From: Synechococcales cyanobacterium CNB
Lineage (GTDB): Bacteria; Planctomycetota; Phycisphaerae; Phycisphaerales; UBA1924
Assembly: GCA_030263455.1 (NCBI GenBank)
Contig: SZOZ01000001.1
Coordinates: 1-64,000, forward strand
Direction of reading: 5' to 3'
DNA length: 64,000 bases
This document shows, piece by piece, positions 1-64,000 of the stretch. The notes beneath the pieces are model-generated. The model made no database searches, had not been told where the DNA came from, and saw only the letters and a program-made list of their open reading frames with translations. The first letter of the stretch is position 1. Every line of letters starts with the position of its first letter. The position numbers and the translations under genes were made by a program.

Positions 1-90
1 AACTCCTCGGAAGGCGTGCTGAACTCCTCATCACGGCCCCCGGACTCCTCAGCCGGCGTGCCGGACGCCCCGGGTGGGGCCGGTAACTCC
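1..90 (-). repeat. 21-bp-periodic repeat element, copy A (truncated at window edge)
   Basis: The block ACTCCTC recurs at 2, 23 and 44, exactly 21 bp apart. The whole stretch aligns without gaps to 12659-12748 (constant offset 12658), including 19 identical bases at 21-39 and 11 at 80-90. Read on the minus strand in one frame it gives a seven-residue period, EESGGRD-EEFSTPS-EE, preceded by ELP; copy B gives EESKGRD-EEFMTAL-EEFMRRL preceded by ELP. No start codon or ribosome-binding site is visible, so coding status is open. The element continues to the left beyond the window. Confidence 0.75.
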
Positions 91-461
91 GCGCCACGCG
101 CCGCGCAACTCCCGTCGAGCGTCCGCGAACGCGCGGGGCAGCCAACCGGCCAAAGCGCCGAAGGGGTGGGGGTCTGGACCCCCCCTGTCCCCGCGCCGCG
201 GCATCCCCTCCTCCACGTTCGATCCGCTCCCCGGCCTCCGCGTTCATTCCTCTTTCGCGCCCTTCACGTCCTTTGCCTTCCGGCTTGCAGGCCGCGCGGC
301 AGGGGCCTGACCGGCCGCTCTCCGGGTTGGTTGATGGTCCGGCGGGGGTGCTCTATCCTCTGCGTCCCGCGGGCGGGGGTGGGCGATGTTCGCCCGTCGC
401 CGCTCGATGGGGCCGCGGTGCGCCGGCGGCGAGAGCGAGCGTGCGCTGTCGGGACGGGGCC
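91..461. other. non-coding leader upstream of nuoJ
   Basis: Open frames cross this stretch, but their translations are Arg/Pro/Gly-rich and look like GC-driven shadows, including the in-frame extension of nuoJ. A 13-bp string at 233-245 (GGCCTCCGCGTTC) is repeated at 12840-12852, so the similarity between this region and the intergenic patch near 12.7 kb extends in a patchy way past the repeat itself. The promoter of the nuoJ-N operon is expected here, but no convincing -35/-10 pair was found. Confidence 0.4.
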
Positions 462-1388
462 TTGGACGCGGTCATCAACCCCTACCTTCTGTACGTCGGG
501 CTGGCTCTCGGGGGGCTGGGCGTCTGCATGGCGCTGCCGCGCCGGCGGATCAGCCCGCAGGTGCTCGGGGCGGTGCTGGCGGGGCTGGGCCTGGGCCTGG
601 TGCTGCTGGGGCTGGGGCTGCGGTCGGAGCGGCTGCCGAACTACAACTTCTACATCTTCGCGGCGATCGCGCTGGGGGCCGCGCTGCGGGTCATCACCCA
701 CCCGAGGCCGGTCTACGCCGCGCTCTACTTCATCCTGACGATCCTGGCGTCGTGCGGGCTGTACCTGGTGCTGGCGGCGGAGTTCATGGCGTTCGCGCTG
801 GTCATCATCTACGCGGGCGCGATCCTGATCACGTACCTGTTCGTCATCATGCTGGCGACCCAGGCCCCGAGCGAGGGCGAACTCGAGGCGCTGGCCGAGT
901 ATGACGCCGAGGCGCGCTCGCCCGCGGCGGCGACCGTGGCGAGCTTCGCGCTGCTGGCGGTGCTGACGACGATGCTCTTCAGCGGCGCGGACGGCCTGGA
1001 GCCGCGCGACGGCGCGGGGCTGGACGCGCCGATCGAGATGATGCCCCGGCGGGCGGAGCGGTCGCTGCGCGAGGCGGGGGCGATCGGGGCGGGGGACGAG
1101 GTGGTCGGGGTTGACGCGGCGGCGTGGACGGCCACGCTGCGCAGCGGCGAGGAGGTCGCGCTGCCGGAGTCGGCGCGGCTGACGAACGTCGAGCGGATCG
1201 GGCACGACCTGCTGGCCGAGCACCCCGGGTCCATCGAGATCGCGGGCGTGATCCTGCTCATGGCGATGCTCGGGGCGACGGTGCTCAGCCGGCGGCAGGT
1301 GGAGCTGGAGGACGAGGCCAAGCGCCGGCAGGCGGAGCGGCTGGCGGCGGCCGGGACGGTCTTCGCGGACCGAGAGGTGTCGCCGTGA
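462..1388 (+). CDS. nuoJ: NADH-quinone oxidoreductase subunit J
   Basis: Membrane subunit of respiratory complex I (NDH-1), part of the proton-pumping arm. The N-terminal half (about residues 1-130) has the NuoJ pattern of closely packed membrane helices with a conserved segment around EFMAFALVIIYAGAILITY. The C-terminal half carries a longer, partly polar stretch before a last helix near residues 255-280. The chosen TTG at 462 follows GGGACGGGG; GTG 441 and ATG 528 are in-frame alternatives, and the frame stays open back to 273 with an unlikely Arg/Pro-rich extension. Its stop overlaps the nuoK start by four bases. The 308 aa length is longer than typical NuoJ (about 180-220). The subunit call is secure, the exact start is not. 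Confidence 0.9.
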   Translation: MDAVINPYLLYVGLALGGLGVCMALPRRRISPQVLGAVLAGLGLGLVLLGLGLRSERLPNYNFYIFAAIALGAALRVITHPRPVYAALYFILTILASCGLYLVLAAEFMAFALVIIYAGAILITYLFVIMLATQAPSEGELEALAEYDAEARSPAAATVASFALLAVLTTMLFSGADGLEPRDGAGLDAPIEMMPRRAERSLREAGAIGAGDEVVGVDAAAWTATLRSGEEVALPESARLTNVERIGHDLLAEHPGSIEIAGVILLMAMLGATVLSRRQVELEDEAKRRQAERLAAAGTVFADREVSP

Positions 1389-1738
1389 GCGGGTCGTGGA
1401 CGATCGCGCAGGCGTCGCTGCCCGCGCCGATGGACGGCGTGACGCTGGCGCACTACCTCGCGGTGTCGGCGGCCATGTTCGCCATCGGGCTGGTCGGGTT
1501 CCTCACGCGGCGGAACCTGATCATCATGTTCCTGTGCACGGAACTGATGTTCCAGGCGGCGGGGATCGCGCTGATCGCGTTCAGCCGCTTCCACCTGCAC
1601 ATGACCGGGCAGACGTTCGTGATCTTCGTGCTCACGGTGGCGGCGGCCGAGGCCGCGCTGGCGCTGGCGCTCGTGGTGCTGCTGTACCGGCGCAAGGACT
1701 CGCTGAGCGCGGACGAGTGGGCGGAGATGAAGGGGTAG
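1385..1738 (+). CDS. nuoK: NADH-quinone oxidoreductase subunit K
   Basis: Small membrane subunit of complex I (117 aa; the family is about 100 aa). Three helices are visible, with the typical segment RRNLIIMFLCTELMFQAAGI, where the buried Glu in helix 2 corresponds to the conserved proton-pathway carboxylate, and a second Glu in VAAAEAALALALVVLLYRR. It starts with GTG inside the nuoJ stop (GTGA overlap), implying translational coupling. The N-terminal 15-20 residues before the first helix are longer than usual for NuoK. Confidence 0.95.
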   Translation: MSGSWTIAQASLPAPMDGVTLAHYLAVSAAMFAIGLVGFLTRRNLIIMFLCTELMFQAAGIALIAFSRFHLHMTGQTFVIFVLTVAAAEAALALALVVLLYRRKDSLSADEWAEMKG

Positions 1739-1754
1739 GGCTCGAGGGTAGGAG

Positions 1755-1771
1755 GGGGCCTCAAAGGCCCC
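1755..1771 (+). other. intra-operon hairpin between nuoK and nuoL
   Basis: A perfect 6-bp stem GGGGCC/GGCCCC with a TCAAA loop sits in the 58-bp gap between nuoK and nuoL, the only sizeable spacer in this operon apart from the 25 bp before nuoM. There is no T tract, so it is not a classical terminator. It could be an mRNA stability or attenuation element; that role is inferred only. Confidence 0.4.
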
Positions 1772-1796
1772 GCCCCAGTAGGGTGAGGAGCGTCGA

Positions 1797-4004
1797 GTGG
1801 TTGGCGCATGGGCGGAGATGACGGGCCTGGTCGGGGCCGCCGCGGCGGCGGGCGGCGATGGCGCGCCCGCGGCGGGGACGGTCGCCGGCCCGTGGTGGGT
1901 GGTGCTGATCCCGCTGCTGCCGATGGCGGGCGTCGTGCTGACGCTGGTGTGCGCGATCTTCGACGTGCGGACGAAGGCGCCGGCGTGGATGTCGGTCGGG
2001 TGCCTGGCGGCGTCGTTCGGGCTGGCGGCGCTGGCGTATCTCGAGCTGGCGGGCGGGCCGACGGCGGTGACGGTCGGGTTCCGCTGGATCGACGTGGCGT
2101 GGGGCGAGGGGCCGGGGCAGCGGCTGAGCGCGGACTTCGCGTTCGCGTTCGACGGGCTGACGTGCCTGTGGATGCTGTTCGTGACGGGGCTGGCGACGCT
2201 GATCGCGCTCTACGCGAGCGAGTACATGAGCCACGACGCGGGGGTCGGCTACTGCCGGTTCTTCGCGGCGTTCAACCTGTTCGTGTTCTCGATGGCGTGC
2301 CTCGTGATGGCGGACAACCTGCTGCTGCTCTTCCTGGGGTGGGAGGGCGTGGGGCTGTGCTCGTACCTGCTGATCGGGTACTTCTACAAGAAGCCGTCGG
2401 CGGTGGCGGCGGCGAAGAAGGCGTTCATCATGAACCGCATCGGCGACCTCGGGTTGCTGATGGGGATGCTGCTGACGTTCGTGCAGTTCGGGACGCTGAA
2501 GTACGCGGAGTTGTGGCCGCTGGTGGAGCCGTTCGTGGCGGCGGTGCGGGCGGGCCACGCGGACGAGGTTCCGTTCCTGGTGGGGCTGATCCCGGTGCTG
2601 TTCATGGTCGGGGCGTTCGGGAAGAGCGCGCAGCTGCCGCTCTACGTCTGGTTGCCGGACGCGATGGAGGGTCCGACGCCGGTGAGCGCGCTGATCCACG
2701 CGGCGACGATGGTGACGGCGGGCGTGTACCTGGTGGCGCGGACGTACCCGCTCTTCCTGGTGAGCGAGTGGGCGCTGCCGGTGGTGGCGTGGGTGGGCGC
2801 GCTGACCGCGCTGCTGGCCGCGACGATCGGGATGGCCCAGTTCGACATCAAGCGGATCATGGCGTACTCGACCGTGAGCCAGCTGGGGTACATGTTCTGC
2901 GGCATGGCGCTGCTGACGAGCGTGGGCGGGGCGTTCCACGTCTTCACGCACGCCTTCTTCAAGGCGACGCTCTTCCTGTGCTGCGGCGCGGTCATGCACG
3001 GGTTCGCGGGGCAGCTGGACCTGCGCCGGCTGAGCGGCGTGGGGCTGATGCCGGGGTGGCGGATCGTGGGGCTGGCGATGCTGGTCGGGTGCCTGAACCT
3101 CGCAGGGTTCCCCTTCACGGCGGGGTTCTTCAGCAAGGACATGATCCTGGCCGAGGCGTTCGTGACGGCCGGGCCGGGGTACCGGGCGATCGGGTGGATC
3201 CTGCTGCTGACGGCGGGGCTGACGGCGTACTACACCTTCCGCGTGTTCTTCCGGGTGTTCGTCGGGCCGGTGGAGTACGAGCCGGGGGACGAGCACCACG
3301 CCGACCATCACGACGGTCACGATGAGCACCATGGCCAGGGGGAGCCTGGGAGCGCGCACGCGGAGCACGGCAGCGGGTTCCATCCGCACGCGCCGGGGTG
3401 GGCGATCAATCTCGTGCTCGCGCTGCTGGCCGTCGGGTCGCTCGCGGCGGCGGGGGCGTACTTCGTGCACTCGGAGCAGCACGGGTGGGTGGGGAACCTG
3501 CTGCACGGCTCGCCCGCGGAGCCGACACACTCGGCGGCGTTCGTGGCTGCGCACGGGCAGGTCGAGGGGGACGCGGAGGCGCACGGTTCGTTCTTCGGGC
3601 TGGACCCGCACAAGGCGATGTACTTCGTGTCGTCGGCGATCGGGCTGGTCGGGATCGGCGTGGCGTTCGTGCTGCACTACGCCGGGCGCACGTCGTCGGC
3701 TCGGAGCCGGGCGGATGGGCTGTTGCCGAAGGTCGGGCCGGTGGCGAAGTGGGCGCAGGGCAAGTGGTACGTGGACGAGCTGTACGACGCGGTGATCGTC
3801 AAGCCGCTGTGGGTGCTCTCGCACATGCTGCACATGATCGACAAGCTTGTGGTGGACGGGCTGGTGAACGCGGCGGGCTGGCTGCCGCGGATGATCGGTC
3901 GGGCGGTGCGTCCGTCGCAGGGCGGCGTGCTGCACGGGTACGCGGTGCAGATGGCGGGGGGGATCGCGGTGGCGCTGCTGGTGGTGTGGCTGATGACGTT
4001 GTGA
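1797..4004 (+). CDS. nuoL: NADH-quinone oxidoreductase subunit L
   Basis: Largest antiporter-like membrane subunit of complex I, 735 aa, at the distal end of the membrane arm. It shows the hallmark segments of the family: the LGWEGVGLCSYLLIGYF helix with its key Glu, the broken-helix Lys region around AFGKSAQLPLYVWLPDAMEG, and GPTPVSALIHAATMVTAGVY with conserved His. The chosen GTG at 1797 lies six bases after GGGTGAGGAG; ATG 1818 is an alternative. Odd feature: about residues 498-535 form a loop very rich in His, Asp and Glu (3291-3400) that standard NuoL lacks at that density. The C-terminal lateral helix region is also present. Confidence 0.97.
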   Translation: MVGAWAEMTGLVGAAAAAGGDGAPAAGTVAGPWWVVLIPLLPMAGVVLTLVCAIFDVRTKAPAWMSVGCLAASFGLAALAYLELAGGPTAVTVGFRWIDVAWGEGPGQRLSADFAFAFDGLTCLWMLFVTGLATLIALYASEYMSHDAGVGYCRFFAAFNLFVFSMACLVMADNLLLLFLGWEGVGLCSYLLIGYFYKKPSAVAAAKKAFIMNRIGDLGLLMGMLLTFVQFGTLKYAELWPLVEPFVAAVRAGHADEVPFLVGLIPVLFMVGAFGKSAQLPLYVWLPDAMEGPTPVSALIHAATMVTAGVYLVARTYPLFLVSEWALPVVAWVGALTALLAATIGMAQFDIKRIMAYSTVSQLGYMFCGMALLTSVGGAFHVFTHAFFKATLFLCCGAVMHGFAGQLDLRRLSGVGLMPGWRIVGLAMLVGCLNLAGFPFTAGFFSKDMILAEAFVTAGPGYRAIGWILLLTAGLTAYYTFRVFFRVFVGPVEYEPGDEHHADHHDGHDEHHGQGEPGSAHAEHGSGFHPHAPGWAINLVLALLAVGSLAAAGAYFVHSEQHGWVGNLLHGSPAEPTHSAAFVAAHGQVEGDAEAHGSFFGLDPHKAMYFVSSAIGLVGIGVAFVLHYAGRTSSARSRADGLLPKVGPVAKWAQGKWYVDELYDAVIVKPLWVLSHMLHMIDKLVVDGLVNAAGWLPRMIGRAVRPSQGGVLHGYAVQMAGGIAVALLVVWLMTL

Positions 4005-4029
4005 GGGGAAGGACGGAGTCGTTGATCGC

Positions 4030-5682
4030 ATGATGCTCGCGCTGCTCATCATCCTGCCGCTGGCGTTCGCGCTGGTCGTGGTCGCGCGGCCCGCCGAGCA
4101 CGCGCGCTCGATCGCGCTGGTGGGGACGCTGGTCGCGCTGGCGGCGTGCGTTGCGGCGATGCGGGCGTTCGACTGGTCGCACGCGGCGGACACGGGGCAA
4201 CTGGGCGGGTCGGTGGCGTGGCTGCCCGCGCTGGGGCTGAACCTGTCCGTCGGAGTGGACTCGGTCGCCCTGCTGCTGATCGCGCTGACCGCGCTGCTCG
4301 GGCCGCTGTGCGTGCTGGGGTCGTGGACGGCGATCACGGAGCAGCGGCGGACGTTCTACGCGTGGCTGCTCGTCCTGCAGGCGGCGATGACGGGGGTGTT
4401 CGCTGCCCGCGACTTGGTGCTGTTCTATGTCTGCTTCGAGTTCACGCTGATCCCGATGTACGTGCTCATCAGCCTGTTCGGCTCGACGAACCGACGCGCG
4501 GCGGCGACCAAGTTCTTCCTGTACACCTTCACCGGCTCGCTGCTCACGCTCGCGGGGCTGCTGTACGTGGTGTGGTTCGTCGCCAGGCCGGAGCAGCACG
4601 GGGCGTGGACGTTCGACATCGGCGTGCTGACGGCGCACGCGCCGCGGATGAGCGGCGTGGCGCAGGGTTGGGTGCTGCTCGCGCTGCTGGCGGGGTTCGC
4701 GGTGAAGGTGCCGCTGTTCCCGGTGCATACCTGGCTGCCGCTGGCGCACACGGAGGCGCCGACAGCGGGCAGCGTGATCCTGGCGGGCGTGCTGCTGAAG
4801 CTGGGGACGTACGGCATCTACCGCTTCGCGCTGCCGATCGCGCCGGCGGCGGTGGTGGAGTACGCGCCGCTCATCGCCGGGCTGAGCGTGGTCGGGATCG
4901 TGTACGCGGGGCTGGTCTGCTGGGTGCAGACGGACGTGAAGAAGCTGGTCGCGTACTCGTCGGTGTCGCACCTGGGGTTCTGCGTGCTGGGGCTGGTCGC
5001 TCTGAACGGGGCGGGGCTGTCCGGTTCGGTGTTGTACATGCTGAACCACGGGCTGAGCACGGGCGCGCTGTTCCTGCTGGTGGGGATGATGTACGAGCGA
5101 TACCACACGCGGTCGATGCGCGAGCTGGGCGGGCTGGCGGCGAAGATGCCGGTGTGGGCGACGTTCATGGTGTTCTTCGCGATGGCGTCGGTCGGCCTGC
5201 CGGGGCTGAACGGGTTCGTGAGCGAGTTCCTGTGCATCATGGGCGCGTTCCAGGCGGACGACGGTTGGGGGCGCTTCGGCGACCTGCCGGGCGCGACGCC
5301 GGGGCGGCTCGGGCCGTGGTTCGGACTCGCGGCCGGGACGGGCGTCATCATCGCGGCGATGTACCTGCTCTACATGGTCGGGCGGATGTGCTTCGGGCCG
5401 CTGATCGAGCCGGGCGGGCACGGGGGCGCGCACGGGCACGGCGACGAGGATGCGCACGAGGGCGGGCTGCCGAAGGACCTGACGGGGCGAGAGATCGGCG
5501 CGCTGCTGCCGCTGGCGGCGTTGTGCCTCGCGCTGGGCGTGTACCCGTCGCCGCTGCTGGATTCGATCCGTGAGCCGGTGAACGCGACGGTGGCGCACGT
5601 GCTGGGCAACGCGGACGGTGGCGGTGGTGCGCCGGTTCGGCCGGCCGCGCCCGGGACGGTCCACGCGGAGGGCGGGCGATGA
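4030..5682 (+). CDS. nuoM: NADH-quinone oxidoreductase subunit M
   Basis: Antiporter-like membrane subunit of complex I, 550 aa. It shows the family landmarks: FYVCFEFTLIPMYVLISLFG with the conserved Glu of helix 5, KVPLFPVHTWLPLAHTEAPT, and GSVILAGVLLKLGTYGIYRF with the conserved Lys. The start follows nuoL by 25 bp and the stop overlaps the nuoN start by four bases. A short Gly/His-rich insert (GGHGGAHGHGDEDAHEG, around 5411-5463) precedes the last helices, parallel to the His-rich loop in nuoL. Confidence 0.97.
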   Translation: MMLALLIILPLAFALVVVARPAEHARSIALVGTLVALAACVAAMRAFDWSHAADTGQLGGSVAWLPALGLNLSVGVDSVALLLIALTALLGPLCVLGSWTAITEQRRTFYAWLLVLQAAMTGVFAARDLVLFYVCFEFTLIPMYVLISLFGSTNRRAAATKFFLYTFTGSLLTLAGLLYVVWFVARPEQHGAWTFDIGVLTAHAPRMSGVAQGWVLLALLAGFAVKVPLFPVHTWLPLAHTEAPTAGSVILAGVLLKLGTYGIYRFALPIAPAAVVEYAPLIAGLSVVGIVYAGLVCWVQTDVKKLVAYSSVSHLGFCVLGLVALNGAGLSGSVLYMLNHGLSTGALFLLVGMMYERYHTRSMRELGGLAAKMPVWATFMVFFAMASVGLPGLNGFVSEFLCIMGAFQADDGWGRFGDLPGATPGRLGPWFGLAAGTGVIIAAMYLLYMVGRMCFGPLIEPGGHGGAHGHGDEDAHEGGLPKDLTGREIGALLPLAALCLALGVYPSPLLDSIREPVNATVAHVLGNADGGGGAPVRPAAPGTVHAEGGR

Positions 5683-7280
5683 TGGAGAAGATCGCCATCC
5701 TGTGGCCCGAGATCGCGATGTTCGCGGGCACGTGCGTCGTGATGCTGGTCGGGCTTTCGCCCCGCGCCGAAGTCCGGCGGCAGACGGCGTTGCTCGCGGG
5801 CGTGACGCTGGCGGTCGCGGGGCTGCTGGCGGCGAACTCGCCGAGCGTGGGCGGGCCGCTGCCGGGGATGATGGGGTTCGTGAAGAGTCTGACGGCGGCG
5901 GTTGGGCTGATGCTGGTGCTGCTGCTGGCGGGGACGGTGGACCGGGCCGAGGAGAAGGCGATCGCGGAGGGACGAGCGGCGTTCAACCCGCTGCGCTCGA
6001 CGCGGGGCGAGTTCTATTCCTTCTTCCTGTTCAGCCTGACGGGCGTGATGCTGTGCGCCTCGGCAGGCGACCTGATCTGGCTCTTCCTTGCGCTCGAACT
6101 GACGAGCCTGCCGACGTACGTCATGGTCGCGATGAGCGGCAAGGGTGTGCGGCTGGGCGATCGGGCGGGCGAGGCGGGCGTCAAGTACTTCTTCCTCGGG
6201 GCGATGGGGGCGGCGGTGTTCCTGTACGGGTTCGCGCTGCTCTACGGCGCGACGGGCACGACGCGGTTCGGCGAGATGGCGGCGTTCTTCGCGGGCGAGG
6301 GCGTCGGTCCGATGGCGACGGCGGGGCTGCTGCTCGCGCTGGTGGGCGTGTCGTTCAAGATCGCGGCGGTGCCGATGCACTTCTACACGGCGGACGTCTA
6401 TCAGGGGGCCGCCGCGCCGGTGTCGGCGTTCCTGGCGTTCGCGCCGAAGACGGCGGGGTTCGTGTCGATCCTGCTCCTGGTGTCCGCGGTGGGCTGGCTG
6501 CCGACGGGCGGGCACGCGCCGGGGCTGCCGGGGTCGATCGACGCCGCGCTCTGGCTGATGGCCGCGCTGACGATGACGGTGGGGAATGTCCTGGCTCTGC
6601 TCCAGACGAGCGTGAAGCGGCTGCTGGCGTATTCGTCGATCGCGCACTCGGGGTACATGCTCGTGGGCGTGATCGCCGGGCCTGGCGACGGGTCGTTCAC
6701 GCAGAACGGCGTGTCCGCGGTGCTGTTCTACCTGCTGGCGTACGGCGTGACGAACCTGGGGGCGTTCGCGGTGCTGGCGTGCCTGGAGCGGGACGCAGAG
6801 AGCGGGGAGATCGATTCGGCGGCGGACCTGAAGGGGCTGTGCCGCACGAGGCCCGTGCTCGGGTGGACGATGGCGATCTGCCTGCTGAGCCTGCTCGGGT
6901 TCCCGCCGCTGCTCGGGTTCTTCGCGAAGGTGCCGCTGTTCACGTCGCTGCTTGGAGCGGGTCGGTACTGGCTGCTGGTGATCCTCGCACTGAACTCGGC
7001 GATCGCGGCGTACTACTACCTCGGGCTGGTGCGGGTGGTGATGCTGGACGAGCCGAGCGCGGAGTCGCGCTCGGTGCGGTCGTCGCCCTTCGCGTCAAGG
7101 CCCGTGGCGGCGGTGGCGTCGGCGGCGGCGGTTGTCGCGCTGGCCGTGCTCGGCAACGGGCTGATGGTGGCAAGCCAGGCGGCGGGGAAGTACGAGCGGC
7201 CTGCGGTGGGCGAGGGTCACGCTGCAAGGGCGGAAGCCCACGGCTCGGAGTTGGTCTCCGAGTCGGCGCCGGGGCGGTAG
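5679..7280 (+). CDS. nuoN: NADH-quinone oxidoreductase subunit N
   Basis: Third antiporter-like membrane subunit of complex I, 533 aa, last gene of the operon. Landmarks include LIWLFLALELTSLPTYVMVA with its conserved Glu, the segment FKIAAVPMHFYTADVYQGAA and VLALLQTSVKRLLAYSSIAH. The ATG overlaps the nuoM stop (ATGA). The gene ends nine bases before the stop of the convergent minus-strand gene, with no clear terminator hairpin between them. The C-terminal 40 residues are hydrophilic and His/Glu-rich. Confidence 0.97.
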   Translation: MMEKIAILWPEIAMFAGTCVVMLVGLSPRAEVRRQTALLAGVTLAVAGLLAANSPSVGGPLPGMMGFVKSLTAAVGLMLVLLLAGTVDRAEEKAIAEGRAAFNPLRSTRGEFYSFFLFSLTGVMLCASAGDLIWLFLALELTSLPTYVMVAMSGKGVRLGDRAGEAGVKYFFLGAMGAAVFLYGFALLYGATGTTRFGEMAAFFAGEGVGPMATAGLLLALVGVSFKIAAVPMHFYTADVYQGAAAPVSAFLAFAPKTAGFVSILLLVSAVGWLPTGGHAPGLPGSIDAALWLMAALTMTVGNVLALLQTSVKRLLAYSSIAHSGYMLVGVIAGPGDGSFTQNGVSAVLFYLLAYGVTNLGAFAVLACLERDAESGEIDSAADLKGLCRTRPVLGWTMAICLLSLLGFPPLLGFFAKVPLFTSLLGAGRYWLLVILALNSAIAAYYYLGLVRVVMLDEPSAESRSVRSSPFASRPVAAVASAAAVVALAVLGNGLMVASQAAGKYERPAVGEGHAARAEAHGSELVSESAPGR

Positions 7281-7289
7281 ATGACCCGT

Positions 7290-8558
7290 TCAGAGTTCGA
7301 CGGCGGCCCAGGCGCCGTTGGCGCGAGCAAGGGCGTGGACGCGGATGGTCGTGCCCACGAGGGCGCGTGCGGCGTGCGGCGTCGGCGTGAGGAGATGGAG
7401 GGGGGGGGCATCGGCTGCGCGAAGCGACGGCTCGGCCGCGCTGAGCAGCCTGGCGTGGGTCCGCGCCCACGCGGCGGCTGCGGTGAGGTCCGCGGCCGCG
7501 GTGGGGCAGGCGTCGGGCGTGTCGGCGCGGGCGAGCAGGTGCAGGCGGCCCGCGGCGTCCGCGGCGAGCTCGACGCGCTGCGTGACGGGACAGCGGGCCG
7601 AGAGCGGGCGGAGTTCGGGGAGGAGGGAGGCGAGCGCGTCGGTTGGCGCGGGCGTCGGGGGGGGCGGTGGGACTGAAGGGGAAGGAGAGCGAGGAGCCGT
7701 CACGGAGTGGCGGGGTTCGTGGCTCGGTGTATGGACGATCGCGAGCAGTGACTCGGGGGATTGGTCGGTCTGGCCGCGGTAGAGGCTGACCGTGTGGGCG
7801 GGGACCATGCGGGGGACGGGCTGCGCGAGTTCAGGGGGGAGGCCGAGGAAGGTCGTGGCGGCCTGGCGGATCTTGCGACCCGCGGCTGCGGCGGCGTCAG
7901 GGTTCGCGCCCAGGACGACCACGCGGAGTGCGGGCGGGTCGTCTGCCACGCCGACGATCGTCTCGGCGAGCGACTTGAGGGTGCGGTAGCACGCAGCGAC
8001 GGCGGCGTCGTCCGCGCCGGTCAGGAGCGTGAGCGTCGCGGGAGGGGCAGCCGCGAGCGATTCGGCGAGAGCGGGTTCGTTCGTTTCGTCAACTCGGATG
8101 AGCCATCGGCGTGCGATGGTCTTCGCGCGGTCGATCGCGTCGTTGAGGTTCGGGGATGGCACCCGCGGCGCATCGTCCGCGCCGACGATCTCAACGCTCA
8201 CCGTGCCGGAGTTGAGGCGGAGGAGGGCGACCGGTTCGTTGATCTCGGAGGCGCGGTGGCGGGCGTACTGCAGCACCCACGGAGAGGCAAGGACGGGCAG
8301 GTGGCCGAGGATCAGGGCTTCGACGTCGGGAGTGGGGGCATCGCTTCGTGAGGGGGGAGGAGATGCGGGGGGGGGAGAAGTGCGGGGCCTGCAAGATCCC
8401 GCCTCCTGGGGAGCGGGAAGCATGGGTTCCGGGGCGAGTTCGCCGTCGCCGAGGAAGAGGTCGGCGAGCGAGTCGCAGGCGTGATCGGTTGGGGTGGTGA
8501 TGAAGGGGATGGTGAGCGGGTCGAGCGAGGTTTCGTGTGATCCGTTGCGCGAGTCCAT
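7290..8558 (-). CDS. uncharacterised partner of the ParA-CBM48 protein
   Basis: A 422 aa protein with no family I can name with confidence. Residues 1-75 are low-complexity and Pro/Ser-rich; residues about 75-290 look folded; about 285-315 is a Pro-rich linker (SVPPPPPTPAPTD); and the C-terminal 110 residues form an Ala-rich domain. The segment LTLLTGADDAAVAACYRTLK followed by VVVLGANPDAAAAAGRKI and TTFLGLPPEL resembles the back half of MinD/FlhG-type ATPases, where a position-of-loading helix is followed by a strand ending in an Asn and a partner-modification region, but no P-loop is present. It starts 21 bp after the ParA-CBM48 stop, so the two are almost certainly co-transcribed and may work together. 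The MinD-like reading is inference only. Confidence 0.7.
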   Translation of the reverse strand: MDSRNGSHETSLDPLTIPFITTPTDHACDSLADLFLGDGELAPEPMLPAPQEAGSCRPRTSPPPASPPPSRSDAPTPDVEALILGHLPVLASPWVLQYARHRASEINEPVALLRLNSGTVSVEIVGADDAPRVPSPNLNDAIDRAKTIARRWLIRVDETNEPALAESLAAAPPATLTLLTGADDAAVAACYRTLKSLAETIVGVADDPPALRVVVLGANPDAAAAAGRKIRQAATTFLGLPPELAQPVPRMVPAHTVSLYRGQTDQSPESLLAIVHTPSHEPRHSVTAPRSPSPSVPPPPPTPAPTDALASLLPELRPLSARCPVTQRVELAADAAGRLHLLARADTPDACPTAAADLTAAAAWARTHARLLSAAEPSLRAADAPPLHLLTPTPHAARALVGTTIRVHALARANGAWAAVEL

Positions 8559-8579
8559 GGTTTCGGGCCTCGGTTCGTC

Positions 8580-10082
8580 TCAGCGGACGGCGGCGGGATC
8601 GGTGTGCGGCACGGCCGCGGGGCGGACATCGACGACGCTGTTCGGCTCGCCGAAGGCGTTGAGTTCCCACTCGCTGTTGTACGGATCAGTGATCCAGTGG
8701 CTATCGACAACGAGGCGGTAGAGCCGGCGGCCGGGCTGGAGGGGGATGCACGCCTCGTACACGCCGATCTGCTCGTTGCGGCGGAGGTGGTGCTCGTCGG
8801 GGGACCAGCGGTTGAAGTCGCCGGCGACCGCGACGGAGCGTCCGAGCGTGATCGGCTGGATGAAGAGCACGCCGGCGGGCGTCTGGCGGGCGCCGTACAG
8901 GCGGCGGAGGGCCTTGTCGCCGGGCGGTGCGTTGTCGAGGTCGCGGATGAGGTGCTCGCTCAGACCTCTCTCAGAGGCCCACGCGGCGAGGGCGGCCCTG
9001 CGCTGGCGGGAATGGGTGCGTTGTGCCAGATCAGCGGCGCGGGAGGGCACGGCGGAGCGAGCCATCGGCGAGGACACGGACGCCGGGACGGTCTGCTCTC
9101 GAGGTCCGAGGCAGACACCGGGGCCGATGACGCGCTGCGCGAGAGCGGAGGCCGCGTCGGCGTCGAGCGTGGTGACGACGCTGGGCATGACGGTCGCGTG
9201 CTGAGGCGGGGGAGGGTGGGGTGAGTCGTCGGGTTCGAGCGTGGGATCGTCGGCTTCGGTGGCAAGGCGGATCGGGCGGGCCTCACCGCCGCGGACGCCG
9301 GGGATGCCAGCCTGGGCGATGAGCGTCTCGGCGAGGGCGCGGTAATCGGCCGCCCCGCGGGATTCGCCCGCGTACTCGATGACCGGCTGGCCGAACGAGG
9401 CGGCTTCCTTCAGGGCCGGGTCGCGGCGGATGGTGCACGGGAGCACGCGGTCGCCGTAGCGTCGGTGGAGTTCGGCGAGGAGATCGCGGGCGAGCGGTGC
9501 ATCGTCTTCGTGCAGTGTCGGGAGGAGCCAGGCGGGGATGCGCCGGCCGAGTCGGCGGCCGAGGGACTGGACGGTGCCGAGTTGCTTGGCCGCCCCTTGG
9601 AGGGAGAAGTAGCTCGTCTCGACGGGGATGAGGACGGCATCGGCGGCGGTGAGGGCGTTGAACGTCAGCAGGCCGATGGAGGGGGAGCAGTCGATGAGGC
9701 AGGCGTCGTAGTGCGGGGCGAGGCCGTCGAGCACCCAGGCGAGACGACGTTCCTTGTCGGCGCGGTCGGCAAGCCCGCCCCGCGGGGATTCGAGGCCCGC
9801 CAGACGCATCCGGCTGGGGATGAGGTCGAGGTTGCGATAGGGTCGCCAGATGAGGCGGGCCGGGTCCGTGCGGCGCGATGGCGCGGCGACGAGCGCGTCG
9901 GTGACGTCGAGATCGAAGCGGTGCTCGGGGACGGCGAGGCCGGCGGCACAGTGGGACTGCGGATCGACGTCGACGAGGAGCGTGCGGAGGTTGTGCGCCG
10001 AGGCGAGGACGGCCGCGAGGTTGATGGCGGTGGTCGTTTTGCCGCAGCCGCCCTTCTGATTGATGATCGCGATCGTCCGCAC
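8580..10082 (-). CDS. ParA-family ATPase with C-terminal glycogen-binding (CBM48/AMPK-type) domain
   Basis: A 500 aa fusion. Residues 1-260 are a ParA/Soj-type deviant Walker ATPase: KGGCGKTT P-loop at 10-17, LLVDVDPQSHCAAGLA (switch/Walker A'), CLIDCSPSIGLLTFNALTAA (Walker B region) and ADAVLIPVETSYFSLQG. About 260-390 is a linker with little recognisable structure. Residues about 395-490 carry VAVAGDFNRWSPDEHHLRR, PLQPGRRLYRLVVDSHWITD and FGEPNSVVDV, the typical sequence of the CBM48/AMPK-beta glycogen-binding fold. Start GTG 10082 was preferred over TTG 10136 because MRTIAIINQKGG is the usual ParA N-terminus. No parB neighbour is present, so plasmid or chromosome partition is not supported; positioning of glycogen or another polysaccharide body is a possible role, by inference. 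Confidence 0.88.
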   Translation of the reverse strand: MRTIAIINQKGGCGKTTTAINLAAVLASAHNLRTLLVDVDPQSHCAAGLAVPEHRFDLDVTDALVAAPSRRTDPARLIWRPYRNLDLIPSRMRLAGLESPRGGLADRADKERRLAWVLDGLAPHYDACLIDCSPSIGLLTFNALTAADAVLIPVETSYFSLQGAAKQLGTVQSLGRRLGRRIPAWLLPTLHEDDAPLARDLLAELHRRYGDRVLPCTIRRDPALKEAASFGQPVIEYAGESRGAADYRALAETLIAQAGIPGVRGGEARPIRLATEADDPTLEPDDSPHPPPPQHATVMPSVVTTLDADAASALAQRVIGPGVCLGPREQTVPASVSSPMARSAVPSRAADLAQRTHSRQRRAALAAWASERGLSEHLIRDLDNAPPGDKALRRLYGARQTPAGVLFIQPITLGRSVAVAGDFNRWSPDEHHLRRNEQIGVYEACIPLQPGRRLYRLVVDSHWITDPYNSEWELNAFGEPNSVVDVRPAAVPHTDPAAVR

Positions 10083-10112
10083 GGTGGGCCTCGCGGGCGG
10101 CGTTGGTGATCG

Positions 10113-10131
10113 CCCGGCTCGGCGAGCCGGG
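10113..10131. promoter_or_regulatory. palindrome upstream of the ParA-CBM48 gene
   Basis: CCCGGCTC-GGC-GAGCCGGG, a perfect 8-bp inverted repeat with a 3-bp spacer, 31 bp upstream of the GTG start. It has no T tract on either side, so it is more likely an operator or mRNA hairpin than a terminator. ParA-type genes are often autoregulated, but the link here is inference. Confidence 0.4.
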
Positions 10132-10242
10132 TACAAACCGGCAACGGCGACCGCGCGTGAGGTGCGCGGCGGTTGGAGTCTTCCGGGGGGTTATCGGGTC
10201 GGCCTGAAATTGCGCTTGAAGAAAGCGATCGCATCGGCGCAA

Positions 10243-11439
10243 TCAGGTGGAGTCCGTGGGGCGGTCGGTGCGGACCGCGCCGATGCCGGCGAGCACGGCG
10301 TGCGCGGGCGGATCGTCAACGACGGTGGCGCGGCCTCGCTCGGTGGGGAGAACGAGGCGAAGGCGTCCGCCGTGGACTTTCTTGTCGCCGCCCATGAGCG
10401 AGGCGAGCGTCGAGTCGTCCGGCAATCCCGCCAGGCGCGTGGGCAGGCCGATGCGGCGAAGGATCGCCTCGGCTTCGTCGCCGAGGGATGGGTCGCACAG
10501 GGAAAGGCGTTCGGAGCACCGGCAGGCAGCGATCAGACCGACGGCGACGGCCTCGCCGTGCTGGAGCGGGGCGTTGGCAGGGTCGCCGTCGGGTGTGAGC
10601 CAGGGGAGCGTTTCGATCGCGTGCGCGAAGGTGTGGCCGAGGTTGAGCAGGGCGCGGCCCAGGCGGGCTTCCTCGCGCTCGTCGCCGGCGACGACGCGGG
10701 CCTTGATCTGCACGGACCGGCGGACGAGCTCGGTCACGGCGTCCGGGTCCAGGGCGAGGATGGCGTCGATGGACGCGGCGATCCAGTCGAGGCAGGCGGC
10801 GTCGCCGAAGTCGGCGGAGATGAGCGCGTGCTTCACGCACTCGGCGAGGCCGGCGCGGAGGTGGCGCTTCGGCAGCGTGGCGAGGGCGTCGATGTCGGCG
10901 AGGACGGCCAGGGGCTGGTGGAACGCGCCGGCCATGTTCTTGGCCAGGCCGCCCGCTTCGCCGAGGTCGAGATTCACGCCGGTCTTGCCGCCGACGGAGG
11001 CGTCGACCATGGCCAGGAGCGTGGTGGGGCACTGGAGGACGGGGACGCCGCGCCGGTAGCAGGCGGCGGCGAAGCCCGCGAGGTCGCCGACGATGCCCCC
11101 CCCGACGGCGACGACCGGCTCGCCGCGTTCGAGGCGGGCGCGGGCGAGGGCGACGAGGATGGTTTCGAGCGAGGCGAGGGACTTGGCGCGTTCGCTCGGC
11201 TCGACCTCGACGCGGACGGGTTCGACGCCCGCGGAGGCGAGGGCGCGCTCGGCGCGTGCGGCGTGGTCGGCCGCGCCGAGATCGACGACGAGGCCGGCGC
11301 GGAGGGGGAGCTCGCCGAGGGCGCGGCCGAGGGCGTCGGCGGCGGAGGCGAGGACGGCGGGCCCGATGAGCACGGGGTAGGCGCGGTTGCTGAGATCGAC
11401 GCGGACGGTGACAGGCGGGGGCGGGGGAGGGGGGGGCAT
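10243..11439 (-). CDS. aroB: 3-dehydroquinate synthase
   Basis: Second enzyme of the shikimate pathway: converts DAHP to 3-dehydroquinate using NAD and a metal ion, in the cytoplasm. At 398 aa it has the AroB landmarks VVAVGGGIVGDLAGFAAACY (nucleotide binding), PTTLLAMVDASVGGKTGVN, the metal-ligand helix RAGLAECVKHALI, and LLNLGHTFAHAIET with a ligand His. It starts 12 bp after the rsfS stop and is probably co-transcribed with it. The N-terminus is an eight-proline run encoded by a homopolymeric G/C tract, a possible slippage site, so the true start may lie slightly downstream. The gap to the parA-like gene is 160 bp. Confidence 0.96.
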   Translation of the reverse strand: MPPPPPPPPVTVRVDLSNRAYPVLIGPAVLASAADALGRALGELPLRAGLVVDLGAADHAARAERALASAGVEPVRVEVEPSERAKSLASLETILVALARARLERGEPVVAVGGGIVGDLAGFAAACYRRGVPVLQCPTTLLAMVDASVGGKTGVNLDLGEAGGLAKNMAGAFHQPLAVLADIDALATLPKRHLRAGLAECVKHALISADFGDAACLDWIAASIDAILALDPDAVTELVRRSVQIKARVVAGDEREEARLGRALLNLGHTFAHAIETLPWLTPDGDPANAPLQHGEAVAVGLIAACRCSERLSLCDPSLGDEAEAILRRIGLPTRLAGLPDDSTLASLMGGDKKVHGGRLRLVLPTERGRATVVDDPPAHAVLAGIGAVRTDRPTDST

Positions 11440-11451
11440 GGCGTCGGTCCG

Positions 11452-11889
11452 TCAGCGGGCCTTGCCGGGCTTCGGGGCGTCGGCGGGGCGTCGCCAGTCG
11501 AGGCGGGGGGCGTCGCCCCAGAGCATCTCGAGGTCGTAGTGGGCGCGGGTGTTCGGCTCGAAGACGTGGACCACCACGTCCACGAAGTCGGCGAGGAGCC
11601 AGGTGCCGCCCTGGTCGGCGTTCGTGCGAAAGGCCGTGTGCCCGGTGGAGTCGCCGAGGTCCTTGACGTGGTCGAGGACGGCCCGCATCTGGCGGTCGGA
11701 GGTGCCCGAGGCGATGACGAGGTAGTCGGTGATCTGGCTGAGGCCGCGCACGTCGAGGAGGAGGACGTCGTCGCACTTGTCGTCGTGGGCGAGCCGCGCG
11801 ACGCCGATGGCAAAGGCGCGCGTGGCCTCGCCGGCCTGGGCATCGTGGGCGTCGGGATCGGCGGCCCGGGGCGGCGCGGGTCGTGTCAT
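11452..11889 (-). CDS. rsfS: ribosomal silencing factor RsfS
   Basis: RsfS/Iojap protein, which binds ribosomal protein L14 on the 50S subunit and blocks subunit joining when nutrients are short. At 145 aa it has the family segments DVLLLDVRGLSQITDYLVIA, SGTSDRQMRAVLDHV and WLLADFVDVVVHVFEPNTR with YDLEMLWGDAP. ATG 11889 gives a normal-length protein; the frame is open further upstream but the extension has no similarity to the family. It heads the minus-strand group rsfS-aroB. Confidence 0.93.
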   Translation of the reverse strand: MTRPAPPRAADPDAHDAQAGEATRAFAIGVARLAHDDKCDDVLLLDVRGLSQITDYLVIASGTSDRQMRAVLDHVKDLGDSTGHTAFRTNADQGGTWLLADFVDVVVHVFEPNTRAHYDLEMLWGDAPRLDWRRPADAPKPGKAR

Positions 11890-11995
11890 CGGGCGAAGGG
11901 TAGGGCGGAGAGGAGCGTCGTGGAACGGAGAGTCGGCGGCGGGAGGGATGAGCGGTTCCGAACCCGTCACGGTCCGCGCCTTTCGGGAAGACCGG

Positions 11996-12235
11996 TCAGG
12001 TCGTCCGTCGGCGGGCGCCAAGCCATGCCGACGCGAGCGCGAAGATTGCCAGCGAGGCTGGTGCGGGGATGGGGATGTGGGCGATCCAGGCTTCCTGGTG
12101 GCTCGGCGGGTTCTGGTTCCAGCCCGTGCCTGTGATGATGAGCGTGTCGCCGACGACTGTGACGCCCGAGGCGAACTTGAGATTCCAGCCGGAGTTGAGC
12201 GTGTCGATGCCGAAGTCGAGGAGGACTTCACGCAC
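11996..12235 (-). pseudogene. C-terminal remnant of a PEP-CTERM exported protein
   Basis: A 79-codon open frame whose last 25 residues, HIPIPAPASLAIFALASAWL followed by GARRR, are a PEP-CTERM-like sorting tail: a Pro-rich motif, one membrane helix and an Arg cluster. The preceding part (VTVVGDTLIITGTGWN, HQEAWIA) looks like the end of a HAF-repeat-type secreted protein. There is no signal peptide and no ribosome-binding site, and an in-frame stop lies just upstream of the GTG at 12235, so the rest of the gene is missing. It abuts a DUF1905 fragment transcribed the other way. Confidence 0.65.
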
Positions 12236-12237
12236 GG

Positions 12238-12529
12238 GTGATGATCCAGCGCACGGTCACTGAAGCGTTCGGATCGCTCGGTCGGATATCAGTGGTCGGA
12301 AAAGTGAATGGGTTTCCAATCAAGACCTCCATCTTCCCGAACGGCGATGGTACGCACCACATGATGTTCAACAAGGCGATGCAGAAAGGCGCCGACGCGA
12401 CGGTGGGTGATATGGTTGAAATGGAGCTTGAACTGGCTCCAGGAAAAAGACCTGCTGCCGTCCAACACGTCGCTCGACCCGATCGCGCTTCGTGCTCTGT
12501 TCGCGCTTTCCTTAGCGCTCCGGGTCCGA
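12238..12529 (+). pseudogene. decayed DUF1905/YdeI-type gene, probably frameshifted and 5'-truncated
   Basis: The first 66 codons match the core of a DUF1905 domain: EAFGSLGRISVVGKVNGF, KTSIFPNGDGTHHM, NKAMQKGADATVGDMVEMEL. The N-terminal third of the usual domain is absent. After about 12435 this frame becomes implausible, while the frame one step over continues with QEKDLLPSNTSLDPIALRAL then FALS, which resembles the YdeI/OmpD-associated segment that normally follows DUF1905 (D-L-x-x-A-L then a short helix). A frameshift near 12430-12440 is therefore likely. Possible starts are GTG 12238 and ATG 12241, with no ribosome-binding site at a workable distance. Confidence 0.6.
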
Positions 12530-12621
12530 TCCTGTTGCCCGCACCTCCACACCCCCTTCGGCGACCCGGTCGTCCCGTGCCCTCCGGCCGCCCCGGCACG
12601 TCCGACGCGGTTCTCGCGGGC

Positions 12622-12643
12622 AAAAAGCCCCATTTCGGGCTTT
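12622..12643 (-). terminator. candidate rho-independent terminator of the lpxA-MBL-methyltransferase group
   Basis: Stem AAAGCCC/GGGCTTT with a six-base CATTTC loop; on the minus strand the 3' arm is followed by further T residues (GGGGCTTTTTGC). It lies about 270 bp beyond the methyltransferase stop, further than usual, so the assignment is moderate. Confidence 0.4.
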
Positions 12644-12654
12644 GGAAGGCGGCG

Positions 12655-12757
12655 CATGAACTCCTCAAGAGCCGTCATGAACTCCTCATCACGGCCCTTG
12701 GACTCCTCGGATGGCGTGTCGGACGACCCACCTTCGCCCGGTAACTCCTGCCGTTGG
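12655..12757 (-). repeat. 21-bp-periodic repeat element, copy B
   Basis: CATGAACTCCTCA occurs at 12656 and 12677 and a related GGACTCCTC lies a further 21 bp on. The copy aligns gap-free with 1-90. The minus-strand reading gives ELP, then TPSEESKGRDEEF, MTALEEF and MRRL. No initiation site is visible upstream of the conserved frame; the first in-frame ATG falls inside the heptads. Confidence 0.75.
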
Positions 12758-12911
12758 AGGGGCAGATTCCGCCGACCGGCCGGTAACCCGGCCACGCCCG
12801 ACGGGCGACTCCCGCCGATCCCTTCCGCCTCCCCTCCGCGGCCTCCGCGTTCCGCCTTGCCGCTCGCGGGGCGGCGTGGCGCCCGAGGCGGCGCGGCCTG
12901 CGCGGTGCGCG

Positions 12912-13712
12912 TCAGTCCCGGCCCGGCGCTTCGGGGCGAGCCTTGAACGCCCATGCGCCCGCGCGGCCCGCGCCGAGGGCCGCGGCTTGGACGGCGCGTT
13001 CGAGGTCGGGGAGGTCGCGCAGCAGGGCGAGCAGGGCGGGTTCGTCGAGGGGGGCAGGACGGCCGGGTTCGTCGTCGTCGCGGGCGGTGCGCTCCACGGT
13101 GGGCGCGACGAGCAGGAGCCAGCCGCCGGGGGCGACGACGCGCCAGAGTTCGGCGGCGTCGGCGGCGTGGTCCGCGCCCGCCCGCAGCGCGCCGACCGCG
13201 ACGACGGCGTCGAACGCGCCGTCCAGCTCGCCGTGCAGCGAGGCGTGGTCGTCGAGTTCGAAGGCGATGACGGGGGCGGGGTAGCGGCGGCGGGCGTAGC
13301 GGATCGACTCGCCGTCGGTCTCGAGCGCGACGACCGCGCCCGACGGGCCTACGGCCTCGGCGAGCAGGGCCGCCCCGCACCCGGTGCCGCAGCGGGCGTC
13401 GAGGATGCGCATCCCCGGCCGGATGCGCGTGGCGGCGACGCGGTAGGGGATGAGGGGCCAGTCGCCGACGAGGTCGGCGTACTGGCGGCGGGGCGTGCAG
13501 CGGATGCGGGCGCGGTCGCCGTCGGGGAACCGGACGTCGTACTCGCGCACGCGGGCGCGGCCGATCCGGAGCGCGCCCGGGCGGAAGCGCTCCACGTAGC
13601 GCACGCCGTCGATGACGACGCCGGGGCGGCGGGGGAGCAGGCGGGCGAGCGCGGCGAGCAGGCCCGGGCGGGGGTCGCGGGCGCCGGCGGCTTGGGAGTC
13701 GGGGGGGGGCAT
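12912..13712 (-). CDS. class I SAM-dependent methyltransferase
   Basis: 266 aa. A Rossmann-type methyltransferase core runs from about residue 95 to 215: motif I is MRILDARCGTGCGAALLAEA (a variant of D-x-G-x-G-x-G with Arg-Cys in place of the usual Gly), motif II VVALETDGESIRYARRRY, motif IV region FDAVVAVGALRAG and WRVVAPGGWLLLVAP. The first 90 residues hold a small domain (VRYVERFRPGALRIG) of unknown type. Substrate is unknown. The start overlaps the stop of the MBL-fold gene (ATGA), so they are translationally coupled. A run of nine to ten G at the start codon encodes MPPP. Confidence 0.85.
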   Translation of the reverse strand: MPPPDSQAAGARDPRPGLLAALARLLPRRPGVVIDGVRYVERFRPGALRIGRARVREYDVRFPDGDRARIRCTPRRQYADLVGDWPLIPYRVAATRIRPGMRILDARCGTGCGAALLAEAVGPSGAVVALETDGESIRYARRRYPAPVIAFELDDHASLHGELDGAFDAVVAVGALRAGADHAADAAELWRVVAPGGWLLLVAPTVERTARDDDEPGRPAPLDEPALLALLRDLPDLERAVQAAALGAGRAGAWAFKARPEAPGRD

Positions 13713-14653
13713 CAGGGGGGAGGGCCGGGTGCGAATGGAGCGCGGGCGGCCGTGGCGGGCGCGCCCGCGGGGGGAGCGGTCGCCGCGCCCAGGGTTTCGG
13801 CGGCATAATCCGAGGAATCGCCCTCGTCGTCGACGCCGATCGGCACCCACGGCGTGGCATACTCGGGTGAGGCGATCGTGAGCGCGTACGGGGCGCGGCC
13901 GTGGTGCCGGGCGGCGATCTCGGGGCGGTTGCAGTCGCGGGAGAGGTGCAGCAGGACGACGTGGCGCACGGGGGCGATGCGGGCGACGGCCTCGGCGCAC
14001 TGCTCGTTGCTCAGGTGCCCGGACCCGCCCATGATGCGCTGCTTGAGCCACCACGGGCGGTCGGAGGCGGCCTGCATCCGCGGGCAGTAGTTGCTCTCGA
14101 TGGCGAGCACGCCCACCCCGGCGAGGTGCTCGACGAGGCCGGGCGAGACGCGGCCGACGTCGGTGGCCCAGCCGAGCGAGCCGCCGCCGGGGAGGTCGAA
14201 GCGAAGCGTGGCGACGCCGAGGGCGTCGTGCGCCAGCAGCGCGGGGTGCGCGGCGACACCGCCGGGAAGGTCGGGCGCGCCGTCGAGCGGCTCGGCTCGG
14301 CGCGGCAGCACGCCCCGGCGCACGCCGTGCTCGACGTGGCGGCGGTGCGCAAGGATGCGCGTCCGCGCCGGCAGCCACCGCGACCAGCCCGCGTTCCAGT
14401 GATCGACGTCGAGGTGGGTGAGGATCACCGCGGCGGCATCGTCGAGCGAGAGGCCGAGGCGGGAAAGCTCGGCGCGGGTGCGGCGCTGGCCCAATCCCAT
14501 GTCGAGGAGAAGGAAGGAGGGAGAAGGCCGGAGCGCAGAAGAGAGCCCCGGGAGCGTGAGGACGGAGCAGTTGCCGGAGGAACTGCTGGCGAGGACGCAG
14601 AGGGCGGGGCCGGCGGGCCGAGCGGGGGTGCGTGGGATGAGGCTGCCCGGCAT
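13712..14653 (-). CDS. metallo-beta-lactamase-fold hydrolase (YycJ/WalJ-like)
   Basis: 313 aa. The N-terminal LASSSSGNCSVL is the usual opening of the YycJ/WalJ group, followed by FLLLDMGLG and the metal-binding motif THLDVDHWNAG (H-x-D-x-D-H). Further likely ligands are IESNYCPRM (Asp/Glu site), SGHLSNEQCAEA and VVLLHLSRDCN. The family includes exonuclease- and phosphodiesterase-like enzymes. The last 40 residues are Ala/Pro-rich and probably disordered. It lies between lpxA (18 bp gap) and the methyltransferase (overlap). Confidence 0.87.
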   Translation of the reverse strand: MPGSLIPRTPARPAGPALCVLASSSSGNCSVLTLPGLSSALRPSPSFLLLDMGLGQRRTRAELSRLGLSLDDAAAVILTHLDVDHWNAGWSRWLPARTRILAHRRHVEHGVRRGVLPRRAEPLDGAPDLPGGVAAHPALLAHDALGVATLRFDLPGGGSLGWATDVGRVSPGLVEHLAGVGVLAIESNYCPRMQAASDRPWWLKQRIMGGSGHLSNEQCAEAVARIAPVRHVVLLHLSRDCNRPEIAARHHGRAPYALTIASPEYATPWVPIGVDDEGDSSDYAAETLGAATAPPAGAPATAARAPFAPGPPP

Positions 14654-14671
14654 GAGAGCAGGGTACCGGCG

Positions 14672-15535
14672 TCAGTCCTCCTCGTCGAAGTCGGGGAGCG
14701 TGACGCCGCGGCGCTTCATCTGGAGCCAGGTGGTGAGCAGACGCGGCGGGCGACCCATCCCGGGGCAGATGCCGCGCCTGGTGCCGGCGACGAAGTCGGC
14801 AAGCTCGGCGACGGCGGGTGAACGGGCGGCCCGCTCGCGGAGGATGTCGAGCGCCTCGTCGCGGGGGACGGGCGCGCGGAAGACGTCGCGGAAGGCGCGG
14901 CGGACCTCGGTGATCTCCCCGCGCGGGATGCCGGCCCGGCGCATGCCGACGAGGTTGAGGCCGCCGATGCGGTTGCGCTCCGGGGCCATGCAGAAGGGGG
15001 GCACGTCCTTGGAGACGGCGACGCCGCCGGAGATGAAGGCGAGGCGTCCGACGCGGACGAACTGGTGGATGCCGACGTGGCCGGAGAGCGTGGCGCTGTC
15101 GGCGATGTCGGCGTGGCCGGAGACGCCCGCGTAGTTGACCATGACGACGCCGTTGCCGACGCGGGCGTCGTGCCCGACGTGCGAGGCGACCATCATGAAG
15201 ACGCGGTCGCCGATGGTGGTGGGGGCGGTCTCGCTGCTGGCGGCGTGGACGGTGGCGTGCTCGCGGATGAGGCAGTCCGCGCCGACGACGACGCCGGCCG
15301 TCGGCGCGCCCGGCTTGAACTTGGAGTCCTGCGGCTCGAAGCCGAGGCAGGCGAAGGGATAGACGATGGTGCGCGGGCCGATCGTGACCGGTCCGCGGAG
15401 GTGGACGTTGGCGAGCAGGCGCACGCCCTCGGCGAGCCGGACGGGGCCGGCGAGGACGCAGTTGGGGCCGATCTCGACGGCGTCGGCGAGGTCGCAGTCG
15501 CCGGAGAGGATCGCGGAGGGGTGGACGGTGGGCAT
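14672..15535 (-). CDS. lpxA: acyl-ACP--UDP-N-acetylglucosamine O-acyltransferase
   Basis: First enzyme of lipid A synthesis; transfers a 3-hydroxyacyl group from ACP to UDP-GlcNAc. At 287 aa it has the left-handed beta-helix hexapeptide repeats (HPSAILSGDCDLADAVEIGP onward), the catalytic-His segment NYAGVSGHADIADSATLSGH, and the C-terminal helical domain LNLVGMRRAGIPRGEITEVR. ATG 15535 places MPTVHPSA at the N-terminus, as is normal for the family. It shares a 34-bp divergent spacer with lipB. Its presence argues for an LPS-type outer membrane; no lpxB, C or D is in the window. Confidence 0.95.
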   Translation of the reverse strand: MPTVHPSAILSGDCDLADAVEIGPNCVLAGPVRLAEGVRLLANVHLRGPVTIGPRTIVYPFACLGFEPQDSKFKPGAPTAGVVVGADCLIREHATVHAASSETAPTTIGDRVFMMVASHVGHDARVGNGVVMVNYAGVSGHADIADSATLSGHVGIHQFVRVGRLAFISGGVAVSKDVPPFCMAPERNRIGGLNLVGMRRAGIPRGEITEVRRAFRDVFRAPVPRDEALDILRERAARSPAVAELADFVAGTRRGICPGMGRPPRLLTTWLQMKRRGVTLPDFDEED

Positions 15536-15569
15536 CGGGAGGGATGGTAGGTGGGCGATACGATCGGGC

Positions 15570-16322
15570 GTGAACGGGCGGCTGCGCGTCATCGACCTGG
15601 GGCGGATGGGCTACCGCGAGGCGTACGAGGTGCAGCGGGCGCACCTCGAGGAGGTGCTGGCCTCGCGCGAGGCGGGCGAGCCAGAGGCCGGCCGGCTGCT
15701 GCTGGTGGAGCACGACCCGGTGATCACGGTGTCGGGGCGGCGCGGGGCGGAGGGGCACGTGCTGGCGTCGGCGGACGCGCTGCGGGCGGCGGGCGTGGCG
15801 GTCGAGGCGACCGACAGGGGGGGGGACGTGACCTACCACGGCCCGGGGCAGCTGGTGGCGTACCCGATCCTGGACCTGAACGCGCTGCGGCTGCGGCTGC
15901 ACGAGCACGTCCGGCTGCTGGAGTCGGCGGCGATCGGGGTGTGCGCGCGGTTCGGCGTGCGGGCGCACCGCGAGCCGGGCGCGACGGGGGTGTGGGTGGC
16001 GGGCCCGGAGGGGGAAGGGGGGGGCGAGCGGGGGTCGGCGAAGGTGTGCGCGATCGGGGTGCGGGTGCGGCGCTGGGTGTCGATGCACGGGCTGGCGATC
16101 AACGTGACGACCGACCTGTCGCACTTCGACCTGATCGTGCCGTGCGGCCTGGCGGGGCGCGCGGTGACGAGCCTGGAGCGGGAACTGGGCGCGGCGTGCC
16201 CGAGCATGGAGCAGGTGAAGGCGGTGTTGGCGGAGGAGATGAGAAGAGGGGTTCAGGGAGAGCGAGCGAGCGGAACAGAGCACGAGAGCGAGTGGCTGCG
16301 GGGCGGGCTCAGCGAGCCGTGA
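15570..16322 (+). CDS. lipB: octanoyl-[acyl carrier protein]:protein N-octanoyltransferase
   Basis: Transfers octanoate from ACP to lipoyl domains of 2-oxoacid dehydrogenases and GcvH. At 250 aa it has LLVEHDPVITVSGRRG, TDRGGDVTYHGPGQLVAYPI (the signature RGG-x-x-T-x-H-GPGQ), KVCAIGVRVRRWVSMHGLAI with the catalytic Lys, and FDLIVPCGLAG with the catalytic Cys. Start GTG 15570 retains the usual VIDLGRMGYREAYEVQ. About 30 extra C-terminal residues are hydrophilic. The last 14 bases overlap the 3' end of the convergent PEP-CTERM gene. Confidence 0.95.
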   Translation: MNGRLRVIDLGRMGYREAYEVQRAHLEEVLASREAGEPEAGRLLLVEHDPVITVSGRRGAEGHVLASADALRAAGVAVEATDRGGDVTYHGPGQLVAYPILDLNALRLRLHEHVRLLESAAIGVCARFGVRAHREPGATGVWVAGPEGEGGGERGSAKVCAIGVRVRRWVSMHGLAINVTTDLSHFDLIVPCGLAGRAVTSLERELGAACPSMEQVKAVLAEEMRRGVQGERASGTEHESEWLRGGLSEP

Positions 16323-18606
16323 GCTTCGCCACGCCCGCACCGCCGCCTGCTCCGCCGCGAGACGCCGCCTTGCGCGACCTGCGGCCGAGCAGCGCGCTCG
16401 CGGAGATGAGCAGGGCGATGCCCGGCGGCGGGGGAACGACGCGCACGCCGATGTTGCGGTCGGAGTAGATGACCTTGAAGTAGAGCTCGTCGCTGATCCA
16501 TGAGCCGAGGACGGTGCCGAACCTGCCCTCTCGGGCGTCCGCGGCGACGAGGAGGATGTAGGTGCCTTCGACGGGGAGCGAATCGCCGCCGAGCCGGAGG
16601 TCGAGTGTCGCGCCGTGACCGTCGCCGTCGGGGTCGAGGGAGACGACGCCCCGGATGCGGAGTCGGTCGGCGCTCACGTCTGGGCCTGCCGCGAAGACGG
16701 CGATCTCGGCGATGAGGGCGGCGTCGTCGTGGGTGATGAGGTCCCCGAGGATGGTGAGTTTCCCGATGCCGTCGCCCGGGGAGAGCGACGCGCCTGCCCG
16801 GGCAATGAGCTCGGCGGTGACACGGCCTTCGCCGGAGAGGTCGGCGCCGATGAGGTGGTAGGTGCCGGTGACGAGGAGTTCACCGCCGCCGAGGGAGGTT
16901 CGGCCGCCCTCCTGCACGAGGTCGCCGTTGATGGTGAGCGAGGTCTTCTGCCGGGGCCTGTTGCCGGCGGTGTCGCCGATGAAGAGTTCGCCGTTGACGG
17001 TGAGCGAGTCGATCGTGGAGAGGGTGCGGCCGTTGAGGAGCGCGAGCCGGCCGTTGGATTCGATGACGGAGAGGTTCTGGAGGCCGTCCTGCTCGTTCTC
17101 GTTGAGGAACTTCGAATCGGGACCGTCGAGGGTGAGGTCTGAGGCGATGCGTTCGACGTCGGCGTTGTCGAAGACGAGCTCACCCTTGACGTTGAAGACG
17201 CCGCCGGTGAAGACGCCGCCGCTGAAGTTGGTGAGCTCGGAGCCGGGCGCGACTCGGAAGCGTGAGGACGGGCCGACGGTGAGCGCGCCGGTGCCATCGA
17301 CGGTCATGTCGCTTTCGGTCGTGAAGTTCCGCCCGTTGGTGATGGCGAACTCCCCGCCCGCGGCGACGGTGTGGAGGCCGGTGAGGCCGCTCGGCTCGCC
17401 GCCGAGCGAACTATCGACGATGTCCGAGCCGGCCCCGTCGAGGACGAGTCGGCTGGCGACGGTGGTGATGGCGGCGCCGTCGAAGGCGAGCGTGCCGGCG
17501 ACGAGGAACTCCCCGTTGCTGAGCGTGCCCGCGGAGAAGTTGACGAGCGGCGTTCCGGCCTGGACCTCGAAGCGGCTGCCCGAACCGACCTCGAGCGTGC
17601 CGAGGTTCTCGAACTGCGGTCCGCCGGTCGTGAAGAGCGCGGCGTCGCGCACCGCGAGGCGGCCGCCCGAGTCGTTGAGTTCCACGCCCTCGAAGCCCTG
17701 GAAGGCCGCGCCCGCGCCTGCGAGCAGGACGTCGGCCTGGTTGGTCAGGACGTTCACCCCGTCGAAGCGGAGGGTGGAGCCGTTGATGATCTCCCATGCG
17801 CCGCCGGCGAGGGTGCTGCCGGTGACGTTGGCGACGGTATCGGCGCGCAGCGTCGCGGCTTCGACCCGGACCGTGCCGTTGTTGGTGAAGGTGATCTGCT
17901 CGATGAAGGTCTCGCCCGTACCCGCGGCCTTGGCGAGCGTGCCCTCGACGGTGAACGAGCCTTGCCCGCCGATGCCGGTCCAGAACATGCGCTGGTCGTT
18001 CTCGATGGTGAAGCCCGCGCCTTCGGCGATGGTGAAGGAACCGCCGTTGCGGAACCCGAGGTCGGCGGTGCCGCGCCATGCGCCCTCGTTTCCGCGGTGG
18101 TCGATGTCGCTGTCGCAGATGTCGTCGCCGGTCGAACTGTCGATGATGAACTTGCCCTGGGTTCGGAGCGTGCTCCGCTGGAAGAAGAAGTTCGTGAAGG
18201 TCGTATCGCCGAGCACTTCGATCTCGCCCCCGGCGGGGTTGCTGGTGATGAAGGAGTCGATGAAGTCGAACTTGCCGTTGAGGGTGAGTTTGTTGGTGAG
18301 CAGGTCGAGCCGACCGTCCAGGGCGGCCATGCGGAAATCGTTGATCGTGAACGAGGAATCGAGGGAGACGATGTAGACACCGCCGAGGTCGATGACGGCG
18401 TTGAAGGTGTCGTCGATCGGGGCGCCATTGTCCCAGTTGCCGGGGTTGCTCCAGTCGCCGTCGGCGACGGACGTCCAGGTGGTGGTGGTCTGTGCCGAGG
18501 CGTGGGTGGTGACGGTGATCGCGAGTCCGGCTGCGAGTGCGAGCGTCGCCGCTCGCATCGGTCGGCCGGCAGAGGATCGCCTGTGGGTCGTGTGCCGCAG
18601 GACCAT
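16309..18606 (-). CDS. large exported PEP-CTERM protein with beta-solenoid-like repeats
   Basis: 765 aa. ATG 18606 was chosen because GGAAGGAG lies seven bases upstream; a second in-frame ATG (18612) is too close to it. The signal peptide is RAATLALAAGLAITV ending near ASAQ. The following WTSVADGDWSNPGNWDNGAP and many short repeats of the form L-T-V-x-G-x-L (SLTVNGELFIGD, LTINGDLVQEGGR, LTILGDLITHDDAAL) suggest an autotransporter-like beta-solenoid surface protein. The C-terminus has VVPPPPGIALLISASALLG then RRSRK, a PEP-CTERM-like sorting tail, unusually followed by about 18 more residues. Function beyond surface display is unknown. Confidence 0.82.
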   Translation of the reverse strand: MVLRHTTHRRSSAGRPMRAATLALAAGLAITVTTHASAQTTTTWTSVADGDWSNPGNWDNGAPIDDTFNAVIDLGGVYIVSLDSSFTINDFRMAALDGRLDLLTNKLTLNGKFDFIDSFITSNPAGGEIEVLGDTTFTNFFFQRSTLRTQGKFIIDSSTGDDICDSDIDHRGNEGAWRGTADLGFRNGGSFTIAEGAGFTIENDQRMFWTGIGGQGSFTVEGTLAKAAGTGETFIEQITFTNNGTVRVEAATLRADTVANVTGSTLAGGAWEIINGSTLRFDGVNVLTNQADVLLAGAGAAFQGFEGVELNDSGGRLAVRDAALFTTGGPQFENLGTLEVGSGSRFEVQAGTPLVNFSAGTLSNGEFLVAGTLAFDGAAITTVASRLVLDGAGSDIVDSSLGGEPSGLTGLHTVAAGGEFAITNGRNFTTESDMTVDGTGALTVGPSSRFRVAPGSELTNFSGGVFTGGVFNVKGELVFDNADVERIASDLTLDGPDSKFLNENEQDGLQNLSVIESNGRLALLNGRTLSTIDSLTVNGELFIGDTAGNRPRQKTSLTINGDLVQEGGRTSLGGGELLVTGTYHLIGADLSGEGRVTAELIARAGASLSPGDGIGKLTILGDLITHDDAALIAEIAVFAAGPDVSADRLRIRGVVSLDPDGDGHGATLDLRLGGDSLPVEGTYILLVAADAREGRFGTVLGSWISDELYFKVIYSDRNIGVRVVPPPPGIALLISASALLGRRSRKAASRGGAGGGAGVAKLTAR

Positions 18607-18691
18607 GCGCATTCTCCTTCCGTTCGGCGGGCGCGCACAACCGCACCCGCCCCCTCCATGCGAGCACACTACCACACCGTGGGCATGGGAT

Positions 18692-21364
18692 TCAAGGTTT
18701 TTGCGGGGGGTTGCCGGGGGTGGTTTGGGCGGTCAGTTCCGTGAGGCGTTGCCGACACTCGTCGATCAGTCGTGCGACGAGCGCCGGCTCCGAGGCGTCA
18801 GGGCCGAGCACCCCTGAATCCTGCAGAGCCTTGAAGCGGTCGAGAGCCACGGGGAGTTGGTCGAGGGCGAGCGTATAGAGGGTGATGCGCCGCTCGGGCT
18901 GGGTTGCCTGATCGGCCATTCGCTTGGCCAGACTGCCCAGTTTGAACATGCCGACTGCGGCGTCGTTGAGGTGGCGGGGCGTGGGGTCGGATCGGACGAG
19001 TTTCTCCCTGATGGCGAAGGACTCCTCGAAGACGGCAAGAGCGGCCGCGGTGTCGCCCAGATCGCGGAGTTCGTTGCCGATCTTGTTCAGGCAGAGGTAG
19101 ACGTCGCGCTGGCGTTCGAGGCTGAGGGGGTCGGCCGCGGCGAGGAACCGCGTGATCTCGAGCGCCCGGCGGTAAGCGGCAAGCGCGCGCTCTCGATCGG
19201 GGCGGACGGCGGCGTGCGCATCGGGCGCGGGTGTGCCCTCCAGTTGCATCAGGGAGGCCCGCGCGCCCGCGGCGGACGCGATCGCAGAGCCGAGGTGATG
19301 GAGGGCGATGAACTGGTCGCGGAGGTACTGCGAGTTTTCCGGCTGGGCCTCGGCGAGCGTGCGAAACCGCCCAGCGGTGGTCGTGAGAGTTTGTTCCGCG
19401 CGCTCGAACTCCACGATGGCCGCCTGAAGGCGCTCACGGGCGGCGACGCGGTCTTCGGAAGAGCGCAGGGCTTCGGCGAGAAGGCGTGAGCCTCGCTCGA
19501 GTTCCAGGTCGGCCTGCTTGTCGCGGAGGACGCCGAGCTTCCGGGCCGCGGTCTCGTCGTCGGGATCGGAGGCGAGCCTCGCGGACCAGTAGCCTTCCGC
19601 GATGGCGTACTGGGTGGCGGCCTCGATCAGTCGAGCGGCGGGGTTGTCGCCGGTTCGGGCCATCATGCGCATCATCTCGCCGACCTTGGCGACGGCCTCC
19701 ATCTCGCGCTCGCGGTGGCGTTCGTTGGTCGCACCTCCCGCCTCGTAGGCGTTCGCAAACAGCCTCGCGGCGCGTCCGTACTCGGCGGCGGCGGCGGGGT
19801 AGCGACGCTCGCGCTGGAGGGACTCCCCGACTCGGACCGCGCTCTCGCCCAGGCCGGCGAGGAGGCGAGGGTCGTTCTCCATGCGTGGCCGGAGCGATTC
19901 GCGGAGTTCGCGTGCCCGGGCGTATGCGCGGGAGGCCTCGGCGGTGTCTCCGAGACTGGCGGCGTTCAGCGCGCCGTGCAGGTCGCCCACCTGGTCGTAG
20001 GCGGAGGCGAGTTCAAGCAGGAGCGAGGGGTCGTCCTCGGCTTCGAGGCGGAGGCTTTCGAGATACTCGATCGCCTCGGTCACGATGCGCTGACGAGCGG
20101 ACGTCGCCCCGGGCAGGTCTTCGATGAGGTCCGGCAGGTCGAACATGAGCGTCCGGCCCATCGCCCAGGCCGCGCCGAAGTTCCACTCGGCGCGCTCTTC
20201 CTGGCGCTGGGCCTCGGCCCGTGCCGCGGACTCGGCTCCAAGGCTGATGTTCGCCTGCGCTTCGGCGAGCAGCGCGCGGCGGTAGAGAACACTCATCACG
20301 ACGGCGAACGTGAGGACGAGCAGCACGAAGGCGGCGGCGACGGTGGCCGTTCCCTTGTAGCGTCTGGCGAGTTTTCGCAGGAGGTACCAGCCGTCGTGCC
20401 GCCGGGCCTCGATCGGCTCGCCGGCAAGGTAGCGCTTCAGGTCGCGGGCGAGGTCGCCGGCGGACTGGTACCGCGCTTCGCGGTCTTTTTCGAGGCACTT
20501 GAGGACGATGGCCTCGAGATCGGCGTCGAGTTCGGGACGGAGACTGCGCGGCGGCGTCGGTTCGGCGCGCTGGATGTTGTCGAGGACGTCGCGCATGTTG
20601 CCGGCGACGTCGTACGGGAATCGGCCGACCAGGAGCTGGTAGAGCATGACGCCCAGCGAGTAGACGTCGCTGCGCACGTCCACCGCGCCGGCCGCGCCGG
20701 TGGCCTGCTCGGGGCTTGCCCAGGGGAGGGAGCCGATGAACTGGCCGGTGACGGTCATGACGGCAGGCTCGGCCGCGCCAGCGCCCATGGGAGTCTTTGC
20801 AAGACCGAAGTCGACGACGACCGGCTCCCCGTCCGAGCGGACACGGACGTTCGCGGGCTTCAGATCCCGGTGGATGATGCCGCGGAGGTGGGCGGCGTTG
20901 ACCGCGTCGCAGATCTTGATGAACATGGCGAGCGTCTCGACGATGGGCCTGCGCTCGCGCTTGAAGAGATGGGCTTCGAGCGAGTCGCCCGCGACGTAGT
21001 CCATGACGTAGAAGACGCTGCCGTCGGCGGTGGTCCCGCTGTCGTGGATGCCCACGATGTTGGGGTGGCTGAGTTGCCCGAGCACCTGGACTTCGCGCTC
21101 GAAGCGATTCCGTCCCGCAGCGCCGATGAAGGGGCCTGCGTGAAGCACCTTGACGGCGACCTTGCGCTTGGTGGCGTGCTGGATGGCGAGGTACACGACG
21201 CCTTGTCCGCCGCGGTGGATCTCGTGGAGGATCTCGTACCCCGGGAAGGCGTCGCGCGGCGGGAGCGAGTCCGAGGCCTCGTCGCCGACTTCGCGCAGGG
21301 CGTCGAAGATCAGGTCGCGATCGAGCGACTTGCCGTGTTCCGTGCTCTGCGGATCGTCGGCCAT
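18692..21364 (-). CDS. transmembrane serine/threonine protein kinase with TPR-like C-terminus
   Basis: 890 aa. The Hanks-type kinase domain spans about residues 43-315: glycine loop IHRGGQGVVYLA, AVKVL with the ATP-binding Lys72, catalytic HRDLKPAN at 165-172 and DFG at 185-187, SPEQATG in the activation region and DVYSLGVMLYQLL. A single membrane helix (TVAAAFVLLVLTFAVVMSVL) follows near 345-365. The extracytoplasmic 500 residues are helical, Ala/Glu/Arg-rich and TPR-like. The gene starts nine bases after the ECF sigma factor stop. Such sigma/kinase pairs are frequent in planctomycetes, where the kinase is thought to control the sigma factor. Confidence 0.93.
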   Translation of the reverse strand: MADDPQSTEHGKSLDRDLIFDALREVGDEASDSLPPRDAFPGYEILHEIHRGGQGVVYLAIQHATKRKVAVKVLHAGPFIGAAGRNRFEREVQVLGQLSHPNIVGIHDSGTTADGSVFYVMDYVAGDSLEAHLFKRERRPIVETLAMFIKICDAVNAAHLRGIIHRDLKPANVRVRSDGEPVVVDFGLAKTPMGAGAAEPAVMTVTGQFIGSLPWASPEQATGAAGAVDVRSDVYSLGVMLYQLLVGRFPYDVAGNMRDVLDNIQRAEPTPPRSLRPELDADLEAIVLKCLEKDREARYQSAGDLARDLKRYLAGEPIEARRHDGWYLLRKLARRYKGTATVAAAFVLLVLTFAVVMSVLYRRALLAEAQANISLGAESAARAEAQRQEERAEWNFGAAWAMGRTLMFDLPDLIEDLPGATSARQRIVTEAIEYLESLRLEAEDDPSLLLELASAYDQVGDLHGALNAASLGDTAEASRAYARARELRESLRPRMENDPRLLAGLGESAVRVGESLQRERRYPAAAAEYGRAARLFANAYEAGGATNERHREREMEAVAKVGEMMRMMARTGDNPAARLIEAATQYAIAEGYWSARLASDPDDETAARKLGVLRDKQADLELERGSRLLAEALRSSEDRVAARERLQAAIVEFERAEQTLTTTAGRFRTLAEAQPENSQYLRDQFIALHHLGSAIASAAGARASLMQLEGTPAPDAHAAVRPDRERALAAYRRALEITRFLAAADPLSLERQRDVYLCLNKIGNELRDLGDTAAALAVFEESFAIREKLVRSDPTPRHLNDAAVGMFKLGSLAKRMADQATQPERRITLYTLALDQLPVALDRFKALQDSGVLGPDASEPALVARLIDECRQRLTELTAQTTPGNPPQKP

Positions 21365-21373
21365 CGACGCCCC

Positions 21374-22000
21374 CTACGACGTGGAGAAGAACTGCGACGC
21401 GGAGCCGAGCAGTTCGCGCAGGCGCTCGTGGGCGCGCGCCCGGAGCATGTAGACCGCCCCGGCGGAACGCCCGATCTCGGCGGCGACTTCCTCGACCGTC
21501 CTGCCCTCAAGGTCGTACAGGCGGATCACCTTCTCGTAGACGCCGGGGAGCTTCGTGAGGGAGCGGTCCAGTGCGGCGTTCGCTTCGTCGCGTGCGGCCA
21601 TGCGGCTCGGCGTTGTGTAGGTCATGCCGAGCAGTTCGACCAGTTGCGCCATCGAGTCGGCGTTGGGCCCGCCTCGCACTCGCTTGCGAGGGTCGGGGCG
21701 TTTGTCCGCCTCCATCGCCCGAACGGCGTCGATGAGGTTGTTCTCTGCGAGCCGTGTGAGCCAGGCGAGGAACCCGGAGACGCCGCCGGTGGTGAAGCCG
21801 CGGAAACGCATGACGGCCTCGATGTAGGTGACCTGCATGAGGTCGTCTTCATCGATGGAGGGCCGCATGGAGGCCGGCAGTTTCTCGGCGAGGCGCCGGC
21901 GGACCGTCGGGCCTACGGCATCCAGGAGCCGAACGAGCGCCTCCCGATCGCCCGCGCGGGCCGCTTCGAGCGTCGGCTCCAGATCGTTCGCCCCCGACAT
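21374..22000 (-). CDS. ECF-type RNA polymerase sigma factor
   Basis: 208 aa. Region 2 is recognisable in DEDDLMQVTYIEAVMRFRGF and FLAWLTRLAENNLIDAVRAM (core binding and -10 recognition). Region 4 is LTKLPGVYEKVIRLYDLEGR plus VEEVAAEIGRSAGAVYMLRA, a helix-turn-helix for the -35 element, and RAHERLRELLG. It sits directly upstream of, and co-transcribed with, the Ser/Thr kinase. No anti-sigma factor is adjacent, so the kinase is the probable regulator. Target genes cannot be read from this window. Confidence 0.92.
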   Translation of the reverse strand: MSGANDLEPTLEAARAGDREALVRLLDAVGPTVRRRLAEKLPASMRPSIDEDDLMQVTYIEAVMRFRGFTTGGVSGFLAWLTRLAENNLIDAVRAMEADKRPDPRKRVRGGPNADSMAQLVELLGMTYTTPSRMAARDEANAALDRSLTKLPGVYEKVIRLYDLEGRTVEEVAAEIGRSAGAVYMLRARAHERLRELLGSASQFFSTS

Positions 22001-22110
22001 GTATGCCTCCCGGTTCGTGGGGGCGGCGCCCCCACGTCCGGGGATTCTACCAAGGCTCTCAGCGGTGCCGTTTCATGGCGCAGTCGTGTGTCGCTGGATG
22101 CCGCACTGGT

Positions 22111-22578
22111 TCACCGTCTTCGGGTCATGGCCCTGTCCATGTCCCGTTGCATCTCGCGCTCCGCGATGCGCTGTCGCTTGTCGCTCTTGCCGCGTCCGCG
22201 GCCGAGTCCGATGAGCACCTTCGCGTAGCCCTCCTTGAAGTACATCTTGAGGGGAACGATCGTCATACCCTTCTGATCGACCTGGCGGGCGAGTTTCTCG
22301 ATTTCGCGCCTGTGGGCGAGCAGGCGGCGTGAGCGTGTAGGCTCGTGCGCGCCCGGGGCGGGTGGGTATTCGGCCACGTTCACGCCGAGGAGCGTGAGGC
22401 GCGGCGGTGTGCCCTCGACCACGACGTAGCCTTCCCCGAGCGAAACCTTGCCGGCGCGGATGCTCTTCACCTCGGAGCCGAGCAGCGCGATGCCGCACTC
22501 GAGCGTGTCGAGAATTTCGTAGTCGTGCCGCGCTCTGCGGTTCTCGATGGTCGGCGTGCCAGCCTTTCCCTTCGCCAT
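22111..22578 (-). CDS. smpB: SsrA-binding protein
   Basis: Partner of tmRNA in trans-translation rescue of stalled ribosomes. 155 aa, with IENRRARHDYEILDTLECGI, ALLGSEVKSIRAGKVSLGEG, GVNVAEYPPA and the C-terminal basic tail GLGRGRGKSDKRQRIAERE. ATG 22578 has GGGAG five bases upstream; the TTG further upstream was rejected. The tmRNA gene itself is not in this window. Confidence 0.96.
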   Translation of the reverse strand: MAKGKAGTPTIENRRARHDYEILDTLECGIALLGSEVKSIRAGKVSLGEGYVVVEGTPPRLTLLGVNVAEYPPAPGAHEPTRSRRLLAHRREIEKLARQVDQKGMTIVPLKMYFKEGYAKVLIGLGRGRGKSDKRQRIAEREMQRDMDRAMTRRR

Positions 22579-22687
22579 CCGGTCTCCCAATGAGCGTCGC
22601 GGGTCCGAAAGACCTGCATCCGGACACCGACCCGCACGATAGACTCTTGCGAGGCCCCTCTTCGCCCCGGGGCCGTGGAGCCCAGAG

Positions 22688-23899
22688 ATGTTCCAGAGTC
22701 GCCGGATCGTCGCTCTCGCCGCATCGTTGGCCGTCGTCGCGTCTGCCGCCGGCCAGGCCTCGGAGGCCGCGCTGAAAGTGCTTCGGGCGGCGGACGAGGC
22801 GACGAAGAGCGTTCAGGCGGTTTCGTACACGGCGCGGCACGAAGGATTCGGCATCCGTGCGATGGAGGATCCGGTCGTCGTCGGCTCGGTCACGCTGGCG
22901 CGGAATCCCGCGTTCGAGGCCTACCCGGCCAAGGTCCGATACCAGGGGACGGCGTGGAACCCGACCTCCACGACACCGCTCGTCTTCGCGTCGGCGTTCG
23001 ACGGGGAGAAGGCCTACCTGATCAACCACGACGCCAAGCTCTTCGTGTCGGGCGACGGCAGCGGGCAGGGCTTGCGGCTTCTCTTCGTCGGCGACAAGAT
23101 GCTGATGAGCGAGTTCGCGAGCGACGAGCCGTTCAAGGACGAGATGGAAGCGCACGTCGCCGATCTCGAGGGGCGGACGTTCGTGAACGGCGTGCTGTGC
23201 AACGTCGTGTACGTCGAGTACCGGGACGATCCGGAGACGAGAAAGTCCCGGTGGTACTTCGGGATGGAGGACAATCTGCCGCGGCGCGTGGAGCGTCTCA
23301 CCGAGGCCAACGGCCGCAGCGGCGCGGTCGTGCTCTCGCTCTCTGACCTTCGGGTGCTTGCCGAGGCGGAGGAGTCGCTGTTCCGGCTCGAGGCGCCGGA
23401 GGGGTACGAGACACGTCGGATCGAACCGCGGCAGACCGTGCGTCCACCGGCCCCCGAACTGCATCCGGTCGGCGCTGCTGCGCCGGACTGGTCGCTCAAG
23501 GATGCGGCAGGAAACACCCACACGCTCGCCGACTACCGGGGGAAGGTGGTGCTGATCGACTTCTGGGCGACGTGGTGCGGCCCATGCAAGCAGGCGATGC
23601 CGAGCATCCAGCGGCTGCACGAGCGGTTCGCGGGTCGCCCGGTGGCCGTGATCGGCTTGAGTTGCTTCGAGCGGCCCGGCGCGGACCCCGTGGGCTACAT
23701 GACGGAAAGCAAGTACACCTACACCACGCTTGTCGACGGTACGGAGGTGGCGATGGCGTACAACGTGGCCGCGATCCCGACGTTCTACCTGATCGGCTTC
23801 GACGGGACGATCATCCACCGCGAGACCGGCTACACGCCTCGGAAGGAAGCGGAACTGGCGAAGATCATCGACGACTACCTCCAGTCGCAGAGCAAGTAG
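22688..23899 (+). CDS. exported TlpA-like thioredoxin-domain protein
   Basis: 403 aa. A signal peptide (IVALAASLAVVASAAGQ) is followed by a domain of about 220 residues resembling lipoprotein-carrier-like (DUF2092/LolA-type) beta proteins (about residues 28-245), then a TlpA/ResA thioredoxin fold (265-403) with LIDFWATWCGPCKQAMPS (active-site CGPC at 297-300) and the cis-Pro segment NVAAIPTFYLIG. The protein probably acts in the periplasm on thiol-disulfide exchange; whether it serves cytochrome maturation is unknown. It is 110 bp from smpB, divergent, and 13 bp upstream of the next gene. Confidence 0.88.
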   Translation: MFQSRRIVALAASLAVVASAAGQASEAALKVLRAADEATKSVQAVSYTARHEGFGIRAMEDPVVVGSVTLARNPAFEAYPAKVRYQGTAWNPTSTTPLVFASAFDGEKAYLINHDAKLFVSGDGSGQGLRLLFVGDKMLMSEFASDEPFKDEMEAHVADLEGRTFVNGVLCNVVYVEYRDDPETRKSRWYFGMEDNLPRRVERLTEANGRSGAVVLSLSDLRVLAEAEESLFRLEAPEGYETRRIEPRQTVRPPAPELHPVGAAAPDWSLKDAAGNTHTLADYRGKVVLIDFWATWCGPCKQAMPSIQRLHERFAGRPVAVIGLSCFERPGADPVGYMTESKYTYTTLVDGTEVAMAYNVAAIPTFYLIGFDGTIIHRETGYTPRKEAELAKIIDDYLQSQSK

Positions 23900-23912
23900 G
23901 GCCGCACGCACC

Positions 23913-24626
23913 GTGACGATCGCCGCGATCCAGTTTCCGGAAGCGGTCTTCGCCGTTCTCGGCGTTCTCGTGCTGATCGCCATCGTCTGGGCGGTCCACT
24001 TCGCGTCGGTCAGACGCCGGGAGGCGCTCGCCGCGCTCGCCGATCGCCTGGGGCTGCGGTTCGACGCGCGGCGCGACCGCCGGCACGACGACGAATACTC
24101 GCACTTCGAGGTCTTCCGGCAGGGGCACTCCCGGGCGGCGTACAACACCATCTCGGGCACAATCACGCTCGTCGGCCGCGAATGCCGCATCAAGACGGGC
24201 GACTTCACCTATACCGTGAACCACGGCAAGTCCTCGACGGCCTTCAACCTTTCGTACCTGATCCTGCACCTGCCCTTCGAAGCGGCGCCCGACCTGCTGA
24301 TCCGGCGCGAGGGGGTGTTCGACAAACTCGCCGGCGCCTTCGGTTTCCCGGACATCAACTTCGAGTCGTCGGAGTTCAGCCGCCGGTTCCACGTCCGGTG
24401 CCGGGACAGGAAGTTCGCGTACGATGTCGTGACGCCGCGCATGATGGAGTTCCTGCTCGCAACCGATCCCGGCGTGATCGACATTGAGCGGGCGCGGCTC
24501 TGCATGACGGACGGCACGCGGCGATGGACGCCCGAGGAGTTCGAGTCCCGCATCCGCTGGGTCGGCGACTTTCTCGCCCGCTGGCCCGAGCACGTGACGG
24601 CCGCGCTTGAGGCCGGGTCGCGCTGA
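23913..24626 (+). CDS. uncharacterised single-pass membrane protein
   Basis: 237 aa. One N-terminal helix (AVFAVLGVLVLIAIVWAVHF) and a soluble beta-rich domain. The pattern LADRLGLRFDARRDRRHDDE ... FEVFRQGHSRAAYN resembles proteins that compare large and small membrane-bound domains such as DUF3137-like families, but I cannot assign a named family. Start GTG at 23913, 13 bp after the thioredoxin gene and 25 bp before lemA; the three are likely one transcript. Confidence 0.75.
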   Translation: MTIAAIQFPEAVFAVLGVLVLIAIVWAVHFASVRRREALAALADRLGLRFDARRDRRHDDEYSHFEVFRQGHSRAAYNTISGTITLVGRECRIKTGDFTYTVNHGKSSTAFNLSYLILHLPFEAAPDLLIRREGVFDKLAGAFGFPDINFESSEFSRRFHVRCRDRKFAYDVVTPRMMEFLLATDPGVIDIERARLCMTDGTRRWTPEEFESRIRWVGDFLARWPEHVTAALEAGSR

Positions 24627-24651
24627 CCGCGGGCTTGATATCCTCCCGACC

Positions 24652-25221
24652 GTGGAACCGCTCATCTTCGCTCTCGTGGTCGCGGCTTTCGTCCTGCTCC
24701 TGCCGGGGGTGTGGTTCATCGCCACGTACAACCGCTTCGTGCGGCTGCGCCAATACATCCGCGAGTCATGGTCGGACATCGACGTGGAACTCAAGCGCCG
24801 CTATGACCTGATCCCGAATCTCGTCGAGACGGTGCGGGGCTACGCCAGGCACGAGCGCGAGACGCTGGAGCTGGTGACCCGCCTGCGAGACAGGGCCATG
24901 ACTCCGCACGGCTCGGCCTCCGAGCAGGCGTTGGATGAATCCGCCCTCGCGCTGGGATTGAAAAGGCTGTTCGCGCTGGCGGAGGCGTATCCCGCGTTGA
25001 AGGCCGACACGCAGTACCTTGCTCTTCAGAAGGAACTGGCGAATACCGAGGACCGGATCGCGGCTGCGAGGCGGTTCTTCAACGCGAACGTGAGAGAGTT
25101 GAACCAACTGCGAGAAACGTTCCCGACGAACCTGGTGGGGGCGATGATGGGTGTCGCGCCGGCGTCGTACTTTGAGCTGTCCAGCGAGGCCGAGCGGGTC
25201 GTCCCGCGTGTGAGCTCGTAA
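24652..25221 (+). CDS. lemA: LemA family protein
   Basis: 189 aa. An N-terminal helix (LIFALVVAAFVLLLPGVWFI) is followed by the LemA signature: YNRFVRLRQYIRESWSDIDV, ELKRRYDLIPNLVETVRGYA, ELANTEDRIAAARRFFNANV and LNQLRETFPTNLVG. The start is GTG 24652. LemA proteins are helical-bundle inner-membrane proteins of ill-defined role, often with a membrane-stress protein partner; the upstream membrane protein may be such a partner. It ends six bases before the convergent FAH gene. Confidence 0.93.
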   Translation: MEPLIFALVVAAFVLLLPGVWFIATYNRFVRLRQYIRESWSDIDVELKRRYDLIPNLVETVRGYARHERETLELVTRLRDRAMTPHGSASEQALDESALALGLKRLFALAEAYPALKADTQYLALQKELANTEDRIAAARRFFNANVRELNQLRETFPTNLVGAMMGVAPASYFELSSEAERVVPRVSS

Positions 25222-25236
25222 GCCGCATTACGCGGC
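25222..25236. terminator. short hairpin between convergent lemA and FAH genes
   Basis: GCCGC-ATTAC-GCGGC, a 5-bp stem overlapping the FAH stop codon and directly after the lemA stop. There is no T tract, so it may only be a weak bidirectional terminator. Confidence 0.3.
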
Positions 25237-25959
25237 CTGCTCGCCCTCAACCACGGCGTTCCGCAGCACGCCGATCGATTCGATCTCGACTTCAACAACG
25301 TCGCCGCCTCGCAGCCACACCGTGGGCGTGCGGGCCATGCCGACACCGCCGGGCGTGCCAGTGAGGATGAGTGTTCCCGGGGGGAGCGTTGTGCCGCGGG
25401 AGAGTTCGGCGATCAGGCGGGCGACCCGGAAGATCATGTTCGCGGTCGAATCGTCCTGCATCACGACGCCGTTGACGCGACAGGTGAGGTGGAGGCTCTG
25501 CGGGTTCGCGATCTCGTCCGCGGGGACGAGACGCGGGCCGACGGGGCAGAAGGTGTCGAAACTCTTGCCGCGCCAGAACTGCCCGCCAGAGCCTTTCTTC
25601 TGCCACCAGCGGGCGCTGACGTCGTTGGCGCAACAGTAGCCGAGCACGAGCGAGAGAGCATCCGCCTCCGGCACGTCGCGCGCCGGCTTGCCGAGCACGA
25701 CGCCGAGCTCGGCTTCGAAGTCGGTCTGCTCGCCTCCGGTCGCCGGGTCGCGGCAGCAACGGGGGATCACGATGTCGTCGCCGTGCAGACAGAGCGTGCC
25801 GAGGTTCTTGGAGAAGATCATGGGACGGTCTGGAACTTCCGCGCCCTGCTCGTGGGCGTGCTCTGCGTAGTTGCGTCCGATGCCGAGCACCTGCCGGATC
25901 GGCAGCACGTCCCCGCCTCGACGGACACCGACGCCCCAGTCAAGTCGTACGAAGTCCAT
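25228..25959 (-). CDS. fumarylacetoacetate hydrolase family protein
   Basis: 243 aa, the length of the FAH/hydratase-isomerase group. Landmarks: VLGIGRNYAEHAHEQGAEVP, the metal-binding segment TDFEAELGVVLGKPARDV (E-x-E plus downstream Asp), YCCANDVSARWWQ, FDTFCPVGPRLVPADEI and GTLILTGTPGGVGMAR. Members act on beta-diketone or 2-oxo acid substrates in aromatic catabolism or as oxaloacetate decarboxylases; no neighbouring catabolic gene narrows the substrate. Cytoplasmic. Confidence 0.92.
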   Translation of the reverse strand: MDFVRLDWGVGVRRGGDVLPIRQVLGIGRNYAEHAHEQGAEVPDRPMIFSKNLGTLCLHGDDIVIPRCCRDPATGGEQTDFEAELGVVLGKPARDVPEADALSLVLGYCCANDVSARWWQKKGSGGQFWRGKSFDTFCPVGPRLVPADEIANPQSLHLTCRVNGVVMQDDSTANMIFRVARLIAELSRGTTLPPGTLILTGTPGGVGMARTPTVWLRGGDVVEVEIESIGVLRNAVVEGEQAA

Positions 25960-26034
25960 TGCGGAGTCTATCCGCGCAGCGAAAACCTGCGCCCCATATC
26001 ACGCCCGCTGTTCATGCTTCGCTGTCCGCGGTTT

Positions 26035-27003
26035 CTACCCGACGACCTCGACCTCGCCGATCTCGGGGCAGAGTCCGGCGGCCGCTGCCTCGGTGAAGAG
26101 CACTCGCAGGGCCTCACGGCCGGCGTCGCCCATGTTCTCGGACATGGGGCTGACGTACATGGTGAGGTAGCGATCGACGAGGGCGTCGTCGCGCCACTCG
26201 GGCCTGGTCTCGGCGTGGAGGAGCAGCAGCCTTCGGCAGTCCTCGCGGTGGGCGCGCGCGAAGCGTACCGACTGGGACAACATGCCTGCGACGCGATCGA
26301 CGGCGCCACTCCCGAATCGCAGGTCGAGGTCGCGTCGAACAGCGTTCAGCCCGAGCGGGAGAGGGATGCCCTTCTCGCGTGTCCACCACTCGCCGAGATT
26401 GGCGACTTCGCGCAGGCCGACGGATTCGAAGGTGAGTTGTGCTTCGTGAATGAGCAAGCCAGCGTCGGCCTCGCCCTTTGCAACGATCTCGGGGATGCGG
26501 TCGAATCGCGCCTCGACGAATCGAGGCCGGTGCCCGAGCAGCAGTGAGAGCGCCATGAACGCCGTGGTGTCCGCGCCCGGGATGGCGACGAGTGGGAACT
26601 CGTCGCGGAGTCCGTCCTCGTTGGTGATCGGGGAAGCGGCCCGGACGACGACGCGCGGGCCGTAGCCTTCGCCGAACGAGCCGCCGCATGCGGTGACGAT
26701 GTAGCGGTCGCTGATGAAGGGGTAGGTAGCCGCGCTGATGGCGGTGGCGTCGAGGTCGCCCTGCCGAAAGGCACGCTTGTTGAGTTCGTGAACGTCGTCG
26801 GCGAGCGTTTCGAACGCGAATGGAGCGGTGTCCACGCGTGGCCGACCGGCGTCGTCGTTGACGGGATGTCCGCTCGGATCGCGCATGCCCGTCAGGGGCC
26901 ACCACATGGCCATGTCATCGCCGTCGGGGGAGTGCCCGAGGGTGAGTGTGGTTGCGCCAGCGCTCATGACCCCGACAGGCTCCTCCAGAAGCGGCGTTTT
27001 CAT
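26035..27003 (-). CDS. mqnD: 1,4-dihydroxy-6-naphthoate synthase (menaquinone, futalosine route)
   Basis: 322 aa. MqnD cleaves cyclic dehypoxanthine futalosine to 1,4-dihydroxy-6-naphthoate. Landmarks: LTLGHSPDGDDMAMWWPL (substrate-binding N-terminus), TAISAATYPFISDRYIV, VAIPGADTTAFMALSLLL, AGLLIHEAQLTFESVGLREV with the catalytic-His region, and LPLGLNAVRRDL. ATG 27003 (MKTPLLEEPVG) was chosen; ATG 26967 (MSAGATTLTLGHSP) is a strong alternative with GGAGGAG further upstream. Other mqn genes are not in the window. Confidence 0.9.
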   Translation of the reverse strand: MKTPLLEEPVGVMSAGATTLTLGHSPDGDDMAMWWPLTGMRDPSGHPVNDDAGRPRVDTAPFAFETLADDVHELNKRAFRQGDLDATAISAATYPFISDRYIVTACGGSFGEGYGPRVVVRAASPITNEDGLRDEFPLVAIPGADTTAFMALSLLLGHRPRFVEARFDRIPEIVAKGEADAGLLIHEAQLTFESVGLREVANLGEWWTREKGIPLPLGLNAVRRDLDLRFGSGAVDRVAGMLSQSVRFARAHREDCRRLLLLHAETRPEWRDDALVDRYLTMYVSPMSENMGDAGREALRVLFTEAAAAGLCPEIGEVEVVG

Positions 27004-27018
27004 CCCCCATTGCGGGGG
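27004..27018. repeat. G/C inverted repeat at the mqnD start
   Basis: CCCCC-ATTGC-GGGGG, directly upstream of the ATG at 27003; in mRNA it could mask initiation at this codon, which would favour ATG 26967. A related G/C hairpin lies at 27174-27188. Confidence 0.4.
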
Positions 27019-27173
27019 GACTCGCCGCACAGCACTCCGACACGTCGGCACCCGTATGGCCGTTCCCCGTTGAACCCCACGAGCCTGATAGAGAGGCCTA
27101 CGCATGAGCGGGGGCGGAGTTCCGTTCCGATGTCGATCGGGGGCGTGCGAAGCGTTCGTGAAACCGAGCATTG

Positions 27174-27188
27174 GGGGGGAAATCCCCC
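27174..27188 (-). terminator. hairpin downstream of purF
   Basis: GGGGGGAAATCCCCC forms a tight stem with a three-base loop, 39 bp past the purF stop. There is no clear T tract, so its use as a terminator is uncertain. Confidence 0.35.
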
Positions 27189-27190
27189 GA

Positions 27191-27220
27191 AGATCAGCAC
27201 GTCCAATACGACCATGTCAA
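27191..27220 (-). promoter_or_regulatory. possible promoter of mqnD
   Basis: On the minus strand TTGACA (27215-27220) is followed after 18 bp by TGATCT (27191-27196). The -35 match is perfect, the -10 match is poor. It lies in the purF-mqnD gap and would read toward mqnD through the hairpin at 27174-27188. Confidence 0.3.
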
Positions 27221-27226
27221 GGGCAA

Positions 27227-28726
27227 TCATCCGAAGATGCGCATCTGCTCGCTCTCGATGATGACGCCGGTCTCGGGCTTGTCCGGTTCGATGCGATAGC
27301 GGCCGTCCCAGCAGGCGGTGCAGTAATCGGCCGAGGGGCGTGTCATGCAACTGAGCAGGCCTTCAAGGGAGAGATAGTGCAGCGTGTCCACGCCGAGGTA
27401 GGCACGGATGTCCTCGACGGATCGGCCGTGCGCGATGAGTTGTTCGCGCGTTGCGAAGTCGATGCCGAAGTAGCATGGGTGAAGGATGGGCGGGCACGAG
27501 ATGCGAAGGTGAATTTCCTTCGCGCCGGCCTGGCGGATCTGCTGCATCTTTTCCCGGGTCGTGGTGCCGCGGACGATCGAGTCGTCCACAACGACGATGC
27601 GGCGACCGCGGACGATCTCGGCAATGACGTTGAGTTTCAGGCGGACGGCGGCGCGTCGCTCGTCCTGGGTGGGCTTGATGAAGGTGCGCCCCACGTAGCG
27701 ATTCGGGACGATGCCCTCTCGGTAGGTCAGGCGGCTCTGCCGGGCGAAACCCGCCGCGGCGGAACGCCCGGAATCCGGCATCGGCATGACCCAATCGGCG
27801 TCCGCTGGCGCTTCGACTGCGAGGCGTTCTCCCAATCGCTCGCGGACCTCCTGCACGTTCTGACCGAAGAGCACGCTCGCAGGGCTGGCGAAGTAGACGT
27901 GCTCGAAGGCGCAGTGCGCGAGCCGGTCCGCCGGGGTTGCAAAGCGCCTGCTCTCGACGCCCCTGTCGCCGAGTTTGACGATCTCGCCGGGCTCGACCTC
28001 GCGGATGAAGCGTGCGCCAACGACGTCGAGGGCGACCGTCTCGCTGGCGACGACGGGGCTTGTCCTTCCGGCGCGCTCGATCTCGCCGAGCACGAGAGGT
28101 CGCCAGCCCCACGGGTCGCGGGCGGCTTCGATGCGGTCGGGGAAGAGGAACACGAGGCTGAACGCGCCCTGCAGCCTGCGCAGGGTGGCGGCCACGGGGT
28201 CCGGCGCCTTCTGCTGCTGCGGCGAGGCGAGCAGGTGGACGACGACCTCGGTGTCGCTCGTGGTGTGGAAGAGGTGTCCCTGTTCCTCGAAGTGCGCTCG
28301 CAGGGCCGCGCCGTTGATGAGGTTACCGTTGTGCGCGACCGCGACCTGCCCGCCGACGTAGGACTCGAGCAGTGGCTGTGCGTTGCACGCGAGCGAGCCG
28401 CCGAAGGTCGAATAGCGAGTGTGCCCGATCGCGCCGGCGTGTCCGCTCGCCGCCAGTGTTTCCATGACGTGCCGGTCGAAGACGTCGGGGACGAGACCCA
28501 TGCCGGTGTGGCCTGTGAGTCGCTTGCCGTCGGAGACGGCGATGCCGGCCGACTCCTGGCCGCGGTGCTGCTGGGCGTAGAGGCCGAGGTAGGCGAGGTC
28601 GGCGGGGCGGTCGTGCCCCCAGACGCCGAAGACGCCGCACTTTTCTTTCGCCTCACGTTCCACGGCGACCGCACCCGGCTTGTGAGCCGGATCGCGCAGG
28701 ACGGGGAGAGGGATCGTCCGTGACAT
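27227..28726 (-). CDS. purF: amidophosphoribosyltransferase
   Basis: First committed enzyme of purine synthesis, converting PRPP and glutamine to phosphoribosylamine. 499 aa. The nucleophile Cys of the glutaminase domain is in KEKCGVFGVWG after a propeptide of about 29 residues, as in the processed PurF group. Other landmarks: QQHRGQESAGIAVSDG, HTRYSTFGGS, VAHNGNLIN, and the PRPP-binding loop VVVDDSIVRGTT. CPPILHPCYFGIDFATR and YCTACWDGRY near the C-terminus carry Cys residues typical of the Fe-S-containing PurF type. Start ATG 28726 was chosen; no strong ribosome-binding site is visible. It is divergent from rpsD. Confidence 0.96.
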   Translation of the reverse strand: MSRTIPLPVLRDPAHKPGAVAVEREAKEKCGVFGVWGHDRPADLAYLGLYAQQHRGQESAGIAVSDGKRLTGHTGMGLVPDVFDRHVMETLAASGHAGAIGHTRYSTFGGSLACNAQPLLESYVGGQVAVAHNGNLINGAALRAHFEEQGHLFHTTSDTEVVVHLLASPQQQKAPDPVAATLRRLQGAFSLVFLFPDRIEAARDPWGWRPLVLGEIERAGRTSPVVASETVALDVVGARFIREVEPGEIVKLGDRGVESRRFATPADRLAHCAFEHVYFASPASVLFGQNVQEVRERLGERLAVEAPADADWVMPMPDSGRSAAAGFARQSRLTYREGIVPNRYVGRTFIKPTQDERRAAVRLKLNVIAEIVRGRRIVVVDDSIVRGTTTREKMQQIRQAGAKEIHLRISCPPILHPCYFGIDFATREQLIAHGRSVEDIRAYLGVDTLHYLSLEGLLSCMTRPSADYCTACWDGRYRIEPDKPETGVIIESEQMRIFG

Positions 28727-29005
28727 GCGGAGGTCGGAGTGCGGGGAGCGAACCGCGATAGTTCGGGGCGGTTGTCTCACTATAGCGAACCGGCCCGCCA
28801 CGTCCGCATCGGACCGTGATCGTCAGGGAGCGGTTCTAGTCTGCCATGCCCGATTTGACCCCCACGCTGAACCGTCCTTCAATAACCGGCCCCAGCCCGG
28901 ATCGACCCCCGCCCGCAGTCGCGGCCACCGGGACGATCGCCACAGCGGGGCCTGTGCAAGCCCGTGGCGCCCCCGGCCCGATGCCGGAGAAGGACGGAGA
29001 ATTCG

Positions 29006-29605
29006 ATGGCCCGCTATACCGGACCGAAGGTCAAACTGTCTCGCCGCGTCGGCGTCCCGATCGCCGACAATCCCAAGCACACCTCGAAGCGAGCCTTGAA
29101 CCCGCCGGGAATGCACGGCTACCGGGGCCGGCGTCTGCGCGACTACGGCATCCGCCTCAACGAGAAGCAGAAACTCCGCTTCCACTACCACGTCTCCGAG
29201 CGTCAGTTCCGTCGCACGGTGGACGAGGCGAACCGGTTGCAGGGTAACAGCGGCGAACTGTTGCTCCAGTTGCTGGAACGCCGCCTCGACAACGTGGTGC
29301 GGCGCGCGGGCCTCGCCCGGACGATCTGGGCGGCTCGGCAACTGGTCGCGCACGGGCACGTGCTGGTGAACGGTCGCAAGACCGACAGGCCCAGTTTCCT
29401 CGTGTCGGTCGGCGACGTGGTGACGGTGAAGTCCCGGACGCACAAGCTGGTTCGCGAGAACATGGAATCGCTCTCGGGGCACGAGGTTCCCGGGTGGCTG
29501 GACATGAACCCGTCGGAACTGACGACGCGGGTGGTCGCGTTGCCGACGCCTGACCAGATTCCATTCGACGTGAACGCCAACCTGATCATCGAGTTCTACC
29601 GCTGA
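29006..29605 (+). CDS. rpsD: 30S ribosomal protein S4
   Basis: 199 aa primary rRNA-binding protein of the small subunit. MARYTGPKVKLSRRVGVPIA at the N-terminus contains no cysteines, so this is the zinc-free (C-minus) form. The S4 RNA-binding domain is RRLDNVVRRAGLARTIWAAR followed by LVAHGHVLVNGRKTDRPSF. GGAGA lies seven bases before the ATG. In many bacteria rpsD lies with rpsM, rpsK and rpoA; here it is isolated, with a SurA-like gene 48 bp downstream. The 279-bp upstream gap shared with purF must hold both promoters. Confidence 0.97.
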   Translation: MARYTGPKVKLSRRVGVPIADNPKHTSKRALNPPGMHGYRGRRLRDYGIRLNEKQKLRFHYHVSERQFRRTVDEANRLQGNSGELLLQLLERRLDNVVRRAGLARTIWAARQLVAHGHVLVNGRKTDRPSFLVSVGDVVTVKSRTHKLVRENMESLSGHEVPGWLDMNPSELTTRVVALPTPDQIPFDVNANLIIEFYR

Positions 29606-29653
29606 TCGAACGCCCCGGCGCGTCCGGCGCGCCGCCAGGAGCGACAAGGCACG

Positions 29654-31681
29654 ATGCTCAGGTTCCTGCGCAAGTACAACAAGTACATCCTCGTCATCGG
29701 CGGCGCGCTGCTGATGGTGGTCTTCCTCGTGCCGCAGGCGATCCAGTCGGCGACTGGCAACCCGATGAAGCGGACCGCCGGTCGCCTGGACGGGCAGAAG
29801 GTGTCGGTGGGGGACATGACGCTGGCGGCGCAGGAGGCCGCCGCGATCGGCGACTTCCTGCCCATGATGGCCGGGCTTGTCGACCGCGACGCCCGGGACG
29901 CGCACTGGCTGCTCCTCGCCCGCGAGGCGGAGCAGGCGGGCTACGTCGGCGGACCGGACGACGGTTTCGACTGGATCCCGGACCTCGCCCGCGATTTCGT
30001 CATCAACGACCTGTACCGACAGTACCAGCAGTTCGCGTCGTTCATCCCGAACATGGACGCCTTTGTTGCGCAGCAGTTCGCCTCGCCGCAGGGCCAGGAG
30101 ATGGTCGGCGAGTACGAGCGAGCGCTGTTGTCGAGGCGCATGTCGATCGCGGGTCAGACCCGGCTGACGCTGGACCAGTTCGACACCGCGCTCGCCAAGG
30201 CCCGCGGCATTATCCGCATGTTGGACGCCTACCAGCGGGCTGCCCGGTACTCTGATCGCGCGGGCTACGAGGTCGCGAGCGAGTACCTGAACCACGCCGC
30301 GGTCGCGTGCCTGCAACTGACGGCGGATGATCTCGCCGACGACTCGGCCGCGCCGAGCCGGGAGGAGTTGGCGGAACACTTCAACCGCTTCCGCGAGTTG
30401 GAGCCTGGGAGCGGCGAGTTCGGCATCGGGTACCGGCTGCCCCCGCGGGTCAAGCTTGAGTATCTCAGGCTGAGCCGGGGCGAGATCGAGGGTGCGATCC
30501 GCCTTGACCTCGTGGACCTGATGAAGCACCACTCGCAGCATCGGGACCGCTATCCCGGCGAGTTCGAGGCCGAGCGGCCGCTGATCGAGCGAGAGTTGCT
30601 GAGCGCGAAGGCGACGCGCGTCCTTGACACGGCGGATGCCGCCGTCCGTGCCGAGATCGCGAGGGCTGTCCGCCAGCTGCCGATGGCCGACGGCTACCGC
30701 GTGCTGCCGCCGGACTGGGCCGTGCGCCGGCCCGACCTGGTGGCGGTCGCGGAAGCGGTTGTGCAGGCGGTGAAGGACGCGGAGGGAGTGACCATCCCAT
30801 TGCCCGCGGTGTGGATCAAGGCGGCGGACTGGCTGACCGCTGCGGACCTGCTCGCGCTGGAAGGGATCGGCACGGCGCGTGCCAGATTGGGAACGCAGGA
30901 GGTGTCGGCTGTGCAGTTGATCGGGACGGTGCGCGAACTCGCCGGCCCGAACGACGTGGGCCTGCAAGTCGGCGTGCCATACGCCGACGCGACGCTCCGC
31001 GATGCGCAGGGAAACCGGTACTACTTCACCGTGCTCGACGCCTCGCGGGCGAAGACACCCGAGTCGATCGAGGAACTGCCGGATTCCAGCGTCATGGAGC
31101 GGGACTGGCGCTCGCTTCGGGCCTACGAGCGGCTCGCGGCTCAGGCCGGTGAGATCGCCGCGCAGGCCGCCGAGTCGGGCCTAGAGGCTGTCGCCGAGGC
31201 TCACTTCAAGCCGAATCCCGAGAATCCCGATGACCCGACACCGGCTTCCCGGATACAGGCTCGCGTCAACGTCTTCCGCGAGACGCTGCGGCCCGAGGGG
31301 TTGTCGTTCGGCACGCCGGAGTTCTGCCGCACGGTCTATGAGGCGGCATCACGCATCGACCCGACCGTGCCGATCGAGAGCGTTCCGGCCACGGAACGTT
31401 ACCTCGCGGTGCCCGTGCCCGTCGCACGAAGCCTCGTGGTCGTCCGCATCGACGGCTACGTGCCGTTGACTCTGGAGCGTTATCGCGAATCAGGGGACCG
31501 GGTGGAGCGCTTCCACGCGCAGGAGAGGCTCCGGTCGGTCGCGACGGGCGAATCGCCCTATTCGCTGGCGAATCTGATCCGCCGCCACAACTTCGTGCTG
31601 GTCGGGGACTACGCCTCCGGGCGTGCGGCGGAGGCCGGCGAGGACGAGACCGCGGAGGGCAATGGCGCCGAGGGTGGGTGA
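29654..31681 (+). CDS. SurA/PpiD-like membrane-anchored periplasmic protein without a clear PPIase domain
   Basis: 675 aa. An N-terminal membrane anchor (YILVIGGALLMVVFLVP) is followed by RTAGRLDGQKVSVGDMTLAA, typical of the SurA-N/PpiD chaperone domain (a short strand then helices). The middle and C-terminal parts are mostly helical, with VKLEYLRLSRGEIEGAIR and YYFTVLDASRAKTPESIEEL recalling PpiD, but no parvulin signature is visible. It probably assists outer-membrane or secreted protein folding; activity as an isomerase is not supported. The last 25 residues are acidic and Glu/Gly-rich. It ends four bases before the convergent MATE stop. Confidence 0.72.
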   Translation: MLRFLRKYNKYILVIGGALLMVVFLVPQAIQSATGNPMKRTAGRLDGQKVSVGDMTLAAQEAAAIGDFLPMMAGLVDRDARDAHWLLLAREAEQAGYVGGPDDGFDWIPDLARDFVINDLYRQYQQFASFIPNMDAFVAQQFASPQGQEMVGEYERALLSRRMSIAGQTRLTLDQFDTALAKARGIIRMLDAYQRAARYSDRAGYEVASEYLNHAAVACLQLTADDLADDSAAPSREELAEHFNRFRELEPGSGEFGIGYRLPPRVKLEYLRLSRGEIEGAIRLDLVDLMKHHSQHRDRYPGEFEAERPLIERELLSAKATRVLDTADAAVRAEIARAVRQLPMADGYRVLPPDWAVRRPDLVAVAEAVVQAVKDAEGVTIPLPAVWIKAADWLTAADLLALEGIGTARARLGTQEVSAVQLIGTVRELAGPNDVGLQVGVPYADATLRDAQGNRYYFTVLDASRAKTPESIEELPDSSVMERDWRSLRAYERLAAQAGEIAAQAAESGLEAVAEAHFKPNPENPDDPTPASRIQARVNVFRETLRPEGLSFGTPEFCRTVYEAASRIDPTVPIESVPATERYLAVPVPVARSLVVVRIDGYVPLTLERYRESGDRVERFHAQERLRSVATGESPYSLANLIRRHNFVLVGDYASGRAAEAGEDETAEGNGAEGG

Positions 31682-31685
31682 TCGG

Positions 31686-33280
31686 TCAGACCCGAGCGTT
31701 TGTCCACCCGCCTCGTGAGAACCGCCACGCGAAGACGACGGCCCGCGCGATGATCTCAGCGCACAGGCCGATCCACAGGCCTGTGAGCGTCGGCTCTTCG
31801 AGCAGCGGGTGAGGCAGGTGCTGACCGCCGCCGATGGGCACCTGCACGCCGGAGAGCAGGTACGCGAGCGGCAGGCGCACGCCATAGGTCGTGACCCAGG
31901 TGATCCACATGACGGCCTTGGTGTCGCCCGCACCGCGGAGCGCGCCGCGCAGCACGATGGCGACTGCGAAGGGCACCTGCACCGCGCCGCAGACGACAAG
32001 CAGCGGAGGCACCATGGCGAGGTGTTCCGGTTGCGCGCTGAGGACGCTGACAATCTGAGCAGGGAAGGCGACCAGAGCAAGGCCGAGCACGCCCATGATT
32101 CCCGATGCGAGCAGGGTGCATCGCAGCACGGCCGTGCGTGCGAGGGAGACGCTGCCCGCGCCGAGGTACTGCCCCGCGAGCGTGGCGGCCGCCATCGAGA
32201 TGGCGAAACCCGGGAGGAAACTGAACGCCTCGATGCGGATGGCGACGACGTGCGCGCCCGTGGTGCCGCCGGCCGCGTGCAGCCAGACGACCATCATCAG
32301 GACCAGGAAGTTGCCGGCCCACATGCCGAGGGTTTCGAAGAAGTTGGGCAGACCGACGCGGACGAGGCGCTGCATGGTGTGCCAGTGGGGGCGGAGGCGT
32401 TTGCGGCGCAGGCGGACGCCGTGCGAGCCGCGGACCATGAGCCACAGCATGAGGGCCGCGCCGATCGTGTGCGAGGCGAAGGTGCCCACGGCGATCCCTG
32501 CGACCCCCATGTCGAACGGGAACGGGTTCGCGAGGACGACGATCGATTCCGCGCCTTCGCCGTCGAGCACGCCGCGCGTGAGGTCAGCGCCGGCGAGCGT
32601 CCAGCTGGTAATGATGTTGACGAGGTTGACCACCGCCATGACGGCGAGCGGGCGGTTGGAGTCGCCCGCGCCGCGCACGCACGCGATGCCCACGAAGAGG
32701 ACGCTGGTCGCCGGGGCGGCGGCGGCCTGCCAGCGGAGGTAGATGGCGAATGCTCGCGCGCCACCTTCGGTGTTGGTCAACATGCCGGCGACGGGGCCTG
32801 CCACCAGCCAGATGGCGATGCCCACCGCGGCCCCAGCGGTGGCGGCGAGGGTGACGGATTGACCGACGGCGGCGTTGGCGACACGCCGATCGCCATGACG
32901 ATGAGTCCGATGAACCACATGACGTAGGCCGCGCTGCCGATGGCGTCGGTCTCGTCGGTGCCGAGCTGCGCGGCGAGGACGGTGTCCGTCAGGCCGACGA
33001 GGGAGTTGAGGAAACTCTCGACGAGGATGGGCCAGCAGAGAACCCAGATCGCCCCGCCCATGGTCAGGCCCGCGAGTCGGCCGGTCTTGAGCCGCCCGTC
33101 ATTGGTGAGTCCCGGCGCGCGTTCGAGTTCCGCCGGGTCGATCTCCATCAAGCCGCGCCAGTCGCCGACGACGGGGATTCTGCGCCTGCGGCGCTCCGCG
33201 GCTTTCGGAGGGGGTGTGCTGCTCGCGGTGTCGTGCTGCTCGTGGATGCCGTCCGGCACTGGCGACTCCGTTCGCCGCAC
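31686..33280 (-). pseudogene. MATE-family multidrug/drug:Na+ antiporter, broken by a deletion with frameshift
   Basis: Two reading frames together encode one MATE transporter. The N-terminal part (33280 to about 32885, GTG start) has ILVESFLNSLVGLTDTVLAA and SAAYVMWFIGLIVMAIGV. The C-terminal part (about 32880 to 31686) resumes with RVANAAVGQSVTLAATAGA and ends FAWRFSRGGWTNARV. The expected stretch of about 15 residues between them, around the first conserved G-x-x-x-x-x-R loop of the family, is missing and the frame shifts. This implies a deletion of about 45-55 bp not divisible by three. It starts seven bases after the stop of the B12/MeaB-type gene. Confidence 0.78.
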
Positions 33281-33286
33281 GGGCGA

Positions 33287-34447
33287 TCATGCGAGCAACG
33301 CGTCAAGCAGTTCCGGGACGCCCTTGCCGTGCGTCGCCACGGTCTCGAAGATCGGCCTGCGTCCGGCGACGTCGCGCAGGTCGCGGACGAGTTCGTTCTC
33401 GCCGGGGTGGTCGGCCTTGTTGCAGACGAAGACGTCGGCGATCTCGAGAATGCCGGCCTTGTCCATCTGCACGGCGTCGCCCATGCCGGGCGTGAGCACG
33501 ACGGCGGTGCGACCCACGTGCCCTCGGATGCGGGTCTCGTTCTGGCCGGCGCCGACGGTCTCGACGAAGAGCGTCTCAACGCGCGAGCCGTCCGGCGTCT
33601 CCAGGCCGCCGATCAGCCCCACGATGTCGTCTACGGCGTGGTAGTCCTCGCCGCTGATGGCGAGGGAGCGGTAGTACACGGCCTCTCCCATCGAGTTGAA
33701 ATCCACGCGCAGGCGATCGCCGAGGAGCGCGCCGTTCGTGATCGGGCTTTTCGGGTCGAACGCGAGCACGGCGCACCGGCCGAGTGTGCCGTTGTCCGCA
33801 GCACGCCGCACGTACTCACCCACCAGCCCGGCAACGAGCGTGCTCTTGCCCGCGCCCGGCGAGCCGGTGACGCCGATGACCCGGGCGGGACGGCGGCGCA
33901 TGGCCTCCTTGCGGACGTCGCGTCCGTCGTGCACGAGCGAGATATCGCGGGCGAGTTGGGCCGTCGCGTGCCCTCCCCCGATGCGCTGCTCGTAGGGGCG
34001 CACCGCGCCGCAGACGGCGTCGGCGATCTCGGCGAGGCCGACCCCTGTCGTGAAGCAGGCCGCGATACCGGCTTCCGTGAGTCTCGGCAGATCCTCCTGC
34101 GGCAGGATGCCGCCCATGTAGACAGGGATGTCGCCGCGCCCGACGGCGCGCAGTTCGTCCAGGAGCATCGGCCCGAGTTTCAGGTGCGAGTTGCTCATCA
34201 TGCTGGCGGCGATGACGTCGACGTCCTCGTCGCGGGCGGAGATCGCAAGGCTGCGGGGCGTCTGCCACAGACCGGAGTAGATGACGTGGACGCCGGAGTC
34301 GCGCAGGGCGCGGGCGATGACCTTCACGCCGCGATCGTGCCCGTCGAGGCCCATCTTGCCGAGGAGGACTCGCGGGCGGTGGTCGAGACCGGCGCAACGG
34401 TCGCGTTTCTCGAACTCGCTGGTCGGCGCGTTGAGTCTGCTGGTCAT
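33287..34447 (-). CDS. cobalamin-binding domain fused to a MeaB/ArgK-type GTPase
   Basis: 386 aa. Residues 24-150 are a B12-binding domain: RVLLGKMGLDGHDRG with D-x-H-x-x-G (DGHDRG, 35-40; His37 the lower-axial ligand) and GGILPQEDLPRLTEAGIAA. Residues 185-386 are a MeaB-type G-protein: GSPGAGKST P-loop at 195-203, LAFDPKSPITNGALLGDRLR, ETVGAGQNE and NKAD. MeaB chaperones methylmalonyl-CoA mutase. The order B12-GTPase is that of the first two thirds of the fused isobutyryl-CoA mutase IcmF, but the mutase part is absent. A separately encoded mutase must exist elsewhere, or this is a stand-alone form. Confidence 0.88.
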   Translation of the reverse strand: MTSRLNAPTSEFEKRDRCAGLDHRPRVLLGKMGLDGHDRGVKVIARALRDSGVHVIYSGLWQTPRSLAISARDEDVDVIAASMMSNSHLKLGPMLLDELRAVGRGDIPVYMGGILPQEDLPRLTEAGIAACFTTGVGLAEIADAVCGAVRPYEQRIGGGHATAQLARDISLVHDGRDVRKEAMRRRPARVIGVTGSPGAGKSTLVAGLVGEYVRRAADNGTLGRCAVLAFDPKSPITNGALLGDRLRVDFNSMGEAVYYRSLAISGEDYHAVDDIVGLIGGLETPDGSRVETLFVETVGAGQNETRIRGHVGRTAVVLTPGMGDAVQMDKAGILEIADVFVCNKADHPGENELVRDLRDVAGRRPIFETVATHGKGVPELLDALLA

Positions 34448-34522
34448 GCGCGAATGCCTCTCGGCCGGCCGCGGCTGGCGGGCGGAAGGATAGGCCCGGG
34501 GGATCGCTGACCCGCAGCGCAG

Positions 34523-34554
34523 AAAAAGCCCCGGACCCGCGACAGGCCCGGGGC
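34523..34554 (-). terminator. rho-independent terminator of the LEPR-XLL protein gene
   Basis: Stem GCCCCGG (34528-34534) with CCGGGGC (34548-34554) and, on the minus strand, five T residues (34527-34523) straight after the stem. It lies 30 bp past the stop of 34584-36878. Confidence 0.75.
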
Positions 34555-34583
34555 CGTACGAGCGATCGGACGCGGCCGTGGGC

Positions 34584-36878
34584 TTACACCGCGCCGATCA
34601 ACTCTCGCAGTCCGAACGGCGAGCCGAGCGTTCCCCAGCCGCCGTCGAGGTACAGGTCGTAGTGGACGAAAGACGCGACAACCGGCGTCGGCGAATCGAC
34701 GCGGATCGAGAAGGCGGATGGCCCACCCTCGGCCAGGATGGCGTCGAGCTGATCCACCCGCAAGCGAGCGGCCTTCGACGAGCCGATCTCCACGACACTC
34801 GAACTCGAACGCCCATCGGTGAACAGGAGCGTGATCTGCGCCGACGCCGCGGCTGCCGACGGGTTGAAGATGGTGAGTTCTTCGACGTAGGTCGTTCCCG
34901 CGGAGAGTGCGTTCACGAACGCGTCGCCAAAGACGAGCGTGCGTGAGGCCTCCCATGCCGCCGGAGCCATGTCGCCGTCGCCGTTGCGGAAGTGCGACCA
35001 GGTCACGGTGACGGCGCGGTCGGCCTGGAAAGCGACGGCGGCCTCGAAGCCCGCGGGCAGGCCGAGGTCGGCGGGGGAGAGCGTCATGCGCTGCTTCGCT
35101 TCGATGCGGATGACTCGTGAGTGCTCGGTCCGATCGCCGCCGGGGTAGGTCACCTTGAAGAGAACGGCAGCCTGGCCCGGGGAGGCATTGAGGATGGAGA
35201 TCGACGAATCCACGCCCTCCGCGGCGGAAAGGAGCGGGATGACGCCGTGAGTTGCTCCTCCGTCCGGCACGCCGAGCAGACCGTCGCCGCGTGCGAGAGC
35301 GATGTCGTAGGAGGTGAGCGCGGCGACGATGGGCAGGTCGGACATGACGACGACACCGAAGACACCGTCGCGCGGGACCGCACCGTCGTCGTTGAAGTTC
35401 ACGCCGCCGCGGCGCAGGCCGTCTATGGTGCGCACGAACGTGGCAGGGATGCCCTCCTCATAGAGCAGGGTGATCTCCACGCGAGCCGGACCGGGGTTGG
35501 GGTTGTAGAAGACGAGCAGGTCGCGTGCCGTCGCGGGGTCGCGGCGAGCCTCCGCGAAGGACCACTCGCGTGAGAGCACGTCGGTGAAGTTCTCGCCGGT
35601 GGTGACGCCGAAGTCGTAGTGGCTGAGCGTCGCGCCGATGCGGCCGTCGGAGACGATTTCGAGGGCGTAGGGGACGCCCTCGCGCGTGAGCGAACCGCCG
35701 GGGTTGAGTCGAGAGTTGATGGTGATGCCGCCGCGTGAGCGAGGACCGAGCGTGCCTTGAGCAAGCACCTGGTCGCGTTCGCCGATCTCGTAGCGGGCGT
35801 AGATCGTGTAGTTCACCGGGAAGGAGTTGGGGTTCACGAGCGGAACGTGCTCGTCGATGGTCGGCGAACTGTACCCCTCGGGGTACCAGAGATAGTGCAG
35901 GCTCGGCTCGGCGTCGATCTTGAGCGTGTAGTCGCCGGCGCGGTTGCCGGGGCCTTCAACGAGCACGAAGTACTGCTCGTCGCGACCCGCGACGAACTCG
36001 ACCGCCGAGGACGCGCCGGGCAGGTCCCGGCGTTCGGACGCGATCGGAAGCCCCTGCGCGGTAAACACTCGGAGCGACAGTCTCAGCCCGGCATCGGACG
36101 AAGCGACCTGCACCCGGAGCGGCCCGGTCGCCGGAGACGTGATGGCGAACAGGTCGGTGTCGTCGTGCGTCTGGAGCGTCCCGGTGATCATCGCGTTGCC
36201 CGTGCGGTCGTCGAGGGCGATGGCATGGGCGTGGTTCCACTCGCCGTCGCCCGCGAAGTCGTCCGCGGGTGGCGGCGGCGGCGACTCACCGTCGTTCTGG
36301 CCGCCGTCCTGGTCGTCACCCTGGTCTTCGCCCCCGCCCGCGCCCCGTCCGCCCGCCTTGTCCATGCTGATGAAGAGCAGGTAGGAGCCGGTCGTGACGG
36401 TCTCCCACTGGTCGCTCGGCGTTCCCGCGCCGACAACGATGAAGTAGCGTTCGCCGGCTTGGAGGTCGAAGTCCGGGGCGACGTAGGCAACGCCGCGGAT
36501 GCCGTCGGTCACGGGCAGGAGGAGTGAGCCTGCCGAATCCCGGAACTCGATTCGCGGGGCGAGTTGGCCGACGATCGACTGGGCCACGGCAGCCACGCTG
36601 ATGTCCATGCGGAACGGCGGCACGAAGGTGAACAGGTCGGTGTCGCCGGCGTGATCGACAGTGCCGGGCGCGGACGCCGTGAGGGTGTACCCGTTCCAAT
36701 GCGTGTTGAGGGTGAGTTCGGTCGCGTTGTCGAAGTCTGGGAAGTCGGCGTGGTCGCTGAGCAGGACACGCCCTTCGAGCGCTTCAACACCGATTCGGTC
36801 AGGTTGTGCGAGTCGGTCTCGTCGAACGGTGCGCGCAGCGACAGCCTTTGTGCGTCGGGTGTTCCGGACTGTGATCAC
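34584..36878 (-). CDS. large secreted protein with LEPR-XLL-type N-terminal motif
   Basis: 764 aa, GTG start at 36878 with GGAGG seven bases upstream. Residues 29-41 (IGVEALEGRVLLS) match the planctomycete LEPR-XLL motif seen at the N-terminus of large surface proteins. A stretch of acidic residues with D, G and P (about residues 190-225) links two beta-rich parts; the pre-peptidase-like domains LFTFVPPFRMDISVAAVAQS and DLFAITSPATGPLRVQVASS look like C-terminal bacterial pre-peptidase (PPC-like) folds. The C-terminal half repeats blocks of the form S-H-Y-D-x-x ... V-V-A-x-F-V-H-Y-D-L (about 400-760). No catalytic motif was seen. A strong terminator follows. Confidence 0.75.
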   Translation of the reverse strand: MITVRNTRRTKAVAARTVRRDRLAQPDRIGVEALEGRVLLSDHADFPDFDNATELTLNTHWNGYTLTASAPGTVDHAGDTDLFTFVPPFRMDISVAAVAQSIVGQLAPRIEFRDSAGSLLLPVTDGIRGVAYVAPDFDLQAGERYFIVVGAGTPSDQWETVTTGSYLLFISMDKAGGRGAGGGEDQGDDQDGGQNDGESPPPPPADDFAGDGEWNHAHAIALDDRTGNAMITGTLQTHDDTDLFAITSPATGPLRVQVASSDAGLRLSLRVFTAQGLPIASERRDLPGASSAVEFVAGRDEQYFVLVEGPGNRAGDYTLKIDAEPSLHYLWYPEGYSSPTIDEHVPLVNPNSFPVNYTIYARYEIGERDQVLAQGTLGPRSRGGITINSRLNPGGSLTREGVPYALEIVSDGRIGATLSHYDFGVTTGENFTDVLSREWSFAEARRDPATARDLLVFYNPNPGPARVEITLLYEEGIPATFVRTIDGLRRGGVNFNDDGAVPRDGVFGVVVMSDLPIVAALTSYDIALARGDGLLGVPDGGATHGVIPLLSAAEGVDSSISILNASPGQAAVLFKVTYPGGDRTEHSRVIRIEAKQRMTLSPADLGLPAGFEAAVAFQADRAVTVTWSHFRNGDGDMAPAAWEASRTLVFGDAFVNALSAGTTYVEELTIFNPSAAAASAQITLLFTDGRSSSSVVEIGSSKAARLRVDQLDAILAEGGPSAFSIRVDSPTPVVASFVHYDLYLDGGWGTLGSPFGLRELIGAV

Positions 36879-37068
36879 GGTTGCCTCCGTTCTCCACAGG
36901 TTCGGCCCACGCAGGATTGATCGGGGAGGTCGCGCTTCCCACACCTGCCGAGCCGCTGAAACGAGCGAGAACGGATGAGAACATGAATACAGTCGCTGCT
37001 CGGCAGGGGCTTATTCACCCGGCGTGGAACCAAGGTTGCACCCGAGGTTGCGGGAGGAAAAGAAATAT

Positions 37069-37102
37069 TGCCCCAAAGAAACGGCCCGCTGAATCGCGGG
37101 CC
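37069..37102 (-). terminator. rho-independent terminator of the RRM gene
   Basis: Stem GGCCCGC (37083-37089) with GCGGGCC (37096-37102) and a TGAATC loop; minus-strand sequence after the stem is GTTTCTTTGG. It lies 30 bp beyond the RRM stop. Confidence 0.65.
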
Positions 37103-37131
37103 GGTGAGAGCGTGCCGGAGGATGTCCGGTT

Positions 37132-37488
37132 CTACCACCCGCCGCGTCCGCCGCCGCCGCGCCCGCCACGGCCCCCGCCGTATCCTCCGCCTCCACCACC
37201 ACCGTACCCGCCCCCGCCTCCGTAGCCGCCGCCTCCGCCCTGTCGCGGGGCGCGCTCCTTGGCCTCGTTGACGACGAGTGGTCGTCCGCCCATGGGCTTG
37301 TCGTGCAGGGCCTCGATGGCCGCACGGGCGTCCGAGTCGCCCATCTCGACGAAGCCGAACCCGCGCGAGCGGCCTGTCTCGCGGTCGGTGATGACACGGG
37401 CATCCTGCACCGCGCCGAAGGGAGCGAAGAGTTCCGACAACTCGGCGTCAGTGACGCTGAACGGCAGATTCCCGACGTAGATCCGCAT
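37132..37488 (-). CDS. glycine-rich RRM RNA-binding protein
   Basis: 118 aa. Residues 1-78 are an RNA recognition motif with both signatures: RNP2 [10 protein letters not shown] and RNP1 [10 protein letters not shown]. The remaining 40 residues are almost only Gly, Tyr and Arg (GGGGYGGG-type repeats with RGG). Such small Rbp-type proteins are cold-induced in cyanobacteria and other bacteria and act as RNA chaperones; cold regulation here is inference. Start is ATG 37488 without a strong Shine-Dalgarno sequence. The Gly-rich tail is encoded by a compositionally biased tract (about 37135-37245). Confidence 0.93.
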
Positions 37489-37731
37489 GTCCGAAACAGT
37501 CCATCCCGAGAGACTTCCCAACCACCGACGCTATCCACTCTCGGCCTGGACCGGCTTCGGCTGCCCCGGCCCGGCCTTCCGCAAGGCCGCCGCCCGGACC
37601 CGCGCCATCATACCACACGCCCCCTCCCCCGCTGCAACCCCCCGGTGGACACAATCCGGCGACGGGCCTCGGCACCGGCGCTGCTTTCCGGTACCATCCG
37701 GTCAGCCGCTCGGCACGAGCGGAACCTGCGA

Positions 37732-38454
37732 ATGAGACGAACCGCGTTCACCTTGATCGAGTTGCTGGTGGTGGTGGCGATCATCGCCCTGCTCATCGGG
37801 CTGTTGCTCCCCGCGATGGGCAAGGCAAGGGAAACGGCACGGCAGGCGGTCTGCACGACCAACCTTCGGCAACTCATCGGCGCGTTCCACGCCTATGCGG
37901 GCGACGCTCAGGACCGACTGCCGATGCCCAACTGGGGGATGAACAGCAGGGGCTGGCTCTACACGGCGGCGCGCATCTACACCTATCACGCGTCGTATAT
38001 GTACGGGCCATCCACGGGCGTGATTTGGCCGTACCTCGGCGGGCCGGAACCTGAAGACAAGCATTTCCTGATCAGGAACGAGGTCGCGTCTGTGTACCGA
38101 TGCCCGACGCACAAGGAGCCGTACCCGGGCGCGACGGAGAAGATCACGAGTTACCTGGTGAACGGGGCGGTGTTGGACTGGGGGCTGGCCTCCGCGCCCT
38201 ACCGGATTGACCAGTTCCGTCCCGACTCGGTGATCGTCTGGGAGAGCCAGGAAAACGGCTCGACGGGCGCGCCGTGGAACGACGGGTCGAGTTTTCCGAC
38301 CGAGGGTCTGACGCTGCGGCACGGGCGGGGTGCGACCGTCGCCGTCGTGGACGGATCATGCGTGTGGTTCCGTCGGTCGGACTGGGACGACGAACTGAAC
38401 GTCACCCCGGGACGGCTCTGGTGCGCGCCGGGGGCACGGAACGGGAAGTGGTGA
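37732..38454 (+). CDS. prepilin-like protein with H-X9-DG motif
   Basis: 240 aa. The class III-type prepilin leader is [20 protein letters not shown] (the residue before F is Ala rather than Gly), after MRRT. About 205 residues form the exported domain, with CP-x-H and paired Cys residues that may form disulfides. Residues near 206-217 contain [12 protein letters not shown], the H-X9-DG motif that marks the large planctomycete family of DUF1559-like prepilin proteins. The location is likely the cell surface. It stands apart from the pilus locus at 54-64 kb. Confidence 0.88.
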
Positions 38455-38472
38455 AGCCCTCGATGGTCGGTG

Positions 38473-38787
38473 TTACGGGTGCGTCGGCGAGTGCTTGTCG
38501 ACGCGCCGCGCGACCGCCCTTTCCAGCCGGTCCGCCGTACCGTTGATGGCGTCGTAGAGATCGAACGCAGTGTGCTCGACGGCGATGGGCTGCATCCCCG
38601 CGAGCCGCGCCTCCATCATGCACCGCATGTCGCGCCCGGCCTTGGGGCCGTTCAGGTCGTTGACGTGGACCTCGACGCGTGTCACGCGGTCGGCGAAGCG
38701 GTGGAGCGCCTTCTCGATCTTGTCGCGTGTGTGCTTCTCAACGGCGTCGGAGTGATGGATGTTGCCCCAGTTCAGCAGCAACTGCAT
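38473..38787 (-). CDS. hpf: ribosome hibernation promoting factor (short form)
   Basis: 104 aa. The N-terminal S30EA domain: LLLNWGNIHHSDAVEKHTRD, KIEKALHRFADRVTRVEVHV, and RCMMEARLAGMQPIAVEHTA with FDLYDAINGTADRLERAVARR. Only the short form is present; the C-terminal dimerisation domain of long HPF is missing. ATG 38787 has GGGAG just upstream. It is convergent with the prepilin-like gene (18 bp apart). Confidence 0.92.
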   Translation of the reverse strand: MQLLLNWGNIHHSDAVEKHTRDKIEKALHRFADRVTRVEVHVNDLNGPKAGRDMRCMMEARLAGMQPIAVEHTAFDLYDAINGTADRLERAVARRVDKHSPTHP

Positions 38788-39067
38788 CGCGCTTCTCCCT
38801 GCCCCGGCGGCGTCCATGGTCCGCGCGGCGCACGCCGCCGCTCGGCCCGCCCTTCACTGTACGCCACGCCCATTCGGGGGTTCGTGGGGCTGAGCGCTTT
38901 TCGGACCTCCCGCACGCGGCACAATCGCCACAACCGGTGGGGTCTTGTCCCGGGAGAGGCGAGGCGGGGTGCCGCAACGGTCAGCGTTTCCGATATCTCC
39001 GGTAGGTCCGTGTGCATGTGCACGGCCGGGCCGTGGCCGATGGCGCATTCGTAGGGAGGATGAGTCC

Positions 39068-40318
39068 ATGAACGCTCGAACCGCCATGCCGATGCTCATT
39101 CTCGCTGTCGCCGGCCTGCCCGCCGCGGCGAGCGCTCAGGCGGCGTACCAGATCCTCCCCGGCATCATCCGCGACTTCCGGAACGACCACCCGGACTTCG
39201 GGCACCCGTCCGGCGTGTACGGCGACCGGGCGGTGGCGGTGGTGAACGAGCGCATCACGGGGCGCGAGATTCCGTCGTTCTCCGACATCGGGCGCACGCT
39301 GCTGACCGAGGCACGCGACGCCTCGGGGCGACCGATCCCGGCCCACCTCGCGTCCGAGGCGGGGCAGTGGACGACGCCCGAGAGCGTGGCACGCCCGGCG
39401 TTCAACCGCGAACGGTTCGAGGTCTCGCTGCTCGACGTTTCGTACAACTCGAACGGCACGAGTTCGTGGACGTACCGGGTGCGCGAGGTCGCCGGCAAGG
39501 ACCTGAGCCACTGGCTCCTGCGCGTGCCGACGACGGTGCAGGTCATGCCCGGCACGACCGCGGGCTACCACTTCGGCGTGGACGGTTCCACGGGCAACTT
39601 CGGGGTCAAGTGGGACATGCCGAACGATGCTTGGACGGAAGGCGTCTTCACGATCGTGCTCGACAAGCACTACGAAGGTGCGGTCACGCACGACGCCGCG
39701 GTGTGCAAGGCCGGAAACAGATGGGGTGGTGACGCCATCTTCGCGCCGACGGCGAACCTGCGCCCGAGCGACGGCTGCTGGGACGGACCGGACGTCTTCG
39801 CCAACCTTGGGGACCACGACCGCGGCTCGATCACCTCGTACGATTCCTACGTCCAGTGGTACACGAACGTGCCGGGCGTGAACGCCGCGACACCGTGGGG
39901 GATGCGCTTCGAGCACGTGGGCGATGGTGTCTACGAGTTCAACGCGGCCGACTTCCACCCGATCGACGGCGAGTTGTACGGCAACCAGGGCGACCCGCAC
40001 AACCGCTACTTCACGTTTGCCGGCGAAATCGCGTTCACCTACAACGAGTGCAAAGGGCAGTTTATCGCGGTGCGCACGGACGGCGACGTGTGGGTGTACA
40101 TCAATGATCGGCTCACGATCGACCTGGCCGGGCTTGAGCCGGGCAAGGCGCAGATGCTCGAGATCGACCGCCTCGAACTGAATGACGGCGACGAGTGCGT
40201 GTTCCGCGTCTTCTACGCGCAGCGCACGGAGGAGGGCGCGGAACTCGTCATCCGCACCAACATCGAGTTCCGCGCGGCAGGCCGGCTCGGGTCGGCATCC
40301 TCGGCCCTGCACGACTGA
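39068..40318 (+). CDS. secreted fibro-slime domain protein
   Basis: 416 aa. Signal peptide PMLILAVAGLPAAASAQA. The domain resembles fibro-slime/PA14-like modules: GDVWVYINDRLTIDLAGLEP, ECVFRVFYAQRTEEGAELVI, and YNECKGQFIAVRTDGDVWVY. GGAGG stands eight bases before the ATG. Fibro-slime domains are found in slime mould and bacterial adhesion proteins. Function: extracellular, probably carbohydrate or matrix contact; no catalytic residues are evident. No sorting tail is visible at the C-terminus. Confidence 0.83.
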   Translation: MNARTAMPMLILAVAGLPAAASAQAAYQILPGIIRDFRNDHPDFGHPSGVYGDRAVAVVNERITGREIPSFSDIGRTLLTEARDASGRPIPAHLASEAGQWTTPESVARPAFNRERFEVSLLDVSYNSNGTSSWTYRVREVAGKDLSHWLLRVPTTVQVMPGTTAGYHFGVDGSTGNFGVKWDMPNDAWTEGVFTIVLDKHYEGAVTHDAAVCKAGNRWGGDAIFAPTANLRPSDGCWDGPDVFANLGDHDRGSITSYDSYVQWYTNVPGVNAATPWGMRFEHVGDGVYEFNAADFHPIDGELYGNQGDPHNRYFTFAGEIAFTYNECKGQFIAVRTDGDVWVYINDRLTIDLAGLEPGKAQMLEIDRLELNDGDECVFRVFYAQRTEEGAELVIRTNIEFRAAGRLGSASSALHD

Positions 40319-40323
40319 CCCGT

Positions 40324-40890
40324 TCAGGGAGTCGGAAGGCCCGGCCAGAGCAGCGCGAACACCAGCCCCGTGATCAGCCCGTACACGACGCCGTCGGCGA
40401 GGCAGGCGATCATGGCGTTGCGTCCGTGCTGGAACCAGATGCCGTTGGGCAGGTGGCCGAAAGCGTGCCCCAGAACGCCGGCGGTCGCCGCGATCTGAAA
40501 GACTTCGCCGAACGCCGCGCCGCGTGCGAGCGACGCCGCCGCGATGTAGCCCACGAAGAAACTGATCACCAGATGCACGAGGAAGGTGAGGAGCAGGTTC
40601 CGTCCCATGCCCGCCTTACGCCACACGTTCAGCTCGCCGCCCGGTCCTTCCGCCCACTTCTTCTGGAACTCGGGATCCTTGCCCTCCTTGTGGCTCCTGC
40701 AATGCGGGAATCCGTAGCGCCCCGGCGGAATGTTCATCTGCTTGATGGCGGCGATGAAGGCGCCTTCGTCCGGCAGTCCCTTCATGTCGCCGGAGTGGTG
40801 CGGGAGAACGGTCCACGCGATCGCCGACGCGATCCACACGGCCGCCGCCGACAGCAGGATCGGCAGCCACAGACTCAACAAGATGTCCAT
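40324..40890 (-). CDS. uncharacterised membrane protein
   Basis: 188 aa. Predicted helices: about residues 3-28 (LWLPILLSAAAVWIASAIAW), 98-120 (LLLTFLVHLVISFFVGYIAA), 125-150, and 160-182 (ADGVVYGLITGLVFALLWPG). The central segment KQMNIPPGRYGFPHCRSHKE contains a Cys and His but is not a known motif. No family was recognised with confidence. It is convergent with the fibro-slime gene (five bases apart) and lies 83 bp from the TPR lipoprotein. Confidence 0.7.
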   Translation of the reverse strand: MDILLSLWLPILLSAAAVWIASAIAWTVLPHHSGDMKGLPDEGAFIAAIKQMNIPPGRYGFPHCRSHKEGKDPEFQKKWAEGPGGELNVWRKAGMGRNLLLTFLVHLVISFFVGYIAAASLARGAAFGEVFQIAATAGVLGHAFGHLPNGIWFQHGRNAMIACLADGVVYGLITGLVFALLWPGLPTP

Positions 40891-40973
40891 CCGGTGTTCC
40901 TTTCACCGGGCAATCCACGGATGCCCCGGAGGACACAGCCTGCCATCATCCCCGAGCGGCGTCAAGCGGAGCG

Positions 40974-42619
40974 TCAACCCCCCTCGTGGCAATAGCACGA
41001 TGCAGTCGGTCGCACGTCGGCTCTGGCCCATGCCGCTTCGAGTGCGGGCCGGAGGGCGTCGGCTTCGGCGGTCCTTCCCTGCGCCTCCAGCGCCTGTCGC
41101 AGCCCGATGAGCGCCCAGCCGTTGTTGGCGTGCTTCTTCAGGTCTTCTCTGTAGACCTCTTCCGCCTCGGAGGCCCGGCCGTCGGAGAGCAGGAGGGCGC
41201 CGAGTGCGTGTCGCACCGGCTGCATCCACCCCGGGGGTTCGTCGTAGACGAGCACATCCTCCATGGCCACTGCCTCGCGGAGAAGGGCGAAGGCGTGCTC
41301 GCGATCGCCGCTCTTGAAGGCGATCTCGCCGGCGGCCATGTTGCGGGCGATGCCGATCACACTCGACGCCGGGTTGTTGTGCATGAACCACCCGTCTCCG
41401 ATCCCGGCAGCGACGGACTCGAAACGCGGCGCAGGTTCGCCAGCGCGACGGCCCTGGCGTAGTGCCACTCGGCGCGGCTCAGCAGACGCCACTCCGGGGG
41501 CTCAGCCTCGCCGAGGATGTCCTCCCACTTCCCGAACCGCACCATGACGTGTAGGGTCGTGGGCATGAATCCGTCCGCGATGCCGACATTGTTGCGCAGG
41601 AACTCCTCGGGAATCTCTCGCTCGATCTTGCGCGCCGCGGCGAGGGCGGCCTCGTACCTGCCCTCCATCATCGACGCGTAGGCCAGGAAGTGGACGTTGT
41701 GCAGGAAATACAGGCTGTAGAAGTCCGGTGGCGGGGCCACAGCGAAGTACGACTCGTCCGCGGCGATCGCTCGTTCGTTCGAGACGGCGGCGTCGGAGTA
41801 CCGCCCCGTGCGGATGAAGATGTGCGACGGCATGTGGACCAGGTGCCCCGAACCCGGGACCAGCGTGCCGAGTCGCTCGGCAGCGAGCGTCGCCTTCTCC
41901 GGCCACGGCGAGGCCTCGACGGCGTGGATGTAGAAGTGGTTGGCGCCGGGGTGGTTCGGCGCGATCGCCATCACGTGCTCCAGCACCGCGACAATCTCGG
42001 GCGTCCGGTGCTTGGGCCGGCCGTCGTGCGTCCACATGTCCCAGGGTTGGAGGTTCATCAACGATTCGGCGTAGAGCGCGCCGACGTCAGAGTCGTTCGG
42101 GAACGCGCGGTAGGCGTCTCCCATCGCCGCCGCGTAGGCCTCGTCGAGCGGTCGGCGATCCTCGGGCGCGGGCCAGGCATAGCGCCGCTCGACGGCGCGG
42201 ATCAGGGCACGCTCGGCTGGGCTTGCGTTGTTGATGCGCCGGGCTGCCTGACGCGAGGCGAGGTAGGCGAGGCGCGACTGCTCCTCGCCCATCTGAGGGT
42301 TGTTGATGTGCAGGCCGCGGGCGTAGGCCTCGCCCCACCACGCCATGGCGCAGTTCGGGTCCGCCCGCTGTGCCTTCTGGAACGAGCGGATGGCCTCATC
42401 GTGGTTGAACCCGTAGAGCCACGCGAGGCCCTGGTTGAAGTGTTCCTGCGCGAGCGGCGAGGACGTGGTGATCGCGCGAGTGTGCCCTCCCATGTTCTCG
42501 AAGAGCGAGGCGGTGCCGGCACCGTACGTGTCGCGCTGCCGGCTCGCGCACCCGGCGACGAGCAGCGACGCAGCCAGAACCCCGACCAACCCGACCCGGA
42601 AAACAGTCAGCCGTTGCAT
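40974..42619 (-). pseudogene. TPR-type lipoprotein, interrupted by a deletion with frameshift
   Basis: Reads through in one frame from 42619 (MQRLTVFRVG) to about 41430. The lipobox is LLVAGC (Cys24). Helical TPR segments follow, including HFNQGLAWLYGFNHDEAIRS and AMAWWGEAYARGLHINNP. After WHYARAVALANLRR the frame becomes implausible, while another frame continues as RFESVAAGIGDGWFMHNNPA and ends FALLREAVAMEDVLVYDEPP, EAEEVYREDLKKHANNGWAL. About ten residues of a repeat appear deleted near 41421-41432 with a frame change. The two halves together have the usual length of this TPR family. Confidence 0.78.
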
Positions 42620-42733
42620 GGGATCGCTCCTTGTGCCACCTTGACTTCGGACAGTCTACCACGGCGGCGGTCGCCGCCGATCCCCACGGGAAACAAGCCC
42701 CATCCAGGGTCTGGTCCCGCGGTGTGCTGAGGC

Positions 42734-43291
42734 TCACTCGATCTCGATCCGTGAGTTGAGACGGATGGAGTTGGCCATGTTGAAGTAGTTGGGGGATGTC
42801 GCCATGACGGCCCGGTGGACCCTCTCGAACTGCTCGGGCGTGCCACTTCCCTTGACGCGGATCGTGTAGCGGAGTTCGTCGTAGCCGGGCTTGACGGCCG
42901 CGTCGATGCCGAGGAAGCCGCGCAGGTCGAGTTCGCCCTCGGACTCGACCTCGAGGCTGTCGAGTTCGATGCCGTTCAGGGCGCAGCCGGCGACGAAAGT
43001 GGCCATGATGCAGGCGTTCATCGCGGCGAGGAGGCACTCCTGGGGGTTCGGGGCGGTGTTCGTGCCGCAGAGTTCGGGCGGTTCGTCGATGCGGACGGTG
43101 AAGTCCTTGCGGAGCCGGCGGCCCCCGAGTTCCCACCCGTTGACCTCGGTCTCGCTGACGGCCCCGCCGAGCCAGCGCGTGGTGACGCCGAAGAAGGCGA
43201 CGCCGTTGCGGTGGTCGCGGGAGATGTCCGCGACGAGCCGCTTGAGGCGGTCGGTGTCGATGCCGTTGACGATGGCCTGCGTGGACTGCAT
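42734..43291 (-). CDS. OsmC family protein (thiol-dependent peroxidase-like)
   Basis: 185 aa. OsmC/Ohr fold with RIDEPPELCGTNTAPNPQEC and the segment ECLLAAMNACIMATFVAGCA. The Cys in PQECLL matches the first redox Cys; the position of the second (NACIMAT) is also Cys, so an Ohr-like CxxC-distant pair is possible. ATG 43291 was chosen over upstream in-frame starts because GGAG is eight bases upstream. It is divergent from tetR across a 147-bp gap with an operator palindrome. Confidence 0.88.
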   Translation of the reverse strand: MQSTQAIVNGIDTDRLKRLVADISRDHRNGVAFFGVTTRWLGGAVSETEVNGWELGGRRLRKDFTVRIDEPPELCGTNTAPNPQECLLAAMNACIMATFVAGCALNGIELDSLEVESEGELDLRGFLGIDAAVKPGYDELRYTIRVKGSGTPEQFERVHRAVMATSPNYFNMANSIRLNSRIEIE

Positions 43292-43403
43292 GAGCGTGCT
43301 CCTTGTGGTCCGTGTGTTCGCGCCCTTGGGATCGTCCGTCGGGCACGCGATACCATTCGGCATCCCGGGGTCGAAGGCGACTTGACTCACCGCCCACAAT
43401 GCC

Positions 43404-43418
43404 TTGACCCGTGGTCAA
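43404..43418. promoter_or_regulatory. palindromic operator in the osmC/tetR divergent spacer
   Basis: TTGACC-CGT-GGTCAA, a perfect 6-3-6 inverted repeat, 20 bp upstream of the tetR GTG. TetR-family regulators bind such short palindromes in the spacer of divergent pairs and are often autoregulated; TTGACC could also overlap a -35 element. Confidence 0.65.
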
Positions 43419-43438
43419 CCCCGCCGGAGGAGCGTGCA

Positions 43439-44014
43439 GTGGCGACATCGACGCGAGAACGGCTGATCGTGACCGCAGGCGACCTGTTCTATCGGGACGG
43501 TTTCCATGCCGTCGGGCTGGACCAGATCATCAACGCCGTGGGCGTGACGAAGACCACGTTCTACAACCACTTCGAGAGCAAGGACGCGCTGGTGCTGGAG
43601 GTGCTCCGCTGGCACGACAGGTTCTGGCGCGACGAGTTCCGCGCGCTGCTGCGCAAGCACGGCGGCGATTCGCCCCGAGGTCAGCTGCTCTGCGCGTTCG
43701 ACGCCATCGAGGCCATGCTCAACAGCGAGGAGTTCAACGGCTGCTTCTTCATCAACGTGGCGGTCCAGTTCCCCATGCACCACGATCCCGCCCACCAGGC
43801 CGCCGCCGAGCACAAGGCGGCCATGGAGGAGATCATCCGCGAGATCGCGGGCTACGCGGGCGCAACCGACCCGGCGGCGTTCGCGCAGGAGTTCTGCATG
43901 GTGCTGGAGGGCGCGTACGTGACGCGCCAGGTCACGGGCTGCTCGCAGACGGCGGAGATCGGCCGAAGGCTCGCACGGATGCTCGTCGAGCGACACATCC
44001 CGGACAAGGGCTGA
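43439..44014 (+). CDS. TetR-family transcriptional regulator
   Basis: 191 aa. The N-terminal helix-turn-helix is GDLFYRDGFHAVGLDQIINA followed by VGVTKTTFYNHFESKDALVL, typical of TetR. The C-terminal ligand domain has FNGCFFINVAVQFP and three Cys residues that could serve as a redox sensor; that is inference. GTG 43439 has GGAGGAGC six bases upstream. It most likely represses the divergent osmC gene. It ends seven bases before the convergent hypothetical gene. Confidence 0.92.
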   Translation: MATSTRERLIVTAGDLFYRDGFHAVGLDQIINAVGVTKTTFYNHFESKDALVLEVLRWHDRFWRDEFRALLRKHGGDSPRGQLLCAFDAIEAMLNSEEFNGCFFINVAVQFPMHHDPAHQAAAEHKAAMEEIIREIAGYAGATDPAAFAQEFCMVLEGAYVTRQVTGCSQTAEIGRRLARMLVERHIPDKG

Positions 44015-44021
44015 GCCGGGG

Positions 44022-44486
44022 CTACTCGACGGGTGCGTAGAACCCGCCGCCGGTGTCGCGGAGTTTGCCCGAGCGGGCGAGCGCCTTCCAGACCTCGGGC
44101 GGGAACTCCTCGGGCGGGATGATGGCGTCGATGGCGGACTTGCGTCCTCCGGTCGTGTAGCGATTCCCCAGCCGTGATTCGTCAGCGAGGCGTGCAAGTT
44201 TGAGCCGCTTGGTGTACGCACGCATGGCAGACTTCAGTGTCTCTTCGGGGATGTTCGGACCGTCCGGTAAAGCGGTCGCCGAGACATCGGCAGTCGGGCT
44301 TTCGAGTCGCGCCACGATGGCATCAAGGCCGTCCGCGTCATGTTCTGCGCAGACGCGACTCGCCTCGGCCTGATCGACCGGAAGCCGCGCGAGAAGCCGC
44401 TGGGCGAGCGGCCACGCCTGCGCCGCCGAGGCCGGCCCCAAGCGGACCTCGCCGACGAGTTGCCGGAGTTTCTGGACAGCGTTCAT
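44022..44486 (-). CDS. uncharacterised conserved-looking protein
   Basis: 154 aa, with no family recognised. Residues 1-60 are helical and Ala/Leu-rich (AQRLLARLPVDQAEASRVCA). The C-terminal half has ETLKSAMRAYTKRLKLARLA and RYTTGGRKSAIDAIIPPEEF followed by PPEVWKALARSGKLRDTG, a short winged-helix-like pattern. No signal peptide or membrane helix. It is convergent with tetR. Confidence 0.65.
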   Translation of the reverse strand: MNAVQKLRQLVGEVRLGPASAAQAWPLAQRLLARLPVDQAEASRVCAEHDADGLDAIVARLESPTADVSATALPDGPNIPEETLKSAMRAYTKRLKLARLADESRLGNRYTTGGRKSAIDAIIPPEEFPPEVWKALARSGKLRDTGGGFYAPVE

Positions 44487-44648
44487 GCGGGAGGGTAGCG
44501 ACGACGCCGGACGGCACGAGAGGTGAAGAGACCTGCCGGGTGTGCGTGTGCGGAGGCGTGCCGCTGGGGAGGGCCGGTCTGCCCGACGCGATCAGAATCC
44601 GCTGACTCGGGTGTGCGCAACCCCGCCCTTCCGCGTTATCCTGCCTGC

Positions 44649-44670
44649 TGCCGCCAAGGTAGCGGCGGCA
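44649..44670 (+). other. stem-loop in the leader of the cytochrome/dockerin gene
   Basis: TGCCGCC-AAGGTAGC-GGCGGCA, a seven-base perfect stem with an eight-base loop, 26 bp before the ATG at 44697. It may influence translation or mRNA stability. Confidence 0.3.
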
Positions 44671-44696
44671 CGTTCGGACTTTGGAGGGCGAGAGCC

Positions 44697-47666
44697 ATGT
44701 CGATCTGTCGGGCGGTTGTGTGGGTTGCCGTCGTGATGACCTCGGTCTCTGCGGTTCGGGCCCAGATGGTCGATCGCGCCATCCCGTGGTTCCCGAACTG
44801 GGAGAACCCGCCCTGCCACCCGCTTGAACTCACACCCGACGGCTCGCTCCTGCTGGTCGTGAACACACCGGACGCCCGGCTGGAGGTCTTCGACGCTCGT
44901 GGCGCTGCACCTTCGTGGATCGGTTCGATTCCGGTCGGGATCGACCCCGTGACGGTTCGCGCCCGGACGGCAAGCGAGGCCTGGGTCGTCAACCACGTCT
45001 CTGACACGATCAGCATCGTGGACCTGAACACGATGACGGTCGTGCAGACGATCGACACCGACGACGAGCCGTACGACGTGGTCTTCGCGGGCAATCCTCC
45101 ACGGGCTTTCGTGACCTGCTCCCAGGCCGACCTTGTGCAGGTCTTCGACCCGCTGAATCCGTCCACACCGATCACGCAGGTGCCGATCCTCGGTGAGGAT
45201 CCGCGAGCGATGGCCGTCAGCCCCGACGGCTCGACGGTCTACGTTGCCATCTTCGAATCCGGCAACGGATCGACGCTGCTCGGCGGAGGCATCGAGGTCT
45301 TCACGACGCTCGACTTCCCACCGAACGTCGTGAACCATCCGAGCGGACCCTACGGTGGGCTGAATCCGCCCCCGAACTCGGGCAACGGGTTTGAGCCGCC
45401 GCTGAATCCGAACCTGCCGCCGCCGCCGGGGGTCGGACTGATCGTGAAGAAGGACGATCATGGCCGATGGCGGGATGACAACGGCACGGATTGGACCGAG
45501 TTTGTCTCAGGCTCTTCGGCCGCGCTCTCGGGCCGACCGGTCGGATGGGACGTTCCCGACCGCGACCTTGCGGTGATCGATGCGAACTCGCTCTCGGTCA
45601 GTTATGTGCGACGGCTGATGAACGTCTGCATGGCGATCGGCGTGAATCCTGCCACGGGTGTCGTCACGGTCGTCGGTACGGACGCGATCAACGAAATCCG
45701 GTTCGAGCCGAACGTGGCGGGCCGGTTCGTGCGAGTTCACGCCGCGATGGTCGATCCCGCCGCGCCGGATTCGCCGTGGATCGTCGATCTCAATCCGCAC
45801 CTGGACTATTCGACCAACCGTGTGCCGATGATGGAGCGCGTGCGCTCGGTCGGCGATCCGCGCGCCATCGTCTGGCGGGCCGACGGCTCGGTCGGCTACG
45901 TCGCGGGCATGGGGTCGAACAACCTCATCGTCATCGACCCGGCGGGCAACAGGGCGGGCCTTGGGGACACGATCCCCGTTGGAGCGGGCCCCGCGGGGCT
46001 CGCGCTCGACGAGTCGCGCGGCGTTCTGTATGTCCTCAACCGCTTCGAGGGCACGGTTTCCGTGGTCGATCTCGCCGGCGAGTCCGAGGTCGCTCGGGTT
46101 GCGTTCTTTGATCCGACGCCTTCGGTTGTGCGTCGCGGCCGCGTCCATTTGTACGACACGCACGCCACGAGCGGGCTTGGACAGGCCTCGTGCGCGTCGT
46201 GCCACGTTGACGGGCGCTTGGATCGTCTCGCGTGGGATCTCGGCAACCCGGCCGGTCAGCTCGACCTGCTGAACAACCGGAACCTCGGCGCGGGGATCAC
46301 GGGCCTTGCGCCGCCGACGACCCCGCTCCCGTTCCTGCCGCACCACCCCATGAAGGGGCCGATGACGACGCAGACACTTCAGCACATCATCGGTCTTGAG
46401 CCGCACCATTGGCGCGGCGACCGCGACGGCATCGAGCAGTTCAATCCCGCATTCGTGGGTCTGAACGGCGCGGACGGCCCGCTGACGCCGCAGCAGATGC
46501 AGGACTTCGAGGACTTTCTGGCGACGATCCAGTTTCCACCCAACCCGTTCCGCAATGCCGACAACACGCTTCCGACGAACCTGCCTCTGCCGGGTCACTA
46601 CACGCCGGGGCGGTTCGCGCCGGCCGGCCAGCCGTTGCCGAACGGGAATGCCGTCGCGGGGCGAGACCTGTACCGCTCGACCGCGCGTCGTCTCGACCAG
46701 GGCGTGTTCGCCTGCGTGACGTGCCATACGCTGCCCACCGGCGCGGGGCCGGACGTGACCTGGCAGGGCAATCAGTTCGTGCAGATTCCGCCCGGCCCGC
46801 TCGGCGAGCGCCACCTCGCCCTCGTCTCCGTGGACGGCACCACCAACCGCTCCACGAAGATCCCTCACCTGCGGAACCTGCACGAAAAGGTCGGTATGGA
46901 AATGACGAAGACTGAAAGCCTCGCGGGGTTCGGCTTCCTGCATGACGGCAGCATCGACTCGCTCGCCCGGTTTGTCGCGGAGCCGGCCTTCAACGTGCAG
47001 AACGACCAGGAGATCGCCAACCTGGTCGCCTTCATGCTCTGCCTCTCCGGTTCGGACCTGCCCCCGGGTTCCCCCAACAACATGCTCGTTCCGCCGGGGC
47101 CGCCGAGCCTCGACACCCACGCGGCAGTGGGGATGCAGGTGACGGTCAGGGACTCGGGCGACACGAGCGCCATCATCCGTCTCACGCAACTGCGAGCGCT
47201 CGTGGACGCTTCGCCTCGCATCGGCATGGTCGCCAAGGGCCGCGTCGGCGGGGAGCAGCGGGGCTGGCAGTACTTGGGCGCGGGCAACTTCCAGTCCGAC
47301 CGCGCGTCGCAGCAGCACACGTCGGGCGACCTCGTGTCGATGGCGCAGCCCGGTGGTGGGGAAGTCACGTTCACGATCGTTGTCGCCGGGTCGGCCGCAC
47401 GTCTCGGCATCGACCGCGATCGCGACGGCTGGTTCGACCGCGACGAGATTGACGTCTGCACCGACCCGGCGGACGGCGGCACGTTCCCCGGCGGCCAAGG
47501 CAGCCCGGACGTGAACGGCGACCTCGTCATCAACACGATCGACGTCGTTGTCTACCTCAACGCCTTCGTAGCGGCCGATGCGCTCGCGGACTTCAACCGG
47601 GATGGCGTCGTCAACACGATCGACTTCATTTCGTTCCTGAACGCGTGGTCCGCGGGCTGCCCGTAG
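44697..47666 (+). CDS. secreted beta-propeller / c-type cytochrome protein with GC-type dockerin
   Basis: 989 aa. Signal peptide WVAVVMTSVSAVRAQ. Residues about 50-480 form a YVTN-type beta-propeller (AVSPDGSTVYVAIFESGNGS, VGYVAGMGSNNLIVIDPAGN, LDESRGVLYVLNRFEGTVSV). Two haem-attachment motifs follow: CASCH (499-503) and CVTCH (673-677), each with nearby sequence of the MauG/di-haem peroxidase kind. The last 52 residues (938-989) are a dockerin-like pair of Ca2+-binding loops (DVNGDLVINTID, DFNRDGVVNTID) with the ending FLNAWSAGCP, the GC-type dockerin of Phycisphaerae. GGAGG precedes ATG by nine bases. It likely acts in extracellular electron transfer or as a surface enzyme. Confidence 0.86.
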   Translation: MSICRAVVWVAVVMTSVSAVRAQMVDRAIPWFPNWENPPCHPLELTPDGSLLLVVNTPDARLEVFDARGAAPSWIGSIPVGIDPVTVRARTASEAWVVNHVSDTISIVDLNTMTVVQTIDTDDEPYDVVFAGNPPRAFVTCSQADLVQVFDPLNPSTPITQVPILGEDPRAMAVSPDGSTVYVAIFESGNGSTLLGGGIEVFTTLDFPPNVVNHPSGPYGGLNPPPNSGNGFEPPLNPNLPPPPGVGLIVKKDDHGRWRDDNGTDWTEFVSGSSAALSGRPVGWDVPDRDLAVIDANSLSVSYVRRLMNVCMAIGVNPATGVVTVVGTDAINEIRFEPNVAGRFVRVHAAMVDPAAPDSPWIVDLNPHLDYSTNRVPMMERVRSVGDPRAIVWRADGSVGYVAGMGSNNLIVIDPAGNRAGLGDTIPVGAGPAGLALDESRGVLYVLNRFEGTVSVVDLAGESEVARVAFFDPTPSVVRRGRVHLYDTHATSGLGQASCASCHVDGRLDRLAWDLGNPAGQLDLLNNRNLGAGITGLAPPTTPLPFLPHHPMKGPMTTQTLQHIIGLEPHHWRGDRDGIEQFNPAFVGLNGADGPLTPQQMQDFEDFLATIQFPPNPFRNADNTLPTNLPLPGHYTPGRFAPAGQPLPNGNAVAGRDLYRSTARRLDQGVFACVTCHTLPTGAGPDVTWQGNQFVQIPPGPLGERHLALVSVDGTTNRSTKIPHLRNLHEKVGMEMTKTESLAGFGFLHDGSIDSLARFVAEPAFNVQNDQEIANLVAFMLCLSGSDLPPGSPNNMLVPPGPPSLDTHAAVGMQVTVRDSGDTSAIIRLTQLRALVDASPRIGMVAKGRVGGEQRGWQYLGAGNFQSDRASQQHTSGDLVSMAQPGGGEVTFTIVVAGSAARLGIDRDRDGWFDRDEIDVCTDPADGGTFPGGQGSPDVNGDLVINTIDVVVYLNAFVAADALADFNRDGVVNTIDFISFLNAWSAGCP

Positions 47667-47836
47667 CCGTGCGTGTTCGTGGAACGTCCGCTACGAACGC
47701 ACGCCGACCGCGGCGATCGCTTGGCCTCCCCGAGCCGCCCTCGGCGGCGCTACCCGTGCTATCCTGATCCCGCTGGCGCTCCGCACCCGCGTTGGGATGG
47801 CGGACGCGCCGGACTTCAATCGTTCCGGAGGTTCAG

Positions 47837-48526
47837 ATGAGCGCGAAGTCACTTCTGACGGTCGTGGGCGTGGTCGCAGTGTCGTGTTCGTTCGCTCTCG
47901 GCCAGGCGACGCAGGACGGCAAGCCCGCGGCGGTGAAACCGCCCGCGCAGCCCGAGCAGGCACTTCCTGGCGGGATGAGCGAAGCGGACATGCAGGCGTG
48001 CATCGAGGCCGCCACGCCCGGCAAGATGCACGAGTACCTCGTGCAGGGCGTCGGCACGTGGGCGGGCAAGGTCACCATGTGGATGGCGCCGGGGACCGAG
48101 CCTTCGGTGAGCACGTGCACGACCACAATCACCTCGATCATGGACGGGCGGTTCATCAAGGTCGAGACCGCCGGTGAGATGCCCGGCATGGGGCCGTTCA
48201 TGGGCTTCGGACTCACGGGCTACGACAACGTCTCGCAGAAGTTCCAGAGCACGTGGATCGACAACTTCGGCACCGGCATGATGACCGGAAGCGGCGAGCT
48301 CGATACCGACGGTAAGACGCTCAGCTGGAAGTTCATCTACAACTGTCCGATTACCAAGAAGCCCACCATCATGCGGGAGGTCGAGCGGCGCACCGGCAAG
48401 GACACGATGACGCTCGAGATGTTCGGGCCGGACCCCGCCACAGGCAAGGAGTTCAAGATGATGGAGATCGCGTACACGCGCGCTCCCGCCGCCGCACCTC
48501 GCACCATCTCCGGCTCGACCCGCTGA
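47837..48526 (+). CDS. exported DUF1579 family protein
   Basis: 229 aa. Signal peptide LLTVVGVVAVSCSFALGQ. The DUF1579 fold is visible in GVGTWAGKVTMWMAPGTEPS, TTTITSIMDGRFIKVETAGE, GLTGYDNVSQKFQSTWIDNF and TMTLEMFGPDPATGKEFKMM. The function of DUF1579 is unknown. ATG 47837 has GGAGG five bases upstream. A clear terminator follows. Confidence 0.86.
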   Translation: MSAKSLLTVVGVVAVSCSFALGQATQDGKPAAVKPPAQPEQALPGGMSEADMQACIEAATPGKMHEYLVQGVGTWAGKVTMWMAPGTEPSVSTCTTTITSIMDGRFIKVETAGEMPGMGPFMGFGLTGYDNVSQKFQSTWIDNFGTGMMTGSGELDTDGKTLSWKFIYNCPITKKPTIMREVERRTGKDTMTLEMFGPDPATGKEFKMMEIAYTRAPAAAPRTISGSTR

Positions 48527-48573
48527 CCGGGCTGCGCTCGCGCATTCGCGCGCGACATCCACGCAGGACACGC

Positions 48574-48610
48574 CGCCCCGCGTCCGTTCCCACGGCGCGG
48601 GGCGTTTCAT
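48574..48610 (+). terminator. rho-independent terminator of the DUF1579 gene
   Basis: Stem CGCCCCGCG (48574-48582) with CGCGGGGCG (48596-48604), 13-base loop, then TTTCAT. It lies 48 bp after the stop codon. Confidence 0.6.
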
Positions 48611-48665
48611 TCCCTTCCGCATCCCGCCCCGCGGGGCTGCCTCCGACCCGTATACTCCCCGCCCG

Positions 48666-50078
48666 ATGACGATCGTCGCGCTCGGCATCCTGGCCTTCGT
48701 CGCCGTCCAGCTCGGCATCGGCGTCTGGGCGTCGCGGCGAATCGCCTCCGGCGACGACTATCTCGTCGCGGGCAGGCGTCTGGGCGTTGGGCTTGCCGGC
48801 TTCTCCATCTTTGCAACGTGGTTCGCTGCCGAGAGCATCATGGGTGCGTCCGCCTCCATCGCTGCGGACGGCCTCGCCGGCGGCCGGGCCGACCCGCTCG
48901 GTTACGGGATATGCCTGCTGCTGCTCGGTTTCTTCTTCGCGGCCCGCATGAGAAGGACGGAGAGCGCGACGCTCGCCGAGGTTTTCCGCGGGCGCTACGG
49001 CGTCGGAGCGGAACGTATCGCCGCACTCGTCATGATCCCGACATCTCTCATCTGGGGCGCGGCCCAGATCAAGGCCTTCGGCCACGTTCTCGCATTTGAA
49101 ACGCCGCTCGCCGTGGACGGCGCAATCATCGTCGCCGCCGTGCTCGTCATCACCTACACGCTCCTGGGCGGTCTTCTCGGCGACGTCATCACCGATGCCG
49201 TGCAGGGTTCGATCGTCCTCGTCGGCGTGCTGGCGATGGCGGTCGCTCTCGTGATGCGATTCGGCGGGCCGGCCGAGGCCGTCGCCATGATCGAACCCAC
49301 GCAACTCGCGCTCGTGCCCGCCGGCGAGTCGATCTGGACGAGGCTCGACACCTGGCTCGTGCCGGTCATCGGCGCGCTGATCGTGCAGGAGACGGCGTCA
49401 CGGGTTCTCGCATGCCGAACCGCGACCGTCGCGCGCAACGCCGCTCTCATGGGCGGAGGCCTGTATCTGGTCTTCGGCGCGGTGCCGGTCGTCATCGGCC
49501 TGCTCGGCGCACACCTCGGCATGGACCTCTCTGAGGACGCGCAGGACTCGTTCATCCCGGTGGCCGCGCGAGAACTGCTGCACCCCGTCGTCTACGTGGT
49601 GTTCGTCGGCGCGCTGGTCTCCGCGATTCTCTCGACCGTCGATTCCACAATCCTCGCCATCGGCGCCCTGGTCTCGAACGACCTGCTCCCCGCGCGCATG
49701 ATGACGCAGCGTCGCCGGCTCGTCGCGGCGAGGCTCGTCGTCGTCCTGTCGGGCGTCGCGTGCTGCCTCATCGCCCTTCGAGGGACGAGCATCCTCGACC
49801 TCGTCATGGAGAGCGATTCGTTCGGTACCGCGGGCATCGCCGTCGTCGGCGTGATGGGCCTGCTGACCGGCTTCGGCGGCCTGTGGGCGGCCTCGGCGAC
49901 GCTCATCGTCGGCATCGCCAGCGCGCTGGTGTTCAACTACCTCTTCCCGATCGACGCGCCGTTCATGGCGTCGCTCGGATGCTCCGCGGGGACGTTCTTC
50001 GTCATCGGGTTGGCGGAAAAAAGGCGCGGAAAGGGGTGTCGGGCGCCCCGTGGCGGCACCGCCGCCGATGTCGGCTGA
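48666..50078 (+). CDS. sodium:solute symporter family protein
   Basis: 470 aa with about 12 membrane helices. SSS-family landmarks: DDYLVAGRRLGVGLAGFSIF, ATWFAAESIMGASASIAADG, SLIWGAAQIKAFGHVLAF, GGLLGDVITDAVQGSIVLVG and SAILSTVDSTILAIGALVSN (core Na+-site helix). Substrate is not predictable; candidates are amino acids, sugars, solutes or carboxylates. The start is ATG 48666. The last 20 residues are Arg/Gly-rich cytoplasmic tail. It is convergent with the tRNA gene. Confidence 0.9.
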   Translation: MTIVALGILAFVAVQLGIGVWASRRIASGDDYLVAGRRLGVGLAGFSIFATWFAAESIMGASASIAADGLAGGRADPLGYGICLLLLGFFFAARMRRTESATLAEVFRGRYGVGAERIAALVMIPTSLIWGAAQIKAFGHVLAFETPLAVDGAIIVAAVLVITYTLLGGLLGDVITDAVQGSIVLVGVLAMAVALVMRFGGPAEAVAMIEPTQLALVPAGESIWTRLDTWLVPVIGALIVQETASRVLACRTATVARNAALMGGGLYLVFGAVPVVIGLLGAHLGMDLSEDAQDSFIPVAARELLHPVVYVVFVGALVSAILSTVDSTILAIGALVSNDLLPARMMTQRRRLVAARLVVVLSGVACCLIALRGTSILDLVMESDSFGTAGIAVVGVMGLLTGFGGLWAASATLIVGIASALVFNYLFPIDAPFMASLGCSAGTFFVIGLAEKRRGKGCRAPRGGTAADVG

Positions 50079-50086
50079 CCGGGAAA

Positions 50087-50158
50087 GCGGGCGAAGGGAC
50101 TCGAACCCTCGACATTCAGCTTGGAAGGCTGACGCTCTACCAACTGAGCTACGCCCGC
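50087..50158 (-). tRNA. tRNA-Gly (anticodon TCC)
   Basis: 72-nt cloverleaf on the minus strand: acceptor stem GCGGGCG paired with CGCCCGC, D-arm AGCTCAGTTGGTAGAGC, anticodon stem-loop CAGCCTTCCAAGCTG with TCC in the loop (reads GGA/GGN glycine codons), and T-arm GAGGGTTCGAGTCCCTT. The 3' CCA is not encoded; the next bases are TTTC. Confidence 0.93.
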
Positions 50159-50188
50159 AAAGGCGGAGTGATTGTACCGCGCCTGTGG

Positions 50189-51739
50189 TCAGCGTGCCGC
50201 CACTCGCCCGAACTGGTCGAGAATCGCCGACGCGACCCGCACCGATCCGAGGCCGGACTCGTACGGCAGGCGCACCCACGGCACCCCCCGCGATCGACAC
50301 GACTCGACGACCGCGTCCGTCTGCGAGTGGCTCAGCCACCGTGTCACCAGCACAAGGTCAGGGCGCGCCGCCGCGATCCGGGAGCCGAGGTCCGCGTTCG
50401 ACTTGTCGGCCTGAGCCTCCACGCGAGTTACTTCCTCAAGGTCGAAGTCCCGCTCCAGGCGTTGGCGCTGCGCCGGGTAGTCCAGCCCGCCCGCGATCGC
50501 CATGCGCTTGATTCCTCGGCGCTGCAGGAGCGCGGCCGCCTCGGCGACGATCGGTTCGAGCGGCGCGTCTGTTGCCGAGTCATCCGTTTGTATGCTCGAC
50601 TCAGCGCGCGCGCGCGCGTGCGCCAGAGCCTCGGTGAACTCGGGGGACGCGTTCACGCCGGGATCGAGCACGCCCACGGCTGGAGCCAAGGCCCGCATCA
50701 ATCGGCCCTCATTCGTTCGCACACCGAGCGAGACGGCCCCGCGTACGAGCTCGTCCATCCGCTGCACTTCGTCAGGGGCGGGCAGCGGTTCGGTCGCGAT
50801 GCGCTCCGCCTTGTACCTGAGGTTGTCGAGGATCTTTTGAACCTTCAGCGATGACTCGAGCGCGGCGAGTTCGGCCTTCAGCGCGGCCTTGACGGCGGCG
50901 GCATCAGCGGGGTCCGCCACGTCGTCGCGGCGCATGTACCGCTCGACCAGGATGCCGCAGCGTTCCTCCGACGTGAGCGTGCGGAGCCAGCGGAACATCG
51001 CCAGCTGATCCGTGTCCACTTCGTCCCGGTGCTCATCGACGAAGCGCCGGATGGCGGACTGCGACTGGGCCATCAGGGCGAAGTGCCGTTCAAGGTCGCC
51101 GCCAGGACGGATGCGCCCCGCCTTGTCGAGTGCTCGCCCCAGTTCGGCCGCGATGGCGAGCGCTTCGTACGCCAATACTCCGAGCGCGAGGCGTTCCGGA
51201 TCACGCCGCTTCGGGTCGAACATCCACAAGTCGCCGGGGGTAGCGCCGGTCTCGCGCACGCGATCGATCTGCGCCATCAGCCGCTCGGCTGCCGCGCCGG
51301 GTGGCGCAGCGCACGCCTGTGCTTTGAGCGTCGCCGACCGCCGCACCAGTTCGAGATCGGGCAGGTCCGCCGTTGTCACCGGCGCGCTACGCGGCGCGGG
51401 CGGGTGGGTCATGATCGGCGAAGGCTCAGGTCGGTCGATCGGCCTCACTGCGTGGACGGTGCTTCCCTGCAGCACCGTCTCGACCGGGTCCGAATCGCCG
51501 ATACGGAACTCCAAAACCTGCTTCGGACCCCGGATCTGCTCCTTTGGCTGCACAACCTGCACTACGGGTTTCGACTCCGGAGCCTGGGTCTCGCGCGGGG
51601 GCGCGGCGGTCGTCGGCGCGAACAGTAAACCGGCCACGCGCTGGGCCGCCCGCTTCAACTCGGCGTCGGATTCCAACGCATCCGCTATCGCATTCAAGAG
51701 TGTCTTGAGAACGCCCGTTACGTTTTTTTGCTCGCTCAT
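50189..51739 (-). CDS. uncharacterised protein with C-terminal DUF2325-like domain
   Basis: 516 aa. Residues 1-130 include a helical start (TGVLKTLLNAIADALESDAE) and a Pro-rich linker. The middle 250 residues are helical. The C-terminal domain (about residues 405-510) has KRMAIAGGLDYPAQRQRLER, PDLVLVTRWLSHSQTDAVVE and CRSRGVPWVRLPYESGLGSV. This matches the DUF2325 pattern (GG-x-x-R, then V-x-x-S-H, then a strand with P). A CG/GC-alternating tract lies in the coding sequence near 50604-50621. It is upstream of, and apparently separate from, the methyltransferase fusion. Confidence 0.7.
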   Translation of the reverse strand: MSEQKNVTGVLKTLLNAIADALESDAELKRAAQRVAGLLFAPTTAAPPRETQAPESKPVVQVVQPKEQIRGPKQVLEFRIGDSDPVETVLQGSTVHAVRPIDRPEPSPIMTHPPAPRSAPVTTADLPDLELVRRSATLKAQACAAPPGAAAERLMAQIDRVRETGATPGDLWMFDPKRRDPERLALGVLAYEALAIAAELGRALDKAGRIRPGGDLERHFALMAQSQSAIRRFVDEHRDEVDTDQLAMFRWLRTLTSEERCGILVERYMRRDDVADPADAAAVKAALKAELAALESSLKVQKILDNLRYKAERIATEPLPAPDEVQRMDELVRGAVSLGVRTNEGRLMRALAPAVGVLDPGVNASPEFTEALAHARARAESSIQTDDSATDAPLEPIVAEAAALLQRRGIKRMAIAGGLDYPAQRQRLERDFDLEEVTRVEAQADKSNADLGSRIAAARPDLVLVTRWLSHSQTDAVVESCRSRGVPWVRLPYESGLGSVRVASAILDQFGRVAAR

Positions 51740-51780
51740 TGCACCATCCTAATCTTAGCGCTGGGGTTCAACTTCCTGCA

Positions 51781-53493
51781 TCATCTCGCGACTTCATGTA
51801 CACGTGCACGCGCGCGCAGCGCAAGGAATAGCGGGATTTCGCCGCGGGCACGATTCTCCTCGTCAGCCCTCGGCCCCGGCCGGCTCACGCGGCGGCTGAT
51901 CCACTCATCGACCGAGTCGATCATGAATCCCGCATCCGCCAGCCGCGCCGCGTACCAGCCCACGGGTCGGAGGAAGGTCGGTGTCGTGATGGCCTGCGCC
52001 CCCGCGGCCGTGCCGCCAGGGTTCATCACGATCTCGCGTCTTTCAAGCGAGAGATAGGCGTCCACCCGGCGATACTGCCTGGCAGAGCCGTCGGGAGCCT
52101 TGTCCCACCCCCATGCCGTGCGACCGGGGGCGCGAAACGCGGGGTGCAGCACCACGACGACCAGCGGCGCTGCGGGCTTCAGCAGCATGGCGCATCCCCG
52201 CAGCAGCGGCTCGACGGGGTCGATGTTCATCAGTGCCATCACGCACGCTGCCGCATCGAAGGAGGCCGGCCCGCCGAGGTCGTCGATCATCCCGGGCAGT
52301 TCCCTGGCGTCCGCGACCAGGAACTGTCCCAGGGGCCCCGACCGCGCGGTCGCGGCCTCGATCAGCCGCTGCGAGGCGTCTATGCCGACGGTCTGCATGC
52401 CCCGTTCATTCAAGAGTCTCGACAGCACGCCCTGGCCGCAAGCCACGTCCAGAACTCGCGCCCCAGCCGCACATCCGAGGAGACGGAAGGTGCCGGGAAG
52501 GATGACTTGCTCATAGTGGTCGCTGCCTCGCTCGGCGATCAGTTCGTCGTACCACTCCGCGACATCCTCCCAGCCGACGTTGGCACTCCCGGTGCGGGAG
52601 TCTCGCTCGGCCGCACTCTCGTCGCCCACGGCACGCCGGAACTCGGGCGGCGGAGGGCTGCTGAACCGGACCGATTGCTTCGTTCCAGGGTGCGTGAACG
52701 ACAACTCGGCGATGTGCAGCCCGAGCCGGTCGATCGTCCGCCGTCCGCCCGGCTCCGGTCGCCCGTAGAGCCGGTCGCCCACAATCGGGTGGCCCAGTTC
52801 GGCCATGTGCACGCGGGCCTGATGCGGCCTGTCGGTTTCCAGGCGCAACCGCAGCAGACTCAGCCCGTTTGCACTTCGGACCAGCCGATAGTGTGTCCGC
52901 GCCGACGCGGCAGCGCGGGACGGGCCTCGGCGCGGCCCGGGCGCGGCACGCGGCCCGGAGAACTCGTCCGTCCGGATGCTGTGCCACAGCCCGTCACGGT
53001 CGCGCCGCAGCTGCGTCTGGATCGTCCCGTCGGCGGTCCCCTCACCTGCTTTCATTTCGCCGAGCACGAGGGTGTACGCAAGGCGGTCCGCTTTCCGGCT
53101 CGTGAACTCCGACTTGATCGATTCGGCAATCGGCACCGACCGCGCGAAGACCGCCAGCCCTGACGCATCGTTCTCGGGTGAATACACAAGGCGAAGTCCG
53201 CGCGCTTCGCTTCCGGCGATCGACCTTCGCAACCAGCCGATCAGCGTCGCACCGGCGGGGGGGCCGGGCGTGCCCGAGCGGCTGGGGAGCGGCGCCATGC
53301 CGGCAGGCTTGCTTACCACGATCAGGTGCTCGTCCTCGTGGATCACCGTCGGGCGGCCGACAGGGCGCGACGGCCGATCGCGCGATCCAACCGACGGTGC
53401 GCGAGCGGAACGCGGTTCCCGAGGCGCGGCCCCGCCCGGTCCCGAACGCCGAAACGCCGGGCGTCGATCCGTCGGCTCACGACCCTGCGGCAT
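51781..53493 (-). CDS. RluA-type pseudouridine synthase-like domain fused to a methyltransferase
   Basis: 570 aa. Residues 45-285 are an RluA-family fold: IHEDEHLIVVSKPAGMAPLP, RPHQARVHMAELGHPIVGDR and LYGR. In the catalytic motif, normally H-R-L-D-x-x-T-S-G, this protein has Y-S-P-E-N-D-A-S-G (residues 104-112), so the catalytic Asp is replaced by Glu107 and the flanking Arg is lost. Residues about 305-560 are a class I methyltransferase: VLDVACGQGVLSRLLNERG (motif I), QTVGIDASQRLIEAA and LLKPAAPLVVVVLHPAFR. A role as an rRNA or tRNA methyltransferase with a dead pseudouridine-synthase RNA-binding module is inference. Its 5' end overlaps the coaB stop. Confidence 0.85.
   Translation of the reverse strand: MPQGREPTDRRPAFRRSGPGGAAPREPRSARAPSVGSRDRPSRPVGRPTVIHEDEHLIVVSKPAGMAPLPSRSGTPGPPAGATLIGWLRRSIAGSEARGLRLVYSPENDASGLAVFARSVPIAESIKSEFTSRKADRLAYTLVLGEMKAGEGTADGTIQTQLRRDRDGLWHSIRTDEFSGPRAAPGPRRGPSRAAASARTHYRLVRSANGLSLLRLRLETDRPHQARVHMAELGHPIVGDRLYGRPEPGGRRTIDRLGLHIAELSFTHPGTKQSVRFSSPPPPEFRRAVGDESAAERDSRTGSANVGWEDVAEWYDELIAERGSDHYEQVILPGTFRLLGCAAGARVLDVACGQGVLSRLLNERGMQTVGIDASQRLIEAATARSGPLGQFLVADARELPGMIDDLGGPASFDAAACVMALMNIDPVEPLLRGCAMLLKPAAPLVVVVLHPAFRAPGRTAWGWDKAPDGSARQYRRVDAYLSLERREIVMNPGGTAAGAQAITTPTFLRPVGWYAARLADAGFMIDSVDEWISRRVSRPGPRADEENRARGEIPLFLALRARARVHEVAR
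51796..51817. repeat. alternating purine-pyrimidine tract
   Basis: 22 bp of strict alternation, TGTACACGTGCACGCGCGCG then CA, inside the last codons of the methyltransferase fusion. Such tracts can adopt Z-DNA; no function is assigned. A CG-rich shorter relative is at 50604-50621. Confidence 0.6.
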
Positions 53494-54190
53494 CGACCAA
53501 CTCCTCGACGAGGTTCATGAGCCACCCGGCGAACTTCGCCTTGGGCATCGCCGGGCCGGCATCGCGCTCGACACCGCCGCGCAGCACGGCGACCGCCCGA
53601 ACGTCCGGCGATTCCATGGTTTCGAGGGGGTTCGCGATGATCGCGTCCACCCGCTTGCGTTCGAGTTTGCGGCGGGCGGAGGAGAGCAGTTCCGCCTCCG
53701 GTTCGAGCGCGAAGCCGATCAGAATCTGCCGCGGTCGGCGCCGGGATGAGCACGCCGCGAGAAGGTCCGGGGTCGGTTCGAGTTCGATCACCATCGCCTT
53801 GTTCTCGCGTCGGAGCTTGCCCGCGAGTTGGTCCGGTGTCGTCCTGGGTCGATAATCGGCAACCGCCGCGGCCATGACGAGAGCGTCGCACGCGGGTTGC
53901 TCCTTCTCGAGCAGCGAGGCGAGATCGGCGGTGGTGCGGTAGCGGAGCGTGCGGACCCCGGATCGGCTCGGGGAAAGGTGCGTCGGACCGAGCAACAGGG
54001 TCACCCGCCAGCCGCGTGCTGCTGCCTCGTCTGCCAGCGCGACGCCGAGCCTTCCCGAAGAGCGATTGCCGATGAAGCGCACCGAGTCGATGGGTTCGTG
54101 GGTCGGGCCGGCGGTGATCAGAAGACATCGCCCGGCGGCGGGGTTTGCCTCGGTCTGGGGCACGATTCGTGTCCTGCGGGAGCGGGTCAT
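53477..54190 (-). CDS. coaB: stand-alone phosphopantothenoylcysteine synthetase
   Basis: 237 aa. It is the C-terminal (CoaB) half of the usual CoaBC protein, encoded alone. Landmarks: LLITAGPTHEPIDSVRFIGN, RSSGRLGVALADEAAARGWR, ALVMAAAVADYRPRT and GFALEPEAELLSSARRKLER. CoaB condenses phosphopantothenate with cysteine using a nucleotide triphosphate, in coenzyme A synthesis. ATG 54190 was chosen over TTG 54214. The separate CoaC decarboxylase is not in the window. Its stop overlaps the next gene's start by 17 bp. Confidence 0.92.
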   Translation of the reverse strand: MTRSRRTRIVPQTEANPAAGRCLLITAGPTHEPIDSVRFIGNRSSGRLGVALADEAAARGWRVTLLLGPTHLSPSRSGVRTLRYRTTADLASLLEKEQPACDALVMAAAVADYRPRTTPDQLAGKLRRENKAMVIELEPTPDLLAACSSRRRPRQILIGFALEPEAELLSSARRKLERKRVDAIIANPLETMESPDVRAVAVLRGGVERDAGPAMPKAKFAGWLMNLVEELVDAAGS

Positions 54191-54419
54191 CGGCGGAACA
54201 CCCGGCCGCGCCAAGCGTATGGAACACGCCGACGAACCAGCATAGGCGGGGCGGTAGCCGCGCCTGCGGCGTTTCGGTCGGCAGGTTCTGGATCGACATC
54301 GAGTCTGTCCTGGTCAAGGAGCGTGTTCGCGGGGAGGTGTCCGCCACGGCGCTTCCGCGACACGCTACGATCGGGTGGCCGTTCCACAGCCGGTGCGGTT
54401 GAAGGGAAACGTTCGGGTC

Positions 54420-56162
54420 ATGGCACGATCGCGGAAGAAGCTCGGTGAGATCCTGGTCGGGTGGGGCGTGACCTCTCCGGAACAGGTCGAACAGGCGGTG
54501 GGGGTGGCGCGCGGCGCGGGCAAGCGCCTGGGCGAGACGATGGTGGAGCTCGGCTTCGCCAAGGAAGAGCAGGTCGCCAAGGCCCTCGCCAACCAGTTCG
54601 GCATGGAGTTCGTTGATCTCGCCGCAAACGGCGTGGGCGACAAGATCGATATGAAACTCGTGCCCGACGACCTCGTCCGCAAGCACCTCATCCTCCCGCT
54701 GGGCAAGTCGAACGGTCGTCTGCAACTCATCATCCATGATCCGATGGACCTCGAACTGCTCGACATGCTCCGCTTCCGTCTCAACGTGGAGGTCGAGCCG
54801 AGGCTCGCGTCACGCTCGCAGATCAGGCGGTTCATCGAGGGGGCGGGCGGCGGGGCGCCGAAAGCGTCGCTGACCGCGGAGCCCAAACCGGGCGAATCGC
54901 TCGTTACCGACTCGATCGACCGCACGATCGACCGCTCCGTGGACCGCTCGGTGGACAAGTCCATCGACGTGGCGGCGGATGACGCCCCGATCGTCAAGCT
55001 GTGCAACCGGATGCTCACCGAAGCCGTCAAGATGCGGGCCTCGGACGTTCACATCGAGCCGATGGCCGACCGGGTGAGGCTGCGCTACCGCATCGACGGT
55101 GTGTGCATCGAGCGCGACAACCTGCCCAAGCGCATGCAGAACGCCCTGCTGAGCCGCACCAAGCTCATGGCGGGCATGAACATCGCCGAGCGACGAGTCC
55201 CGCAGGACGGACGCATCAAGCTCCCGGTCGACGAGCACATGATCGACTTCCGCGTGTCGGCCTGCCCGGCCTACCACGGCGAATCGGTCGTGCTCCGTAT
55301 CCTGCGCCCGGACTCGGTCCGCATCGGCCTCGAAAACCTCGGCTTCGAGGCGGACAACCTCGCCGTCTTCAACCGCATCATCCGCCGTCCCAACGGCATC
55401 TTCCTCGTCACCGGACCGACCGGATCGGGCAAGACCACAACGCTCTACTCTGCGCTGGACGTGCTCAACCGCCCCGACAAGAAGATCATCACTGCCGAAG
55501 ACCCGGTCGAATACAACTTCGAGGGCATCAACCAGTGTCAGGTGCGCGAGGGCATCGGCCTGACGTTCTCGGCGATCCTCCGCTCGATGCTGCGTCAGGC
55601 TCCGAATGTCATCCTTGTCGGCGAAATCCGCGATCGGGAGGTTGGTGAGATCGCCATTCAGGCAGCGCTGACCGGCCACCTCGTCTTCTCCACGCTTCAC
55701 ACGAACGATGCGCCGTCCGCGATCACCCGTCTCGTGGACATGGGCATCAAGCCGTTCCTCGTGGCGTCGTCGATCCAGGCAGTCATGGCCCAGCGACTGA
55801 TCCGAATCCTGTGCACGAAATGCAAGAAACTCGCCGAGCCGGAAGACCTCGACCCGAAGTTCCTCCGGCTGGTCGGCCTGAAGGCCGAGGAGGCGCTCGG
55901 CAAGGCCTACAAGGCAGTGGGGTGCGAGCACTGCGTGAACACCGGGTTCCGCGGGCGGAAGGCGATCTTCGAGATGATGCAGATGAACTCGCAGATACGC
56001 GACATGGCGTTCAAGGGCGCTTCGCTCGCGGACCTGCGCCGCGCCGCCCTCGCCGCCGGCATGCGTCCGCTGGTCGGCGATGGGCGACTCAAGATTCTGG
56101 CCGGCGTGACCACGATCGACGAGATCGCCCGAGTCGCGCAGGTCGTGGATGAACAGGCCTGA
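54420..56162 (+). CDS. type IV pilus assembly ATPase, PilB/GspE-like (first copy)
   Basis: 580 aa. An MshE/GspE-type N-terminal domain (LGEILVGWGVTSPEQVEQAV, AKEEQVAKALANQFGMEFVD) and a repetitive linker at 54909-54968 (SIDRTIDRSVDRSVDKSID). The secretion ATPase core has VTGPTGSGKTTTLY (Walker A), the Asp box RIKLPVDEHMIDFRVS, TAEDPVEYNFEGINQ and VGEIRDREVGEIAIQAALTG (Walker B and His box). The tetracysteine zinc motif CTKC ... CEHC is intact. It energises pilus extension or pseudopilus assembly. It is the first gene of the locus; ATG 54420. Confidence 0.94.
   Translation: MARSRKKLGEILVGWGVTSPEQVEQAVGVARGAGKRLGETMVELGFAKEEQVAKALANQFGMEFVDLAANGVGDKIDMKLVPDDLVRKHLILPLGKSNGRLQLIIHDPMDLELLDMLRFRLNVEVEPRLASRSQIRRFIEGAGGGAPKASLTAEPKPGESLVTDSIDRTIDRSVDRSVDKSIDVAADDAPIVKLCNRMLTEAVKMRASDVHIEPMADRVRLRYRIDGVCIERDNLPKRMQNALLSRTKLMAGMNIAERRVPQDGRIKLPVDEHMIDFRVSACPAYHGESVVLRILRPDSVRIGLENLGFEADNLAVFNRIIRRPNGIFLVTGPTGSGKTTTLYSALDVLNRPDKKIITAEDPVEYNFEGINQCQVREGIGLTFSAILRSMLRQAPNVILVGEIRDREVGEIAIQAALTGHLVFSTLHTNDAPSAITRLVDMGIKPFLVASSIQAVMAQRLIRILCTKCKKLAEPEDLDPKFLRLVGLKAEEALGKAYKAVGCEHCVNTGFRGRKAIFEMMQMNSQIRDMAFKGASLADLRRAALAAGMRPLVGDGRLKILAGVTTIDEIARVAQVVDEQA
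54909..54968 (+). repeat. 12-bp tandem repeats in the first PilB-like gene
   Basis: About five imperfect copies of a 12-bp unit, [TA]C[GC][AG]T[CG]GAC[CA][GA][CG], encode a S/T-I/V-D-R/K tetrapeptide in the linker between the N-terminal and ATPase domains. Confidence 0.65.
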
Positions 56163-56204
56163 TGACCGGCCGCCCCGCGTGGCGTCGCCGGATGGAGCGT
56201 TCCG

Positions 56205-57323
56205 ATGTCCACCATGCAGATCGACCGGCTGCTCGACACCGTCGTCCGTACCGGCGCCAGCGACCTTCACCTCACCGTCAACCGCACGCCCACCATCCGT
56301 CTCCACGGCCACCTGCGCAACCTCCAGACCAAGGTGCTCGACTCCGATGACATGGTCGGCCTGATGAAGTCCATCACGCCGGAACGGAACCAGCAGGAAC
56401 TCCAGGAGGTCGGCGGCACGGACTTCGGCTTTGCCTACGGCGACGCGGCACGCTTCCGCGTCTCCGTCTTCCGGCAGAAGGGCGACATCGCCATCGTCCT
56501 GCGGCAGATTCCGAACAAACTGCTCACCTTCGAGCAGATCGGCCTGCCGCCCATCGTCATGGAACTCATCCGGCGGCCGCAGGGCCTCTTTCTTGTGACC
56601 GGCCCGACCGGTTCGGGCAAGACCACCTCGCTGGCGACGATGATCGACTACGTCAACACCAACCTCGACCGTCACATCGTCACGATGGAAGACCCCATCG
56701 AGTACTACCACGGGCACAAGACCTCGATCGTGAACCAGCGCGAGGTGGGCAACGACGTGCCGAGCTTCGCCGAGGCTCTCCGCCGCGTGCTCCGTTCGGA
56801 CCCGGACGTGATCCTCGTCGGCGAGATGCGTGACCTCGAAACCATCGAGGCCGCAATCCGTGCCGCCGAGACGGGCCACCTGGTCTTCGCCACCCTGCAC
56901 ACCAACGGCGCGGCCAAGACTATCGACCGTGTCGTGGACGCTTTCCCTGTCTCCCAGCAGAACCAGGTCCGAGTCCAGCTGTCGACCGCCATGATCGCTG
57001 TCCTGAGCCAGCAGCTGCTCGCCCGGATCGATACACCTGGCCGCGTGGCGGCCTACGAATTCTTGGTGGTTACCCCGGCCATTTCCAACCTCATCCGGGA
57101 TGCCAAGACCTTCCGCATCGACTCCATGATCCAGACCGGCAAGAAGTTCGGCATGCAGTTGCTGGACGACCACCTCTGGTCGCTGTACTCCAAGGGGATC
57201 ATCTCGGCGGAGGAGATGATCGACAAGTCCAAGAACCCAGGCGACCTGCGCGACAAGGTCCACCGTCTCGGCAGAACTGTCGGTCGGACCGAGTGGGACA
57301 CCGAGTTCGACGGCAACGAATGA
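56205..57323 (+). CDS. pilT: twitching motility/retraction ATPase PilT
   Basis: 372 aa, the usual PilT length. Landmarks: QIDRLLDTVVRTGASDLHLT (N-terminal), VTGPTGSGKTTSLATMIDYV (Walker A), VTMEDPIEYYHGHKTSIVNQ (Asp box), RVLRSDPDVILVGEMRDLET (Walker B) and ETGHLVFATLHTNGAAKTID (His box). The C-terminus AFPVSQQNQVRVQLSTAMIA is also typical. It powers pilus depolymerisation. GGAG lies seven bases before ATG 56205; 42 bp after the first pilB-like gene. Confidence 0.96.
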   Translation: MSTMQIDRLLDTVVRTGASDLHLTVNRTPTIRLHGHLRNLQTKVLDSDDMVGLMKSITPERNQQELQEVGGTDFGFAYGDAARFRVSVFRQKGDIAIVLRQIPNKLLTFEQIGLPPIVMELIRRPQGLFLVTGPTGSGKTTSLATMIDYVNTNLDRHIVTMEDPIEYYHGHKTSIVNQREVGNDVPSFAEALRRVLRSDPDVILVGEMRDLETIEAAIRAAETGHLVFATLHTNGAAKTIDRVVDAFPVSQQNQVRVQLSTAMIAVLSQQLLARIDTPGRVAAYEFLVVTPAISNLIRDAKTFRIDSMIQTGKKFGMQLLDDHLWSLYSKGIISAEEMIDKSKNPGDLRDKVHRLGRTVGRTEWDTEFDGNE

Positions 57324-57336
57324 GGCCAATTAGTAA

Positions 57337-57391
57337 GGTTTTTGTTCTGCATTCAGGGTCAGTTCTCTTGGCCCTTGTGTGTTCAAAAACC
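57337..57391. repeat. spaced inverted repeat in the pilT-pilB2 gap
   Basis: GGTTTTTG (57337-57344) and CAAAAACC (57384-57391) are exact complements 39 bp apart, in an AT-richer 195-bp gap. A promoter for the second pilB-like gene is plausible here; no firm -35/-10 pair was identified. Confidence 0.3.
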
Positions 57392-57518
57392 AACGAGTCG
57401 CATTGAATCAACGGGTCGTTTCCGCTTGTTCCGTCGCATCTTGGTCGGTTATTGTGTCGAATAGGGGTTCGGTCGGGGCTGATTCGAGAGAACGGTTCCG
57501 GTCGGCAGGAGTCGTGCT

Positions 57519-59255
57519 GTGACGGCGATTGATCCGGCAGAACTGAAAGGCAGGAAGCTTGGTCGGGTGCTGACCAAGCTCGGCCATGTGACTCGCGAGC
57601 AGGTTCACGAAGCTTTGGCGATCCAGAAGACCCGCCGGGTTCCGATCGGTCAGCTCCTGATCGAGTTGGGGTATTGCTCGGAGCGGGATGTATCCGAGGG
57701 TCTCGCTGGTCAGGCGGGCATGGCATACGTGGATCTTTCCAAGATGGAGATTCCCGAGGAAGCCCTCGCCGCGATTCCTTCTGAGAACGCGCAGACCTAC
57801 CAAGTCGTTCCGATCGAGTTTAATCCGAAGAGCAAGCGGCTGAAGATCGCCCTGAAAAGCCCGGACAACTTCCGGGCCGTGGACGACCTTCGCCTGCTCA
57901 TGGGCTTCAACGTGGAGGCTGTCGTCGCGGACGCGGCCGCGATCGACTCCCTCATCCAGAAGCATTACTCCAAGACCGAGTCCGTGATGGACGTGGTCTC
58001 GGGCCTGGCGGCGGACGACCGGTTCAAGGCGCTCGACAAGGGCGGGGCGTCGATCGACCTCGACGCGGTGCTTGAGGCCGCGGAGGACAACCAGGTCATC
58101 AAGCTGCTGAACCTCGTGCTGCTGCAGGCGATCAAGGACCGCGCTTCGGACATCCACTTCGAGCCGTTCGAGAACGAGTTCAAGATGCGGTACCGCATCG
58201 ACGGCGTGCTGTACGAGATGGTGCCCCCTCCGAAGCATCTCGGCCCGGCGATCACCAGCCGCATCAAGGTCATGTCGCACCTGGACATCGCGGAGCGTCG
58301 CCTGCCGCAGGACGGCCGCATCGAGCTGATGGTGGGTGGGAACCCGGTGGACCTCCGCGTCGCGGTTCTGCCGACGATGTGGGGGGAGAGCGTGGTGATG
58401 CGCGTGCTGGACCGCTCGAACGTCGAGCTGAGTCTGGAGCGCATCGGCTTCCGCGAGGACGACCTGGCGCGTTTCCGCAAGCTGATCCAGAAGCCCAACG
58501 GCATCGTGATCGTGACCGGCCCGACCGGTTCGGGCAAGACAACCACGCTCTACGCTGCGCTGGCCGAACTGAACGACGTGGAGACGAAGATTCTGACGGC
58601 AGAGGATCCGGTCGAGTACGACATCGACGGTCTGTGCCAGTGCCAGATGAACGAGGAAGTGGGGTTGACGTTCGCCCGCGCTCTCCGCAGTTTCCTCCGT
58701 CAGGATCCGGACATCATTCTCGTCGGCGAGATTCGAGACCTCGAGACGGCCCAGATCGCGGTGCAGGCGTCGCTGACGGGCCACCTCGTGCTGACGACGC
58801 TGCACACGAACGACGCGCCGAGTTCGATCATCCGCCTGGTCGATCTCGGGCTGGAGGCGTTCCTGCTGACCGCGACGCTGGAGGGCATCGTGGCGCAGCG
58901 GCTGGTGCGGACGATCTGCCCGAAGTGCCGCGAGGAGTACACGCCGACGGAAGAGGAGTTGATGGAGCTCGCGTTGACGCCTGAGACGGTGCGTGGCCGC
59001 CGGTTCTTCCGGGGGCGCGGGTGCGACAACTGCCACAAGTCCGGGTTCCGGGGGCGGATGGCGCTGTTCGAGATCATGGAGATTGACGACGCGATGCGCG
59101 AACTGGTGATGCAGGAGGTGAGCACCAGCGTGTTGCGTGACCATGCGAAGCGACGCGGGATGCGTTCGCTTCGCGACGCGGGATTGCTGGCCATCTACGA
59201 GGGCCAGACGACGATCGACGAGGTGGTGCGGGAGACCATCGCCGAAGAGGACTGA
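57519..59255 (+). CDS. type IV pilus/type II secretion assembly ATPase, PilB/GspE-like (second copy)
   Basis: 578 aa, a second extension-type ATPase in the same locus. The N-terminal MshE/GspE-like domain begins LGRVLTKLGHVTREQVHEAL and HEALAIQKTRRVPIGQLLIE. The ATPase core has VTGPTGSGKTTTLYAALAEL (Walker A), DIAERRLPQDGRIELMVGG, AEDPVEYDIDGLCQCQMNEE and VGEIRDLETAQIAVQASLTG. The zinc tetracysteine CPKC ... CDNC is intact. GTG start at 57519. The two pilB-like genes are clearly paralogous, not tandem duplicates at base level; this copy is the one directly linked to pilC. Confidence 0.94.
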   Translation: MTAIDPAELKGRKLGRVLTKLGHVTREQVHEALAIQKTRRVPIGQLLIELGYCSERDVSEGLAGQAGMAYVDLSKMEIPEEALAAIPSENAQTYQVVPIEFNPKSKRLKIALKSPDNFRAVDDLRLLMGFNVEAVVADAAAIDSLIQKHYSKTESVMDVVSGLAADDRFKALDKGGASIDLDAVLEAAEDNQVIKLLNLVLLQAIKDRASDIHFEPFENEFKMRYRIDGVLYEMVPPPKHLGPAITSRIKVMSHLDIAERRLPQDGRIELMVGGNPVDLRVAVLPTMWGESVVMRVLDRSNVELSLERIGFREDDLARFRKLIQKPNGIVIVTGPTGSGKTTTLYAALAELNDVETKILTAEDPVEYDIDGLCQCQMNEEVGLTFARALRSFLRQDPDIILVGEIRDLETAQIAVQASLTGHLVLTTLHTNDAPSSIIRLVDLGLEAFLLTATLEGIVAQRLVRTICPKCREEYTPTEEELMELALTPETVRGRRFFRGRGCDNCHKSGFRGRMALFEIMEIDDAMRELVMQEVSTSVLRDHAKRRGMRSLRDAGLLAIYEGQTTIDEVVRETIAEED

Positions 59256-59342
59256 CGCGGCGGCGTGCGCGCGGAGGAGCGCGCACGCGCCGCCGGTCCC
59301 CGGCGGCGACGGCGGACGGGACGGACCAGCGGAGCGACAGCC

Positions 59343-60623
59343 ATGCCGACTTTCACGTACGAAGCCCTGAACGCCTCGGGCAAGCCGCAGAAGGGCACGG
59401 TCGAGGCCGGTTCGAGCGACGAGGCCATTCAGCGCATCAAGGCGCAGGGGTACTTCCCCACATCCGTGCGAGAGCAGAAGGTCCGCAAGTCCGCCGTGGC
59501 GGGCGAGGCGGCGACGGTCAAGAAGAAGAAGAAGAGTCTCGGCATCGGGCGGGTTTCCGCCAAGCAGCTCACGGTCTTCACGCGCCAGTTGTCCACGCTG
59601 CAGGACGCGGGCCTGCCGCTGCTACGATCGCTCCAGATTCTCGAGGCCCAGGCCAAGCCGGGACCGTTGAAGAACACGCTCCTCGGCGTTTGCGAGGAGG
59701 TCGAGGGCGGTTCGTCGCTCAGCGAGGCGATGGCGAAGCACCCCCGCGCGTTCGACCGCCTCTACACGAAGATGGTGAACGCGGGCGAGATCGGCGGTGT
59801 GCTGGACGTCATTCTCCAGCGCCTCGCGGAGTTCATGGAGAAGAGCCAGCGGCTCAAGCGGCGCATCAAGGGCGCGATGGTCTACCCCGTCGTCGTCGTC
59901 AGCGTCGCCATCATCATCCTCACGTTCATCATGATGTTCATCATCCCGAAGTTCGAGGAGATTTTCACCGACTTCGGCGTGAAACTTCCCGGGATCACCG
60001 TCTGGCTCATCGAGACCAGCCGGTGGGTCGCGGGCAAGGCCAGCCCGGACCAGATGGTCCCGGGCGCGGTCTTCATCGTGGCGTTCCCCTTCGCGGCGTT
60101 TGTCTTCTGGAAGCTCATCCGCAAGGCGGGGCCGGGGCGGGCGGCGACCGACATTCTCCTGCTCTGGACGCCGGTCCTCGGCAAGCTCATCCGCAAGACC
60201 GTCATCGCGCGCTTCACGCGGACGCTCGGCACGCTCATCTCCGCGGGCGTTCCGATCCTCGAAGCCATCACGATTACCGGCGAGACCTCGGGCAACTACG
60301 TCTTCGAGAAGGCGCTGGCGAAGGTGCACGACTCGATCCGTGAAGGCGAGAGTTTCGCCGGCCCGCTCCGCGAGAGCAAGACCTGCGACGCCATCGTCGT
60401 GAACATGATCGACGTGGGCGAGGAGACGGGCGAGATGGACGCGATGCTCTTGAAGATCGCCGACACCTATGACGAGGAGGTGGACGTCGCCGTGGCCTCG
60501 CTCGTCAGCCTGCTCGAACCGCTGATGGTCGTGGTGCTGGGCGTGATGGTGGGGACGATCGTCGTCGCCATGTTCATGCCGCTGGTTGCGATGATCGAGT
60601 CGCTCCAGGGCGGCGCGGTCTGA
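59343..60623 (+). CDS. pilC: type IV pilus/type II secretion inner-membrane platform protein PilC/GspF
   Basis: 426 aa. The N-terminal TFTYEALNASGKPQKGTVEA followed by ARTL-type linker (KKKKKSLGIGRVSAKQLTVF). Two GspF domains: LSTLQDAGLPLLRSLQILEA then membrane helix VVSVAIIILTFIMMFIIPKF, and TLISAGVPILEAITITGETS ending in LVSLLEPLMVVVLGVMVGTI. Start ATG 59343 gives the normal length; the open frame upstream of it is a shadow. It is the platform that recruits the ATPases. It lies 87 bp after the second pilB-like gene. Confidence 0.95.
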   Translation: MPTFTYEALNASGKPQKGTVEAGSSDEAIQRIKAQGYFPTSVREQKVRKSAVAGEAATVKKKKKSLGIGRVSAKQLTVFTRQLSTLQDAGLPLLRSLQILEAQAKPGPLKNTLLGVCEEVEGGSSLSEAMAKHPRAFDRLYTKMVNAGEIGGVLDVILQRLAEFMEKSQRLKRRIKGAMVYPVVVVSVAIIILTFIMMFIIPKFEEIFTDFGVKLPGITVWLIETSRWVAGKASPDQMVPGAVFIVAFPFAAFVFWKLIRKAGPGRAATDILLLWTPVLGKLIRKTVIARFTRTLGTLISAGVPILEAITITGETSGNYVFEKALAKVHDSIREGESFAGPLRESKTCDAIVVNMIDVGEETGEMDAMLLKIADTYDEEVDVAVASLVSLLEPLMVVVLGVMVGTIVVAMFMPLVAMIESLQGGAV

Positions 60624-60665
60624 GAACGAACCTGCGCCGGGACCGTCCGGCGGGAAGGAAGAACC

Positions 60666-61619
60666 GTGCAGACTGGCCGGCACATCCCGAGGGCACGCCG
60701 CCGAGGCTTCACGCTCATGGAGCTGCTGGTGACGCTCCTCGTCATCTCGCTCCTGATCGGGCTGCTCCTGGTCGGCTTCAACCACGTCCAGAAGACCGCA
60801 CGGCAGACCGCCTCGCAGCAGGACGTGGTCGCCATCCGGGTCGCCGTCGAGCAGTTCCGCTCGGACTTCGGCTTCCTCCCCGCGCTCGTAAAGGACGGCA
60901 ACGTCGCCCGCTATCCCGGTTTCCCGGATTCCGCCGATCCGCTCGTCGCCGACCAGGAGGAGCCCGGCAAGTTCAACCCGCGTGTCTACAACCGCGCTGT
61001 TCCCGCCGACATGGCCTACCTGCGGGGCAACGGCATCGACTCGTCCAGCACGGCTCCGGCGAGCGGCGACTATCGCTTCTCCGAGTATTCCCTCGCGTAC
61101 TACCTGCTCGGCTCGCTGGGCGCGGAGGTGGACGGCGTGGCCGGCCCGGGCTTCGGCGCGCCACGGGCGGACGGCTCGTTCATCCGGCGCAGTTCGAAGC
61201 GCACGCAGCCCCTGTACGACCCCGGTCGCGGCGGGAACGTCGTCGCCGAGGATCTCGCTGTGGGACGCGTGTCGCTGGTGGATCGTTTCGGCACACCGTA
61301 CCGCTTCTATCGCTGGGAGCAGGGTCGTCCGAGCGGCTCGCAGATGGGGCAGGTCGTCGAACTTCGCGACGTCAACGTCCCGAAGATTCTCGGCGCGCCT
61401 GAGAACGACGCGCCCAACGACGACGAGCCTGCCCGTTCGAACCCTGAGTTTCGCAACGCAGCCTACGCCATCGTCTCGGCCGGGCCGAACCGCGTGTTCG
61501 GCGACATCCCGACCGAAACGGGCGACGACATCGAGCGTGCGCTCGGGCGTGCGTTCCGGACCGACCTGGAGCGGGAGCGGGCCGGGCGCGACGACAACGT
61601 CGCGGAGGTGAGCAAGTGA
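60666..61619 (+). CDS. pseudopilin/prepilin-like protein (first of the series)
   Basis: 317 aa. Class IVa prepilin leader: ARRRGFTLMELLVTLLVISL with Gly before the cleavage site and Glu at mature position 5. The GTG start (60666) is preceded by GGAAGGAAG. The exported part includes QTASQQDVVAIRVAVEQFRS and a GspG-like core (LVDRFGTPYRFYRWEQGRPS). Acts as a major or minor pseudopilin. Its stop overlaps the next gene. Confidence 0.86.
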   Translation: MQTGRHIPRARRRGFTLMELLVTLLVISLLIGLLLVGFNHVQKTARQTASQQDVVAIRVAVEQFRSDFGFLPALVKDGNVARYPGFPDSADPLVADQEEPGKFNPRVYNRAVPADMAYLRGNGIDSSSTAPASGDYRFSEYSLAYYLLGSLGAEVDGVAGPGFGAPRADGSFIRRSSKRTQPLYDPGRGGNVVAEDLAVGRVSLVDRFGTPYRFYRWEQGRPSGSQMGQVVELRDVNVPKILGAPENDAPNDDEPARSNPEFRNAAYAIVSAGPNRVFGDIPTETGDDIERALGRAFRTDLERERAGRDDNVAEVSK

Positions 61620-62704
61620 TGATGATGAGTCGCCGTCCTGAGCAATCGTTCACGCTGACGGAGTTGATCATCGTCATGGCGGTGATCGTGCTGCTCCTCT
61701 CGATCTCGATCCCCGCCTTCAGCGCGCTGCTTGACTCGTCGAACCGCTCGCTGGCGGAGACGCGCCTGCGCGTCGCTATCGCCCTCGGGCGCGAGGCCGC
61801 TCTCCGCTCGGACTACGGCGACGGCGCGGTGGTCTTCTTCTTCGAGCCGGGCGGACGCTGCTACGCCGCCGCCTACGAGATGGTCGGCACGATCCCCGAC
61901 GAAAGCGAAGGCTCACCCATCGAACGCGACGTCTTCGTGCCCGTCCGCGAACTCGAGCCGGTCAGCCTCCCCTCCGGCTGGATGGTCCGCGGCCTCGCCC
62001 CCCCTGGCGCGGCCGGCCAGCGCAATGCCGACAACCCCTGGTACGACCGGGACAACGGCCAGCGCGATCGCTACGCCGACGACGACCGCAACTGGGTCTT
62101 CCCGGAGACCGCCTTCTTCGATCCCACGCGGAACGACGAGGGCCGCAAGCGCCAGACGTTCATGGTCCGCTTCCGCCAGGGCACGGGCGCGCTGGCCCTG
62201 GGCGAGACGCGCGAGGCGCTCATCCTCGCTCCAGCGCCGTCCACCGCCTTCCGCAACGCCGAGCCGTACCGGAGCCATAACTTCCTCGCGGCAGAGGATC
62301 CACGCGCGATGGTTCGCAGGCTGCTCGACCGCCAGCAGGTCTCGCCGAACCTGTGGCCGACGCAGCTCCTCGGCGATATGGCCAGCGACACAGCGCTCGC
62401 GCGCGCCGTACCGCAACTCGTGCTCTACAAGGAGCGTGAACTGGCCGCGACGTTCCGGCTGCAGCCGGATCGCACCACCGGTTCGCTGTACCGCGACAAG
62501 CAGACGCCGGAGTACGTTCGCCTGCCCGGCTTCCTCGTGAAGCCCAAGGAACTCAACGCCTGGCTCGAGGGCGATTCGAACAAGGACGGCCGGTGGACGG
62601 TGGATGACCAGGCCCTCGCCCGGTCGTTCGTCGTGCAGCGTTACGGTGGGGGACTGCAGGAAGTCGCTCTCGCGCCGGTCCCCGGCGGAGGGGCGGACCA
62701 GTGA
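61619..62704 (+). CDS. pseudopilin-like protein with a non-canonical cleavage site and an EF-hand-like loop
   Basis: 361 aa. The leader MMMSRRPEQSFTLTELIIVM has Ser instead of Gly immediately before F of the FTLTE motif, so processing by prepilin peptidase may differ. ATG 61619 has GGAGGTGA seven bases upstream; GTG 61616 is a possible start too. Residues near 319-330 read D-S-N-K-D-G-R-W-T-V-D-D, an EF-hand/dockerin-like calcium loop. Its 5' end overlaps the previous stop and its 3' end overlaps the next gene by four bases. Confidence 0.82.
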   Translation: MMMSRRPEQSFTLTELIIVMAVIVLLLSISIPAFSALLDSSNRSLAETRLRVAIALGREAALRSDYGDGAVVFFFEPGGRCYAAAYEMVGTIPDESEGSPIERDVFVPVRELEPVSLPSGWMVRGLAPPGAAGQRNADNPWYDRDNGQRDRYADDDRNWVFPETAFFDPTRNDEGRKRQTFMVRFRQGTGALALGETREALILAPAPSTAFRNAEPYRSHNFLAAEDPRAMVRRLLDRQQVSPNLWPTQLLGDMASDTALARAVPQLVLYKERELAATFRLQPDRTTGSLYRDKQTPEYVRLPGFLVKPKELNAWLEGDSNKDGRWTVDDQALARSFVVQRYGGGLQEVALAPVPGGGADQ

Positions 62705-63774
62705 CCCGCGCGACCGTCCATCGAGGCGCTGCGTTCGGCTTCTCGCTCGTCGAGGTGCTGATCGCTGTCTTCGTGCTTGCGCTCGGGCTGCTCGGCCTTG
62801 GCGCGGTCTTCCCCGTTGTCGTGCGCGAGCAGCGCATCGCCTCCGACGCCACCCTCGGCCTCGGCGCGATGAACTCCATCAAGTCCGAACTCACGGCCCG
62901 GACCGACCTGCTCCGGTTCAACCCGGGCACGGGTCTGTACGAGGGCGGCTGGGTCCAGTGGGTTTCCAACGTCACGCAGCAGAACGGACTGCCCTTGAAC
63001 GGTCCCTGGGGCGACTGGCCGGGTTGGAACCCACCGCCCATCGACGCGACCACCGGCGCGGTTCGGCTCGGAACGGGCGGCAGCGCGGTCGAGATCTTCG
63101 TCGGCTCGCGCCTGTTCCCCGCGCCCCACACCGAGGGCGTCGAGCCGCGCTTCGTCTGGGACTTCGTCGGCAAGCGCATCCCGCGGGGCGATCCGAGCGA
63201 CCCCGCCGACGACGCCCTGATGATCGCGCTCTTTCTCCGGCGCATCGACCCGGGCATTCGCCTTCCCGTGCAGCCCGGCGCGGGGCGCATCTCGCTGGCG
63301 CGCACGCTCACGGACGATTCGCTCAAGGAGCCGAACCGGCGTTCGCCTGTCGGCGCGCGCCGCGACGGCACCCCCTCGAACAACGGCCTGAACGAACTGG
63401 GCCGACGCAACTACTCTCGCCCCGTCGTTGCCGAACTCTTCCCCGACTTCCTCGGCCCCGGCGTCGGACAGACGCAGCGCGATCTCATCGCCCTCAGCGA
63501 CACCATGCCGGCGCAGCAGCGCCGACAGTACGAACAGATGCTGGGTCAGACCGGCCAGCGTTTCGTCGACGCGCAGGGCAACGTGTACCGCGTGGTCTCC
63601 GCCACCGTCGTCAACCCGACGCTGCCGATGGCCATCCGGATCGACCCGCCCGTCCCCATGATCCTCCAGGATCTCGACGGCGATGGGGAGATCACTCCCG
63701 CCGACCTCAGCCCGATCACCTTTGTGCCGCAGGCGCCGCCCGTGGATCCGATCGTCTTCGTCATCGAACCGTGA
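62701..63774 (+). CDS. pseudopilin, PilV/GspI-like, with an EF-hand-like loop
   Basis: 357 aa. Leader AAFGFSLVEVLIAVFVLALG with Gly before F and Glu at mature position 5. Residues 324-335 read D-L-D-G-D-G-E-I-T-P-A-D (genomic 63670-63705), an EF-hand/dockerin-like calcium loop close to the C-terminus. The GTG start overlaps the previous stop (GTGA). Function: minor pseudopilin; the C-terminal part is unlike GspI in length. Confidence 0.83.
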   Translation: MTRATVHRGAAFGFSLVEVLIAVFVLALGLLGLGAVFPVVVREQRIASDATLGLGAMNSIKSELTARTDLLRFNPGTGLYEGGWVQWVSNVTQQNGLPLNGPWGDWPGWNPPPIDATTGAVRLGTGGSAVEIFVGSRLFPAPHTEGVEPRFVWDFVGKRIPRGDPSDPADDALMIALFLRRIDPGIRLPVQPGAGRISLARTLTDDSLKEPNRRSPVGARRDGTPSNNGLNELGRRNYSRPVVAELFPDFLGPGVGQTQRDLIALSDTMPAQQRRQYEQMLGQTGQRFVDAQGNVYRVVSATVVNPTLPMAIRIDPPVPMILQDLDGDGEITPADLSPITFVPQAPPVDPIVFVIEP

Positions 63775-63794
63775 GCAGCGAGATGGAGCGAGCC

Positions 63795-64000
63795 ATGAAC
63801 AACCGGGCCGATCGCGACCGTCGCGGCTTCACGCTCATCGAGCTGCTCGTTGCCATCGGCGCGATCGCGCTGATCGCCGTCGGCATCGCGGCGGTCTTTG
63901 AGTCCGTCGGGAGAACCGTCACGGGTGGTCGTCGCGTGAGCCTGCTGAACCAGGCCGCCGCCCAGATCGAGCAGCAGCTCCGCCAGGACTTCCGCGCCAT
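63795..64000 (+). CDS. pseudopilin (partial, runs off the window)
   Basis: First 68 codons only. The leader [20 protein letters not shown] is the canonical prepilin site (Gly before F, Glu at position 5), followed by a membrane helix and SLLNQAAAQIEQQLRQDFRA, typical of PilW/GspJ-like minor pseudopilins. ATG 63795 has GGAG six bases upstream; ATG 63783 is an in-frame alternative. The 3' end is outside the window. Confidence 0.85.
   Translation, partial: MNNRADRDRRGFTLIELLVAIGAIALIAVGIAAVFESVGRTVTGGRRVSLLNQAAAQIEQQLRQDFRA

Follow-up and report, generated by a model that had tools for sequence, protein, structure and literature searches.

ParA/MinD ATPases are reported, in the available passages of PMC10241942, to place plasmids, chromosomes, the divisome, microcompartments, flagella, chemotaxis clusters and conjugation machinery, and their partners are reported there to act via a positively charged, disordered N-terminus. 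In the McdA-McdB system for carboxysome positioning, a ParA-type ATPase is combined with a partner that is encoded by a neighbouring gene and lacks similarity to ParB, and the cargo belongs to carbon metabolism (PMC6328274, in the part available). Positioning on a glucan is achieved in a different way by the glycogen-binding domain of AMPK beta and by plant PTST, where the CBM48 of a non-enzyme protein places a partner on the polymer. The residues of AMPK beta that contact the glucan (W100, W133, K126 and L146) are named in the accessible part of PMC2642990 and those of PTST in that of PMC4339375; mutation of W100/W133 markedly reduced glycogen binding by the AMPK beta domain, and mutation of the same two Trp in PTST abolished starch binding.

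In the window (i.e. the whole stretch of 64,000 nucleotides that was analysed), the frame at 8580-10082 had been predicted to encode a ParA ATPase fused to a CBM48/AMPK domain, and Pfam matches above the curated cut-offs were indeed obtained for both parts, with the intact P-loop KGGCGKTT and the C-terminal strings quoted in the original prediction all present in the frame. This fusion (ParA-CBM) is followed by a second gene, here called c1. The features of the pair are:

8580..10082, minus strand: ParA-CBM48 fusion gene, ORF of 500 aa, GTG start at 10082, stop at 8580-8582
9297..10082, minus strand: ParA/Soj ATPase domain, aa 1-262 (Pfam, Soj fold, invariant signature residues)
8898..9296, minus strand: linker, aa 263-395 (model, low confidence over most of its length)
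8970..9041, minus strand: conserved linker helix, aa 348-371, SRAADLAxR type (model and loose pattern)
8619..8897, minus strand: AMPK1_CBM/CBM48 domain, aa 396-488, with Trp426 and Trp463 (Pfam, profile, alignment)
7290..8558, minus strand: partner gene c1 (422 aa), co-directional with ParA-CBM and starting 21 bp beyond its stop
8448..8486, minus strand: conserved N-terminal motif of c1, aa 25-37, DHACDSLADLFLG (alignment and model)
7719..8333, minus strand: FlhG/MinD-like domain of c1, aa 76-280, in which GHLPVLASPW replaces Walker A
7296..7634, minus strand: c1 C-terminal domain, aa 309-421, modelled with confidence

A longer ParA-CBM frame is possible, with an alternative TTG start at 10136.

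By sequence and predicted model, the first gene encodes a Soj-like ATPase with intact catalytic residues that carries a domain of the alpha-glucan-binding type on a long linker, and the second a degenerate FlhG/MinD-like protein without nucleotide-binding loop. The reading that we prefer, at a probability of roughly 0.45, is that the two genes form a ParA-type module for spatial organisation, in which the ATPase holds alpha-glucan and c1 is its regulator. We infer that glycogen is the cargo, and that ParA-CBM binds the nucleoid and hydrolyses ATP when triggered by the partner. The ATP-bound dimer would sit on the nucleoid, with its two CBMs on flexible arms holding alpha-glucan (glycogen) particles, until docking of the N-terminal helix of c1 at the dimer interface leads to ATP hydrolysis and release; the storage polymer would then be spread along the nucleoid and shared between the daughters, instead of being left at one pole. 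In E. coli, glycogen collects at the old pole and gives rise to asymmetric division (PMC12706056, in the part available), and it is because polar glycogen skews division there that even inheritance of the glucan via a nucleoid-tethered binder is proposed.

The ATPase part has, by sequence and fold, its place in the ParA/MinD deviant-Walker-A family, showing both the xKGGxxK[T/S] signature and the catalytic Asp residues, with Lys10 (signature), Lys15 (P-loop), Thr16, Asp38 and Asp131 invariant in 52/52 orthologues. AAA_31 (PF13614) covers residues 1-178 (E 8.1e-41, above the curated cut-off). In the predicted model the confident parts are residues 1-260 and about 348-490, separated by a low-confidence linker (pLDDT about 37-57 over aa 261-350) that ends in the conserved helix, which a loose pattern finds in 44/52 orthologues. 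The best fold for the ATPase part is Soj/ParA (9a6n, Z 37.2, 1.6 A over 250 residues, 40% identity), as the original assignment of this half would have it; the match to 8ray reached Z 36.4, and lower scores were obtained for McdA (29.9), MinD (29.0) and BcsQ (27.8, 6yar). ParA-CBM thus has the ATPase fold and catalytic residues in common with Soj/ParA, from which it differs by the extra linker and CBM48 and by forming a clade apart from the ordinary ParA that these genomes also encode. Of the basic patch of Soj only a part is kept, residue 225 being Lys/Arg in 50/52 and residue 220 Arg in 12/52, two positions that we take to lie within the Soj DNA-binding region.

It could be argued that this ATPase is instead a BcsQ-like helper of an envelope machine for alpha-glucan or another polysaccharide, since PF06564 (CBP_BcsQ) matches 52/52 orthologues and BcsQ structures appear in the fold list. 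Soj/ParA is closer, however, the E-value of AAA_31 is far better, and no export or synthase gene was recognised adjoining the pair, all of which makes such a role very unlikely. Among the neighbours at 21 loci, which were clustered and named by eye (only the window's aroB was named by Pfam), no glycogen, flagellar, pilus, polysaccharide-export or synthase gene was recognised; aroB lies upstream of ParA-CBM in 10/21 loci, and a ClpX-like gene occurs in 8/21, being convergent downstream in 7 of these.

The gene lineage of ParA-CBM occurs in 59 of 61 genomes (that of the window and 60 relatives), the exceptions being two fragmented assemblies (G002 and G027, 89% and 81% complete) with matches only at the level of ordinary ParA. 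An assembly join or chance match was considered as an explanation and rejected on the strength of this distribution, and of AMPK1_CBM being matched individually, at E 0.001 or better, by 51/52 members of the orthologue alignment. The CBM is intact in 48 of the 59 genomes (47 read in the alignment, and G019 read separately) and lost or degenerate in 11: one or both key Trp are lost in five (G008, G037, G041, G050, G058), and the domain is absent from six (G017, G025, G034, G042, G048, G054). In an unrooted tree of 68 ParA domains, with members chosen from the available loci, the 12 ordinary ParA form one clade (support 100/100, branch 1.33), and L092, L100 and L188, which are the most distant of the fusions, lie on the side adjoining it. 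Seven ParA proteins without CBM are scattered among the fusions at several places in this tree, which points to repeated CBM losses. Some CBM-less ParA (L163, L068 and L070 were looked at) keep a linker helix of SRAxELAxR type near their end, so that an independent role of the helix is probable. The ParA of G041 is extremely diverged (branch 2.52); this genome (L040, L190/L191) has the degenerate CBM and no c1, and on another contig an ordinary-type ParA together with a 203-aa CBM ORF.

The fusion is carried by most genomes examined in one planctomycete order and by others elsewhere in the class. Outside the order, ParA plus CBM lies directly upstream of c1 in 20/20 loci, which had been fetched because of their c1 match; in one of them (L097) ParA is split over two frames, and in another (L099) c1 was detected only with a rebuilt profile model. 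Of the 91 loci confirmed in a wider search, 80 were listed, under titles that mostly name Phycisphaerales, Phycisphaerae, Phycisphaeraceae or Planctomycetota. In a set of 80 named c1 loci, many of which come from the same genomes as the other counts, the full fusion is present in 76, two run into contig ends and the remaining two carry ParA but no CBM. Other phyla were reached through that wider locus search and through plasmid records, where none of the best-scoring 5000 covers 80% of the query. In family f20, the fusion was found with intact CBM in 4/4 opened genomes, and the single opened locus of family f18 has only a 109-residue CBM ORF. In a sample of the phylum (392 genomes), three matches outside the class were opened (G386, G453, G373) and the remaining ones judged by frame length; of the three only G386 has the fusion, and in the class of G386 it was found in one of the three genomes available. 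As judged from these sequences, the fusion is real and old.

The C-terminal part was assigned to CBM48/AMPK1_CBM on the basis of its sequence, in line with the original prediction. AMPK1_CBM (PF16561) matches residues 414-488 (E 1e-7, 32.5 bits against a cut-off of 26.8), with an overlapping match to CBM_48 (E 1.1e-5, 26.1 bits against 22.4), and a PDB search with the C-terminal stretch of the orthologue profile leads to the CBMs of AMPK beta (2f15, E 3.0e-11; 1z0n, E 3.1e-11). In the alignment to AMPK beta, Trp426 and Trp463 of the window protein occupy the positions of AMPK beta1 W100 and W133. The W100 equivalent is Trp in 49/52 orthologues, the W133 equivalent in 47/52, and both stacking Trp occur together in the window protein and in 47/52 orthologues of the alignment, as well as in G019 (a contig-end locus, read outside the alignment). 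In a second CBM alignment, of 37 sequences that were picked for an intact domain and include 19 from beyond the order, neither Trp varies (37/37). The original prediction had proposed a check of Trp and Lys as residues typical of glycogen contact. The position of Lys126 is Arg in 51/52 orthologues and that of L146 is Phe/Tyr in 41/52, and both changes are, in terms of sequence, conservative. The two Trp are those of AMPK beta and PTST, with the difference that the CBM48 sits here on a bacterial ParA ATPase. Conservation of the contact residues is the strongest, though indirect, support for glucan binding by ParA-CBM.

The glycogen genes of the window's genome lie on another contig than ParA-CBM (G000 contig C4, L079:4459-10343) and encode a debranching enzyme, GlgB and a GT3 synthase (PF05693, E 8e-184), whereas neither GlgC nor GT5 was matched in this genome. 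Over the 61 genomes, GT3 occurs in 34, GlgB over its cut-off in 14, a GH57 match in 58 (51 at the stricter E < 1e-20) and a phosphorylase match in 50, and GlgC exceeds its cut-off in 0/61 (G046 comes near). GT5 is over the Pfam cut-off in 53/61 and nearly full length only in G046, short split GT5 matches being left out of the synthase count. CBM status (48 intact, 11 lost or degenerate) was independent of GT3, GlgB, GH57 and phosphorylase (p 0.31, 0.43, 0.67 and 0.67), with the presence sets compiled by hand from the search tables. Alpha-glucan routes of some kind are present in nearly all these genomes, some alpha-glucan gene occurring in 46/48 genomes with intact and 11/11 with lost CBM, and co-occurrence with glycogen genes neither supports nor excludes glycogen as the ligand. 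The original reading, in which the fusion localises or senses glycogen, is thus supported in part: its domain order, ATPase residues, contact residues and wide conservation are borne out, and glycogen is a putative ligand or cargo, to whose genes CBM presence showed no tie.

The same lack of correlation, together with an intact CBM in two genomes without any of the tested alpha-glucan families (G009, 88% complete, and G032, 93%), would be in keeping with a C-terminal Ig-like domain that has kept the CBM48 shape as a protein-protein module and binds no glucan. There is no clear reason, however, for an interaction module to keep exactly the stacking Trp pair (47/52) and an Arg at the Lys126 position (51/52), and we consider this improbable.

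Most relatives have a glycosyltransferase of some 490-530 aa whose GT5 match is weak and split (L081:1192-2667 and L082:1383-2972 were opened), and also a strong GH57 match. Neither of the two is strong in the genus of the window, which looks like a replacement of the alpha-glucan route in that genus.

The original prediction stated that no parB is nearby, which is correct in so far as the adjoining gene has no ParB match, but it missed the conserved, co-directional c1 at 21 bp downstream. By profile search, c1 adjoins ParA-CBM in 57/59 genomes, including that of the window, and the two are on the same strand in all 54 fetched loci in which both were detected. The two genomes without adjoining c1 are G041, with its extremely divergent ParA and degenerate CBM, and G048, where the CBM is lost. 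Absence of c1 in 0/48 genomes with intact CBM versus 2/11 with lost CBM gives p 0.03, with ancestry ignored, and this is offset by the four f20 genomes with intact CBM, in 4/4 of which c1 was undetected. In a sample of the class (298 genomes), c1 matches below E 1e-20 were found in 63/65 listed genomes of the order and in 19 of family f11; weaker matches bring the total to 164 genomes, some of them (in ORFs of about 290-350 aa) probably being true FlhG proteins.

The c1 of the window has no Pfam or NCBIfam match, and among 55 homologues only stray Pfam hits in single members were found, with a ParB-family match in 0/55. In its model (mean pLDDT 84.9), residues 76-280 form a MinD-like domain and residues 309-421 a second, C-terminal one. 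The best fold is that of FlhG (4rz3, Z 12.2, 3.7 A over 164), with FleN at Z 10.6, and the best profile match is likewise FlhG (E 8.6e-5). A Walker A is present in 0/55 at the loop position and in 0/74 aligned copies anywhere; among 102 whole c1 frames there is one match to the pattern (L101, GK[ST] in a Gly-rich stretch before the domain). From sequence and model, c1 has an FlhG-like fold and is not an active ATPase. It shares the fold and part of the profile with FlhG/FleN (MinD-like), and differs from these in its missing Walker A, in its other N-terminal motif and in a C-terminal domain that does not align to FlhG. For this last domain no fold match was seen in a whole-chain search, by which it was barely covered.

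With no ParB-family neighbour by Pfam, an FlhG-like fold in c1 and an ATPase in a separate clade, the pair is not a ParABS system; c1 is the best candidate for a functional equivalent of ParB. In having a ParA-type ATPase and a neighbour-gene partner without ParB similarity, it is like McdA-McdB, whereas McdB is (in the available part of PMC6328274) small and mainly helical and binds the cargo itself, and here the putative cargo-binding domain is on the ATPase, with a MinD-like protein as partner. From its FlhG/FleN fold (Z 12.2) and FlhG profile match, c1 could also be a pseudo-subunit that takes the place of a second ATPase in a heterodimer with ParA-CBM, in which case the pair would position flagella or pili as FlhG does. 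This has the lowest probability of the readings given here, as the real FlhG of the class is probably found among the weak c1 matches in ORFs of about 290-350 aa, and no flagellar or pilus gene was recognised nearby.

In nine of the 11 genomes in which the CBM or a key Trp is lost, c1 is kept, from which it follows that part of the function would be independent of glucan. For this reason, the most serious rival to the preferred module is a glucan or energy sensor, in which glucan bound by the CBM alters the ATPase as in AMPK beta, and c1 binds other cargo (chromosome, division or surface machinery). Survival of c1 would be expected if it holds the cargo, its folded C-terminal domain is free for another ligand, and in AMPK the CBM mediates inhibition by glycogen (PMC2642990, in the part available). 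The long low-confidence linker, however, fits tethering better than allostery, and beside the operon no other cargo gene was recognised by eye or clustering, so that a sensor seems rather unlikely, at odds of about one in four. Against the preferred module itself count, besides the retention of c1 where the CBM is lost, the independence of CBM status from the glycogen genes, the two genomes with an intact CBM and none of the tested alpha-glucan families, the lack of a recognised glycogen gene beside the operon, the f20 genomes with fusion but undetected c1, the many c1 of the order that have no Lys/Arg before their N-terminal motif, and the partly kept basic patch.

A glucan-binding member would, if true, add energy reserves to the cargo range of ParA/MinD ATPases, and would open a direct route to the question of whether glycogen is apportioned between dividing bacteria or the positioning machinery serves to gauge the reserve. 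The fusion and its usual partner gene suggest an unknown system that ties a stored sugar polymer to the chromosome, and a dead MinD-like protein would, if true, be a kind of ParA partner absent from the literature passages covered. Among the matches listed in a literature search with preprints outside its scope, no title or abstract start concerned a ParA-CBM48 fusion or a glycogen-placing ParA, and the earlier statement that no named family has this domain order agrees with the literature searched, where no description was found. In the available text of a genomic survey of the class (PMC11266412), a term search gave AMPK in 0 places and the protein ParA in none of the words shown, and glycogen is named only as a predicted substrate.

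Outside the order, the N-terminal motif of c1 reads KRGIESISHLFLS, SRGIESVVQFYLS, GRGISSIAHHFLS, KRSLSEISHLFLS and similar, and Lys/Arg stands just before this hydrophobic motif in 18/20 proteins (13/15 aligned plus five read directly, with L099 left out because its motif is unclear). Within the order, Lys/Arg occurs among the eight residues before the motif in 22/55 and is missing from them in 33/55, the copy of the window included. In sequence, and by analogy with known partners, the N-termini of the deeper-branching c1 resemble the ParA-activating peptide of partner proteins. Tentatively, the pair could be seen as a new ParA positioning class for storage polysaccharide, ancestral to most of the bacterial class, in which the ATPase would carry the cargo domain and a dead MinD/FlhG-type partner would act in the role of ParB, its older forms having a basic N-terminal peptide that activates the ATPase; this wider reading is held with less confidence than the module itself.

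In G386, from another class of the phylum (L188:2112-4300), ParA-CBM is followed by a 328-aa protein without Pfam match, which starts with MKRKKLGRGIEDFIG. This ParB-like LGRGI start is similar to LGRGL, with which we take ParB proteins to begin; in L031, LGRGLSSL is found in an apparent ParB, named by eye. Homology of the G386 neighbour to c1 was not significant in the comparison by hhalign (P 0.07, with 0.24 for an ordinary-ParA control), so that it is retained as a candidate; the G386 pair is possibly an older form of the ParA-CBM/c1 pair.

In the order, AMPK1_CBM is also commonly matched by short ORFs, of about 105-250 aa (e.g. G043:C58:41283-41519 and G044:C9:218312-218545). The C-terminal domain of c1 (7296-7634) has, in many relatives, a conserved RCPxAPxVELAxD..GxLHxL and an end in ...LN.
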